Source: Deltaproteobacteria bacterium (GTDB lineage: Bacteria > Myxococcota_A > UBA9160 > UBA6930). Taken from it: a DNA stretch of 47,257 bases. Below the pieces are notes generated by a model. That model was not told the DNA's origin, searched no databases, and worked only from the letters and a program-made list of their open reading frames with translations. This document shows positions 1 through 47,257 of the stretch, in pieces. A program made the translations under genes and the position numbers. The stretch spans positions 1 through 47,257 of the forward strand of contig JAJDAR010000298.1 of the NCBI GenBank assembly GCA_029261775.1. Direction: 5' to 3'. Within the stretch, counting starts at the first letter, position 1. Each line of letters begins with the position of its first letter.

Positions 1-1
1 G

Positions 2-226
2 CGCATCGCCCGGGCCGAGCTCGCTGATCGCTACGTCGAGCCCGCCTTCGTGGCGAGCCGCCTGGAGCGGGTCTTGTCGCGCCGACCCCGCCTCGCCCTC
101 CAAGGCCAGGAGGTCGACACCGTCGCCCGCTGGGCCGAGCAGGGGGCACGGGAGGTCGCGAGCTGTGGAGCTGCGCTCTTCGAGGAGGTCCGCGCAGGTC
201 TCGAGGCCGACCGGGTTCCGACCTGA
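2..226 (+). CDS. C-terminal fragment of an unidentified protein (5' truncated by window)
   Basis: Open frame from base 2 to TGA at 224-226 (..RIARAELADRYVEPAFVASRLERVL..EADRVPT*); no family recognised. Confidence 0.45.
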   Translation, partial: RIARAELADRYVEPAFVASRLERVLSRRPRLALQGQEVDTVARWAEQGAREVASCGAALFEEVRAGLEADRVPT

Positions 227-248
227 CGCCGTGGTAACCTCCGGCGCC

Positions 249-1259
249 ATGAAGATCGACGGCGGACTGATGACCAAGGCGGCCGACGCGGCCGAAGCGG
301 CGAAGCGCCTCGAGGCCCAGGGCTTCGACGCGGGCTGGAGCTTCGAGGGCCCGCACGACCCGTTCTTTCCCCTGCTCCTGGCCGGGCAGGCGACCGAACG
401 CCTCGAGCTGGGCACGGCCATCGCCGTGGCCTTTGCGCGCAACCCGATGATCTGCGCGAACATCGGCTACGACTTGCAGGAGCTCTGCGGCGGGCGCTTC
501 ATCCTCGGGCTCGGCACGCAGATCCGTCCCCACATCGAGAAGCGCTTCAGCCAGCCCTGGTCGAAGCCCGCTGCACGGATGCGCGAGTTCGTCCAGGCCA
601 TCCGCGCCATCTGGCACACCTTCGAGACGGGCGAACGCCTCGAGTTCCGCGGCGAGTTCTACACCCACACCATCATGATCCCGGCCTTCAACCCCGGCCC
701 GAATCCCTTCGGCCCGCCCCGGCTCTTCGTCGCCGGCGTAGGACCGAAGCTGGTGGAGGCGCTCGGTGAAGTCGCCGACGGGTTCTTCGTGCACCCTTTC
801 CACTCGTCGGCTTTCCTCGAGGCGGAGACCCTGCCGGCCCTGCGGCGCGGTCTCGAAACCGGAGGCCGTGCGCGCAAGGACTTCGAGGTCTCGTGCCAGA
901 CCATCACCGCGATCGGCGCGAACGACGAGCAGATCGAGACGGCACGCCGCAAGGCCCGCGGCCAGATCTCCTTCTACGGCTCGACCCCCGCCTACAAGGG
1001 GGTGCTCGAGCACCACGGCTACGAGGGCCTCCAGCCCGAGCTCAACCGCATGTCCAAGGAGGGCAAGTGGCTGGAGATGATCACGCGGATCGACGATGAC
1101 CTCTTCGATCTGATCGCGGTGAGCGGCACGCCGGCCGAAGCGGGCACGAAGCTACGAGAGCGAAACGCCAGCTTCGCCGACCGCTCCACCCTGATGCTCT
1201 ACAACGAGACCGACCCCGAAGCCGTCACCGACCTCATCCGCACCGCCCGCAACCCCTGA
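249..1259 (+). CDS. LLM-class F420-dependent/flavin oxidoreductase
   Basis: ATG at 249; MKIDGGLMTK..GFDAGWSFEGPHDPFFPLLLAGQATERLELGTAIAVAFARNPM..GGRFILGLGTQ, typical luciferase-like monooxygenase fold. Confidence 0.88.
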   Translation: MKIDGGLMTKAADAAEAAKRLEAQGFDAGWSFEGPHDPFFPLLLAGQATERLELGTAIAVAFARNPMICANIGYDLQELCGGRFILGLGTQIRPHIEKRFSQPWSKPAARMREFVQAIRAIWHTFETGERLEFRGEFYTHTIMIPAFNPGPNPFGPPRLFVAGVGPKLVEALGEVADGFFVHPFHSSAFLEAETLPALRRGLETGGRARKDFEVSCQTITAIGANDEQIETARRKARGQISFYGSTPAYKGVLEHHGYEGLQPELNRMSKEGKWLEMITRIDDDLFDLIAVSGTPAEAGTKLRERNASFADRSTLMLYNETDPEAVTDLIRTARNP

Positions 1260-1261
1260 CC

Positions 1262-1296
1262 CAGTTGACAAAGGGGTCGGGTCTCTCGGTCAACTG
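1262..1296. repeat. Palindromic intergenic element type A, copy 1
   Basis: CAGTTGAC-N19-GTCAACTG; reverse complement matches AGTTGACCGAGAGNCCCGACCCCTTYGTCAAC shared with copies at 1429-1465 and 16253-16284. Confidence 0.85.
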
Positions 1297-1312
1297 AAGT
1301 TGACCGAGAAAG

Positions 1313-1350
1313 AACTTGAGAAAAGTGCCGGGCCATTTTCTTGAGTTGTT
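1313..1350. repeat. Palindromic intergenic element type B, copy 1
   Basis: AACTTGAGAAAAGTGCCGGGCCATTTTCTTGAGTT imperfect inverted repeat. Confidence 0.75.
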
Positions 1351-1381
1351 GTCGGCTGGCTGAGGGTGGGTGACTGCGTCG

Positions 1382-1420
1382 CAACTCAAGAGAAAGGCCG
1401 GGCCTGCTTCTTGAGTTGTT
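1382..1420. repeat. Palindromic intergenic element type B, copy 2
   Basis: CAACTCAAGAGAAAGGCCGGGCCTGCTTCTTGAGTTG imperfect inverted repeat. Confidence 0.75.
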
Positions 1421-1428
1421 GGTCTACT

Positions 1429-1465
1429 GAAGTTGACGAAGGGGTCGGGGCTCTCGGTCAACTTC
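1429..1465. repeat. Palindromic intergenic element type A, copy 2 (overlaps stop codon of 1458..1826 gene)
   Basis: GAAGTTGAC-N19-GTCAACTTC; 31/32 identical to copy at 16253-16284 in reverse orientation. Confidence 0.85.
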
Positions 1466-1826
1466 TCTTGCGATCGCGAGCGGCTTGGGTGGTGAGGAAC
1501 GCCGACCAGGCGGTGCAGAGGAGCAGGCCGCCGGCCTCGCGCGGCGCCTCATCGGTGCTGGCAAGCATGCGGAAGGAGCTGAAGGCCTCCGGGCGGCTCC
1601 CGACCAGGCTGGGCAACCACACCAGTGCCAGGCCCGCGAAGGCGAGCAGTGCCGCGGCGTTCACACCGAGCGGGACGTGGCCGCGAGAGGCGAGCAGCGA
1701 GAGCACGGAGGCCGTGCCGTAGATCGCCGTCCAAAGGGCGGGGTCCGGGTCGTTCCACTGCACCGCCACCGAGAGTGCGAACACACCCGCCATCGCCAGC
1801 GAGAGCCAGCGAGCCCCGCGCCCCAT
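1458..1826 (-). CDS. TMEM220-like small integral membrane protein
   Basis: VQWNDPDPALWTAIYG motif plus four hydrophobic segments typical of transmembrane family 220. Confidence 0.7.
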   Translation of the reverse strand: MGRGARWLSLAMAGVFALSVAVQWNDPDPALWTAIYGTASVLSLLASRGHVPLGVNAAALLAFAGLALVWLPSLVGSRPEAFSSFRMLASTDEAPREAGGLLLCTAWSAFLTTQAARDRKRS

Positions 1827-1831
1827 GACCC

Positions 1832-3076
1832 TCAGGCCTTGGGCTTGCCGAAGGCGCCGGCCTCGCGCAGGGCAGCGCGCCTGGCCTCGTCGTAGCCGAG
1901 CACCTCGGCCAGCACTTCGTCCGTGTGCTCTCCCACCGTCGGCGCGATCGACGGCGCCGGCAACTCCTCACCCGGAAACTTCACGGGGAAGGGCAGCATG
2001 TCCGCACCGTGGTCCTTGTGCGGGTAGAGCGGGAAGCGATCCCGGAACTGCGGATCGTCCACGATGGTCTTCGGCGTGTTCACCGGAGCGATGGGGAAGT
2101 TCTGCGCCTCGCCGAGGCGGATCCACTCCTCGCAGCTCTTCGAGCGGAAGACGTCCCGCAGGATCGCCTGCAGCTCCCGGTTGCCGCGCGCGTGGTCGGC
2201 GAACTTCGAGCCGGGCCACTTCTCGAACAGCTCGGCACGGCCGACGGCCTCGCAGAAGTTCTTCCAGAAGGCCTGCTCGGAGGCCATGAAGAGCACGTGG
2301 CCGTCGGAGGCCTCGTACATCTGGTAGCGCACGCCCTCCTTCATGCCGGCCGTGCCGGGGGCCCGGCGCTCGTAGTCGTCCGCTTCGTTGCCGGTGACCT
2401 CGTCCTCGGGCCGGTCGTAGGCCAGCCACGACTCGATCCGGTACCACTCCATGTAGGCGGTGGAGTCGGACTGACCGATCTCGAGCTCACAGCCCTCGCC
2501 GGTATCGCGCGCGCGCAGCACTGCCGCGAGGATCCCCATCGCGCCGAACATCGGCCCGGCGTGCATGCCGATCGACGCGTGCTCCGGAATGAAGCAGAAG
2601 CCTTCTTCGTCGACCTCGGGCTTGACCGAGCCGCCCCAGGTGTCGAAGGCGATGCCGTGCGCGGGCAGATCGCGGTAGGGGCCGGTGGCTCCGTAGCCGG
2701 AGAGGTTGCAGAACACGATCTTCGGGTTGATCGCCTTCAGGTCTTCGTAGCCGAGGCCCCGCTTCGCGAGCGCCCCGGGGCGCATCGCCTCGATCACGAC
2801 ATCCGCTCCCGCCACGAGGTCCTTGTAGATCTGCACCCCTTCCGGCGTGCGCAGGTCGAGAGTGATGCTCTTCTTGCCGCGGTGCACGTGCAGGTGCAGC
2901 AGCGAAACGCCGTGGATGATCGGCCAGGTCATGTCGCGGATGTAGTCGCCGGACGGCGACTCGACCTTGATGACCTCGGCGCCGAGATCAGCGAGATGGG
3001 TGCCGATCGCGCCGGGACCGAGCAGCGAGCTCTCGATCACGCGCAAGCTGCCGAGCGGGGGACCTTGATGGGACAT
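1832..3076 (-). CDS. CaiB/BaiF family CoA-transferase
   Basis: LRVIESSLLGPGAIGTHLADLGAEVIKVESPSGDYIRDM..KKSITLDLRTPEG..VVIEAMRPGALAKRGLGYEDL. Confidence 0.92.
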   Translation of the reverse strand: MSHQGPPLGSLRVIESSLLGPGAIGTHLADLGAEVIKVESPSGDYIRDMTWPIIHGVSLLHLHVHRGKKSITLDLRTPEGVQIYKDLVAGADVVIEAMRPGALAKRGLGYEDLKAINPKIVFCNLSGYGATGPYRDLPAHGIAFDTWGGSVKPEVDEEGFCFIPEHASIGMHAGPMFGAMGILAAVLRARDTGEGCELEIGQSDSTAYMEWYRIESWLAYDRPEDEVTGNEADDYERRAPGTAGMKEGVRYQMYEASDGHVLFMASEQAFWKNFCEAVGRAELFEKWPGSKFADHARGNRELQAILRDVFRSKSCEEWIRLGEAQNFPIAPVNTPKTIVDDPQFRDRFPLYPHKDHGADMLPFPVKFPGEELPAPSIAPTVGEHTDEVLAEVLGYDEARRAALREAGAFGKPKA

Positions 3077-3094
3077 GGTTCTTCCTCTTGGGAA

Positions 3095-3114
3095 GCGGGC
3101 GGCACACCGCCCGC
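3095..3114. other. Intercistronic perfect stem-loop
   Basis: GCGGGCGG-CACA-CCGCCCGC, 8-bp perfect stem, 4-nt loop, in the 49-nt gap between ACAD stop and CaiB start. Confidence 0.6.
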
Positions 3115-3125
3115 ATCATGCGAGA

Positions 3126-4244
3126 TCAGTCGAGGATCGCAGCGGCGATCCGCTCCTCGAGATGGCGACCGTCGAGCCAGCTCATCTGGAGCTGCTTGGC
3201 GCGGCGGAAGTAGAGCTGGATGTCGTACTCGATCGCGAAACCGACACCGCCCCAGACCTGCTGACAGGTGGCGGTGACGTCCCGGAAGGTCTGGCAGGCG
3301 AAAAGCTTGGCCATCGGCGCCAGCTTTCGCACGTCGCGGCCCTGACTGCGCATCCAGGCGGCTTCGTAGGTGAGGGTGCGGCTCCCGTCGAGTCGTGTGA
3401 GCGCATCGGCCAGGTAGTGGGCGATCGCCTGGAAGGCGCCGAGCGGCTTGTCGAACTGCTTGCGGTCCTTGGCGTACTGCACGGTCATCTCGAGGGCCCG
3501 GTCGCAGCCCCCGTTGGCGCGGGCTGCTGCGACGGTGACGCCATCGAGCATCACCTCCTCCCAGGTGGCGAAGGCCCCGGTGGTCGCCTGCCCGAGCGCC
3601 TCGGCCGGAGCTCCGGCGAGCTGCACGTCGTACTGCGTGTCCGAGGCGAGCGAGCGGGTCTGGTTCAGGGTCACGCCGGGATCGGAGGGATCGACCAGGA
3701 AGAGACCGATCTCGTGCTCCCCCGGGCCCGTGCGCGCCAGCGTGAGGAGGCGATCGGCCGCGCGCGCAAACGTGACGAGGCGTTTGTCTCCCTGGAGAGT
3801 CCATCCGTCGGCGGAGCGCTCGGCGCGAACCCGGATGCCCCGGCTCCCGAAGCTGCCCCTCGGCTCGAGCCAGGCCGGGGTCAGGATGGCCTCACCGCTC
3901 GAGATCTTCGGCAGCCAGTGCCGTTGCTGCTCCTCGCTCCCGGCTGCGAGCAGCGCGCCTGCGCAGAGGATCGCGCTCTCGAAGGCGGGCGTCGGCGCGA
4001 GCACGCGGCCCAGCTCCTCGTGCAGGATCACAGCGTCGAGCAGCCCCTGGCCCGAGCCACCGAGAGCTTCGGGGATGACGACCCCGAGCAGACCGAGCTC
4101 GCCGAGCTGCTTCCACAGCTCCTCGGGAACGCCGTGCGGATCGTCCTCGAGGGCCCGGACGGTCTCGATCGGGCAGGCGGCCGCGCACAGGCTCCGCACC
4201 ATGTCGCGCAGGACCTTCTGCTCTTCACTGAACTCGAGATCCAT
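3126..4244 (-). CDS. Acyl-CoA dehydrogenase
   Basis: MDLEFSEEQKVLRDMVRSL..; YAKDRKQFDKPLGAFQAIAHYLAD; QVWGGVGFAIEYDIQLYFRRAK. Confidence 0.9.
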   Translation of the reverse strand: MDLEFSEEQKVLRDMVRSLCAAACPIETVRALEDDPHGVPEELWKQLGELGLLGVVIPEALGGSGQGLLDAVILHEELGRVLAPTPAFESAILCAGALLAAGSEEQQRHWLPKISSGEAILTPAWLEPRGSFGSRGIRVRAERSADGWTLQGDKRLVTFARAADRLLTLARTGPGEHEIGLFLVDPSDPGVTLNQTRSLASDTQYDVQLAGAPAEALGQATTGAFATWEEVMLDGVTVAAARANGGCDRALEMTVQYAKDRKQFDKPLGAFQAIAHYLADALTRLDGSRTLTYEAAWMRSQGRDVRKLAPMAKLFACQTFRDVTATCQQVWGGVGFAIEYDIQLYFRRAKQLQMSWLDGRHLEERIAAAILD

Positions 4245-4262
4245 GACGGCCCCCGCCCCGAC

Positions 4263-4754
4263 CTAGGAGGACGGGCTCGGCTGCCAGTCGGAGCCCTTGC
4301 GCTTCCACGGGTTGTCGCCGGGCTCGGTCGGCACGGCGATCCGCGCGCTGCACGAGGTCGTGACCTCGTCGTCGACCGTCAGCCGGATCGCCAGGTCCAC
4401 CCAGCCGCAGCCTCGTTCGTCGGTCCCGGTGCCCTCGACCTTGCCGTGGAAGACCATCGTGTCGCCGGGGAACACCGAGTCCGACATGCGGAACTGGATC
4501 TTGCCGAGGCGCCCCTTGGGGCCGGTCCAGTCGGTGATGTAGCGCTCGAAGTAGGCGGCGTTGTGCGGTGTGTTGATGAACACGTGCTTCGTGCCGTTGC
4601 GCTCCTGCGCGAAGTCCTTGTCGTGGTGCATCGGGCGCCAGTCTCGGGTCGCAAGCGCGCCGAGCACCACGGTGGTGGGCGTGACCTCGATCGCGAGCTC
4701 GGGAAGCTCCTGACCCACCTGCACGTCGCCCAGCAGAAGCTGATCCTCGCTCAT
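4263..4754 (-). CDS. MaoC-like hydratase/dehydratase, hotdog subunit
   Basis: MSEDQLLLGDVQVGQELPELAIEVTPTTVVLGALATRDWRPMHHDKDFAQERNG, MaoC motif; ATGA overlap with upstream gene. Confidence 0.82.
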   Translation of the reverse strand: MSEDQLLLGDVQVGQELPELAIEVTPTTVVLGALATRDWRPMHHDKDFAQERNGTKHVFINTPHNAAYFERYITDWTGPKGRLGKIQFRMSDSVFPGDTMVFHGKVEGTGTDERGCGWVDLAIRLTVDDEVTTSCSARIAVPTEPGDNPWKRKGSDWQPSPSS

Positions 4755-5263
4755 GACGGATCCCTCTTGTAGCCGTAGCCGGTGTAGCTCTCGACGGCGC
4801 AGAGCTCTCCGTTCTGGTTCTCGACCTCGACCTCCAGCACCCAGAAGCGGCCGGTGCCGAGCTTGGTCGTCTTGAGCGGGCTCACCGAGCGCAGGATCTG
4901 CGTCGTCTTCAGGCGATCGCCCACGCGTACCGGCTCGTGGAAGGTGATCGTGTTGTCCGTCATCACCGCTTCGGGCAGATCCAGGGTCGCCTTCAGGTCG
5001 AAGTGCAGCTGCAACGGCACTGCCTCCTCGGTGCGGCCCGGCGACCAGTAGTGGGGTCGGAACCAGACCGAGATCATCGACGGGGGCGCGATCGGGCCAC
5101 CCGTCAGCTCGTTGGCGACCTTCTCGTCCCAGAAGAGCGGATTGCCGTTCTGCACCGACGAACAGGAGGTGAAGATGTACCCCCGCTCGACGTCGAACTC
5201 GCCCCACTCTTCGTACTTGCGCTGGCCGATCCAGCTTTCCACCTCTGCCGGCAGCTCCGACAT
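4751..5263 (-). CDS. FAS1-type MaoC N-terminal dehydratase-domain protein
   Basis: GGPIAPPSMISVWFRPHYWSPGR..LHFDLKATLDLPEAVMTDNTITFHEPVRVGDRLKTTQILRSVSPLKTTKLGTGRFWVLEVEVENQNGE. Confidence 0.82.
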   Translation of the reverse strand: MSELPAEVESWIGQRKYEEWGEFDVERGYIFTSCSSVQNGNPLFWDEKVANELTGGPIAPPSMISVWFRPHYWSPGRTEEAVPLQLHFDLKATLDLPEAVMTDNTITFHEPVRVGDRLKTTQILRSVSPLKTTKLGTGRFWVLEVEVENQNGELCAVESYTGYGYKRDPS

Positions 5264-5322
5264 GTGCCTTCCTCCGGTTCTGGTCGGAGCCTTCGCCCCG
5301 TGGGTTCGTGCCGAGCCGCGCC

Positions 5323-6501
5323 TCAGGCGATGACGCCGCGCTCCCGCAACGCGTGGATGCGTTCCGGGCCGAAGCCCGCGCTCTCGAGCAGGGCGTCGGT
5401 GTCGCTCCGGCTCGCGTCTCCGGCTTCGACCGGCTGCTCGCCGCGCAACTGCCCGGCCATCACGGGGCCGAGCTGCTCGAACTCGCCCTCTCGTTCGTGG
5501 CGCGCCTTCGCGAACAGTCCGCGTGCGCGGTACTGGGGATCGTGAACGAGCTCCTTGATCTCGTAGACCGGCGCCACGCAGGTGTTGGCCGGTGCCAGCT
5601 CGGCGACCCAGGCGTCCCGCGTGCGCGCGAGAAAGGCCGCGGCGAAGTCCGCGCGGATCCGATCCTGCACCGCATCGTCGTTCTGATGCTCGAGCCAGCG
5701 CTCGCAGCCGAGCGCCTTGCAGAGGTTCGCGTAGAAGGGGGCCTCGATTGCGCCCACCGCGACGTACTTGCCGTCGCTGCAGGCGTAGGTGTCGTAGTAG
5801 GCGTAGCGCCCGGTCAGCACGTCGTGGCCCGGACCCGGCTCGGCACCGGTCGCCAGATGCTGGTCGATGTAGAGCGACATCAGGCCGAGCACGCCGTCGG
5901 CGACGGAAACGTCGAGGTACTCGCCCTCCCCCGTCCGCTCGCGGCGCAGGAGTGCGGCCAGGATCGCCATGGCCGCATGCATGCCACCGGCCGTGCTGTC
6001 GGCGATCGTGGCGCCGGGGATCGGCGGCTTGCCGTCCCGGCCGGGCTCGGTGCACGCGAGGTAGCCGCCGACCGCGAGATAGTTGATGTCGTGCCCGGCC
6101 CACTGCGACGCCGGGCCGGTCTGGCCGTAGCCGCTGGTCGAGCAGTAGAGGATGCGCGGGTTCACGGCCCGCACGGCCTCGAATCCGATCCCGAGCCGGT
6201 CCACGACGCCGGGGCGGAAGCTCTCGAGTACGACGTCGGCGTTGCGGGCCAGCGCGAGAAAGGCATCGCGCGCCTCCTCGTCCTTGAGGTCGAGGCGCAC
6301 CTGACGCAGCCCGCGGTTGGCGGAGTAGGCCCAGTAGGCGGGTTGGGTCTGCAGCCCGGCCTTGCGCGGTGGAACGCCGATCTTGACGACCGTGGCTCCG
6401 TAGTCGGCGAGGATCCGCGTGCAGCGCGAGCCGGGCCCGACGGTCGAGAAATCGAGCACCACCACGCCATCGAGAGCCGGGCTGGTGGGGGACTCGGGCA
6501 T
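5323..6501 (-). CDS. CaiB/BaiF family CoA-transferase
   Basis: DGVVVLDFSTVGPGSRCTRILADYGATVVKIGVPPRKAG..LRQVRLDLKDEEARDAF..VLESFRPGVVDRLGIGFEAV. Confidence 0.92.
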   Translation of the reverse strand: MPESPTSPALDGVVVLDFSTVGPGSRCTRILADYGATVVKIGVPPRKAGLQTQPAYWAYSANRGLRQVRLDLKDEEARDAFLALARNADVVLESFRPGVVDRLGIGFEAVRAVNPRILYCSTSGYGQTGPASQWAGHDINYLAVGGYLACTEPGRDGKPPIPGATIADSTAGGMHAAMAILAALLRRERTGEGEYLDVSVADGVLGLMSLYIDQHLATGAEPGPGHDVLTGRYAYYDTYACSDGKYVAVGAIEAPFYANLCKALGCERWLEHQNDDAVQDRIRADFAAAFLARTRDAWVAELAPANTCVAPVYEIKELVHDPQYRARGLFAKARHEREGEFEQLGPVMAGQLRGEQPVEAGDASRSDTDALLESAGFGPERIHALRERGVIA

Positions 6502-6552
6502 CGACGGATCCGATCTCCTGGATGGGTCGGTGGGCCTGGGAGCGGATCCGGG

Positions 6553-6581
6553 AATATATACGATACGTCGCGTATTGTAAA
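6553..6581 (-). promoter_or_regulatory. Sigma70-like promoter with palindromic operator in the spacer (operator 6559-6579)
   Basis: Minus strand TTTACA-17 nt-TATATT; operator TACGATACGTCGCGTATTGTA is an imperfect palindrome matching 27621-27642. Confidence 0.65.
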
Positions 6582-6619
6582 TCGAAAGCGTCGGCCAGGG
6601 CCCTTCGGACCCGACCGGC

Positions 6620-7291
6620 CTACCAGGCGTCGACGTGCAAGGTCCCGTCCAGGCTGCGGTTCTTGGCCGGCTTGAAGTCGGTCCCCAGGGTGAAGGCCAG
6701 CGGCGAGAGCGCCGTCTGCATCACCTCGGAGAAGGGAATCCCGAGGATCCCGGCGATCTCCTCCTCGTGCAGCAGGTGCAGGGTGGTCCAGGCCGTGCCG
6801 AGCCCGCGTGCCCGGGCCGCCAGCATGAAGCTCCAGAAGGCGGGCAGGATCGAGCCGAACTGGCTGGCGTGGGCGAGCTGCCCCATCGGTCCGGGGATCG
6901 CGGGCAGCCGGCCCTCGATGCACGGGATCACGAGGAAGGAAGCGCGGTGCAGGTTCTCGGCCAGCGCCTCGGCCGAGCCCACGACCTGCTGCATCACCCC
7001 CACGTCGTCGCCGCTCGCCTTCTCGGCCAGGGCGTGGGCCGAGACCGGCATCGAGCGGTAGCCCTCGAAGGCCTGGCGATACAGGTCGCCGATCTGCCGA
7101 CGCTTGGCCTCGTCGCCGACGAGCATGAAGTGCCAGCCCCGTGCGTTCGAGCCGCTGGGAGCCTGGAGGGCGATCTGCACGCATTCCTGCGCGAGGGCGA
7201 GCGGGACCGGCCGATCGAAGTCGAGGCGCTTGCGCACCGCGCGGGTGGTGGTGAGAAGCTCGTCGGGTGAGAGGTCGAGGGTGCTGGGCAT
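6620..7291 (-). CDS. Nitroreductase family protein
   Basis: TTRAVRKRLDFDRPVPLALAQECVQIALQAPSGSNARGWHFMLVGDEAKR..GLGTAWTTLHLLHEEEIAGILGIP. Confidence 0.9.
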   Translation of the reverse strand: MPSTLDLSPDELLTTTRAVRKRLDFDRPVPLALAQECVQIALQAPSGSNARGWHFMLVGDEAKRRQIGDLYRQAFEGYRSMPVSAHALAEKASGDDVGVMQQVVGSAEALAENLHRASFLVIPCIEGRLPAIPGPMGQLAHASQFGSILPAFWSFMLAARARGLGTAWTTLHLLHEEEIAGILGIPFSEVMQTALSPLAFTLGTDFKPAKNRSLDGTLHVDAW

Positions 7292-7368
7292 TGCCGCATC
7301 GTAGCCCGGCCCTGCGCGATCGGGATCCAGGCGTGGCATGATCCGAGGCCCGGAAGGAGTCGCCCGAC

Positions 7369-9606
7369 GTGCTCGCCTCGATCTTCCGCTTCGCGATCCT
7401 GCCCTTGCTGGGCATCCTGTTCCTGCTCTTCGCGGCCGTCGTCTGGATCGGCGAGGGGTTGGGTGGAGAGCGGCACCCGCGCGGCCAGCTCGTCGAAGAG
7501 GCCCTCGATCCCGCGCAGGTGGCGCTCCGACGGGAGACCCGCGAGGCGGCGGGGCGCGCGCTCGGCGCGAGCCGCGACACGCAGATCCTGTTCGGCGATC
7601 TGCACGTGCACACGACCTACTCGGGCGACGCGTTCGCCTTCAGCCTGCCGATCTTCCAGGGGGAGGGCGTGCATCCCCCCGCGGACGCCTGCGACTTCGC
7701 CCGCTTCTGTGCCGACCTCGACTTCTGGAGCATCAACGATCACGCCGAGTCCATCACGCCGTGGCAATGGACCGAGACCAAACAGTCGATCCGCGAATGC
7801 AACGCCGTCGCAGGGGATCCGGCGAACCCCGACCTGGTCTCCTTCCTGGGCTGGGAGTGGACGCAATCGTCCATGCGCGGGCCGCGCACGCACTACGGCC
7901 ACAAGAACGTGGTGTTCCGCGACACGGAGGAAGAGCGCGTGCCCACGCGACCGATCGGGGCGGGCGCGGGGGGCCTGTTCGAGACGCCGCTCCCCGGCGC
8001 CGCCTGGGCGCTGCTGCGCTTCGGCATGACGCTCGGCGACCTCGACAACCTGCGCCCCTACCTCGACTTCCACCGCTTCACGCGGGACGCTCGGGCGCTG
8101 CCCCGCTGTCCGGCGGGCGTCCCGGTCCGCGACCTGCCCGTCGATTGCCTCGAGGGCGCCGAGACGCCGGAGCAGCTCTTCGACAAGCTCGACGATTGGG
8201 GCTTCCCGAGCTTCGTGGTCCCCCACGGCACGAGCTGGGGCATCCACGCGCCGGAGTTCGCGGATCTCTCCGAGCAGCTCGCGCCGGGCGGGCACGACCC
8301 GGCCCGGCAGAAGCTGTTCGAGGTCTACTCGGGGCACGGTGCGTCGGAGGTCCTGGCCTCCGTCAGCGAGACCGTCGCGAACGAGACGGGCCAGCCGGTC
8401 TGCGCGGAGCCGACCGACGCCTACCTGCCCTGCTGCTGGCAGGCCGGCGAGCTGATCCGGGCCCGCTGCGGAGATGCATCCCCGGAGATCTGCGAAGCGA
8501 GGGTCGAGCGCGCGCGCAAGCTCGCGCTCGAGGCGGTGATGCCCTACGGCGTCGTGCCCGACGCGCGGCCGGCCGAATGGCTCGACTGCGGGCAGCCCCG
8601 CGGCGCATTCATGGCGGCCTTCGAGTACCGACCGAAGATGAGCGCTCAGCACGGCCTTGCCTCGCGCGACCCGAGTGCAGGCCCGGAGGCCGGGGCCTTC
8701 CGCTTCGGGCTGATCGGATCGAGCGACAACCACAAGGCGCGCCCGGGCCCCGGCTACAAGGAGATCGGCCGGCGGGCCTTCGGTGACGCCTACGGCTTCC
8801 GGCGAGACTGGTACGACCGGCTCTCGGTGCCAGGTGAGCCCAGTCCGGAGCCCCAGCCGGGTGCGGGACTGCTGGGCGCGGGCTTCGAACGCGGCGCCTC
8901 CTTCTACTCCACGGCCGGGCTCGTGGCCGTGCACGCCGCGGGTCGCGACCGAGGCTCGATCTTCGACGCCCTGGGCGCACGTCATGCCTACGGAACCAGC
9001 GGTCCCCGCATCCTGCTGTGGTTCGACCTCGAGAACGGGCCGGATGGACCCGCCCCGATGGGCAGCGAAGTGCGGACGCGCCGCGCGCCGCGCTTCACGG
9101 TCCGCGCGAAGGGCGCGTTCGAGCAGCGGGCCGGGTGCCCCGACTCGGTCACGACCCGGGTGTCACCCGAACGGCTCGACCGTCTGTGCATGGGCGAGTG
9201 CCATCACCCTGGAGACACGCGCGTTCCCATCGAGCGGATCGAGGTCGTGCGGATCCGCCCGCAGGTCACCGGAGAAGAACCGATCGAGGAGCGGGTCGAT
9301 GACCCGTGGCGGGTCTTCGAGTGCCCCGCCGACGGAACCGGCTGCCGCATCGACTTCGAGGATCCCGAGTACGACGGCCAGCAGGAGTTCCTATACTACG
9401 TGCGCGCCCTGCAGACGCCGAGCGGCGCGGTCAATGGCGATCCGCTGCGTTGCGAGCGAGACGACGCCGGGCGTTGCCTCCGCGCGCGCCCCTGCCCGGC
9501 CTCCGGTCCGGACTTCGACCCGGACGACGAATGCCTGTCACCCGTCCGCGAGCGTGCCTGGTCGTCCCCGATCTGGCTGCGACCTCCGCTGGAGCGCGCT
9601 GGCTGA
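7369..9606 (+). CDS. DUF3604 (PHP-like metallohydrolase) protein with N-terminal membrane anchor
   Basis: GTG start; FGDLHVHTTYSGDAFAFSLPI..FWSINDHAE..GWEWTQ..HYGHKNVVFRDTEE; hydrophobic N-terminus. Confidence 0.88.
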   Translation: MLASIFRFAILPLLGILFLLFAAVVWIGEGLGGERHPRGQLVEEALDPAQVALRRETREAAGRALGASRDTQILFGDLHVHTTYSGDAFAFSLPIFQGEGVHPPADACDFARFCADLDFWSINDHAESITPWQWTETKQSIRECNAVAGDPANPDLVSFLGWEWTQSSMRGPRTHYGHKNVVFRDTEEERVPTRPIGAGAGGLFETPLPGAAWALLRFGMTLGDLDNLRPYLDFHRFTRDARALPRCPAGVPVRDLPVDCLEGAETPEQLFDKLDDWGFPSFVVPHGTSWGIHAPEFADLSEQLAPGGHDPARQKLFEVYSGHGASEVLASVSETVANETGQPVCAEPTDAYLPCCWQAGELIRARCGDASPEICEARVERARKLALEAVMPYGVVPDARPAEWLDCGQPRGAFMAAFEYRPKMSAQHGLASRDPSAGPEAGAFRFGLIGSSDNHKARPGPGYKEIGRRAFGDAYGFRRDWYDRLSVPGEPSPEPQPGAGLLGAGFERGASFYSTAGLVAVHAAGRDRGSIFDALGARHAYGTSGPRILLWFDLENGPDGPAPMGSEVRTRRAPRFTVRAKGAFEQRAGCPDSVTTRVSPERLDRLCMGECHHPGDTRVPIERIEVVRIRPQVTGEEPIEERVDDPWRVFECPADGTGCRIDFEDPEYDGQQEFLYYVRALQTPSGAVNGDPLRCERDDAGRCLRARPCPASGPDFDPDDECLSPVRERAWSSPIWLRPPLERAG

Positions 9607-9722
9607 GGCTTTCTCCACCCGGACCGCTCGCATGAAGTTCAGGTCCTGAGCTTATTCGGGTCCGTCGCCTTGAACTGCGTTCAGCAGGTCGAGAGACTCA
9701 GCCGCATTCAGGAGGACCCCCC

Positions 9723-10169
9723 ATGGGACTGTTCGATTTCGTGAAGGAAGCCGGCGAAGGCTTGATGAAGGAGCTGGGCCGCGGCTTCAAGGAAGATTCC
9801 GACGCGGTCACCGAGAAGGTCCAGGACCTCGGGCTCGCGGTGGACGGCCTCGCGGTCGAGGTCGATGGCGACAAGGCCATCGTCAAGGGCAAGGCGGGCA
9901 GCCAGGCGGAGGCCGAGAAGGCCGTGGTAGCCATCGGCAACACGCCCGGCATCGCCATGGTCGATGACCAGCTCGAGGTCTCGCAGCCCGCGCCGACCTC
10001 GCAGTACTACAAGGTCGTGTCCGGCGACTCGCTCTCGAAGATCGCCAAGAAGTTCTACGGCGATGCGAAGAAGTACACCGTCCTGTTCGAGGCCAACCAG
10101 CCGATGCTGAAGGACCCGGACAAGATCTATCCCGGCCAGGTGCTGCGCATCCCGCCGCAGGAAGGATGA
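9723..10169 (+). CDS. BON + LysM domain protein (YgaU/Kbp-like)
   Basis: MGLFDFVKEAGEGL..VEVDGDKAIVKGKAGSQAEAEKAVVAIGNTPGIAMVDDQL..YYKVVSGDSLSKIAKKFYGDAKKYTVLFEANQPMLKDPDKIYPGQVLRIP; AGGAGG RBS. Confidence 0.92.
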   Translation: MGLFDFVKEAGEGLMKELGRGFKEDSDAVTEKVQDLGLAVDGLAVEVDGDKAIVKGKAGSQAEAEKAVVAIGNTPGIAMVDDQLEVSQPAPTSQYYKVVSGDSLSKIAKKFYGDAKKYTVLFEANQPMLKDPDKIYPGQVLRIPPQEG

Positions 10170-10195
10170 GCGAACTCATGTCCAGGAGACCCCCG

Positions 10196-10612
10196 ATGAA
10201 GAACTCCGTTCTCGTGATCCTCGCCCTCGCCGTGACCCTCGGCCTCGGCTGCAGCCGTGACGATGCCGAGAAGGCTGCCGCCACGGCTCGGGAGAGTGCG
10301 GACGCCGCGGCCGAGGCCGCTCGCGAGACCGCCGACGCGGCGATCGACGTGGCGGCCCAGGCGGGCGACGCAGCCGAGACCGCCGCGGCGGATGCCGTCG
10401 AGGCGATGGAAGGCGCGGCCGACGACGCCGGCAAGGCGGTGAAGGAAGCGTCCGCGGGCATGGCCGCCGACGCGGTGGCCGCATGCCGCTCGCTCGCCGA
10501 GAAGGGCGCATGGGAGCAGGCGCTCGCGGTCTGCGAGAAGGCCCACGAGCTGCTGCCCGACGACCTCGGCATCGAGCACGCGCTGCAGCAGGCACAGGCC
10601 GCCGCCAAGTAG
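10196..10612 (+). CDS. Ala-rich helical lipoprotein with a C-terminal TPR-like hairpin
   Basis: Lipobox LGLGC; AGGAG 7 nt before ATG 10196 (alternative ATG 10166 overlaps lysM stop); ..ARESADAAAEAARETADAAIDVAAQAGDAAETAAADAVEAMEGAADDAGKAV.. Confidence 0.75.
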   Translation: MKNSVLVILALAVTLGLGCSRDDAEKAAATARESADAAAEAARETADAAIDVAAQAGDAAETAAADAVEAMEGAADDAGKAVKEASAGMAADAVAACRSLAEKGAWEQALAVCEKAHELLPDDLGIEHALQQAQAAAK

Positions 10613-10721
10613 GCAGGCGCAGGCCCCCGCCAAGCAACAACGGTCTCCGGGTCGCGGTCACGAGGCCGCGACCCGGGCTCGACCGGACTCCGTTTCGGCG
10701 GCTCCGACCGGCTGCCTGCCC

Positions 10722-10773
10722 GCTCAGCGCGGGTTGGCCAGCAGGACGCTCAACGTGGGTTGGCCAGCAGGAC
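10722..10773. repeat. 26-bp tandem duplication covering the last codons and stop of the thioesterase gene
   Basis: GCTCAGCGCGGGTTGGCCAGCAGGAC / GCTCAACGTGGGTTGGCCAGCAGGAC, 24/26 identical, directly abutting. Confidence 0.9.
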
Positions 10774-11541
10774 CTGGAGCGCGCGGCCGTAGCGGCCGCG
10801 CCGGTCGTACTGGCTGACCTCGGCGAGACCGATGCCGTCGCGATCGGCGACGATCTCGTGGCGGAAGCCGAACCACTCTCCCTCGGGCAAGCGCTCGAAG
10901 TAGAGCGTGGTGTCGGTGTTGATCAGCATCACCTCGCGCGCCGCAGACGCCGCGCTCATGGTGTGGAACGAGAGGCCGAAGGTCAGGTCCGAGACCGCCG
11001 CGGCGCGAAGCAGTGGCGTCGTGGGTTCGCCTTCGACCAGATCGAGCGGGCTCGTCAGCCAGGCAGCGGAGTCGGCGCCGGGGACCGGCCGGAGTTCGAG
11101 AGAGAGATGGAAGCCCGGCGGCATCTCACCGGCACGGCTCTCGGACATCATGCGCGCTCGGGGGAGACCCTCGGGCCCCGGCAGCGGCCGTTCCTCCTGG
11201 CTCGAGAAACGCGGGAGCCCCGGGCTCGCGGCCATCAGCACGGCGCCGGCCCGCGCAACGTCCCGCTCGCCGGCCGAGAGCGCGGCTTCGACGACGGCCA
11301 TGCGACGCCCACGCCGCACGAAGCCGGAGCGCAAGCGGAGGGGCTCCATCGGGACCGGGCCCAGCAGATCGATGGTGATGCGCGCGGGCACGAAGCCCGC
11401 GTCGGCGGCAGCCGCCGCCACCGCCCGGGTGAGCAGCGCGTTCACGGGTCCGCCGTGCTGGCTCTTCACGGACCAGGGACTGCCCGCCCATCGGGTCGGA
11501 GCGTAGACGTCCCCATCGCGCCGGTAGATCGCGTCGGCCAT
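10750..11541 (-). CDS. Acyl-CoA thioesterase family (double-hotdog)
   Basis: WSVKSQHGGPVNALLTRAV..PARITIDLLGPVPMEPLRLRSGFVRRGRRMAVVEAAL..NTDTTLYFERLPEGEWFGFRHEI. Confidence 0.85.
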   Translation of the reverse strand: MADAIYRRDGDVYAPTRWAGSPWSVKSQHGGPVNALLTRAVAAAAADAGFVPARITIDLLGPVPMEPLRLRSGFVRRGRRMAVVEAALSAGERDVARAGAVLMAASPGLPRFSSQEERPLPGPEGLPRARMMSESRAGEMPPGFHLSLELRPVPGADSAAWLTSPLDLVEGEPTTPLLRAAAVSDLTFGLSFHTMSAASAAREVMLINTDTTLYFERLPEGEWFGFRHEIVADRDGIGLAEVSQYDRRGRYGRALQVLLANPR

Positions 11542-11546
11542 CGGGC

Positions 11547-12725
11547 TCAGATCGAGAGGGGGATCGTGGCGTAGCCGCGCACGTGGGCCTGGTAGGTCCG
11601 CGTGCAGCCGGCCTCGTCGACCTCGTAGTCGGGGAAGCGCGCGGCGATCTCCTGGAGGGCGATCTTCGCTTCGAGGCGCGCCAGCGATTTGCCGATGCAG
11701 ACGTGCTGCCCGTAGCCGAAGTACAGCTGACGATCCGCCTTCCGGTGGATGTCGAAACGGTCCGGCTGTTCGTACTCGCGCGGATCGCGTCCCGCCGAAC
11801 CGGTCACGAGCGCGACCCGTGCGTCCTTCGGAATGACCACGCCGTGCAGCTCGACGTCGCGTTCCATCACGCGACCCTGGAACTGCGAGGGCGCGTCGTA
11901 GCGCAGCACCTCCTCGATCGCTCCGTCGAGCAGGCTCGGGTCGCACCAGAGCTCGCGACGCTGATCCGGATGCTTCCACAGGTACACGATGCAGTTGCCG
12001 ATCAGCTTCATCGTCGTCTCGTAGCCCGCGGCCGCCAGCAGGTTGACGAAGGAGCAGACCTCCCCGTCGGAGAGGCGCCGGCGGGTACCGTCGAGATCCT
12101 CGAACTCGCTCTGGGCGAGGACCGTGATCAGGTCCTCCTGGGGCTGCCGGCGACGCGCTTCGAGCAGCTCGATCATGCGCTGGCCGTTGCGGACCACGGC
12201 GGCCCCCGCGTCGGCCGGGGGGAGCCCCGTCTCGGGGTCGCGTTGCAGCATCTTGTCCACGCCCTCCCGGAACTCCTCGCGCATCTCCTTCGGAATGCCG
12301 AGCAACGCGCTGATCACGTCCATCGGCAACTTGTTGGAGAAGGCGTTCTGGATCTCGCCGCCTCCCTCTCCCACGAAGGCGTCGAGGTAGTGCTGCGCGA
12401 TGCCGCGGATCTCCTTCTCGAGGGCGGCGATCCGCCGGGGCGTGAACCCCTTCGAGACGAGCGTGCGGACGCGCACGTGGAGCGGCGGATCCATGCCGAT
12501 GATCGACATGATCGTGCCCGGCATCTGCCCGCGGTTCTCGAGGGTCGGTCCCAGCCGCGAGCTGTAGGTCTTCCAGTCCAGGGTCGCGTTCCACACGTCG
12601 TCGAAGCGGAAGATCGCGTAGAAGTCCATCTGCTCGTTGTAGGTGACGGGCTCCTCCTCCAGGAAGTAGCGATAGGTCGGGAAGGGATCCTCCTGGAGCT
12701 GGCGGGAGTAGGGGTCGTAGTTCAT
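11547..12725 (-). CDS. Cytochrome P450
   Basis: Heme motif FGYGQHVCIGKSLARLEAKIAL; AAGYETTMKLI (I-helix); PPLHVRVRTLVSKGFTPRRI. Confidence 0.95.
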   Translation of the reverse strand: MNYDPYSRQLQEDPFPTYRYFLEEEPVTYNEQMDFYAIFRFDDVWNATLDWKTYSSRLGPTLENRGQMPGTIMSIIGMDPPLHVRVRTLVSKGFTPRRIAALEKEIRGIAQHYLDAFVGEGGGEIQNAFSNKLPMDVISALLGIPKEMREEFREGVDKMLQRDPETGLPPADAGAAVVRNGQRMIELLEARRRQPQEDLITVLAQSEFEDLDGTRRRLSDGEVCSFVNLLAAAGYETTMKLIGNCIVYLWKHPDQRRELWCDPSLLDGAIEEVLRYDAPSQFQGRVMERDVELHGVVIPKDARVALVTGSAGRDPREYEQPDRFDIHRKADRQLYFGYGQHVCIGKSLARLEAKIALQEIAARFPDYEVDEAGCTRTYQAHVRGYATIPLSI

Positions 12726-12873
12726 GCGCTGCGGTCCTCGCTGGAGGGCGGATGTTCCCGTGGATCACCCCCGGTCGCAACGCGTGCGGGCGCGGACAGA
12801 CCCTCCGGAGCCGCTACCATGCGCGGCTTCCGGACCGGCACGAGGCAGGCCGCCGGAAGGAGAGGAGACGGGC

Positions 12874-13776
12874 ATGGGCAAGCTGGATGGACGCGTCGCG
12901 GTGATCACCGGCGGGGGCCGGGGCATCGGCGCCGCCGTCGCGCGGTGCTTCGCGGCCGAGGGGGCCTCGGTGCTGGTCAACGACCTGGGGGCGCCGATGG
13001 AGGGCGGCGGGACCGACGCCGGCCCCGCGCAGGAGGTCGCGGCGGAGATCAGCCGGGCCGGCGGCAAGGCGATCTCCGACGGCACGGACGTCACGGACTT
13101 CGACGCGGTCCAAAGGATGATCCAGCGGGCCGTGGACGAGTTCGGTCGGTTGGACATCCTGGTCAACGTCGCGGGCATCATCCGCGACGGCATGATCTTC
13201 AAGATGGAAGAGGCTCAGTGGGACGCGGTCATCGACGTCCACCTGAAGGGCACCTTCAACACGGTGCGGCACGCGTCGGCGTACTGGCGCGAGCACCGCG
13301 GCGGGCAGTACCGCATCATCAACTTCGTCTCGGGCTCGGGCCTGTACGGCTCACCGACCCAGCCGAACTACGCGGCCGCCAAGATGGGGATCGTCGGTCT
13401 CACCTTCTCCTGCGCGAACTCCCTGAACGGCTACGGCGTGACCTCCAACTGCATCGCCCCGATCGCCTTTACCCGCATGACGGAGAGCCTGCAGGGCAAG
13501 GCCACGGTGATGGACTACAGCCCGGACAACCCGCGGATCTCCGCGGAGAACGTGGTGCCGCCGGTGCTCTACCTCGCGATGGAGCAGAGCGATTGGATCA
13601 ACGGCAGGGTGATCGAGTCGGGCAACGGCAAGATCGGGCTGTTCTCGAACCCGGAGATGACCCGCCAGATCATGACCGACGGCTTGTGGGATGACGACGT
13701 CGCCATCACCGAGATGGAGACGGTGTTCCGAGAGGCCATCCACCAACCCAATCCCTTCGCCAAGCCGAAGAGCTGA
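12874..13776 (+). CDS. Short-chain dehydrogenase/reductase
   Basis: VAVITGGGRGIGAAVARCFAAEGASVLVNDLG; LVNVAGIIRDGMIFKM; YAAAKMGIVGLT. Confidence 0.93.
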   Translation: MGKLDGRVAVITGGGRGIGAAVARCFAAEGASVLVNDLGAPMEGGGTDAGPAQEVAAEISRAGGKAISDGTDVTDFDAVQRMIQRAVDEFGRLDILVNVAGIIRDGMIFKMEEAQWDAVIDVHLKGTFNTVRHASAYWREHRGGQYRIINFVSGSGLYGSPTQPNYAAAKMGIVGLTFSCANSLNGYGVTSNCIAPIAFTRMTESLQGKATVMDYSPDNPRISAENVVPPVLYLAMEQSDWINGRVIESGNGKIGLFSNPEMTRQIMTDGLWDDDVAITEMETVFREAIHQPNPFAKPKS

Positions 13777-13783
13777 GGTCCAC

Positions 13784-14581
13784 ATGAGCGAACGACACCC
13801 CGAGGGCGGCATCACCGTCGAGCAGCGCGGTCACCTGTGGCTGATGGGCATCGACCGCCCGGAGAAGCGCAATGGCCTCACGCCAAAGATGTGGGACGAG
13901 CTGCGCGAGGCCTACACGCGACTCGACGAGGACGAGGAGCTGCGGGTCGGCATCCTGTTCGGGCACGGCGAGCACTTCACGGCCGGGCTCGATCTTCCCA
14001 AGTGGCACGACCGGATGAAGCAGGCCGGCAACGCGCCTCGTGAGGCGAGCCGGGTCGATCCCTCCGCGCTCTCGGGACGCGCCTGCCGCAAGCCCATCCT
14101 CTGCGCGGTTCGCGGCATCACCTACACGGCGGGGATCGAGTACATGCTCGCCGCCGACATCGTCGTCGCCGCGGACGACTGCCGCTTCTCGCAGCTCGAG
14201 CCCAAGCGGGGGATCATGGCGACCGGCGGCGCGACGATCCGCTTCGTCGAGCGCGGCGGCTGGGGCAACGCCATGTATCACCTGCTGGTCGTCGACGAGT
14301 TCGACAGCCAGGAGGCGCTGCGCTGCGGCCTGGTGCAGGAGGTCGTGCCTGCAGGCACCGAGCTCGCGCGGGCCGAGGAGCTCGCGCTGAAGATCGCGGC
14401 GCTCGCGCCCATGGCGATCCAGGCGACCAAGGCGTCCTGCCGACTTTACGCCCTTGAGGGCCAGGCCGCGGCAGTCGCGGAGTTCCAGGAGGTCCAGCGC
14501 AAGCTCGCCAACAGCGAGGACGCAGCCGAGGGGGTGGCCTCCTTCGTCGAGCGCCGGGAGCCGATCTTCAAGGGACGCTGA
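13784..14581 (+). CDS. Enoyl-CoA hydratase/isomerase (crotonase) family
   Basis: GITVEQRGHLWLMGIDRPEKRNGLTPKMWDEL..HFTAGLDLPKW..GITYTAGIEYMLAADIVVAADDCRFSQLEPKRGI. Confidence 0.9.
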   Translation: MSERHPEGGITVEQRGHLWLMGIDRPEKRNGLTPKMWDELREAYTRLDEDEELRVGILFGHGEHFTAGLDLPKWHDRMKQAGNAPREASRVDPSALSGRACRKPILCAVRGITYTAGIEYMLAADIVVAADDCRFSQLEPKRGIMATGGATIRFVERGGWGNAMYHLLVVDEFDSQEALRCGLVQEVVPAGTELARAEELALKIAALAPMAIQATKASCRLYALEGQAAAVAEFQEVQRKLANSEDAAEGVASFVERREPIFKGR

Positions 14582-14599
14582 AGGCGCCGAAGCGCCTTC
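14580..14599 (+). terminator. GC stem-loop immediately 3' of the enoyl-CoA hydratase stop
   Basis: GAAGGCGC-CGAA-GCGCCTTC perfect 8-bp stem with CGAA tetraloop; no U-tract, so terminator role uncertain. Confidence 0.4.
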
Positions 14600-14640
14600 G
14601 CGGTAGGATGCGCGGACAGGACGTCGCGCGGAGGATGCAC

Positions 14641-15456
14641 ATGGGCGCTCTCTCGGAACGCATCGCAGTCGTGACCGGCGCCAGCCGCGGAGTCGGCAAG
14701 GGCATCGCGCGCGCGCTCGGCGAGCTCGGCTGCACCGTGTACGTGACGGGCCGGACGACGGGCCCGGGCGAGCGCACGATCGACACGACGGCACGGCTCG
14801 TCAGCGAGGCGGGCGGAGAGGGCCGGGCGATCCGCTGCGATCACGGCGACGACGGGCAGATCGAGGCGCTCTTCGCGGAGGTGAAGGAGCAGGCCGGTCG
14901 CATCGACCTGCTCGTCAACAACGTCTACAAGGTGCCGAACCCGCCTGCCTGGGGCGGCGGTTTCTGGGACCACCCGATCCAGATCTGGGACGACCAGGTC
15001 GGGATCGGACTGCGCGCCCACTACGTCGCCAGCTGGCATGCAGCGCCCCTGCTCTTCGAGAGCGGACCCGGCGCGGCGATCCTCAACGTCTCTTCGCCGG
15101 GCGGGCAGAGCTACCACTTCTCGAGCTCCTACGGCGCGGGCAAGGCCGGGCTCGACCGGCTCACGGCCGACATGGCCCGGGAGCTGCGCCCCAAGGAGAT
15201 CGCAGCGCTCGTGCTGTACCCGGGCATGGTCTCGACGGAGTTCATCGAGGACGCCGCCAAGGAGCAGGGGATGGACCTCTCGAAGGCCCAGACGCCGCTC
15301 TTCGTCGGGCGCACGGCCGCAGCCCTGCTCGCCTCCGAGGCGCTGATGCCGCGCACGGGGACCATCCAATGGGTGGAGGATCTCGCCGAGGAGTTCGACG
15401 TTCTCGACGAGAACGGGCAGCGCCCCCCGGGCTACCCCGCACGGCTGCGGAGCTGA
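14641..15456 (+). CDS. SDR family oxidoreductase (DHRS1-like)
   Basis: IAVVTGASRGVGKGIARALGELGCTVYVTGRT; LLVNNVYKVPNPPAWGGGFWDHPIQIWDD; SSSYGAGKAGLDRLTADMARELRP. Confidence 0.88.
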   Translation: MGALSERIAVVTGASRGVGKGIARALGELGCTVYVTGRTTGPGERTIDTTARLVSEAGGEGRAIRCDHGDDGQIEALFAEVKEQAGRIDLLVNNVYKVPNPPAWGGGFWDHPIQIWDDQVGIGLRAHYVASWHAAPLLFESGPGAAILNVSSPGGQSYHFSSSYGAGKAGLDRLTADMARELRPKEIAALVLYPGMVSTEFIEDAAKEQGMDLSKAQTPLFVGRTAAALLASEALMPRTGTIQWVEDLAEEFDVLDENGQRPPGYPARLRS

Positions 15457-15472
15457 GGCGGACGACCGGACC

Positions 15473-16258
15473 TTGGACGAGCGGTTGATCCGTCCCGGCG
15501 GGCCCAGGCTGCGCCCGATCGCGGACCCCACCGAGCCGGTCTACCACCGGCGCATCCGCCTGGTCTCCAGCGCGAACCGGGTCGTCGGCGACGTCGCCGA
15601 CGGGCCCCACCACTTCCGCGTGGTACTCGGTCACGACGGCACGCAGGTGACTTCGATCCACGGCGAAGCGGTGCGCCACCCCTGGACCACCTGCCCGGCC
15701 GCGGTCGGGGCACTCGACGCGCTCCTCGGAACACCTCTCGACGAGAGCAGCACGGCGGTGGGACGGCACGCCGATGCGACCCACCAGTGCACCCACCTGT
15801 TCGACCTGGCGGGGTTGGCCGTGGCCCAGGCAGCCCGCGGCGGTTCGGGCCGCGACTACCACTGCATCGTGCGGCAGGACTCCGCCGGCGACACCCTGGC
15901 GCAGTGCCTTCGAGACGGTCAGGTTGTGCTCGACTGGCGGATCCGCGACGGCGTGATCCTCGGACCGGGCCCCTGCGCGGAGGTCCCCCTGCAGCGGCGC
16001 TTCATCCAATGGGCGGGCGAGCACCTGTCGATGGAGCAGGCCGAGGCGGCGATCGTCCTGCGGCGCGCGTGGTTCGTCTCGCCGGTTCGCTTCATCGACG
16101 TCGAGCAGTGGGAGCGCGCCTCCGATCTCGGCAACGGCCCGGTGTGCTTCACCTTCCAGCCCGGCCGCGCCCAGACCGCCCTGCGGGTTCCCGGCTCCTA
16201 CCGCGACGTTGGAGGCGACGCCGGCGACGACCCCGAGTCCCTTCTCGAGCCGAGTTGA
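15473..16258 (+). CDS. DUF2889 family protein
   Basis: TTG start; VYHRRIRLVSSANRVVGDVADGPHHFRVVLGHDGTQVTSIHGEAVRHPWTTCPAAVGALDALLGTPL..HQCTHLFDLAGLA. Confidence 0.75.
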   Translation: MDERLIRPGGPRLRPIADPTEPVYHRRIRLVSSANRVVGDVADGPHHFRVVLGHDGTQVTSIHGEAVRHPWTTCPAAVGALDALLGTPLDESSTAVGRHADATHQCTHLFDLAGLAVAQAARGGSGRDYHCIVRQDSAGDTLAQCLRDGQVVLDWRIRDGVILGPGPCAEVPLQRRFIQWAGEHLSMEQAEAAIVLRRAWFVSPVRFIDVEQWERASDLGNGPVCFTFQPGRAQTALRVPGSYRDVGGDAGDDPESLLEPS

Positions 16259-16284
16259 CCGAGAGGCCCGACCCCTTCGTCAAC
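16253..16284. repeat. Palindromic intergenic element type A, copy 3 (contains stop codon of 15473..16258)
   Basis: AGTTGACCGAGAGGCCCGACCCCTTCGTCAAC; stop TGA at 16256-16258 lies in GTTGAC. Confidence 0.85.
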
Positions 16285-16320
16285 AACTTGAGAAAAAGGC
16301 CCGGCCCTTTCGTTGAGTCG
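16285..16320. repeat. Palindromic intergenic element type B, copy 3
   Basis: AACTTGAGAAAAAGGCCCGGCCCTTTCGTTGAGTCG abutting type A copy 3 and the next stop codon (16321). Confidence 0.8.
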
Positions 16321-17496
16321 TCAGGGGGTGAGGAGGGATTGGAGGTTGGTGCTCATGATGCGCTGCTGGTCGGCGGGGGAGAAGGGCTCAAGCTCGGCGA
16401 GGAAGTCGAGCGGGTTGGCGAGCCCTTCGGGGTGCGGATAGTCCGAGCCGAACAGGATCTGGCTCGTGCCGATCAGCTCCGCGAGCTCGCCGAGGGGCTC
16501 CTCGTAGAAGGGCGCCACCGAGACGTGCCGACGGAAGGTCTCGACCGGGTGCTCCTTGAAGTCCTTGGGCATCTGACCGTAGACGTGCTCGAAGGTGGCG
16601 AGCAGACCCTTCACCCACTTCGAGCCGTTCTCGACGCTCGCGACGCGCACACCGGGAAAGCGGTCGAAGACGCCGTGGCAGACGAGTGCAGCCATCGAGT
16701 CGGAGATCGCGCGCCCTGCCAGGCCCAGGCAGGCCTTGAAGGGATCGGGCTTGAAGGGCAGGAACTCGCTGCCACCCTGCCACATCTGCGAGAAGCGGTC
16801 GTAGCCGGAATCGGACGCGTGCATGCAGACGAAGATCCCGGCCTCCTGGACGCGGGCCCAGAACGGATCGAATTCCGCGAAGCCGAAGGAGCGCGAGCCG
16901 CGGTAGCCGGGTACCGGTGCCGGGCGCAGGCCCACGGTACGCGCGCCCCGTTCGAGCGCCCACTCGAGCTCGGCGATGGCCATGTCGACGTCCATCAACG
17001 TCACGAACGGAACCGTGAAGAGCCGATCCTCGGTGTGGAAGCCCCAGCGCTCGTCCAACCACTGGTTGAGCGAGTGCAGGACGGCCCCCATCAGCTCGTG
17101 GTCGTAGTGCATGCGCTCTTCGACGACGCTCGCGAGCGTGGGGAAGACGAGCGTCGCGTGGACACCCTGCTCGTCCATCAGCTTCAGCCGGTCCTCGCCG
17201 TTGCGGTAGGCCTCGGGGCAGCGGATCGGCTGGCCCATCATCTCGCGGAACGACAGGCCCTCGGTGTTCTTCGCGCGGTACCAGAGCTCGTGGGCACCCG
17301 GCGGCGCGATCACCTCGAAGGTGGGGTTCGGAATGTAATCCGAGATCACCCCGCCGATGGCGAGCTTGCGACGTCCGTCGACGTCGACGTACTGGAACTC
17401 GCGCTTCCACTTCTTCGGGAGGTGCGCGGTCATCGCGTCCTCGGTCTCGTAGAGGTGGTTGTCCGCGTCGTAGACCGGGTAGCCGAGGTCGGTCAT
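16321..17496 (-). CDS. Amidohydrolase family protein (PF04909-type)
   Basis: YPVYDADNHLYETEDAM..VFVCMHAS-type core (GIFVCMHASDSGYDRFSQMW), ILFGSDYPHPEGLANP. Confidence 0.9.
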   Translation of the reverse strand: MTDLGYPVYDADNHLYETEDAMTAHLPKKWKREFQYVDVDGRRKLAIGGVISDYIPNPTFEVIAPPGAHELWYRAKNTEGLSFREMMGQPIRCPEAYRNGEDRLKLMDEQGVHATLVFPTLASVVEERMHYDHELMGAVLHSLNQWLDERWGFHTEDRLFTVPFVTLMDVDMAIAELEWALERGARTVGLRPAPVPGYRGSRSFGFAEFDPFWARVQEAGIFVCMHASDSGYDRFSQMWQGGSEFLPFKPDPFKACLGLAGRAISDSMAALVCHGVFDRFPGVRVASVENGSKWVKGLLATFEHVYGQMPKDFKEHPVETFRRHVSVAPFYEEPLGELAELIGTSQILFGSDYPHPEGLANPLDFLAELEPFSPADQQRIMSTNLQSLLTP

Positions 17497-17540
17497 GGGG
17501 GCCTCCTGCGGAGCGGTTCCGGGAGGGTATCACCGGCCCG

Positions 17541-17559
17541 GACGATCTGAAAGATCGTC
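17541..17559. promoter_or_regulatory. Perfect inverted repeat, candidate operator or terminator
   Basis: GACGATC-TGAAA-GATCGTC, 45 bp upstream of the amidohydrolase start. Confidence 0.5.
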
Positions 17560-17580
17560 AAATTCGGCTGAGAAGGCCGT

Positions 17581-18033
17581 TCAGTGCTCCCAGGGAGGTT
17601 TTTCGGGGTCTGCGACGCGAGCCGGAGAGGGGACGAACGCGAGGCTCCAGCCCAGCACCAGGGCCCCGAAGGAAACGGGCGCGACGATCATCGCCGCCAG
17701 CAGCCCGTAGCTGCCGGCCTTCACGAGCACCACCGTGACCACGCATCCCGCAACGCCGGCCAGGCCGATCGCCGCTCCGACGAGGAACTTGAAGACCATC
17801 GCGGCACCCTGAAGCCGGGGGCGGCCCCGGGTCGCGAACGGGGCGACAGCGGCGACGCTGATCGCCACGAACAGCACCCATCCCCAACGATCCTGACCGC
17901 TCTTGGTGATCGCGGCGAGCACGCTCATGACGAACAGCGCGATGGCGATCTTCGGGCCGTAGATGGCGATCGGCGTGCGCTTCCAGTGCGCGAGCAGCTC
18001 GGCGGTCGGCGCGCGCCCGGGGTCGGTCTCCAT
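17581..18033 (-). CDS. Hypothetical membrane protein, about four TM segments
   Basis: IAIYGPKIAIALFVMSVLAAI..GWVLFVAISVAAVAPFA..FLVGAAIGLAGVAGCVVTVVLV..LLAAMIVAPVSFGALVLGWSLAFV. Confidence 0.65.
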   Translation of the reverse strand: METDPGRAPTAELLAHWKRTPIAIYGPKIAIALFVMSVLAAITKSGQDRWGWVLFVAISVAAVAPFATRGRPRLQGAAMVFKFLVGAAIGLAGVAGCVVTVVLVKAGSYGLLAAMIVAPVSFGALVLGWSLAFVPSPARVADPEKPPWEH

Positions 18034-18065
18034 GGAGGGGGTATCGGCGCCCGGTGCCCCAGCCC

Positions 18066-19754
18066 TTACAGGGGGACGCGATGCAAGGCCCAGGGGCCAG
18101 CGGTCAACAGAGGCGGGCCGAAACGCCGAGCCGCCGCGTCGCGATGGTCTCCTTCGACCAGGACGAGCACCGGCCTCTCCAGCTCACGCAGCAGCTGCAT
18201 CTGGTCCGCCGAGGGTGCTTCGCCCCGCGCGAGGGCTCTCGCTGCGGCGACGCGATCGGATGCCCTGGGATGGCCGGCCACGATGTAGTGCTCGGCCCGC
18301 TCGGTCAGCAGCACCCGACCCGTCAGCGCCGGCAGCTCCGCGGTGTTGCCCTGGGAGGCGCGGGTCGGCGGACCGGGATCGATCGCGACCACGGCATCCG
18401 GCGGCGTCTGCTCGCGCAGATGGCCGTAGATCTTCGCGAGGGGGCCTTCCTGCTGGACGAGGTGGCCGTCCCGGAAGACGACCTGGGTCGGAGGCCGCCC
18501 GGTGTAGGTCCAGACCACGAGCAGCAGGGTCGGTCCGAACAAGGCGAGCGGCACCCAGGCGTGCGTGAGCTCGCCGCCGCGACCTCGGAGCGCGGCCGTC
18601 GCCGGGATCGCCAGGAAGACCAGCGCCACGTGGAAGAAGTTCACGAAGTTGCCGGCGGGCAGCACGATCAACACCGTCGCCGCCAGCAGGGGAAGCGCTG
18701 CGACGCCGCAGACCAGCAGGAAACCCCGCAGCTCGCGTGGCGCCCGGATCCACCCGATCGCCGCAAGGACCATCATCCCGAACCCCGCCCCGAGCGCGCC
18801 TCGCCCATGCTCGAGGGCCAGGTCGAGGCCCCCTGCGAGCAGCCCCGACCCCTCGCCACTCGCACCGCCGAGCAGGTGGGCGTAGGTCGGCAGGGGAAGC
18901 AGCAGGCCGAGCGCGATCGCTGCTGCGACGCTGACCCAGGGCAACGGGCGGTCGCCCACCTCGACCCAGCCAGCGCGGCGTGCCACTTCGACCACCAGCA
19001 CCGCACCGACCAGGGAGAGCCCGCCAGCGATCGCGATGATCGGACTCCACAAGGTGACGAGCAGCGTGGTCACGACGAGACCGATTCCACCTCGTCGCGG
19101 CGACCGCCAGGCGACATGGAGGGCCCACAGGAGACCGACCAACGTCGTGAGCGCCAACGGGCGGGAGGTGATGTTCAGGTAGTAGCTGAGCAGGGGTCCG
19201 AGCTGGCCGTAGGCATCGCCCACCCGCATCCACTCCGACACGGGGTGCACGAGGCCCCATAGATAGGAGCCATCGTCCTCGGGCCAGTGACCGATGCGGA
19301 GGCGGCGCCAGAGCAGGACCAACGGGGCCTGGGCGTGTGCGCCTGCCATCACGAGAAACGACAGCACCAGTCCGAAGACCGTGCGGCCGTAGAGCGAGCG
19401 GGCGAGCCCGGCCGAGAGCACGACGAGACCGAAGGCCGAGAGCACGACGCCGATCTCGAAGGCGTGCAGGACGTCGAGGCCGGTGGCGTGGGCGAGGGCC
19501 GCGGCCAGCGCATGGAAGGTCCAGTAGTACGCCAGGGGCTCCCCCGCGAAGAACGGGTTCTCGGGTGGAAGCACCCCGGGAGCGATCAAGAATCGCTCCG
19601 CGATCGCCGAGTGGAGGAAGCCGTGAGCCGAAACCAGCGTATACGGGCTCTCCCGGTGGATGCCCAGGATCAGTGCCACCCACGCCAGCCCCGCCGCGCA
19701 GACGGCCGGCCCGAACAGACGACCGCGGGCCGGAGGGTCTTCAGCAGTCGGCAA
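18066..19754 (-). CDS. Polytopic membrane protein, glycosyltransferase (GT-C)-like architecture
   Basis: Many hydrophobic helices, ENPFFAGEPLAYYWTFHALAAAL; start taken as TTG 19754 preceded by GGAG (ORF remains open to ATG 19901). Confidence 0.6.
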   Translation of the reverse strand: MPTAEDPPARGRLFGPAVCAAGLAWVALILGIHRESPYTLVSAHGFLHSAIAERFLIAPGVLPPENPFFAGEPLAYYWTFHALAAALAHATGLDVLHAFEIGVVLSAFGLVVLSAGLARSLYGRTVFGLVLSFLVMAGAHAQAPLVLLWRRLRIGHWPEDDGSYLWGLVHPVSEWMRVGDAYGQLGPLLSYYLNITSRPLALTTLVGLLWALHVAWRSPRRGGIGLVVTTLLVTLWSPIIAIAGGLSLVGAVLVVEVARRAGWVEVGDRPLPWVSVAAAIALGLLLPLPTYAHLLGGASGEGSGLLAGGLDLALEHGRGALGAGFGMMVLAAIGWIRAPRELRGFLLVCGVAALPLLAATVLIVLPAGNFVNFFHVALVFLAIPATAALRGRGGELTHAWVPLALFGPTLLLVVWTYTGRPPTQVVFRDGHLVQQEGPLAKIYGHLREQTPPDAVVAIDPGPPTRASQGNTAELPALTGRVLLTERAEHYIVAGHPRASDRVAAARALARGEAPSADQMQLLRELERPVLVLVEGDHRDAAARRFGPPLLTAGPWALHRVPL

Positions 19755-19823
19755 CGACGTCTCCAAGCAATGGATGGGAGCCGGTTCTCCGGGAACGTCG
19801 CCATTCCCGAACGAGGCGGCCAG

Positions 19824-19913
19824 ACCCGCGAACTCGCCACCTGGGGCCGGCCGGCCGCCACCCACGAGGTCGATACCCGCGGCCGACCGGGCGCGACCCA
19901 CGAAGTCGGTACC
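19824..19913. repeat. Three 18-bp direct repeats with 18-bp spacers (36-bp period)
   Basis: ACCCGCGAACTCGCCACC (19824-19841), ACCCACGAGGTCGATACC (19860-19877), ACCCACGAAGTCGGTACC (19896-19913); spacers also similar. Confidence 0.88.
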
Positions 19914-19921
19914 CTATCGGG

Positions 19922-20650
19922 ATGGAGCCGAGCGTGCAGCAGGACGCAGTGCAGGAGCGAGATGCAGGAGTCCAGCCGGTGAACGCCGTCCTGGACCCGA
20001 TCGAAGACGTCATCGGCGCCTTCGACAGCCTGGTCATCCGCCTCTACTCGAGGGGCCGCTTCACGATCCTGCGCAAGATCTTCCTCGAGGAGATCGGCCA
20101 GTACCTGCCCAAGCGCGGCAAGGTGCTCGATCTGGGCTGCGGCTTCGGTTTCTTCTCCCTCTACTTCGCGGCACGGGAACCGGGCCGTGAGATGTTCGGG
20201 GTCGACATCAACGAGCGCCGCATCGCCGACGCGAACGAGGCGGCCCGCCGGCTGGGCCTCTCGAACGCCCGCTACGAGGTCGCGGACGCCGCCCAGTGGG
20301 AGGCGACCGAAGACTTCGACGCGGCCTACCTGCTCGACCTGCTCCACCACCTGCCCCAGGACGAGGTCGCCCCCTTCCTGCGGCGCCTTCGCGCGAGGCT
20401 GCGCCCGGGCGGCACGCTGATCGTGAAGGAGGTGGAGGACCGGCCGCGGTGGAAGGCCTGGTTCACGTTGCTGCTCGACCGGCTGATGGTCGGCTGGAGC
20501 GAGCCGATCCGCTACTGGCCGCCTGCAGAGATGATCGTGCTGCTCGAGAGCCTGGGTTTCGACGTCAAGAAGCATCGCATGCGCGACTGGCTGCCGTACC
20601 CGCACATCCTGTACGTCTGCCGGCTGCCGGTGGAAGAAGCGAAGACCTAG
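19922..20650 (+). CDS. Class I SAM-dependent methyltransferase
   Basis: GKVLDLGCGFGFFSLYFAAREPGREMFGVDINERRI; LLDLLHHLPQDEVAPFLRRLRARLRPGGTLIVKEV. Confidence 0.9.
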   Translation: MEPSVQQDAVQERDAGVQPVNAVLDPIEDVIGAFDSLVIRLYSRGRFTILRKIFLEEIGQYLPKRGKVLDLGCGFGFFSLYFAAREPGREMFGVDINERRIADANEAARRLGLSNARYEVADAAQWEATEDFDAAYLLDLLHHLPQDEVAPFLRRLRARLRPGGTLIVKEVEDRPRWKAWFTLLLDRLMVGWSEPIRYWPPAEMIVLLESLGFDVKKHRMRDWLPYPHILYVCRLPVEEAKT

Positions 20651-21822
20651 AAGTTCGGCGGCAGCCCAAGCCCGCGACGGGCGATGATGTTCTTCTGGAT
20701 CTCGCTGGCGCCGCCGCCGATCGTGTCGACGACCGTGTAGCGGTAGCTGCGCTCGAAACGTCCCGCCGCGGGGGCGCCCGGCTCGCCCGGTTTCAATTGA
20801 CCCTCGGGCCCCATCAGATCGAGGGCCGCGTTGGCGACCCGCTGCCCGGTCTCGTTCATGAAGAGCTTGTACTGCGACGACTCGACCGTCGGCACTCCGT
20901 CCTTGAGCGCCTCGCAGATCACGCGCCGCTGCAGCATGCGCGAGACCTCGAGCTCCGTGGCCAGCTGCGCGACCTGGGCTCGGGTGTGGGCGTCGTGCCT
21001 GACCGGTTCGCCGTCACACTCGGCCTCGCGGACCCAGTCGAGCAGGGCCTCGACCTTCATCTCGAGGGGCCCGACGGGCATCATCGCGAAGCGCTCGAGG
21101 TCGAGAGCTTCGCAGATGTAGGTCCAACCCTTGCCGACCTCGCCGACCACGTACTCGTCGGGCACGAACACGTCGTCGAAGAACACCTCGTTGGTGCGCT
21201 CGTCGCCGATCGTGTGGACGGGGCGGATCGTGAAGCCCTCATGGTCCATCGGGATCAGGAAGAGCGAGATGCCCTTGTGCTTGTGGCTCGTGTCGGTGCG
21301 CGCGCCCACCCAGTACCAGTCTGCGAAGTGCGCCGAGGTGGTCCACACCTTCTGGCCGTTCAGGGTCCAGCCACCCTCCACCTTCTCGGCTCGGAGCTGC
21401 ATGTTCGCGGCGTCCGAGCCGGCGTTCGGCTCGCTGTAGCCGATGGCGAACTCGATCTCGCCGCGGATGATCTGCGGAAGGAACTCCTGCTTCATCCGCT
21501 CCGACCCGTTGCGGATGATCGTCTTGCCGACGATGCCGACGCCCTTGCCCGGCTGGGGCGCGCCGTAGCGCGACAGCGCCTCGGTGAGGATGAAATCGTA
21601 GATGCCCGAGCGCGCCTGCCCGCCGTAGGCCTCGGGCCAGGACATCCCGAGCCAGCCCGCTTCCGCGAGCTGCTGCATCAGCCCCCGCTTGGCGGGGCTG
21701 TCGACGGTTTGCGAGAGCTGCTCGGGCTGGGCGTCCATCACCTCCGGCGAGCGGCGCTCGCTGAGGAAGGCCTCCAGCTCGGCTTCGAAGGCCCGCTCCT
21801 CGGAAGAGAGATCGAAGTCCAT
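20647..21822 (-). CDS. Acyl-CoA dehydrogenase
   Basis: MDFDLSSEERAFEAELEAFLSE..AIGYSEPNAGSDAANMQLRAEKVEGGWTLNGQKVWTTSAHFADWYWVGART. Confidence 0.93.
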   Translation of the reverse strand: MDFDLSSEERAFEAELEAFLSERRSPEVMDAQPEQLSQTVDSPAKRGLMQQLAEAGWLGMSWPEAYGGQARSGIYDFILTEALSRYGAPQPGKGVGIVGKTIIRNGSERMKQEFLPQIIRGEIEFAIGYSEPNAGSDAANMQLRAEKVEGGWTLNGQKVWTTSAHFADWYWVGARTDTSHKHKGISLFLIPMDHEGFTIRPVHTIGDERTNEVFFDDVFVPDEYVVGEVGKGWTYICEALDLERFAMMPVGPLEMKVEALLDWVREAECDGEPVRHDAHTRAQVAQLATELEVSRMLQRRVICEALKDGVPTVESSQYKLFMNETGQRVANAALDLMGPEGQLKPGEPGAPAAGRFERSYRYTVVDTIGGGASEIQKNIIARRGLGLPPNF

Positions 21823-21823
21823 G

Positions 21824-22570
21824 TCAGCCCTGCTCCCGCTGCTTGCGCAGCTCCGCGCTCTCGCGCTCTTCGTTGCGCATGGCGTCCTCCATGCCGTGAT
21901 CGTGCCCGTAGCCGATGGCCCGCCTGGCCGCGGCGACGACCTCGGGCCGGCTCTCGGCGTAGCCGGCCGCGATCTCGCGGGCGGTGCTCATCAGGTCCTC
22001 GGGCGCGACCACCCGATGGACGAGACCCATCTCGAGAGCCTCTTCGGCCCGGACGATCCGCCCCGTGGTCACCAGGTCGATGGCCCGCCCGCGACCGATC
22101 AACCGGGGCAGCAGGTGCGTGCTGCCGAGGCCGGGCAGGATGCCCAGCTTCACGAAGGTGAGCCCGAGCTTGGCGCCGCTGACGGCGATCCGCAGGTCGC
22201 AGGGGAGGATCATCGTCACGCCGACCCCGATCGCGTGGCCGTTCAACGCCGCGATGATCGGCTTCGGATACTCCACCATCTCGAGCGGAAAGACCTTGAG
22301 GAAGTCCTCCTCCCCCAGCTTCGGCCCCTTGGATGCATTCGCGCCGGCCTGGTGCGCCTTCAGGTGATCGAGATCGACGCCCGCGCAGAAACCCCGCCCC
22401 GCCCCGGTCAGGATGACCGCGCGCACCGTCTCGTCGTCGCGCAGCTTGCGGAAGGCGTCCACCACCTCCTCGCCCATCTCGGTGGTGTAGGCGTTCAGCT
22501 TGTCCGGTCGGTTCAAGGTGACGGTGGCGATGCCGTCCCTCCGATCGAAGAGGATGTGCTCGTAGCTCAT
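21824..22570 (-). CDS. Enoyl-CoA hydratase/isomerase family
   Basis: GIATVTLNRPDKLNAYTTEMGEEVVDAFRKL..GAGRGFCAGVDL..IAALNGHAIGVGVTMILPCDLRIA. Confidence 0.93.
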   Translation of the reverse strand: MSYEHILFDRRDGIATVTLNRPDKLNAYTTEMGEEVVDAFRKLRDDETVRAVILTGAGRGFCAGVDLDHLKAHQAGANASKGPKLGEEDFLKVFPLEMVEYPKPIIAALNGHAIGVGVTMILPCDLRIAVSGAKLGLTFVKLGILPGLGSTHLLPRLIGRGRAIDLVTTGRIVRAEEALEMGLVHRVVAPEDLMSTAREIAAGYAESRPEVVAAARRAIGYGHDHGMEDAMRNEERESAELRKQREQG

Positions 22571-22583
22571 GCTGGACTCGTGC

Positions 22584-24545
22584 TCATTCGGGCAGGGCGA
22601 ACGCCATGATCGCGTCGCCCTGCTTGGAGATGGCGTTGCCGCCCGCCGCGATCACCACGAACTGCCGGCCCTCGGGCGAGAGCCGGTAGCTGAGCGGCGA
22701 GGCATTGGCCTGGTAGGGAAGCTCGGTCTCCCAGAGCATGCTGCCGTCCCGGGTGTCGAAGGCCCGGAAGGCCCGGTCGGTGGTCGCGCCGAGGAACAGG
22801 ACACCGCCTGCGGTGACCATGCCGCCGCCGAAGTTCGGCGCCCCCACGTCGCCGAGCCCGGGGATCAGGTAGAGCGGCCACGGGGCCTGGTGCTTGGTGG
22901 TCCCGAGATTCACCTTCCAGCGGACCTGGCCGGTCTTCAGGTCGACGGCCTGCAGGGATCCCCAGGGCGTCGGGTTGCAGGGCGCCCCGGCACTCGAGAA
23001 GTATCCGGATCGCTTCACGCCGTAGGGTGTGCCCGTCATGGGATAGAGCTCGTCGGGATAGGCGACGGCATCCGCCGGCAGCTTCTCGTAATCCTCGCGC
23101 GCGACCATCTCCACGATCATCGCGATGTGGGTCTGGTTCGTGAACATCACGCCGCTCACCGGATCGACGGCGATGCCGCCCCAGTTCATGCCACCGGTGG
23201 TATGCGGGTACTGGATCGACCCGTCGAGGGTCGGTGGCGTGAAGATGCCGTCGAAGCGGTACTTCTCGAGGGCTTCCACGCACGAGCCTCGATCCGCGAA
23301 GGTGTAGCCGACGTTCTCCGGCGTGAGCTCGGTCGGATGCAGCGGCGGCGGGTGGGTCGGAAAGGGCTGGGTCGGCGAGAGCGTCTCCCCGGGTACGCCG
23401 TCGGTCGGCACCGGTCGCTCCTCGACCGGATACAGCGGCTGCCCGGTCTCGCGATCGAGCAGGAAGACGTGGCCCATCTTCGTGCCCTGCAACACCCCAG
23501 GCCGCCCGCCGCCGACGCCTTCGATCTGGAAGAGCTCGGGCTGGGTGCCGACGTCGTAGTCCCAGACGTCGTGGTGGACGGTCTGGAAGTGCCAGGCGAC
23601 GCGGCCGCTGTCCGCGTGGAGGGCCACCGTCGAGGACCCGTAGTGGTCGAGCCCGTGGCGCTCGCCGGCGTAGCTGTCGGGGGAGGGATTTCCGGTCGGC
23701 ACGAAGACGAGGCCCCGCTCCGCATCCCCGGAGAGCAGCGACCACACGTTGGGCGTGCCGCGGTGGTAGCGCTCGCCCGGCGGAACGTCGGCGCGGTAGT
23801 CGGGCGGCACCGGGTCCCAGGCCCAGAGCAGGGCACCGGTCTTCACGTCGAAGGCCCGCACCACGCCCGACGGTGCATCGGTGCGCAGCTGGTCCGCGAC
23901 CAATGCGCCGACGATCGCCCGGTCGCCGAGGACCAGCGGAGGCGACGTCACGTAGTACTCCCAGGGCGGGACATCCCCCTCGATTCCCTCGCGCAGGGCG
24001 ACCTTGCCGCCCTCGCCGAAGTCGGCACAGGGTCGGCCGGTGTCGGCATCGAGCGCCCAGAGCTCCGAGTCCTTGGTGCCGTACAGGATGCGCTTCTGGC
24101 AGGCCGCGCCGGCGGCGGGCTCCTCCGCCTCCCAGTACGCGACGCCGCGACAGGTGAGCGGATAGGGCCCACCGACACCGGCCGCTCGGAGGCCCGGGTC
24201 GAAGGACCAACGCTCGGTCCCGGTCTCGGGGTCGAGGGCGAAGACGCGCATGTAGGGCGTGCAGTAGTAGAGGTGACCGTTCGTGACGATCGGCGTCACC
24301 TGCAGACCGGTCGGCATGCGCTCTGCCGAGGGCCCGTTGAAGTCTCCGCTGCGGTGCGTCCAGGCCAGCTCGAGTGCATCGACGTTGTCGCGGTGCACCT
24401 GCTCGAGAGGCGAGTAGTGGAGGCCGCCCTTGTCGCCACCCCACTCGGGCCAGCCGGCGACGGGACCGCTGAAGTCGATCACAGGCTCGCCCCCACAGCC
24501 GAAGGCGAGCCACAGGGTGAGCAGGAAGGCGCCGAAGCGCATCAA
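22584..24545 (-). CDS. PQQ-dependent (quinoprotein glucose dehydrogenase-like) beta-propeller lipoprotein
   Basis: Signal/lipobox LAFGC; WPEWGGDKGGLHYSPLEQVHRDNVDALELAWTHRSGD; CQKRILYGTKDSELWALDADTGRPCADFGEGGKV; GGMNWGGIAVDPVSGVMFTNQ. Confidence 0.88.
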   Translation of the reverse strand: MMRFGAFLLTLWLAFGCGGEPVIDFSGPVAGWPEWGGDKGGLHYSPLEQVHRDNVDALELAWTHRSGDFNGPSAERMPTGLQVTPIVTNGHLYYCTPYMRVFALDPETGTERWSFDPGLRAAGVGGPYPLTCRGVAYWEAEEPAAGAACQKRILYGTKDSELWALDADTGRPCADFGEGGKVALREGIEGDVPPWEYYVTSPPLVLGDRAIVGALVADQLRTDAPSGVVRAFDVKTGALLWAWDPVPPDYRADVPPGERYHRGTPNVWSLLSGDAERGLVFVPTGNPSPDSYAGERHGLDHYGSSTVALHADSGRVAWHFQTVHHDVWDYDVGTQPELFQIEGVGGGRPGVLQGTKMGHVFLLDRETGQPLYPVEERPVPTDGVPGETLSPTQPFPTHPPPLHPTELTPENVGYTFADRGSCVEALEKYRFDGIFTPPTLDGSIQYPHTTGGMNWGGIAVDPVSGVMFTNQTHIAMIVEMVAREDYEKLPADAVAYPDELYPMTGTPYGVKRSGYFSSAGAPCNPTPWGSLQAVDLKTGQVRWKVNLGTTKHQAPWPLYLIPGLGDVGAPNFGGGMVTAGGVLFLGATTDRAFRAFDTRDGSMLWETELPYQANASPLSYRLSPEGRQFVVIAAGGNAISKQGDAIMAFALPE

Positions 24546-24581
24546 GGAGCTCCTCGCCGGCCCGTCAGGCGGGGCGGCGCT

Positions 24582-25400
24582 TCAGTCGGTGTAGGGCGCC
24601 CAGCGGGGCTTGCGCTTCTCGAAGAACGACTTCGGACCTTCGAGCTGGTCCGGGTGGTCGGCATGGGCCTCGAGCTGTTCGTACGCCCGGTCCAGCCCCT
24701 CCTCGAGCCCGTGGTCGAGGCTCTCCCAGATCGCGCGCTTGCTGCGGGCCAGCGCGGTGGGCGAATGCTCGGAAATCTTCGCGGCCAGCTCGCGCGCGCG
24801 GGGCATCAGCTCGACCGCAGGGAGGATCTCGCCGATCAGGCCCACCCGCAGTGCCTCTTCGGCTCCCATCCGCTCCGCTCCACCCAGCAGCGTGAGTCGG
24901 AACACGGTCTCGAGCGGGATCCTGCGCGAGAGACCCACCGGCTCGAGGCCTGCGACGGTTCCCACCTTGACGTGGGTATCGAAGAAGGTCGCGGTGTCGG
25001 CCGCGATCACGAGCTCGCTGTCCGCCACGAAGTGGAAGCCGCCGCCGACACACATGCCGTTGATGGCCGTGATCACCGGCTTCCAGCAGCGGTTCTGGAG
25101 GGCGGTGATCTGGCTGTAGGGCGCTTCCTGGCGGGGGACCTTCGCGAACTTCTGGCTGTCTCCCGCCGCCGTCGAGCTGATGTCCCAGCCCGTGCAGAAG
25201 GCCTTGTCGCCGGCGCCGGTCACGATCACGCAGACGACGTCATCGTCGCTCTTGATCTCGTTCCAGAGCCGGCGCAGCTCCATCGCCATGTCGTAGTCGA
25301 AGGCGTTGCGCGCGGCCGGGTTGTCGAGCGTGATCGTGGCGAAGCGCTCGCTCTTCTCGTATCGGACCTTGTCGCTCAACGACCTCTCCTCGCAATGCAA
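24582..25400 (-). CDS. Enoyl-CoA hydratase/isomerase family
   Basis: RFATITLDNPAARNAFDYDMAMELRRLW..GAGDKAFCTGWDISS..VITAINGMCVGGGFHFVADSELVIAAD; start may be internal TTG. Confidence 0.9.
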   Translation of the reverse strand: MHCEERSLSDKVRYEKSERFATITLDNPAARNAFDYDMAMELRRLWNEIKSDDDVVCVIVTGAGDKAFCTGWDISSTAAGDSQKFAKVPRQEAPYSQITALQNRCWKPVITAINGMCVGGGFHFVADSELVIAADTATFFDTHVKVGTVAGLEPVGLSRRIPLETVFRLTLLGGAERMGAEEALRVGLIGEILPAVELMPRARELAAKISEHSPTALARSKRAIWESLDHGLEEGLDRAYEQLEAHADHPDQLEGPKSFFEKRKPRWAPYTD

Positions 25401-25428
25401 GGTTGAAAGGAACGTCCCCCTTCCGGGT

Positions 25429-26403
25429 TCAGGCGGCGAGGCGGGCGGCGACGCGTTCGGCGTGGGTCGGGATGGTGCCGAAGGCGTTCTCGAGCACGAA
25501 GGTGCGCTTGAGGTAGTAGTGCGGGGGCAGCTCCCAGGTGTAGCCCATGCCGCCGTAGATCTGGACGCACTTGCGCGCGTTGTGCATGGCCGCCTCGCCG
25601 GCGACCACCTTGGCCGAGGAAACGGCGCGTACGACGTCGCCGACGGTCGGATCGTCGAGGGTCGCGCCCGCCGCGTAGACCGCGTAGCGCGCCTGGCTCG
25701 CCTTCACGTAGCAGTCCGCCAGGAGGTGCTTGATCGCCTGGAAGGAGCCGATCGGGCGGTCGAACTGCTCGCGGGTCCTGGCGTATTCGGTGGCGTAGTC
25801 GAGGGTCAGCTCGGCGATGCCGAGCATCTGCGCGGCGGCCAGCAGGGCACCCTCCACCGCGAAGCGCTCGGCGTCGTCGGCCCCGGCGATTCGCTCGCCC
25901 TTCGGCAGCTCCGAGACGTGGAGCATCGGCGTCAGGGGGTCGAGCGGGATGCCGACCGGCCGCCCCTCGAGGCTCGTCGCTTCCACGCGATCGATGCCGT
26001 CGCTCCTCAGCAGGAGCAGCACGTCGAGGTCCGCTCCGTACTCGACCAGGAGCGGGTCCGAGCTCGGGTGCGTGAGATCCAATCCGCCGACCACGGTCTC
26101 GCCGGTCGCCGAGCCAGCGACCAGGGAGGCGGCGAGGTGGCTCCAGATCAGCGGGCCCGGCACCAGCCGCCGGCCGAGCTCCTGGAAGGCGATCGCTGCC
26201 TCGACCATGCCGAGCTCCACCCCGCCCTCGGCCTCGGGCAGGCGCAGCGCGAACACGCCCATCTCGGCGAGCTCGCTCCAGGCTTCGCGCGTGAACGGCT
26301 GCTTCTCGATCTCCGGCACACGGTCGAACCCGTACCGGCCCTCGACGAAGGACCGCAGGCCCTCCTGCAGCGCGAGCTGGTCTTCGTTCGGCTGGAAGTC
26401 CAC
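25429..26403 (-). CDS. Acyl-CoA dehydrogenase (short, possible partner subunit)
   Basis: MDFQPNEDQLALQEGLRSFVEGR; YARTREQFDRPIGSFQAIKHLLADCYV; QIYGGMGYTWELPPHYYLKRTF. Confidence 0.9.
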   Translation of the reverse strand: MDFQPNEDQLALQEGLRSFVEGRYGFDRVPEIEKQPFTREAWSELAEMGVFALRLPEAEGGVELGMVEAAIAFQELGRRLVPGPLIWSHLAASLVAGSATGETVVGGLDLTHPSSDPLLVEYGADLDVLLLLRSDGIDRVEATSLEGRPVGIPLDPLTPMLHVSELPKGERIAGADDAERFAVEGALLAAAQMLGIAELTLDYATEYARTREQFDRPIGSFQAIKHLLADCYVKASQARYAVYAAGATLDDPTVGDVVRAVSSAKVVAGEAAMHNARKCVQIYGGMGYTWELPPHYYLKRTFVLENAFGTIPTHAERVAARLAA

Positions 26404-26421
26404 GGAGGCTCCTCGCCGCGC

Positions 26422-27615
26422 CTAGCGCGGCTCCTTGGGCAGCTTGAGGATGCGTTCGGAGATGATGTTTCGCTGGATCTGCGAGCTGCCCGCCGCGATC
26501 GTCAGCGAGAGCGTGTTCAGGAACTTGTCGACGATGCGCTCGCTCGGGAGATCCGGGCCCACGTCCTCGCGCACCAGACCGGCGCGGCCGAGCAGCCGGG
26601 TGCCGGTCTCGTAGATGCGCTGGTTCAGCTCGGTGAAGCCGAGCTTGATCGCCGAGCCGTCGAGACCCGGAATGCCGGTCTTCGCCGTCTCCGAGATCGA
26701 GAACTTGATCCACGCCCAGAGTGACTCGACCTCGGCGGAGAGGTGACCGATCTCCTGACGCAAAGCCCTGTCGTCCCAGGCCGCCGCGTCGTCGCGGGTG
26801 ATGCGTTTGGCGAGCCGCGCCAGCTCCTCGAGGAAGCTCTGCAGCTCGATGATGTCCGCAGCCCAGGCGCTGCCCCGCTCGAAGCGCAGGGTGACGTTCG
26901 TGATGCGCCAGCCGTCGTTCTCCGCGCCGACCAGGTTCTCGGCGGGGATCCACACGTCCTGGAGGAAGACCTCGCTGAAGTCGATCTCCCCGAGCAACGT
27001 CGGCAGCGGCCGGATCTCGATCCCGTCGAGATCCATGGGCATGATCATCCAGCTGATGCCGCGATGCTTCGGCGCGTCGGGGTTGGTGCGCACCAGCAGC
27101 TCGCAGTACTCGGCCGCATGGGCGAAGGAGGTCCAGATCTTGTGGCCGTTGACCACGTAGTGGTCGCCGTCGCGCACCGCCGTCGTCGAGAGGGAGGCCA
27201 GATCGGACCCGGAGTTCGGCTCCGAGAAGCCCTGGCACCAGACCTCCTCGCCGCGCAGGATCCGGGGCAGATGGGTGGTCTTCTGCCGCTCGTCGCCCTC
27301 GGCGATCACGGTCGGGCCGCCATGGCGGATGCCGACGAAGTTCATGCCGATGTAGGGCGCCCGCGCCCGGGCCATCTCCTCGTAGTAGACGAGCTCCTCG
27401 GTGAGGGTGGCGCCGCGCCCGCCGTACTCCTTGGGCCAGTTGACGCCGGCGTAGCCCGCATCGAACAGCTTGCGCTGCCAGCCGGTGTCGTACTCGCGCC
27501 GCGCCGCCCAGTCCTCGCGACCGGGCGGATCCCCGTGCTTCGGGACCTCCTCTGCGAACCAGTCGCGCAGCTCGCGGCGGAACTTCTCGTCGGCTTCGGA
27601 GTATCGGAGATCCAC
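26422..27615 (-). CDS. Acyl-CoA dehydrogenase
   Basis: GTG start; MDLRYSEADEKFRRELRDWFAEEVP; GFSEPNSGSDLASLSTTAVRDGDHYVVNGHKIWTSFAHAAEYCELLVRT; GSSQIQRNIISERILKLPKEPR. Confidence 0.93.
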   Translation of the reverse strand: MDLRYSEADEKFRRELRDWFAEEVPKHGDPPGREDWAARREYDTGWQRKLFDAGYAGVNWPKEYGGRGATLTEELVYYEEMARARAPYIGMNFVGIRHGGPTVIAEGDERQKTTHLPRILRGEEVWCQGFSEPNSGSDLASLSTTAVRDGDHYVVNGHKIWTSFAHAAEYCELLVRTNPDAPKHRGISWMIMPMDLDGIEIRPLPTLLGEIDFSEVFLQDVWIPAENLVGAENDGWRITNVTLRFERGSAWAADIIELQSFLEELARLAKRITRDDAAAWDDRALRQEIGHLSAEVESLWAWIKFSISETAKTGIPGLDGSAIKLGFTELNQRIYETGTRLLGRAGLVREDVGPDLPSERIVDKFLNTLSLTIAAGSSQIQRNIISERILKLPKEPR

Positions 27616-27620
27616 GGCAT

Positions 27621-27650
27621 TACGATACTCCGCGTATCGTTATTGAGCAA
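27621..27650 (-). promoter_or_regulatory. Sigma70-like promoter overlapping palindromic operator (27621-27642)
   Basis: Minus strand TTGCTC-17 nt-TATCGT; operator core ACGATAC-TCCGC-GTATCGT, 7-bp perfect inverted repeat. Confidence 0.6.
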
Positions 27651-27663
27651 GGGCGAGAGCCGC

Positions 27664-28500
27664 TCAGCCCAGGTACGCCGCGTAGTCGTCGAGAACCGGC
27701 ATCACCTCGTCCCGCGGCCCCGACGGGATCCGCAACGCCACCTCGGTCATCCCGTTCTCGGCGTAGTACGCGAGCTTCGCCTCGTCGGGAAACACCCCGA
27801 ACGGAACGAAGTGCAGCGCCGCGAAGTCGCGCTTCGCCTCGTCCATCGCCCGTCGCAGCGCCTCGAGGGCCTGCTTCATCCCGGCCCCTCCGATCGGCAT
27901 CCAGCCGTCGCCGTACTCGGCGATCTGGCGGAAGAGCGTGGGGCCCGGTGCGCCGCCCAGCAGGACCGGCGGCCGCGGCTGCTGCACGGGCTTGGGCCAC
28001 ATCCAGCTCGGCTCGAAGCGCACGAACTCGCCCTGGTAGGAGGCCTCCTCCTTCGACCACAGCTCCTGCATGGCCAGCATCACCTCGCGCACGTGGGCAC
28101 GGCGACGCTTCGGGTCGATGCCGTGGTTCTCCATCTCCTCGTGGTTCCAGCCGAAGCCGATCCCGAGCACGAAGCGGCCCCCGGAGATCCAGTCGATGCT
28201 GGCGATCGTCTTCGCCAGGGCGATCGGGTCGTGCTGGGCGACCAGCGCGATGCCGGTGCCGAGCCGCAGCCGTTCGGTCACCGCGGCAGCCGCCGCCAGG
28301 GCCACGTAGGGGTCGGGGCTGCGGCGATACTCCTCGCCGAGGGTGGGCGTCCCGGTGGGTGCCGGCGTCCGGCGGCTCGAGGGGATGTGGGTGTGCTCGG
28401 GCAGGTAGAGCGAGTGGAAGCCGCGGGCCTCCGCCTCCCGGGCCAGATCCACGGGGGACATGGCGAGGTCGGTGGCATGGAAGGCGAGACCGATCTTCAC
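27664..28500 (-). CDS. LLM-class F420-dependent oxidoreductase
   Basis: MKIGLAFHATDLAMSPVDLAREAEARGFHSLYLPEHTHIP..GTGIALVAQHDPIALAKTIASIDWISGGRFVLGIGFGWNHEEMENHG. Confidence 0.94.
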   Translation of the reverse strand: MKIGLAFHATDLAMSPVDLAREAEARGFHSLYLPEHTHIPSSRRTPAPTGTPTLGEEYRRSPDPYVALAAAAAVTERLRLGTGIALVAQHDPIALAKTIASIDWISGGRFVLGIGFGWNHEEMENHGIDPKRRRAHVREVMLAMQELWSKEEASYQGEFVRFEPSWMWPKPVQQPRPPVLLGGAPGPTLFRQIAEYGDGWMPIGGAGMKQALEALRRAMDEAKRDFAALHFVPFGVFPDEAKLAYYAENGMTEVALRIPSGPRDEVMPVLDDYAAYLG

Positions 28501-28606
28501 GGCGAACCTCGGGTGACAGGCCGTCGGGCGGGCGGGATCATTGGCCGAAGCCGACCCGACCGCAAGCGGACCCCGCCCCTGCCTGACGCCCGGGGGTGGA
28601 GCTATC

Positions 28607-28620
28607 TAGAACATGTTCTA
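28607..28620. promoter_or_regulatory. 14-bp perfect palindrome matching KstR consensus TNNAACNNGTTNNA
   Basis: TAGAACATGTTCTA, 38 bp upstream of the IOR ATG. Confidence 0.55.
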
Positions 28621-28658
28621 ATTTTCGCCTGCCGCGCCCCGCGGCCCCGGGAGACCCC

Positions 28659-31600
28659 ATGCCCCCCGTCGATCGGAGCTACGAGCTCGCGCACCGCTAC
28701 ACCCGGCAGCGCGGGCGGGTCTACCTGAACGGGGTGCAGGCCCTGGTGCGGCTTCCGCTGCTCCAGAAGGCCCGCGACGAGGCCGCCGGCCTCGACACCG
28801 CCGGCTTCATCTCCGGCTATCGGGGCTCGCCGCTCGGCACCTACGACATGGCGCTCTGGCAGGCCAAGGACCTGCTCGAGGCGAACGCGATCCGCTTCGA
28901 GCCGGGCGTGAACGAGGACCTGGCCGCGACCGCCGTCTGGGGCACCCAGCAAGCCGCCCTCCACCCGACCTCGCGACACGATGGGGTGTTCTCGATCTGG
29001 TACGGCAAGGGCCCGGGCGTCGACCGCTCCCTCGACCCGATCAAGCACGGCAACTACATGGGAACGGCGCGCCACGGCGGCGTGCTCGCCTTGTGTGGCG
29101 ACGACCCGGGCGCGAAGTCGTCCTCGATCGCCCACCAGAGCGAGCAGGCCCTGATCCACGCAGGCATTCCGATCCTCAACCCGTCGAACGTCCAGGACTA
29201 CCTCGACCTCGGCCAGTACGGCTTCGCGCTGTCCCGCTACTCCGGTTGCTGGGTCGGCTTCAAGTGCCTCACCGACACCGTCGACAGCGGCGCTTCGGTC
29301 GAGGTCGACCCCGACCGTGTGCAGCTCGTCGACCCCGACTTCGCGTTTCCCGACGCGGACCACCACGTCACGATGACCAACACCCTGGTGCTGATCGAGA
29401 CGCAGCTCTACCAGGTCAAGCTCCCGTCCGCGCAGGCCTTCGTGCGCGCGCACGGCCTCGACCGGGTGATCTGGGCCGGCGAGCGCAAGCGCCTCGGGAT
29501 CGTGACGACCGGCAAGGCCTACCTCGACGTGCGCCAGGCGCTGGCCGAGCTCGGCCTCGACGAGGGGCGCGCCGCAGAGCTCGGGCTGGCCCTCTACAAG
29601 GTCGCGATGCCGTGGCCGCTGGAGCCCGAGGGCGCGCGCGAGTTCTGCGCGGGGCGCGAGGACGTGCTCGTCGTCGAGGAGAAGCGACCGATCGTCGAGG
29701 AGCAGCTCGCCCGGCTGCTCTACAACCAGTCCCAGCGGCCCCGGCTGCTGGGCAAGCGCGACGAGCAGGGAGCTCCCCTGCTCTCGGAGGTCGGCGAGCT
29801 CGCACCCGCCGCCGTGCGCGAAGCCATCCGCAGCTGGCTCGTCTCGCGCATCCCCGAGATCGCCTCCTCCCTGCGGCCGGCACCGGTCCCTGCGCTGGTG
29901 GCGTCGCCGGGCCAGCTGACCCGGCTGCCGAGCTTCTGCTCCGGCTGCCCGCACAACAGCTCGACGGTCCTGCCCGAGGGCTCGACCGCGATGGGTGGCA
30001 TCGGCTGCCACGGCATGGCCACCTTCTTTCCCGAGCGACGCACCTACGGCGCGACCCACATGGGTGGTGAGGGCTCCAACTGGATCGGCCAGGCCCCGTT
30101 CATCGACATGCCCCACGTCTTCCAGAACATGGGCGACGGAACCTACTTCCACTCGGGGCTGCTCTCGATCCGCGCCTGCGTGGCCGCGGACGTCAACATC
30201 ACGTTCAAGATCCTGGTCAACGGCGCGGTCGCCATGACCGGCGGCCAGCCGATCGAGGGCGAGCCGATGGACGGCGAGATCACCTGCCCGGAGATCGCCC
30301 GGCAGCTCCTGGCCGAAGGCGTGAAGCGGGTCGTCGTGCTCTCGAACGAGCCGGACAAGTACGAGCGCGGCGCCTTTCCCAAGGGCGTGAGCATCCACGA
30401 CCGGGCGGAGCTGATCGCCGTGCAGAAGCAGCTCCGCGAGAACCCCGGCGTGACCGCGCTGCTCTACGACCAGACCTGCGCCGCCGAGGCGCGCCGCCTG
30501 CGCAAGCGCGGCGAGTTCCCGGACCCCGATCGGCGCATCGTGATCAACGAGCTGGTCTGCGAGGGCTGCGGCGACTGCAGCGTGCAGTCCAACTGCATCT
30601 CGATCGAGCCGGTCGAGACCGAGTTCGGTCGCAAGCGTCGGATCAACCAGTCCTCCTGCAACAAGGACTACTCCTGCCTGCAGGGCTACTGCCCGAGCTT
30701 CGTCTCGGTCGAGGGCGGTCGCTTGCGCCAGGCCGAGACCGAGACCGTGGGCGCGAACGAGCGGGGCCTGTTCGACGGACTGCCCGAGCCCGAGCTTCCG
30801 GATCTGGAGACCCCCTTCAACGTGCTGGTCGCGGGGATCGGCGGCACCGGCGTGGTCACGATCGGGGCGGTGCTGAGCATGGCGGCCCACCTGGAGGGCA
30901 AGGGCGCATCCGAGCTCGACGTCACGGGACTGGCGCAGAAGAACGGCCCGGTCACGAGCCACGTCCGCATCGCGGCCCGCCCCGACGCACTGCATGCCAC
31001 CCGCATCGGTGTCGCGGGCGCGGACACGGTGATCGGTTGCGACCCCGTCGTCACCACGAACCCCGAGAACCTGCCGAAGATCGCGACGAACACGACCGTC
31101 GTCCTCAATCGCCACGTCGCACCCACCTTCGAGTTCGCGCTCAATGCCGACCTCGACCTGTCGTCGCAAGGGATGGAGGAAGCGGTGCGCCAGGCCGCCG
31201 GCGAAGCCAACGCGCACGTCGTCCCCGCCACCGAGTGGGCCACGGCGCTGCTCGGGGACGCCATCGCGACCAACCTGTTCCTGCTGGGCTTCGCCTGGCA
31301 GCTCGGGCGCATCCCGGTCAGCCGGGAGTCCCTCGATCGGGCGATCGAGCTGAACGGTCGGGCCGTGGAGCTCAACCGAAGGGCCTTCGCCTGGGGGCGG
31401 CTGGCGGCGCATGATCCCGCCGCCGTCGAGCAGCGCGTGAAGCCCTTGCTGCGAGGTGCCGAGACCGCACCGGCGCAGCAGGATCTCGAATCCCTGATCG
31501 CGACGCGCGTCCCTTTCTTGACCGACTACCAGAGCGCCAGCTATGCCAGGCGCTACGAGCGGCTCGTTCGCCAGGTGGCCGAGCGGGAGCACGCGACGAC

Positions 31601-32132
31601 GGGCAGTGACGACCTGGCGCGCGCAGTGGCCCGCTACTACTTCAAGCTCCTGGCCTACAAGGACGAGTACGAGGTCTCGCGCCTCTACACCGACGGCGCC
31701 TTCCTGGAGCAGATCGAGCAGCAGTTCGAGGGCGAGCCCAAGTTGTCCTTCCACGTGACGATGCAGTTCGTCCCCGAGTGGCTGATCAAGCGGGACCCGG
31801 ACACCGGCCGCTCGCCCAAGTGGACCTTTCCGAAGGGCTTCATGGTCGCGGTGTGGAGGACCATCCGCGCCTTCAAGTTCCTGCGCGGGACCCCCTTCGA
31901 CCCCTTCGGTCGCACGGCCCACCGCAAGATGGAACGCCAGCTGATCGTCGACTACGAGAAGACCGTCGAGGAGCTGCTCGAGGGGCTGGACCGCGAGACC
32001 CTGCCGATCGCCGTCGAGATCGCCTGCCTGCCGGAGCTGATTCGCGGCTACGACACCGTCAAGGAGCGCCATTTCGAAGAGGCGATGTCGAAGCAGCACG
32101 AGCTGCTCGACCTGTTCCGCCGGCGGTCCTGA
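28659..32132 (+). CDS. Indolepyruvate ferredoxin oxidoreductase family protein (fused subunits)
   Basis: ATG 28659; GFISGYRGSPLGTYDMAL; MGGIGCHGMATFFPERRTYGATHMGGEGSNWIGQ; CEGCGDCSVQSNCISIEPVETEFGRKRRINQSSCNKDYSCLQGYCPSF; VLVAGIGGTGVVTIGAVL. Confidence 0.95.
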   Translation: MPPVDRSYELAHRYTRQRGRVYLNGVQALVRLPLLQKARDEAAGLDTAGFISGYRGSPLGTYDMALWQAKDLLEANAIRFEPGVNEDLAATAVWGTQQAALHPTSRHDGVFSIWYGKGPGVDRSLDPIKHGNYMGTARHGGVLALCGDDPGAKSSSIAHQSEQALIHAGIPILNPSNVQDYLDLGQYGFALSRYSGCWVGFKCLTDTVDSGASVEVDPDRVQLVDPDFAFPDADHHVTMTNTLVLIETQLYQVKLPSAQAFVRAHGLDRVIWAGERKRLGIVTTGKAYLDVRQALAELGLDEGRAAELGLALYKVAMPWPLEPEGAREFCAGREDVLVVEEKRPIVEEQLARLLYNQSQRPRLLGKRDEQGAPLLSEVGELAPAAVREAIRSWLVSRIPEIASSLRPAPVPALVASPGQLTRLPSFCSGCPHNSSTVLPEGSTAMGGIGCHGMATFFPERRTYGATHMGGEGSNWIGQAPFIDMPHVFQNMGDGTYFHSGLLSIRACVAADVNITFKILVNGAVAMTGGQPIEGEPMDGEITCPEIARQLLAEGVKRVVVLSNEPDKYERGAFPKGVSIHDRAELIAVQKQLRENPGVTALLYDQTCAAEARRLRKRGEFPDPDRRIVINELVCEGCGDCSVQSNCISIEPVETEFGRKRRINQSSCNKDYSCLQGYCPSFVSVEGGRLRQAETETVGANERGLFDGLPEPELPDLETPFNVLVAGIGGTGVVTIGAVLSMAAHLEGKGASELDVTGLAQKNGPVTSHVRIAARPDALHATRIGVAGADTVIGCDPVVTTNPENLPKIATNTTVVLNRHVAPTFEFALNADLDLSSQGMEEAVRQAAGEANAHVVPATEWATALLGDAIATNLFLLGFAWQLGRIPVSRESLDRAIELNGRAVELNRRAFAWGRLAAHDPAAVEQRVKPLLRGAETAPAQQDLESLIATRVPFLTDYQSASYARRYERLVRQVAEREHATTGSDDLARAVARYYFKLLAYKDEYEVSRLYTDGAFLEQIEQQFEGEPKLSFHVTMQFVPEWLIKRDPDTGRSPKWTFPKGFMVAVWRTIRAFKFLRGTPFDPFGRTAHRKMERQLIVDYEKTVEELLEGLDRETLPIAVEIACLPELIRGYDTVKERHFEEAMSKQHELLDLFRRRS

Positions 32133-32145
32133 GGCGGCGCGGGCT

Positions 32146-32769
32146 TCAGCGCACCCAGGGCAGCACGCGGGCGCGCAGCCGCTCGGAGAGGCCCGGCGTC
32201 ACGTCCTCCTCGAAGTCATCGATGCCGAAGGTGAGCTGCAGCTCGCCGGGCGCGTGCTCGATCGAGAGCAGTCGCGTCTCCTCGGTGAGCGGCGGCAGGG
32301 GCAGGTAGGTCCGGAACAGCGAAGCCACGTAGTTGGGCACGCCCATGATCGAGGCGCGCCGCGGCTGCAGCACGAACCAGCCTCCCACGACCTGGAGCCC
32401 GGCTTCGATCTCTCCCACCGGGAAGCCCGCGATCTCGGTGTGGACCGAGAGGCTCCGCGAGCCCAGCTCCAGACGGAAGGGCAGCCGGAAGCGCTTGACC
32501 CACGCGTCGACCGCAGATTGCCCGACCGCCACCACGACCCGCGGTCGCTTGACCGCGATGTGCGCCGGCAGGCCCGGGCTGAAGCTCGCATGGTCGGCGA
32601 GCACGACCACGCGCTCGAGCGGCAGCCAGGCCGTGGCGAGGCCCTGGAACTCGAGCCGTGGCCCGGCGAAGGAGCCCCGCAACGAGTCCGCCGTGCTTCC
32701 CTGCCAGCTCGCCCGGACCGGGCGCTTCAAGAAGGTGCTGGCGACGCTGTCGATCGCATCCGAACGCAT
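32146..32769 (-). CDS. Hypothetical protein, possibly DUF2993/LmeA-like lipid-binding
   Basis: Alternating beta-type pattern with repeated ..PLERVVVLADHASFSPGLPAHIAVKRPRVVVAVGQSAVDAWV..; assignment tentative. Confidence 0.45.
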   Translation of the reverse strand: MRSDAIDSVASTFLKRPVRASWQGSTADSLRGSFAGPRLEFQGLATAWLPLERVVVLADHASFSPGLPAHIAVKRPRVVVAVGQSAVDAWVKRFRLPFRLELGSRSLSVHTEIAGFPVGEIEAGLQVVGGWFVLQPRRASIMGVPNYVASLFRTYLPLPPLTEETRLLSIEHAPGELQLTFGIDDFEEDVTPGLSERLRARVLPWVR

Positions 32770-32824
32770 GGCGCTCTCCGGCTCCGGTCCTTCGGCTGCG
32801 AGCGACCCGAGGTCGGGCCCGTGG

Positions 32825-33295
32825 CTAGCGGCGGCTCGTCTTTCGCGCCGTCTTCTTGCGTCCCGTGGTCTTGCGTGCCGTCTTCTTGCGTCCCGTGGTC
32901 TTGCGTGCCGTCTTCTTGCGAGCGGTCTTCTTGCGTGCCGTGGTCTTGCGTGCGGCCTTCTTGCGTGACGTCGTCTTGCGCCCGGTCTTCTTCTTCGCCG
33001 CGGCCTTGCGGGTGGTCTTCTTGCCGGCGGGCTTGGGCTCGACGGCCTTCTCCAGCCGGCGGATCAGCTTGGCCGCGTCGCTCCGGACCTGGCGCTCCAG
33101 GCGCGCCCAGCGTGCTTCGCGCTCGGCGCGGGCCTGCTCGACCTGCTTCTGCAGCGACTTCAAGTTGTTGCGGAGGTCGCGAACCAGGGTGCGTGCGTTC
33201 GAGGGCAGCTGGCGCTCCAGGTTGCGCAGCGTGTCTTCCAGGCCTCGGTTGGCTCGCGAGGTCTTCTTGCGGGTCGCGCGTTGGCGGGCTGCCAT
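32825..33295 (-). CDS. Histone H1-like protein with helical N-terminus and K/R/T-rich repeat tail
   Basis: LEDTLRNLERQLPSNARTLVRDLRNNLKSLQKQVEQARAEREARWARLERQVRSDAAKLIRRLEKAV + KKTARKTTGRKKTARKTTGR.. Confidence 0.85.
   Translation of the reverse strand: MAARQRATRKKTSRANRGLEDTLRNLERQLPSNARTLVRDLRNNLKSLQKQVEQARAEREARWARLERQVRSDAAKLIRRLEKAVEPKPAGKKTTRKAAAKKKTGRKTTSRKKAARKTTARKKTARKKTARKTTGRKKTARKTTGRKKTARKTSRR
32851..32910. repeat. Perfect 30-bp tandem duplication within H1-like tail
   Basis: TCTTCTTGCGTCCCGTGGTCTTGCGTGCCG x2, identical; flanked by degenerate copies. Confidence 0.95.
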
Positions 33296-34728
33296 CAGAT
33301 CGGATCCTCCGGGTGGGGTGCGGTCTCCGCCGGGCGGAGGGGCACCGAGTGATCGATGCCGGCAGCTTCCTTCAGCTCCTCGAGAGCGAGGGGAATGCCA
33401 TCGGCCAGGAACCAGGGATCCGGCACCAGTTCGGGGTCGACCGTCACGCCGAAGTCCACGCGATCGACGTAGCTGACGACCGTGATGTTGAGACCCATGC
33501 CGGGCAGGATCAGGCTCATCGGGTAGGTGGCCTCGAGTCGCCCGCCCGCCATGTAGAGGGGAACCGGCGGACCCGGAACGTTCGAGACCACCGCGTTGGC
33601 GCCGATCGGCATCGAGGCCGCCGTGGACGAGATCATCCGGTAGGCGAGGTTCAGGACGGCCGGTGCCACCGTGTCCCCCATCGCCTGGATGTCGCGGGCG
33701 CGCATCGCCTCGGACATCTCCTTGGCCTGGAGGGTGTTCTCGTGGATCGTGCGCAGGCGCTCGACCGGGTCGTCGATGTCCGTGGCCCAGGACACCATCA
33801 TGCTGCCGACCTGGTTGCCCAGGTCCTTGTCGCCGGCACCGCGGGTGGACACCGGGACGGAGACCACGAGCGACTCGGCGGGAAGCTCACCCTGCGCCTC
33901 GAGGTATCGCCGCACGGCAGAGCCGCACAGCTCGAGCACGACGTCGTTCACCTTGACGTCGAAGTGCTTCTTCATCGCGCGGATGTCCGAGAGGCTGACC
34001 GTGCTCCAGGCGACGGCACGGCGCGTGCCGATGTCGCCATTGAACGAGACCTTGGGAATGCTCGCGCCGAGCGCGGACTCACGCGCGTAGGGGAGCGCGG
34101 CCAGTCCCCGCCGGGCCGCCTGGCCGACGTAGCGCGCGACGCGGAGCGGCGTGCCGAAGCTGTGCCAGAGCCCGCCGAGGTAGAGCTCGAAGTCCGAGGG
34201 ATCCCGTTCGGCGCGAGCCGCGGGACGCTGCGGTCCCTCGTCGCGAGGCGCCGGATCCGGCTCGAGGTCGCACAGCAGCTCCGTGAGGCCGACGCCTGAC
34301 ATCCCGTCGATCAGGCAGTGGTGCGTCTTGCTGAAGAGGGCGACGCGTCCGCCCGCGAGGCCTTCGATCCACCACATCTCCCACAAGGGACGCGAGCGAT
34401 CGAGCTTCGGGGAGTAGAGATCTGCGACCAGCGCGGCGAGCTCGCGGAGCCCTCCCGGCGAAGGAACGGCAACGCGCCGCAAGTGGCGGGTGACGTCGAA
34501 GTCCGGGTCCTGCACGAAGTAGGGCCGGTCCAGGCCCAGCGGCACTTCGCGCAGCTTGGCGGTGAAGCGCGGCGCCTGCGCGACCCGCCCGGCGGCTTCT
34601 CGCACGAAACGCTCGTAGCCGAAGCTCTCGCTGACGGGCTCGAGCACGGTGACGCCACCGATGTGGGCGTGGGTGGTCGCCGTCTCCATGGAGAGGAAGA
34701 TCGCGTCGCTTCCCGACAGCTGTTGCAT
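33295..34728 (-). CDS. Wax ester synthase/diacylglycerol acyltransferase (WS/DGAT)
   Basis: MQQLSGSDAIFLSMETATTHAHIGGVTVLEP; active-site HHxxxDG (KTHHCLIDGMSG); stop overlaps next start (TGATG). Confidence 0.93.
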   Translation of the reverse strand: MQQLSGSDAIFLSMETATTHAHIGGVTVLEPVSESFGYERFVREAAGRVAQAPRFTAKLREVPLGLDRPYFVQDPDFDVTRHLRRVAVPSPGGLRELAALVADLYSPKLDRSRPLWEMWWIEGLAGGRVALFSKTHHCLIDGMSGVGLTELLCDLEPDPAPRDEGPQRPAARAERDPSDFELYLGGLWHSFGTPLRVARYVGQAARRGLAALPYARESALGASIPKVSFNGDIGTRRAVAWSTVSLSDIRAMKKHFDVKVNDVVLELCGSAVRRYLEAQGELPAESLVVSVPVSTRGAGDKDLGNQVGSMMVSWATDIDDPVERLRTIHENTLQAKEMSEAMRARDIQAMGDTVAPAVLNLAYRMISSTAASMPIGANAVVSNVPGPPVPLYMAGGRLEATYPMSLILPGMGLNITVVSYVDRVDFGVTVDPELVPDPWFLADGIPLALEELKEAAGIDHSVPLRPAETAPHPEDPI

Positions 34729-34828
34729 GGCCCGGCTTCTCCCTTCCCTCCCCCCTCGAGCATTGTCGGCTCCCTGCACGCCACCGCAAGGCAAGCGCCG
34801 TCGGTTTTCGGTGCGGAACGCCATCTTG

Positions 34829-34846
34829 GAACGACCGTTCGAACGG
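34829..34846. promoter_or_regulatory. Overlapping palindromes upstream of WS/DGAT, candidate TetR-type operator
   Basis: GAACG-AC-CGTTC (34829-34840) overlapping CCGTTCGAACGG (34835-34846). Confidence 0.45.
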
Positions 34847-34979
34847 GCCTCGGGACGACCCGGGAACTGACGTCGGTTTCACCCGCCGGGCGCTGCCCTC
34901 GCCGAGCCCGCGCCCACCGAGAGCGCACCCGCGGATCGGCTTCTAGGATACGAGCGCCCTCTCTCCCATCGGAGCGCCC

Positions 34980-36194
34980 ATGCTGAACGGTTCCCTGCAC
35001 CCCGACTTCGCCGACGTGGCCCGGAGCCTGGCCCGGATCCTCCCGAAGAAGGGTCCCGGCGGAGCCGCCGCCTGCGTCTACCACCGCGGCGAGAAGGTCG
35101 TGGACATCTGGGGCGGGACCCGCAACCGCAAGGGTGACCCCTGGGAGGAGGAGACCCTCTCCATCTCCTTTTCGACGACCAAGGGCGTCGCGTCGACCTT
35201 GCTTCACGTCTACGCCGATCGGGGAAAGCTCGACCTCGACGAGCCGGTGGCGACGTGGTGGAGCGAGTTCGGCGCCGCGGGCAAGGAGGCCATCACGGTC
35301 CGGCAGCTGATGTGTCACGAGGCGGGGCTGTATGCGATCGCGGACGTCGTGGATCACGCCCGAGACATGCTGGACTGGGACGGCATGGCCGCGCGCCTGG
35401 CCGCCGCGACTCCGCGCCATCCGGCCGGCGCCGCCCACGGCTATCACGCGATGACCTACGGCTGGCTCGTCGGCGAGCTCGTGCGACGGGTGGCCGACAT
35501 GAAGCCCTTCCCCGAGCTGCTCGAGAGCGAGCTGGCCCGGCCGCTGGGTCTCACCGGGCTCTACTGCGGCGTGCCTGCCGATCAACAGACGCGTTGCGCA
35601 GAGCTGATGGCCGCCGGCATGGAGGGCACGCCGGACGAGCAGAAGCGGCGCACCGCGAACGTGCGTGAGCGAGCCGTTCGCTGGCGCGATCGCCTGTCCC
35701 GCGTGGGCGTGCGCTGGGACCCGACCGAAGCGATCGACGCCCTCGTGGCACCGGAGATGCACGAGCTCGACTTCAACGGCGAAGCGTTCCGCGCCGCCTC
35801 CATCCCCGCGGCCAACGGCATGTTCACCGCGCGTTCCCTGGCGCGGCTCTACGCCTGCCTGGCCGGCGGCGGGGAGCTCGACGGAGTTCGGCTGCTCTCG
35901 TCCGAAGCCGTGTGGCGCGCGAGTCAGGAGCAGAACCGGGGCGTCGGCCGCGTGATCCCCGTCTCGATGCGCTGGAGGCTCGGCTACCACCGGGTCTTCG
36001 CACTGCGCGCCAAGGTGCCGGCCGGCTTCGGACACTTCGGTTTCGGTGGCTCCGGAGCCTGGGCCGACCCGACCCGCCAGCTCTCGGTCGCCCTCACCGT
36101 GAACAGTGGGGTCGGAACTCCCTTCGGCGACACGCGGATCGCCCGCCTCGGAGGCGCCGCCGTGCGCTGCGCCGATCGGCGGATGCGCCGCTAG
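34980..36194 (+). CDS. Serine hydrolase (beta-lactamase/class C-like esterase)
   Basis: SxxK motif SFSTTKGVASTLLH; YHAMTYGWLVGELVRR; GFGHFGFGGSGAWADP. Confidence 0.9.
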   Translation: MLNGSLHPDFADVARSLARILPKKGPGGAAACVYHRGEKVVDIWGGTRNRKGDPWEEETLSISFSTTKGVASTLLHVYADRGKLDLDEPVATWWSEFGAAGKEAITVRQLMCHEAGLYAIADVVDHARDMLDWDGMAARLAAATPRHPAGAAHGYHAMTYGWLVGELVRRVADMKPFPELLESELARPLGLTGLYCGVPADQQTRCAELMAAGMEGTPDEQKRRTANVRERAVRWRDRLSRVGVRWDPTEAIDALVAPEMHELDFNGEAFRAASIPAANGMFTARSLARLYACLAGGGELDGVRLLSSEAVWRASQEQNRGVGRVIPVSMRWRLGYHRVFALRAKVPAGFGHFGFGGSGAWADPTRQLSVALTVNSGVGTPFGDTRIARLGGAAVRCADRRMRR

Positions 36195-36289
36195 GCGCCG
36201 CGGGATCGCCTCACAGGGCAGCTCGCCTTCGAGGGCGAACCCCCCCACGCCGTGGGCTGCGACGATCGGCGGTCAAGCAGGACCCCCGG

Positions 36290-38362
36290 ATGCCCGAATC
36301 GTCGGAGCGGGAGACGGGCGTGCTGCTGCCGATCGGCCACGACGAAAGCAATGTCCGGCGTTGGCCGTGGGTGACCTTCGCGCTGATGGCGCTGTGCATG
36401 CTCACGCTGGTCGCCACTGGCACGACGACCTGCGACGGCTCCCTCCCCGAATGGGAAGCCCGCGTCCAGGCCGAGCTCGCCGAGGTCGAGGACGAGGCGG
36501 ACTACGAGCCGCCGCCGACCCCCTATCACGTCTGGGGCTTGATTCCGTCCGAGATCCGCATGTCGAGCGTGCTCACCCACCAGTTCATGCACGCGGGCTG
36601 GCTGCACCTGTTCGGCAACATGCTGCTGCTCTTCCTGCTCGGCCCACCGATCGAGGATCGCTGGGGCCGACCGGTCTTCCTCGGTCTGTACTTGAGCGGC
36701 GGCGTCTTTGCGGGCCTGTTCTTCGCCGCCATGGCCTCGAGCGCGACGATCCCGCTGGTCGGCGCTTCGGGCGCGATCGCCGCGGTGATGGGCGCCTATC
36801 TGGTCCGGCTCTTCCACAGCAAGCTCCGCTACTTCTACTTCTTCTTCATCCGGATGGGCACCTTCGAAGCCCCTGCCTACCTGATGCTGCCGCTCTGGTT
36901 CTTCGGCGAGCTGTGGAGCGCCAAGCTCTCCGACTCCGTCGGCGCCCAGGGCGGTGTCGCGTATTGGGCCCATGTCGGCGGTTTTCTCTATGGCACCGCG
37001 TTCGCCGGCCTGATCCGCGCCTTCCAGATCGAGAGCCGCTTCTTGAAGCATCGGCTCGAGCAGCGCCTGACGCTGGTGGCGGGCAACCCGATCGTTCAGG
37101 AGATCCAGGGCCTGCAGCAGGAGGGTCGCTTCGAGGAGGCCTTCGAGCGTCTGCAGCGCGAGATGCGGCGAACTCCGGAGGACCCGGACGTGGTGATCGC
37201 CACCTGGGACGCCGCGTCCGCCTTGCAGCGACCCCACGAGATCGCCGGCCCGCTCACCCAGCAGATCGAGCGTTGGGTGGCGCGGGACGAGATGCAGTCG
37301 GCCGCCGACTACTGGTGCGAGCTCACCCTGCTCGTGCCCGACGCGCCGACGGACCCGAAGGTGCTGCTCGCGGTGGCGCGGCGCCTGGACGAGGACGACC
37401 GCGCCCTCGAGGCGCGTCGCGCCCTGGGCCATGCGCTTCGCCACGGGGCCAGCGACCTGAGTCCCGGGCTGGCCCTGCGCTTCTTCGAGATCGCGCGCAC
37501 GCGCGCACCGGAGCTCGCCCCCGACGCGGGGCGGCGTGCCCTCGAGTGGGATCAGCTCCCGGACGAGCGTCGCCGCGATCTGGAGAACCAGCTCGCCGAG
37601 GCGGATGCCCGACGCGCCATGAGCACCGGACCGGAGGTCGCACCCCGAGCGCACGGTTGGCGGGGCGCCTCCCAGCGCGCCCTCGACATCGATCTCGGTC
37701 CCGCGGCCGAGCTCGAGCTCGAAACCTCGGCAGAGCGCTTCGGCAGGACGAGCCCCGACCTCGCCGAGCCCGAGCCGCCCGCCTCCCCGCCCGTCGACGG
37801 GCCGCCGGGTGTGGACCCGCGCGAGAGTCCCGAGCCGCCGGGTGTGGACCCGCGGGAGAGCCCCGAGCCACCTCCCCGGGCCGAGCGGCGCGAGAGTCCG
37901 GAGCCCAGACCCGCACCGCCCGCCGCGGCGTTGGGGAGCGGTCCGCGGATCCGCGAGATCAAGGCGGTCGACGCGGTTCCGCGTGCGCTCGAGGCGGAGG
38001 GTCTCGTGGTCCGGCGCGACGACAAGCTCCATCGGATCCCCTGGTCGCGGATCGAGGCGATCGGCGTCGGCGCGGTGCATGGCGTCGAGGCACGCCCGGT
38101 GCTGCTGATCGACCTCGTGCTCGACTGGAACGACCCGCAGGCCGAGACCCTGCAAGTCGTCCGGCTGTCGAGCCACCGCTACGACCCTCGGCGACTGGCC
38201 CCCGGCATCGACGATCCCATGCAGGCCTTCCACGCGCTGGTGCGGGAGCTGCTCGAACGCAGCCGGGCCACACCGCTGCCCGACGCGGCCTCCCTGTCCG
38301 GCCCGTTGTCGACCTACCCGGATCTGGGGCTGTACGAGTCGCTGGTCCTCGACGCGCAGTAG
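36290..38362 (+). CDS. Rhomboid family intramembrane serine protease with long C-terminal extension
   Basis: VLTHQFMHAGWLHLFGNMLLLFLLG; catalytic LVGASGAIAAVMGAY; YWAHVGGFLYG; then helical, Pro-rich and beta-rich C-terminal region. Confidence 0.88.
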   Translation: MPESSERETGVLLPIGHDESNVRRWPWVTFALMALCMLTLVATGTTTCDGSLPEWEARVQAELAEVEDEADYEPPPTPYHVWGLIPSEIRMSSVLTHQFMHAGWLHLFGNMLLLFLLGPPIEDRWGRPVFLGLYLSGGVFAGLFFAAMASSATIPLVGASGAIAAVMGAYLVRLFHSKLRYFYFFFIRMGTFEAPAYLMLPLWFFGELWSAKLSDSVGAQGGVAYWAHVGGFLYGTAFAGLIRAFQIESRFLKHRLEQRLTLVAGNPIVQEIQGLQQEGRFEEAFERLQREMRRTPEDPDVVIATWDAASALQRPHEIAGPLTQQIERWVARDEMQSAADYWCELTLLVPDAPTDPKVLLAVARRLDEDDRALEARRALGHALRHGASDLSPGLALRFFEIARTRAPELAPDAGRRALEWDQLPDERRRDLENQLAEADARRAMSTGPEVAPRAHGWRGASQRALDIDLGPAAELELETSAERFGRTSPDLAEPEPPASPPVDGPPGVDPRESPEPPGVDPRESPEPPPRAERRESPEPRPAPPAAALGSGPRIREIKAVDAVPRALEAEGLVVRRDDKLHRIPWSRIEAIGVGAVHGVEARPVLLIDLVLDWNDPQAETLQVVRLSSHRYDPRRLAPGIDDPMQAFHALVRELLERSRATPLPDAASLSGPLSTYPDLGLYESLVLDAQ

Positions 38363-38373
38363 GGCGGCCGGCC

Positions 38374-39045
38374 TCAGTCGCGCTCGTAGCGCAGGCGGCC
38401 GTCGGCCATCACGCAGCGGTGTCGCGGGCCCACGACTTCCACCTCTCCGGTCTCGTAGCCGACGTCTCCCGGGTAGAGCATCACGACCTCGCCGGCCGCC
38501 GTGCGGTGGATCTGGGGCCGGAAGATCATCGGCTCGCCGGCGCCGAGCCGACGCGCCGCAGCGGCAGCGCGATCGAAGGCGCTGAGCCAGGTGACGGTCA
38601 CGAAAGTAGGAGGGGCCAGCGCGAGGCGTCCGTCGCGGTAGTCCGCCAGCGCCGTGCGGGGCGAGAGCCAGCGGTGGCCGACCATCTCCTCGCCATCCGG
38701 CCGTACGGGTGCCTCCCCGTCCACGACGCCGACGAAGAACCAGGTGTCGAAGCGGCGCGGCGAGACGGGGGGCGTGATCCAGCGGGAGATCGTCGCGAGC
38801 TCGAGGTCGTCGATCGCCAGACCCGACTCCTCGGCGGTCTCGCGTACTCCCGCCAGCCGAGCACTCGCCTCGGAGCGCGGATCCCCGCCCCGCACGTCGT
38901 GCGCCTCGACCCGCCCGCCCGGAAACACCCAGGCGCCCGGCTTGCCCTTCCGACCCGTGCGCTGCATGAGCAGCAGCTCCAGGTCGGCGCCGTCCCGGAG
39001 CAGGACCACCGTGGCCGAGGGGGTGGTCTCCGCCTCGTCGGTCAT
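38374..39045 (-). CDS. NUDIX hydrolase, NUDT19-like extended Nudix box
   Basis: LLLMQRTGRKGKPGAWVFPGGRVEAHDVRGGDPRSEASARLAGVRETAEESGLAI. Confidence 0.87.
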   Translation of the reverse strand: MTDEAETTPSATVVLLRDGADLELLLMQRTGRKGKPGAWVFPGGRVEAHDVRGGDPRSEASARLAGVRETAEESGLAIDDLELATISRWITPPVSPRRFDTWFFVGVVDGEAPVRPDGEEMVGHRWLSPRTALADYRDGRLALAPPTFVTVTWLSAFDRAAAAARRLGAGEPMIFRPQIHRTAAGEVVMLYPGDVGYETGEVEVVGPRHRCVMADGRLRYERD

Positions 39046-39662
39046 CGGCCCGTCCAGGCCGTGAGCACGTCGTCGCTGGTCACGACCGTCGCCACGTTCC
39101 GCAACGTGTGCTCGAACACGGCGTCGACGTAGTCGGCGGGTGTTCCGGCGACGGCGTCGCGCGGCAGCACGACCTGGTACGACGCGTTCACCGCGTCGAA
39201 GGCGAGATTCGTGATGGCGACGTTCACCGAGACGCCGACTCCGACGATCGTCGTGACGCCCAGATTGCGGAGCAGGAAGTCGAGCTCAGTGCCCTGGAAC
39301 GGAGAGAGCCCGTGGAGCCGCGGCAGCACGAGATCCGAATCCGCGACCTCGACCTCGGGAACGACCTGGGCCGCCTCCGAGCCCGGGATCAGGCGCGGCT
39401 CCGACTTCGCCATGTACTGGAAGATCCGCGCGTTGGCGTTGGCGCCGCGACCATCCTCGCGGCGCTCCGCGGTGCAGTGCAGCACGGGCACACCGGCGGA
39501 TCGCGCAGCACGGCAGAGCTGCGCGATCCGCGGAAGGATCTTCGCCCCCTCGGCCGCGAGCTGCGGAAGCGGCGAGCGGTCGCCGATCACTCCGCGTTGG
39601 ATCTCCTGTGTCACCAGGGCGGTGTGATCGGGGTCGAGCAGCTGCTTCAGGTCGATGGCCAT
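39042..39662 (-). CDS. Isochorismatase-fold protein lacking the canonical catalytic Cys
   Basis: ALVTQEIQRGVIG; GVTTIVGVGVSVNVAITNLAFDAVNASYQVVLPRDAVAGTPADYV. Confidence 0.85.
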   Translation of the reverse strand: MAIDLKQLLDPDHTALVTQEIQRGVIGDRSPLPQLAAEGAKILPRIAQLCRAARSAGVPVLHCTAERREDGRGANANARIFQYMAKSEPRLIPGSEAAQVVPEVEVADSDLVLPRLHGLSPFQGTELDFLLRNLGVTTIVGVGVSVNVAITNLAFDAVNASYQVVLPRDAVAGTPADYVDAVFEHTLRNVATVVTSDDVLTAWTGR

Positions 39663-39682
39663 CGCGATCCCTCCGTGGCGGC

Positions 39683-40933
39683 TCAGCCGATCACGCCACC
39701 GCTGCGCAACGCCTCGATCTCCTGGTCGGAGAGATCGAGCTCGGCCCGCAACACCTCTTCCGTGTGCTCGCCCAGGCGCGGAAACGAGCCCACGGGACCC
39801 TCGGCGAGACGGGACATCTTGACCGGATTGCCGACAGTCAGATAGGGGCGATCGCTGTCGGGGCGCGGAACCTCGATCAACATGTCCCGCAAGGCCACGT
39901 GGGGATCGGCGTGGATGTCGGCGGCCGTATGGCTCGGGCCGGCGACGATTCCCTGGGCGCCGAGCGCCTCGCAGGCCTCGAGGCGCGTCTTGTCCGCCGC
40001 CCAGGCCTCGAGGGCGGGGCGGATCACGCCGTCGGTGTGCGTGGCCCAGCCGGTGCGCTCCGCGAAGCGCGGATCCGAGAGCCACTCGGGGTGGCCGATC
40101 GTGTGACACAGCTTCTCGAACATGTGCTCGCGAAACACGGCCACCACGAAGAAACCGTCCCGTGCCCGGAAGGCGGCGACCAGGGCCGTGCTGCCGGCCG
40201 ACGCCATGTGCGCGGGTGCGCCCATCGACCACAGGAACGGGACCATGTCCGCCATCGCAATCATCGAGTCGTACATGGCCACGTCGACGTGCTGCCCCAA
40301 TCCGGTGCGCTCGCGGTGCCGAAGCGCGGCGAGCGTGCCGATCACGGAGAACAGCGCCGCTGCGTTGTCACCTAGCGCGCCGGCCACGACCACGGGCGGC
40401 GGAGCATCGCCGCGACGGTTCGGCTCGTAGAGACCGCCCATGGCCTCCGCGATCGGCGCATAGGCGGGCCATGCGGCGTAGGGAGAATCGGTCAGGTTCC
40501 CGAAGCCCGAGAGCGACACGTAGACCAGGCCGGGGTGCAGCGCGGCGAGCTCCTCGTAGCCGAGGCCCATCGCCTGCATCGAGCCGGCGCGGAAGTTCTC
40601 GGCGACGACGTCGAAGTGGGGAACCAGCCGGCGGAACACCTCGCGTCCCTGATCCGTCTTCAGATCGAGGGCCACGCTCTTCTTCGAGAGATTGTGGCGC
40701 AGGAAGGTCGCACCGACCTTTCGCCCGTCGTCGTCCGTCAGGAAAGGATGGGAGGCGCGGCCGGTGTCCCCGCGCTCCGGGTGCTCGACCTTCACGACCT
40801 CCGCGCCGAGATGGGACATCAGCTGGGTCGCGAAGGGCAACGCCTGCATCTGCTCGGCGGCGAGGATGCGCACCCCCTCGAGCGGCTTGCCCCACGCCCC
40901 GCGCTCCGGATGATGGACCTCGCCGACTCGCAT
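39683..40933 (-). CDS. CaiB/BaiF family CoA-transferase
   Basis: LEGVRILAAEQMQALPFATQLMSHLGAEVVKVEHPERGDTGR..LRHNLSKKSVALDLKTDQGREVF..VVAENFRAGSMQAMGLGYEEL. Confidence 0.94.
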   Translation of the reverse strand: MRVGEVHHPERGAWGKPLEGVRILAAEQMQALPFATQLMSHLGAEVVKVEHPERGDTGRASHPFLTDDDGRKVGATFLRHNLSKKSVALDLKTDQGREVFRRLVPHFDVVAENFRAGSMQAMGLGYEELAALHPGLVYVSLSGFGNLTDSPYAAWPAYAPIAEAMGGLYEPNRRGDAPPPVVVAGALGDNAAALFSVIGTLAALRHRERTGLGQHVDVAMYDSMIAMADMVPFLWSMGAPAHMASAGSTALVAAFRARDGFFVVAVFREHMFEKLCHTIGHPEWLSDPRFAERTGWATHTDGVIRPALEAWAADKTRLEACEALGAQGIVAGPSHTAADIHADPHVALRDMLIEVPRPDSDRPYLTVGNPVKMSRLAEGPVGSFPRLGEHTEEVLRAELDLSDQEIEALRSGGVIG

Positions 40934-40989
40934 GGCGGCACACGATAGGCTGGAGTGCCCCGACCGGCGAATGATACGCTGCCCGCCTG

Positions 40990-43665
40990 ATGAGCCGACG
41001 ACCCATCCCTCACCGCCTCTTGTGTCTCGGTCTGATCACCCTGGCGGGAGGTACCCCCGGCGAGGCCGCGGAAACGGCCCGAAACGCGCTGTTCGCGGAG
41101 CGCATCACCCTGTCCAACGCGGCGACGCGGCGGGTCGAAGGCCCGGATGCCACCGCTGGCATCGACGATTGGGCCCTCGGCAACGGCGTGATCTGTGCAG
41201 CGGTCACCGACCCTGCCCACGAGTCCGACCTGAGCGATCGCGGCGCCGTCCTCGTCGATCTGGGCCATTGCGGACGCGCCGACGACCAGTGGACGACCCT
41301 CCAACCGATCCTCAACCTGTCCCAGTCCACGGTCGTGCCGGTCTCGGAGATCGAGCCCTCGGTCACGGACGACGAGGCACGGATCCGGACACGCGGTGTG
41401 CTCGACGGGGTCGAGGTCGAAACCCTCTACGCGGTGAGACGCGAACCCGAAACCGCGCTGCACATCACGACCCGCATCACCCGCCTCGAGGAGGGGGGCC
41501 GGTTCTTTTCCTACGGCGCCGTGGTGCTGCACCCCGATGCCGCCCTGCGACCCTTCCATGCGCGGCGGGCCGACCCCCGCGACTCGCGTGGCTTCCAGCA
41601 TCCGGGCGGCGACCCTTCCAGCATCCTGTCGATGCTGGGCGCGATCGTTCCAGCCGACCTGCTGGTCTGGCTCGGCTCCCGCGAGATGGGCCCGCCGATC
41701 GCCTACGGCCTGGAGCTGATCCTGGCCGAGCGCACGGATGCCGACGGACGGATCCGCCCGGTGCCGGGCTTCTCGATCACCGGCCCGAGCTACACGATGG
41801 CCGGCACCCTGGCCCGCCCGCCCTGGCTGGGGAGTTCGGAGGTTCTCGGCGCCCTCGGGCTCGCGCAGGTTCCTTTCATGGATCTGGGCATCGGGGACAG
41901 CCTGCACCTCGAGCGGCGGCTCTGGGTCGGTCGCAACGACGACGTCGCCTCCGTGACCGATGCCCTCTTCGCGGACGCTCCGGGTCTTCGAGCCCGGGTC
42001 GAGGATCCGGCCACGGCCGTCCACATCGACGACCCGCGAGGTCGCCCGATCAGCATGGTCCGGCCCGACCCGCAGGGCCGGATCGCGGCCAGGCTGCCGC
42101 CTGGCCGCTACCAGCTGCGAATCCACGCGCCCGGTGCGCCGGAGACCCGGGTCGAGGTCGACCACCCGTCGCCGAGCGGGGAGCTCGCCTTGCCCCGCAT
42201 TCCGACGGCTCGGGTCGTCCTGCCTCGGGGTCAACCGATGCGATTGGTCTTCCGGGGAGAGACCGGAACCCCCGATCCGATCTTCCGCAGCGACGGATTG
42301 GATCTGCGCATCGGCGGCGAGACCGGGCCGAGCAGCCTCGAGTCCGGGGACGTGGTCCTCGTCGGCGGGCCCGGCGACCCGACCGACGTGGCCCTGGCTC
42401 CCGGGCGCTACCGGGTCTACGCGGTGCGCGGCCCCGAACACTCGGTGACCGAAGCGGTGCTCGAGGTGCCGACCTCCGGTCGGGTGACGCTCGAGATCGC
42501 CGCGCCGGCGCGCCTCTTCGACCTGCCCGACTGGGTGAGCGCGGATCTCCACGTCCATACCGGGGCGAGCTTCGATTCGGCCCTACCCCCGACGTGGCAG
42601 ATCGGAGCCTTCCACGCCGCGGCCGTCGACCTGATCGTCGCGACCGAGCACGACCGGGTCGTCGATCCGCAACCTGCCATCGACGCGCTCGGACTGTCGG
42701 ACGCGCTGATCGGCGTGACGGGCGTCGAGATCACCTCGGAGTTCAAGGGTGGAGCTGCGCCGTTCTCCAATGGTCACTCGAATGCATTTCCGGTCCGGGC
42801 CCGGCCCCTCCGCAACCGCGGCGGGGCACCGCAGGCCGAGGGCCGGAGACTGCGAGACGTGTGGGCAGAGCTGCGGGCGGCGGGGACGCCGATCCTTCAG
42901 CTCAACCACCCGCGCTCGAGCCCCGATCCGGCGGACAACCAGTCCTACCTGAGCCACCTCGCCGTCGAGGGCCGGCCCTTCGACCCGGCGCTGCCGCTCA
43001 CGGCGCCGGTCCATCGCCACTTCGTCGAGGTCGGGCCCGATGGCCTGCGGGACCTCGACTTCGATGCGATGGAGCTGCTCAACGGCTCCAACCAGCCCGC
43101 CTACCTGCGAGGCCGCGCCGACTGGTTCTCCTTGCTGCTCCAGGGCGAGCGGCGCACCGGGACGGCCAACAGCGACTCCCACCGGCTCGGCGAGCCGGCG
43201 GGGCTCCCGCGCAACTACGTCCAGGTCCCCGCCCCCGGACAGGCCCGCCAGACGCGCACCCTTCTGGAACAGGTCCGGCGGGGCGCGCTGTTCGGAACGA
43301 CGGGCCCCCTGCTCCAGGTCCGCCTCGACGAGGCCCGCCTGGGAGATCTCCACGCGGGCGCGGACGCCACCCTTCACGTCGTCGTCCGCGCCGCACCCTG
43401 GGTGCCCGTCTCGGAGCTGCGGGTCTACGTGAATGGCACCCTTGCCGAGGCTCGCGCGATCGAGGCTCCGGCGAGCCTGCAGCTCCCGCTCCACTTCCCG
43501 GCCGACGGGTTCGTGACGGTGGAGGTCGAGGGAGAGGCGGATGACCGCTACGCCGCCGTCGCCCCGGGCTTCGCGCCCTTTGCCTTCACGAACCCCATCT
43601 TCGTCGACGCAGACGGGGACGGAACCTGGCGGGCGCCGGGCCTGCCCTCGGCGGCCCTGCCCTGA
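40990..43665 (+). CDS. CehA/McbA-type PHP metallohydrolase, secreted
   Basis: Signal peptide-like N-terminus; VSADLHVHTGASFDS; IVATEHDRVVDPQPAI; ILQLNHPRSS; GTANSDSHRLGEPAGLPRNYV. Confidence 0.85.
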   Translation: MSRRPIPHRLLCLGLITLAGGTPGEAAETARNALFAERITLSNAATRRVEGPDATAGIDDWALGNGVICAAVTDPAHESDLSDRGAVLVDLGHCGRADDQWTTLQPILNLSQSTVVPVSEIEPSVTDDEARIRTRGVLDGVEVETLYAVRREPETALHITTRITRLEEGGRFFSYGAVVLHPDAALRPFHARRADPRDSRGFQHPGGDPSSILSMLGAIVPADLLVWLGSREMGPPIAYGLELILAERTDADGRIRPVPGFSITGPSYTMAGTLARPPWLGSSEVLGALGLAQVPFMDLGIGDSLHLERRLWVGRNDDVASVTDALFADAPGLRARVEDPATAVHIDDPRGRPISMVRPDPQGRIAARLPPGRYQLRIHAPGAPETRVEVDHPSPSGELALPRIPTARVVLPRGQPMRLVFRGETGTPDPIFRSDGLDLRIGGETGPSSLESGDVVLVGGPGDPTDVALAPGRYRVYAVRGPEHSVTEAVLEVPTSGRVTLEIAAPARLFDLPDWVSADLHVHTGASFDSALPPTWQIGAFHAAAVDLIVATEHDRVVDPQPAIDALGLSDALIGVTGVEITSEFKGGAAPFSNGHSNAFPVRARPLRNRGGAPQAEGRRLRDVWAELRAAGTPILQLNHPRSSPDPADNQSYLSHLAVEGRPFDPALPLTAPVHRHFVEVGPDGLRDLDFDAMELLNGSNQPAYLRGRADWFSLLLQGERRTGTANSDSHRLGEPAGLPRNYVQVPAPGQARQTRTLLEQVRRGALFGTTGPLLQVRLDEARLGDLHAGADATLHVVVRAAPWVPVSELRVYVNGTLAEARAIEAPASLQLPLHFPADGFVTVEVEGEADDRYAAVAPGFAPFAFTNPIFVDADGDGTWRAPGLPSAALP

Positions 43666-43695
43666 AGCGGAGCGGGGTGGTAGGCTCCCCTTCCC

Positions 43696-44277
43696 ATGAA
43701 GAACGAAGGCAAAGACGAAGCCTCCCTGCTGAACCCCTTGCTGCGGCTCGCGGACCGGCTCTTCGAAGCCCGGACCCTGCTGATCCACGGCGAGGTCACC
43801 TCCTTGCTCGCCCAACAGGTCACGGCCCAGCTGCTCGCGCTCGAGGCCGAGAGTGACGACCCGATCACCGTCTTCATCCATAGCGAGGGTGGACACGTCG
43901 AGGCGGGCGACAGCATCCACGACCTGATCCGCTTCGTGAAGCCGCGGGTGCGCATGATCGGCACGGGCTGGGTCGCCAGCGCCGGGACGCACATCTATCT
44001 GTCGGTCCCCAAGGAGGATCGCCTCTGCCTGCCGAACACCCGCTTCATGATCCACCAGCCACTGGGTGGTGTGGGCGGACGGGCGAGCGACATCCGGATC
44101 GAGGCCGAAGAGATCGTGAAGGCGCGCGAGCGGTTGAACCAGACCATCGCCGACGCGACCGGACAACCGCTCGAGAAGGTCGCCCAGGACACCGACCGCA
44201 ACTACTGGATGTCGCCGGAAGAGGCCCACGCGTACGGCATCGTCGGGCGGATCGTCAGCACGTCCGACGAGCTCTGA
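43696..44277 (+). CDS. ClpP-like serine protease
   Basis: FIHSEGGHVEAGDSIHDLIRFVKPRVRMIGTGWVASAGTHIYL; NTRFMIHQPLGGVGGRASDIRIEAEEIVKARERLNQ; QDTDRNYWMSPEEAHAYGIVGRI. Confidence 0.9.
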   Translation: MKNEGKDEASLLNPLLRLADRLFEARTLLIHGEVTSLLAQQVTAQLLALEAESDDPITVFIHSEGGHVEAGDSIHDLIRFVKPRVRMIGTGWVASAGTHIYLSVPKEDRLCLPNTRFMIHQPLGGVGGRASDIRIEAEEIVKARERLNQTIADATGQPLEKVAQDTDRNYWMSPEEAHAYGIVGRIVSTSDEL

Positions 44278-44342
44278 GAGCTTCGGGACCTAGGGTTTCA
44301 CCCAATTCTTGGGGTCCGATGAGGGGGTAGGTTTCCCTTATC

Positions 44343-46928
44343 GTGGATCTGATTCACCCGATCTCGTTCGCGCTGATTCCCGACCTGGTCGCCCTCTCGC
44401 TGGTTTCTCTGGCCCTGGCCTACCTGCTGATCCAGGCCCCCGTGCCCGAGATCAGCGCCCCGTTGCGCTGCGGCGTGACCGGTGCGTTCCTGTTCCTGCT
44501 GGGGGTGACCCTCACCGAGGCCGTACCAGCTGCCGCGGGGCGTTGGCCGGCGCTCGCGCTCAGCTATGGCGGGCACATGCTCTCGGTGCCCGCCTGGCTG
44601 CTGGTCTCTGCGCGTCTCGCGACGATGAACGGCCTTCGACTGCCGGGCGTGCTCGCCCGTCTGGTGAACGGCGCGCCGTGGCTCTTCGTGGGCTTCTTCG
44701 CCGTCTTCGTGACCAGCCCGGTGCACGGCCTGTTCGTGACCCCGATCCCCGGCGAGAGGGAGCTTCATCACGCGCTGTGGGGCGTCTACGCGCTCGCTGC
44801 CTACGGCTCGATCGGCGCGGCGGTCGCGATCCAGGCGCTGCTCACGGTACGGGGAGAGACCCGTCAGGCCCGCCGGCAGGCCGCGGTGCTGCTGCTGGCG
44901 CTGTTCCTCCCGGCGGTCGCGAACCTGGCCTTCGCTGTGCTGCCCCTTCCGCCGGAGGCCGATCCCACGAGCCTCGGCTACGCGGCCGGGATGCTCGTGC
45001 TGGCCGCGGCCGGCGGGCAGCCCCTCCTGGCCATCACCCCCGTGGCCTTCTCCAACGTGCTGCAGCACGACGAGGACGGCGTCGTGCTCACGGACCGATC
45101 CGGCCGCACGCACTATGCGAACCCTGCCGCCCTCGCGCTCTTCGGCCGCTCGGCGCTGGCCGTGGGCAGCCCTGCGCTCGAGGCCCTGGCGCCCAGGCTT
45201 CGGAGCCCGGGCAGCGGGAGCACTCTCGAAGCGACGACCCTCGCAGAATGCCTCCTCGGCGGAGCCCCCTCCGAGCTCCAGGTCGAGCTGCCCGAATCGG
45301 AGCGCGTCCTCCGGATCCAGCACACCCCCGTTCCGAACCGCTTCGGGCGGACCGTGGCGAGGGCGCTGCGCTTTCGCGACGAAACCCAGCTGCACGAGGC
45401 CCGGCTGCGCCTCCGCGAGCAGGCCTCCACCCTCGAAGCAGTGCTGCGCTCGAGCCCCGACGGATTCATCATCGTCGGCGCCGATGACCGCGTCCGCTAC
45501 CTGAACGAGCCCGCCATCGACCTGGTGCAGCTCGATCCTTCGGCTCGAAGCGTCCTGGACGGCAGGCAGCTCAGGTCGCTGATGCGGGAGCGGGCCGAGA
45601 CCCCCCAGGTCGTGGACCGTGTGATCGAGCGCCTCCACCATCGGCCCGAAGATTCCCTGCGCTACGAGCTGCGCCTGAAGGACGGACGGATCCTCGAGAC
45701 GTCCACGGCGCCGCTGCTCGTCAATGGGGAGCTGGCGGGCCGGGTGTGGCAGACGCGGGATCGAACGGCGGAACGGCACAGAGACGAGGCGATGCGCAAC
45801 ACCCAGAAGCTCGAGAGCCTGGGCGTCATGGCCGGCGGAATCGCCCACGACTTCAACAACCTGCTGGTCGGCGTGCTGGGCAATGCCGAGCTCGCCCGCA
45901 TGGCACTGGACGAGCGCTCGCCAGCCTGCGAGCCGCTGGCTGCTGTGCAGCTGGCCGCGGAGCAGGCCAGCGACCTGACCCGCCAGCTGCTCGCCTACGC
46001 CGGCAAGGACGACGACGCGTCCTTCGCCCCGCTCGACCTGCGCACGCTCGTCACCGAGACCCGGGACCTGCTCGCCGTCTCGACACCGCGCGGGGTGGAG
46101 CTCCAGATCGAGCTGCCCTCCGACCCCGCGACGGTGACCGGAGACGTCGCCCAGCTGCGGCAGGTGTTGATGAACCTCGTCATGAACGCGGCAGAATCGC
46201 TGGAGAGCCGGGCCGGGCGGGTCCGCGTGTGCGTCGACCGGACGCGGATCGCGGGGCCCCCGCCCGCGGATCTCGAGGGCCAGGTCCTTGCGGACGGCGA
46301 CGATCTCGTCCGGCTGCAGGTGATCGACGAGGGCTGCGGCATGGACGAAGACACCCGGACCCGCCTCTTCGAGCCCTTCTTCACGACCAAGTTCGCCGGG
46401 CGGGGACTGGGCCTCGCCGCCACGCTCGGCATCGTGCGAGCCCACGGCGGTGCGTTGCGGGTCGAGAGCGTTCGCGGCGAGGGCACCCGCTTCGAGGTCC
46501 TGCTGCCCGCGCGCTCGCAGGTCCTCGAGGAGCCGGCAGCCCGTGCGCGAGCCGCGGCCTGGAGCGGCTCCGGCCGGATCCTGATCGTCGACGACGAGCC
46601 CCACGTGCGAAAGGTCGCACGCACGATGCTCCGCCAGCTGGGCTTCGAGGTCGAGGAGTGCAGCAACGGCCGCGAGGCCCTGAACGCCATCGGCAAGGAC
46701 CCGGGGCGCTATCAGGCCGTGCTGCTCGACCTGGCGATGCCCGTGCTCTCGGGCCTCGACGTGGCGCTCGAGCTGGCGGGCTCCCATCCCGAGCTTCCGG
46801 TCGTGCTCTGCAGCGGACACCCGCTGGGCGCGGAGGGCGGGCTTCCGCCGGTCGCTGCTTCGCTTCGCAAGCCGTTCAGCAAGCAGCAGCTCTCGGACGC
46901 CATGTGTAGTGCGCTGACCGCGGCCTAG
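44343..46928 (+). CDS. Hybrid sensor histidine kinase with PAS domains and C-terminal receiver
   Basis: GTG start; N-terminal multi-TM region; MAGGIAHDFNNLLVGVLGNAELA; GLGLAATLGIVRAHGGALRVES; ILIVDDEPHVRKVARTML..VLLDLAMPVLSGLDVALEL. Confidence 0.93.
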   Translation: MDLIHPISFALIPDLVALSLVSLALAYLLIQAPVPEISAPLRCGVTGAFLFLLGVTLTEAVPAAAGRWPALALSYGGHMLSVPAWLLVSARLATMNGLRLPGVLARLVNGAPWLFVGFFAVFVTSPVHGLFVTPIPGERELHHALWGVYALAAYGSIGAAVAIQALLTVRGETRQARRQAAVLLLALFLPAVANLAFAVLPLPPEADPTSLGYAAGMLVLAAAGGQPLLAITPVAFSNVLQHDEDGVVLTDRSGRTHYANPAALALFGRSALAVGSPALEALAPRLRSPGSGSTLEATTLAECLLGGAPSELQVELPESERVLRIQHTPVPNRFGRTVARALRFRDETQLHEARLRLREQASTLEAVLRSSPDGFIIVGADDRVRYLNEPAIDLVQLDPSARSVLDGRQLRSLMRERAETPQVVDRVIERLHHRPEDSLRYELRLKDGRILETSTAPLLVNGELAGRVWQTRDRTAERHRDEAMRNTQKLESLGVMAGGIAHDFNNLLVGVLGNAELARMALDERSPACEPLAAVQLAAEQASDLTRQLLAYAGKDDDASFAPLDLRTLVTETRDLLAVSTPRGVELQIELPSDPATVTGDVAQLRQVLMNLVMNAAESLESRAGRVRVCVDRTRIAGPPPADLEGQVLADGDDLVRLQVIDEGCGMDEDTRTRLFEPFFTTKFAGRGLGLAATLGIVRAHGGALRVESVRGEGTRFEVLLPARSQVLEEPAARARAAAWSGSGRILIVDDEPHVRKVARTMLRQLGFEVEECSNGREALNAIGKDPGRYQAVLLDLAMPVLSGLDVALELAGSHPELPVVLCSGHPLGAEGGLPPVAASLRKPFSKQQLSDAMCSALTAA

Positions 46929-46959
46929 CCGGAGACCCGGGGCGCCGCGTGGGCGCCTT

Positions 46960-47257
46960 CTATCCGGAGAGCACGCCGAGCTCGCGGCCCACGCGGGAGA
47001 GGACCTCGAGGGCCCGCTCCAGGTGGTCGCGAGTGTGGGTCGCCATGTACGAGGTGCGGATCATCGCCCGACCGGGCGGAACGGCCGGGCTCACCACCGG
47101 ATTGGCGAACACGCCCTCCTGCTCCAGGCGTCCGACCATGGCGAAGCAGGTCTCGTCCCGACCCACCAGGATCGGGATCACCGGCGAGGCGGACTCTCCG
47201 GTGTCGAAGCCCAGCAGAGCGAGCTCGCGCTTCATGAAGCGCGTGTTCTCCCAGAGC
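46960..47257 (-). CDS. Alpha-oxoamine synthase / class II PLP aminotransferase-like, C-terminal part (truncated by window)
   Basis: LWENTRFMKRELALLGFDTGESASPVIPILVGRDETCFAMVGRLEQEGVFANPVVSPAVPPGRAMIRTSYMATHTRDHLERALEVLSRVGRELGV. Confidence 0.8.
   Translation of the reverse strand, partial: LWENTRFMKRELALLGFDTGESASPVIPILVGRDETCFAMVGRLEQEGVFANPVVSPAVPPGRAMIRTSYMATHTRDHLERALEVLSRVGRELGVLSG

Follow-up and report, generated by a model that had tools for sequence, protein, structure and literature searches.

Bacterial intergenic DNA often contains REP-like repeats. In the stretch of 47,257 nucleotides analysed here, referred to as the window, two unrelated genes end with the same serine codon and TGA stop inside two copies of one short palindrome, element A, and the question arises whether the element brought these stops, landed on them, or is kept at gene ends for the benefit of the host. 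The features concerned are:

1263-1295, plus strand: element A1, which begins 4 nt past the stop of a gene at 249-1259
1310-1349, plus strand: element B1
1380-1419, plus strand: element B2
1431-1463, plus strand: element A2, whose right foot contains the TGA with which the TMEM220 gene ends
1458-1826, minus strand: TMEM220 gene (PF15071), terminating AGA AGT TGA within A2
15473-16258, plus strand: DUF2889 gene (PF11136), terminating CCG AGT TGA within A3
16253-16285, minus strand: element A3, a palindrome with its core at 16254-16284, whose right foot GTTGAC contains the TGA that terminates the DUF2889 gene
16282-16321, plus strand: element B3, which abuts A3 and reaches the end of the amidohydrolase gene; it is a longer palindrome and belongs to a related family that is more degenerate
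16321-17496, minus strand: Amidohydro_2 gene (PF04909), with its 3' end at B3

The 62-nt gap between the convergent DUF2889 and Amidohydro_2 genes consists wholly of A3 and B3. Here the original prediction was correct to the base, as it was for the 31/32 identity of A3 with a distant copy, which lies inverted at 1432-1463, and for the terminal codons of the DUF2889 gene at 16258 and the TMEM220 gene at 1458. With up to 3 mismatches, the window contains the first 19 bases of A three times, against 0.00 expected from shuffles. Between A1 and B1, at 1297-1310, lies a truncated A foot, AAGTTGACCGAGA, probably the remnant of a further copy. Elsewhere in the window, positions 32806-33045 hold a run of 15-nt repeats, mostly within a minus-strand ORF (32825-33295), where they would encode a repetitive tail.

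The 31-nt core of A, GTTGACGAAGGGGTCGGGNCTCTCGGTCAAC, is present in 101 copies (≤3 mismatches) in the present genome (G000, an assembly of 578 contigs), while the reversed control gave none. At ≤5 mismatches, 111 copies in 54 clusters were found on the contigs fetched. Multi-copy clusters make up 31 of these 54, and in 24 of the 31 all copies share a single orientation; head-to-tail arrays with short spacers are thus common, and they reach 7 copies. A search of 60 related genomes, among them four congeners, gave no copy, and the exact consensus had no match in the GTDB species collection, from which the present genome was possibly left out. The family is apparently species-specific. A is a REP/TIR-type miniature element, probably a small mobile repeat dispersed by a transposase gene elsewhere in the same genome. 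The candidate gene is:

C541:992-1786: Y1/HUH transposase gene of the RAYT/TIRYT type

Two A copies flank this gene on one side and three inverted A copies on the other. A corresponds to the terminal inverted repeat (TIR) of this gene. The protein has HVH at 60 and YVHRNP at 119, the HuH motif and the class 2 YxxxNP motif, and matches Y1_Tnp (PF01797) above the cut-off. Its C-terminus gives a weak Bac_DnaA_C match (E 0.00019; 21.9 bits, where the cut-off is 31.5), and its score of 66 bits against the NCBIfam REP-associated tyrosine transposase is under the 80-bit cut-off. No solved structure with sequence similarity was found. Three other Y1_Tnp genes of the present genome, on contigs C576, C296 and C404 (loci L094, L095 and L096), have no A or B flanks. 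The gene on C576 bears a short inverted pair, AGAGCGGGGACGTTG.

Relatives of the transposase are found in the set of related genomes, many of them flanked by their own inverted repeats, mostly with a GGGG-rich core. One of them, in a sister species, G004, is 53-54% identical and occupies the equivalent locus, where it converges on the aminotransferase gene that also neighbours the C541 transposase. Its repeat is a different one, GTTAAGNNAGGGGCCGGTTCCATTTGTTAAGTT, with 40 dispersed copies in G004, a count that may be an underestimate because the assemblies break at this repeat: at loci L316-L345 many contigs terminate within ~50 nt of it. Since both transposase and repeat differ at one and the same locus, the two have diverged together, most simply by descent. 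The flanks of the aminotransferase gene fetched from G001, G002 and G003 contain no transposase match. In G001 the same aminotransferase locus (L198, ~820; G001:C189:51627-51655) has a hairpin, CTGACGAAGGGGTCTGCCCCCATCGTCAG, which holds the TGA of the gene; it is a single copy in that genome and may be the remnant of an element. Family B, of which the fetched contigs contain 28 copies, is similar to the G004 repeat. It probably represents an older family whose transposase would no longer survive in the present assembly.

The tally of placement relative to genes covered the window and ~370 kb of contig sequence retrieved around elements. For gene calling, a hexamer model was used whose training set consisted of ORFs with the codon-position G+C of real genes. 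As the contigs were picked for carrying elements, the absolute rates are not genome averages. Gaps carrying A or B were convergent in 35 cases, tandem in 19 and divergent in 3. The original prediction that all copies sit at 3'-3' junctions therefore holds in the window and fails across the genome, where tandem gaps are also used. Element-free gaps on the same contigs numbered 34 convergent, 218 tandem and 70 divergent, and contributed 1222, 13904 and 11090 intergenic bases, respectively; weighted by bases, fewer than 3 of the 57 occupied gaps would be expected to be convergent, where 35 were observed. Convergent and divergent gaps are about equally numerous in any genome, and divergent gaps are the longer here, so 35 against 3 is no sampling effect. 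With a median of 16 nt, element-free convergent gaps are so short that insertion into one is necessarily near a stop. Among the A clusters, 36 of 54 lie within 9 nt of a gene 3' end. Copies that first appeared to be in genes were rejected as such, the supposed genes being upstream extensions of ORF starts, pieces at contig edges, or short doubtful ORFs. No copy on the fetched contigs was a clear insertion in a gene body.

The tally against stop codons was equally non-random. Nineteen genes terminate exactly on the TGA of the A foot GTTGAC (offset -5), whereas GTTGA ends occur in 4 of 298 element-free genes. The serine-stop ending proposed for the element is found at both window genes and does not extend to all others: the last codon is AGT (Ser) in 11 of the 19, CGT (Arg) in 7 and TGT (Cys) in 1. 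Three more genes have a TAG stop, the G of which coincides with the first base of A, two further genes at A end with GTTGACTGA, and many A copies sit 0-9 nt past a different stop. The first in-frame TGA is used by 19 of the 23 genes that run into A, where one third would be expected of a frame-blind process (p = 2e-6). At B the stop is TAA, used by 7 of the 8 genes overlapping a B foot at their end, against 4 of 298 element-free genes (p = 6e-11). In G004, six genes end on a GTTAA belonging to its repeat, which lies in the matched copy in four cases and in an adjacent extra foot in two, and one further gene ends on a TAG inside the repeat; this amounts to an independent replicate of the docking pattern.

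The most telling pattern to emerge beyond the original prediction is an asymmetry of orientation. Of 40 contacts, defined by a cluster edge within 9 nt of a gene 3' end, 34 present the gene with the 5' foot of the G-rich strand of A (p = 8e-6). In tandem gaps with a single A orientation, 12 were the same and 2 opposite. A2 and A3, the two elements that supply a stop in the window, each have the less frequent orientation. Since either foot gives a stop, the feet do not explain the asymmetry. Together, placement, stops and orientation strongly support the preference for insertion or retention at gene ends that the first inspection had suggested.

In four congeners, the orthologues of genes ended by A or B mostly terminate at a position only a few residues away, beyond it in some cases and short of it in others, and their usual ending is C-TGA or C-TAG; there was no systematic truncation of the A- or B-ended proteins relative to them. 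Among element-free orthologues, 4 of ~43 end in GTTGA, a weak excess (p = 0.056). The statement that the element provides the stop is thus literally true of the present sequence, yet the proteins have been neither systematically shortened nor lengthened, which makes landing on or beside an existing stop an equally good reading. For A the two readings are equally good; for B the background rarity of TAA ends favours donation of the stop by the element.

A and B are very probably miniature mobile palindromes, A being the scattered TIR of the TIRYT-type transposase on C541, concentrated at gene 3' ends with the TGA or TAA of a foot used as stop. The transposase would copy A through single-stranded DNA, and copies would persist chiefly where genes stay intact, either within tight convergent gaps or right at the stop codon. 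A gene entering a foot in one frame would stop at once (GTTGA, AACTTAA), and in the other two frames would read through. We think that the coincidence with stop codons arises from this filter for gene intactness, combined with a similarity of the foot to a stop-containing target or the inclusion of such a target in it. Points against this explanation are that a purely selective filter leaves the orientation bias unaccounted for, that the transposase falls short of the NCBIfam cut-off for REP transposases, and that the contigs of the tally were picked for their elements.

It is quite possible that selection did all of the work. Insertion would then be random, the element would bring the stop, and the copies now seen would be survivors in gaps or in last codons that had gained an immediate in-frame stop. 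The frame bias of 19 in 23, the TAA stops of B-ended genes, the tightness of convergent gaps and the freedom of gene bodies from clear copies are all as such a process predicts, but the 34:6 orientation is left unexplained and several A-ended proteins exceed all their orthologues in length, that at L084 by 4 residues.

A possible though somewhat doubtful alternative puts the specificity into insertion. A would insert in a strand-specific manner, beside or across a short stop-containing target resembling TTGA, comparable to the insertion of IS200/IS605 elements on the 3' side of a tetranucleotide. The TGA would predate the element, and genes would be spared by the mechanism itself. The strong orientation of the foot toward the gene end is what this predicts, and the proteins without net shortening and the weak excess of GTTGA ends in element-free orthologues agree with it. 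Against it, GTTGA ends are scarce in the present genome, TAA ends are rarer still relative to their use at B, there is no common tetranucleotide outside the palindrome, and many copies lie just past a different stop. A more specific form of this thought, that a TIRYT-type transposase targets stop codons or the adjacent DNA in an oriented fashion, so that docking reflects mechanism beyond selection and the foot sequence and stop type co-vary between sister species (TGA here, TAA or TAG in G004), is tentative and rather unlikely.

That the elements are regulatory parts of the host, bidirectional terminators or protectors of mRNA 3' ends under selection, is improbable. Their placement at 3' ends and in convergent gaps would suit such a role, and they can form hairpins (-13.0 kcal/mol for A on its usual sense strand, -8.6 on the other strand, and -23.6 for the B consensus). 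However, neither flank of A shows a T-run in the flank composition of its copies, and a terminator scan found nothing at 16253-16320; an intrinsic terminator, and with it the bidirectional one first proposed for this junction, is thus unsupported. Nor would host parts be expected to be missing from 60 related genomes including four congeners, to be lacking from the majority of convergent gaps among the neighbouring genes of the sample, or to form head-to-tail arrays of up to 7. It is possible that the elements protect 3' ends or affect mRNA ends or translation termination, as reported for REPs elsewhere; on the mobile-palindrome explanation any such later effect would be secondary. Chance or an assembly artefact, for which the fragmentation of the genome into 578 contigs and the ending of some congener contigs at such repeats might be cited, is dismissed by the zero expectation in shuffles, the zero matches to the reversed pattern and the distinct gene neighbourhoods at the 54 clusters.

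Among known systems, the closest is the TIRtron, a Y1/HUH gene flanked by inverted repeats, with a TIRYT transposase and dispersed TIR families (Di Nocera et al., 2013; PMC3733652). TIRYTs have been tentatively equated with TnpA_Y1 subclass 2.1 (Quentin et al., 2018; PMC6006769), and group 2.1.2 includes DnaA_C-like C-termini (PMC6006769). The present system shares with these a Y1/HUH gene with long inverted repeats and the dispersal of solo copies, dimers and clusters. The C-terminal helix-turn-helix of TIRYTs, of DnaA_C, HTH_23 or HTH_28 type, may be represented here by the Bac_DnaA_C match below the cut-off. It differs in the G-rich core of A, GGGGTCGG, which has one mismatch to GGGGWSAS; as that motif is described for some TIRs and not all, this is no exclusion. 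Oriented docking on stop codons is not described for TIR families in the excerpted text of PMC3733652 and PMC6006769.

The GTAG REPs of REPtrons, whose transposases are RAYTs, are likewise dispersed short palindromes favouring convergent and tandem gaps near 3' ends. Their convergent placement and closeness to 3' ends have been published, and their termini often supply the TAG stop of flanking ORFs (PMC3733652). A, in contrast, lacks an unpaired GTAG, GTGG or CGTC tag, the first base outside it being only A or T, and here the stop, TGA or TAA, lies in the palindrome's own foot. With IS200/IS605 elements the system has in common the single-strand HUH/Y1 chemistry and hairpin ends (PMC6006769; PMC8266576), and the orientation of A would be accounted for by an oriented insertion on the 3' side of a short target. 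The C541 transposase, however, is of class 2 YxxxNP type (YVHRNP) and has one gene copy, which is not like a self-spreading IS.

The phenomenon is known already in outline for related repeats, and the present genome is a clear new example. What is added is a large, apparently species-specific family of a known type, in which docking on TGA and TAA stop codons has been quantified and is strongly oriented. How REP-like repeats spread without breaking genes is unsettled, and this genome is a clean case, with one identifiable transposase, more than 100 near-identical copies and a strong orientation toward gene ends, to which the sister species adds the same transposase locus with a different repeat. 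Whether the stop codon is the target of such elements or the place where they survive becomes directly testable here.
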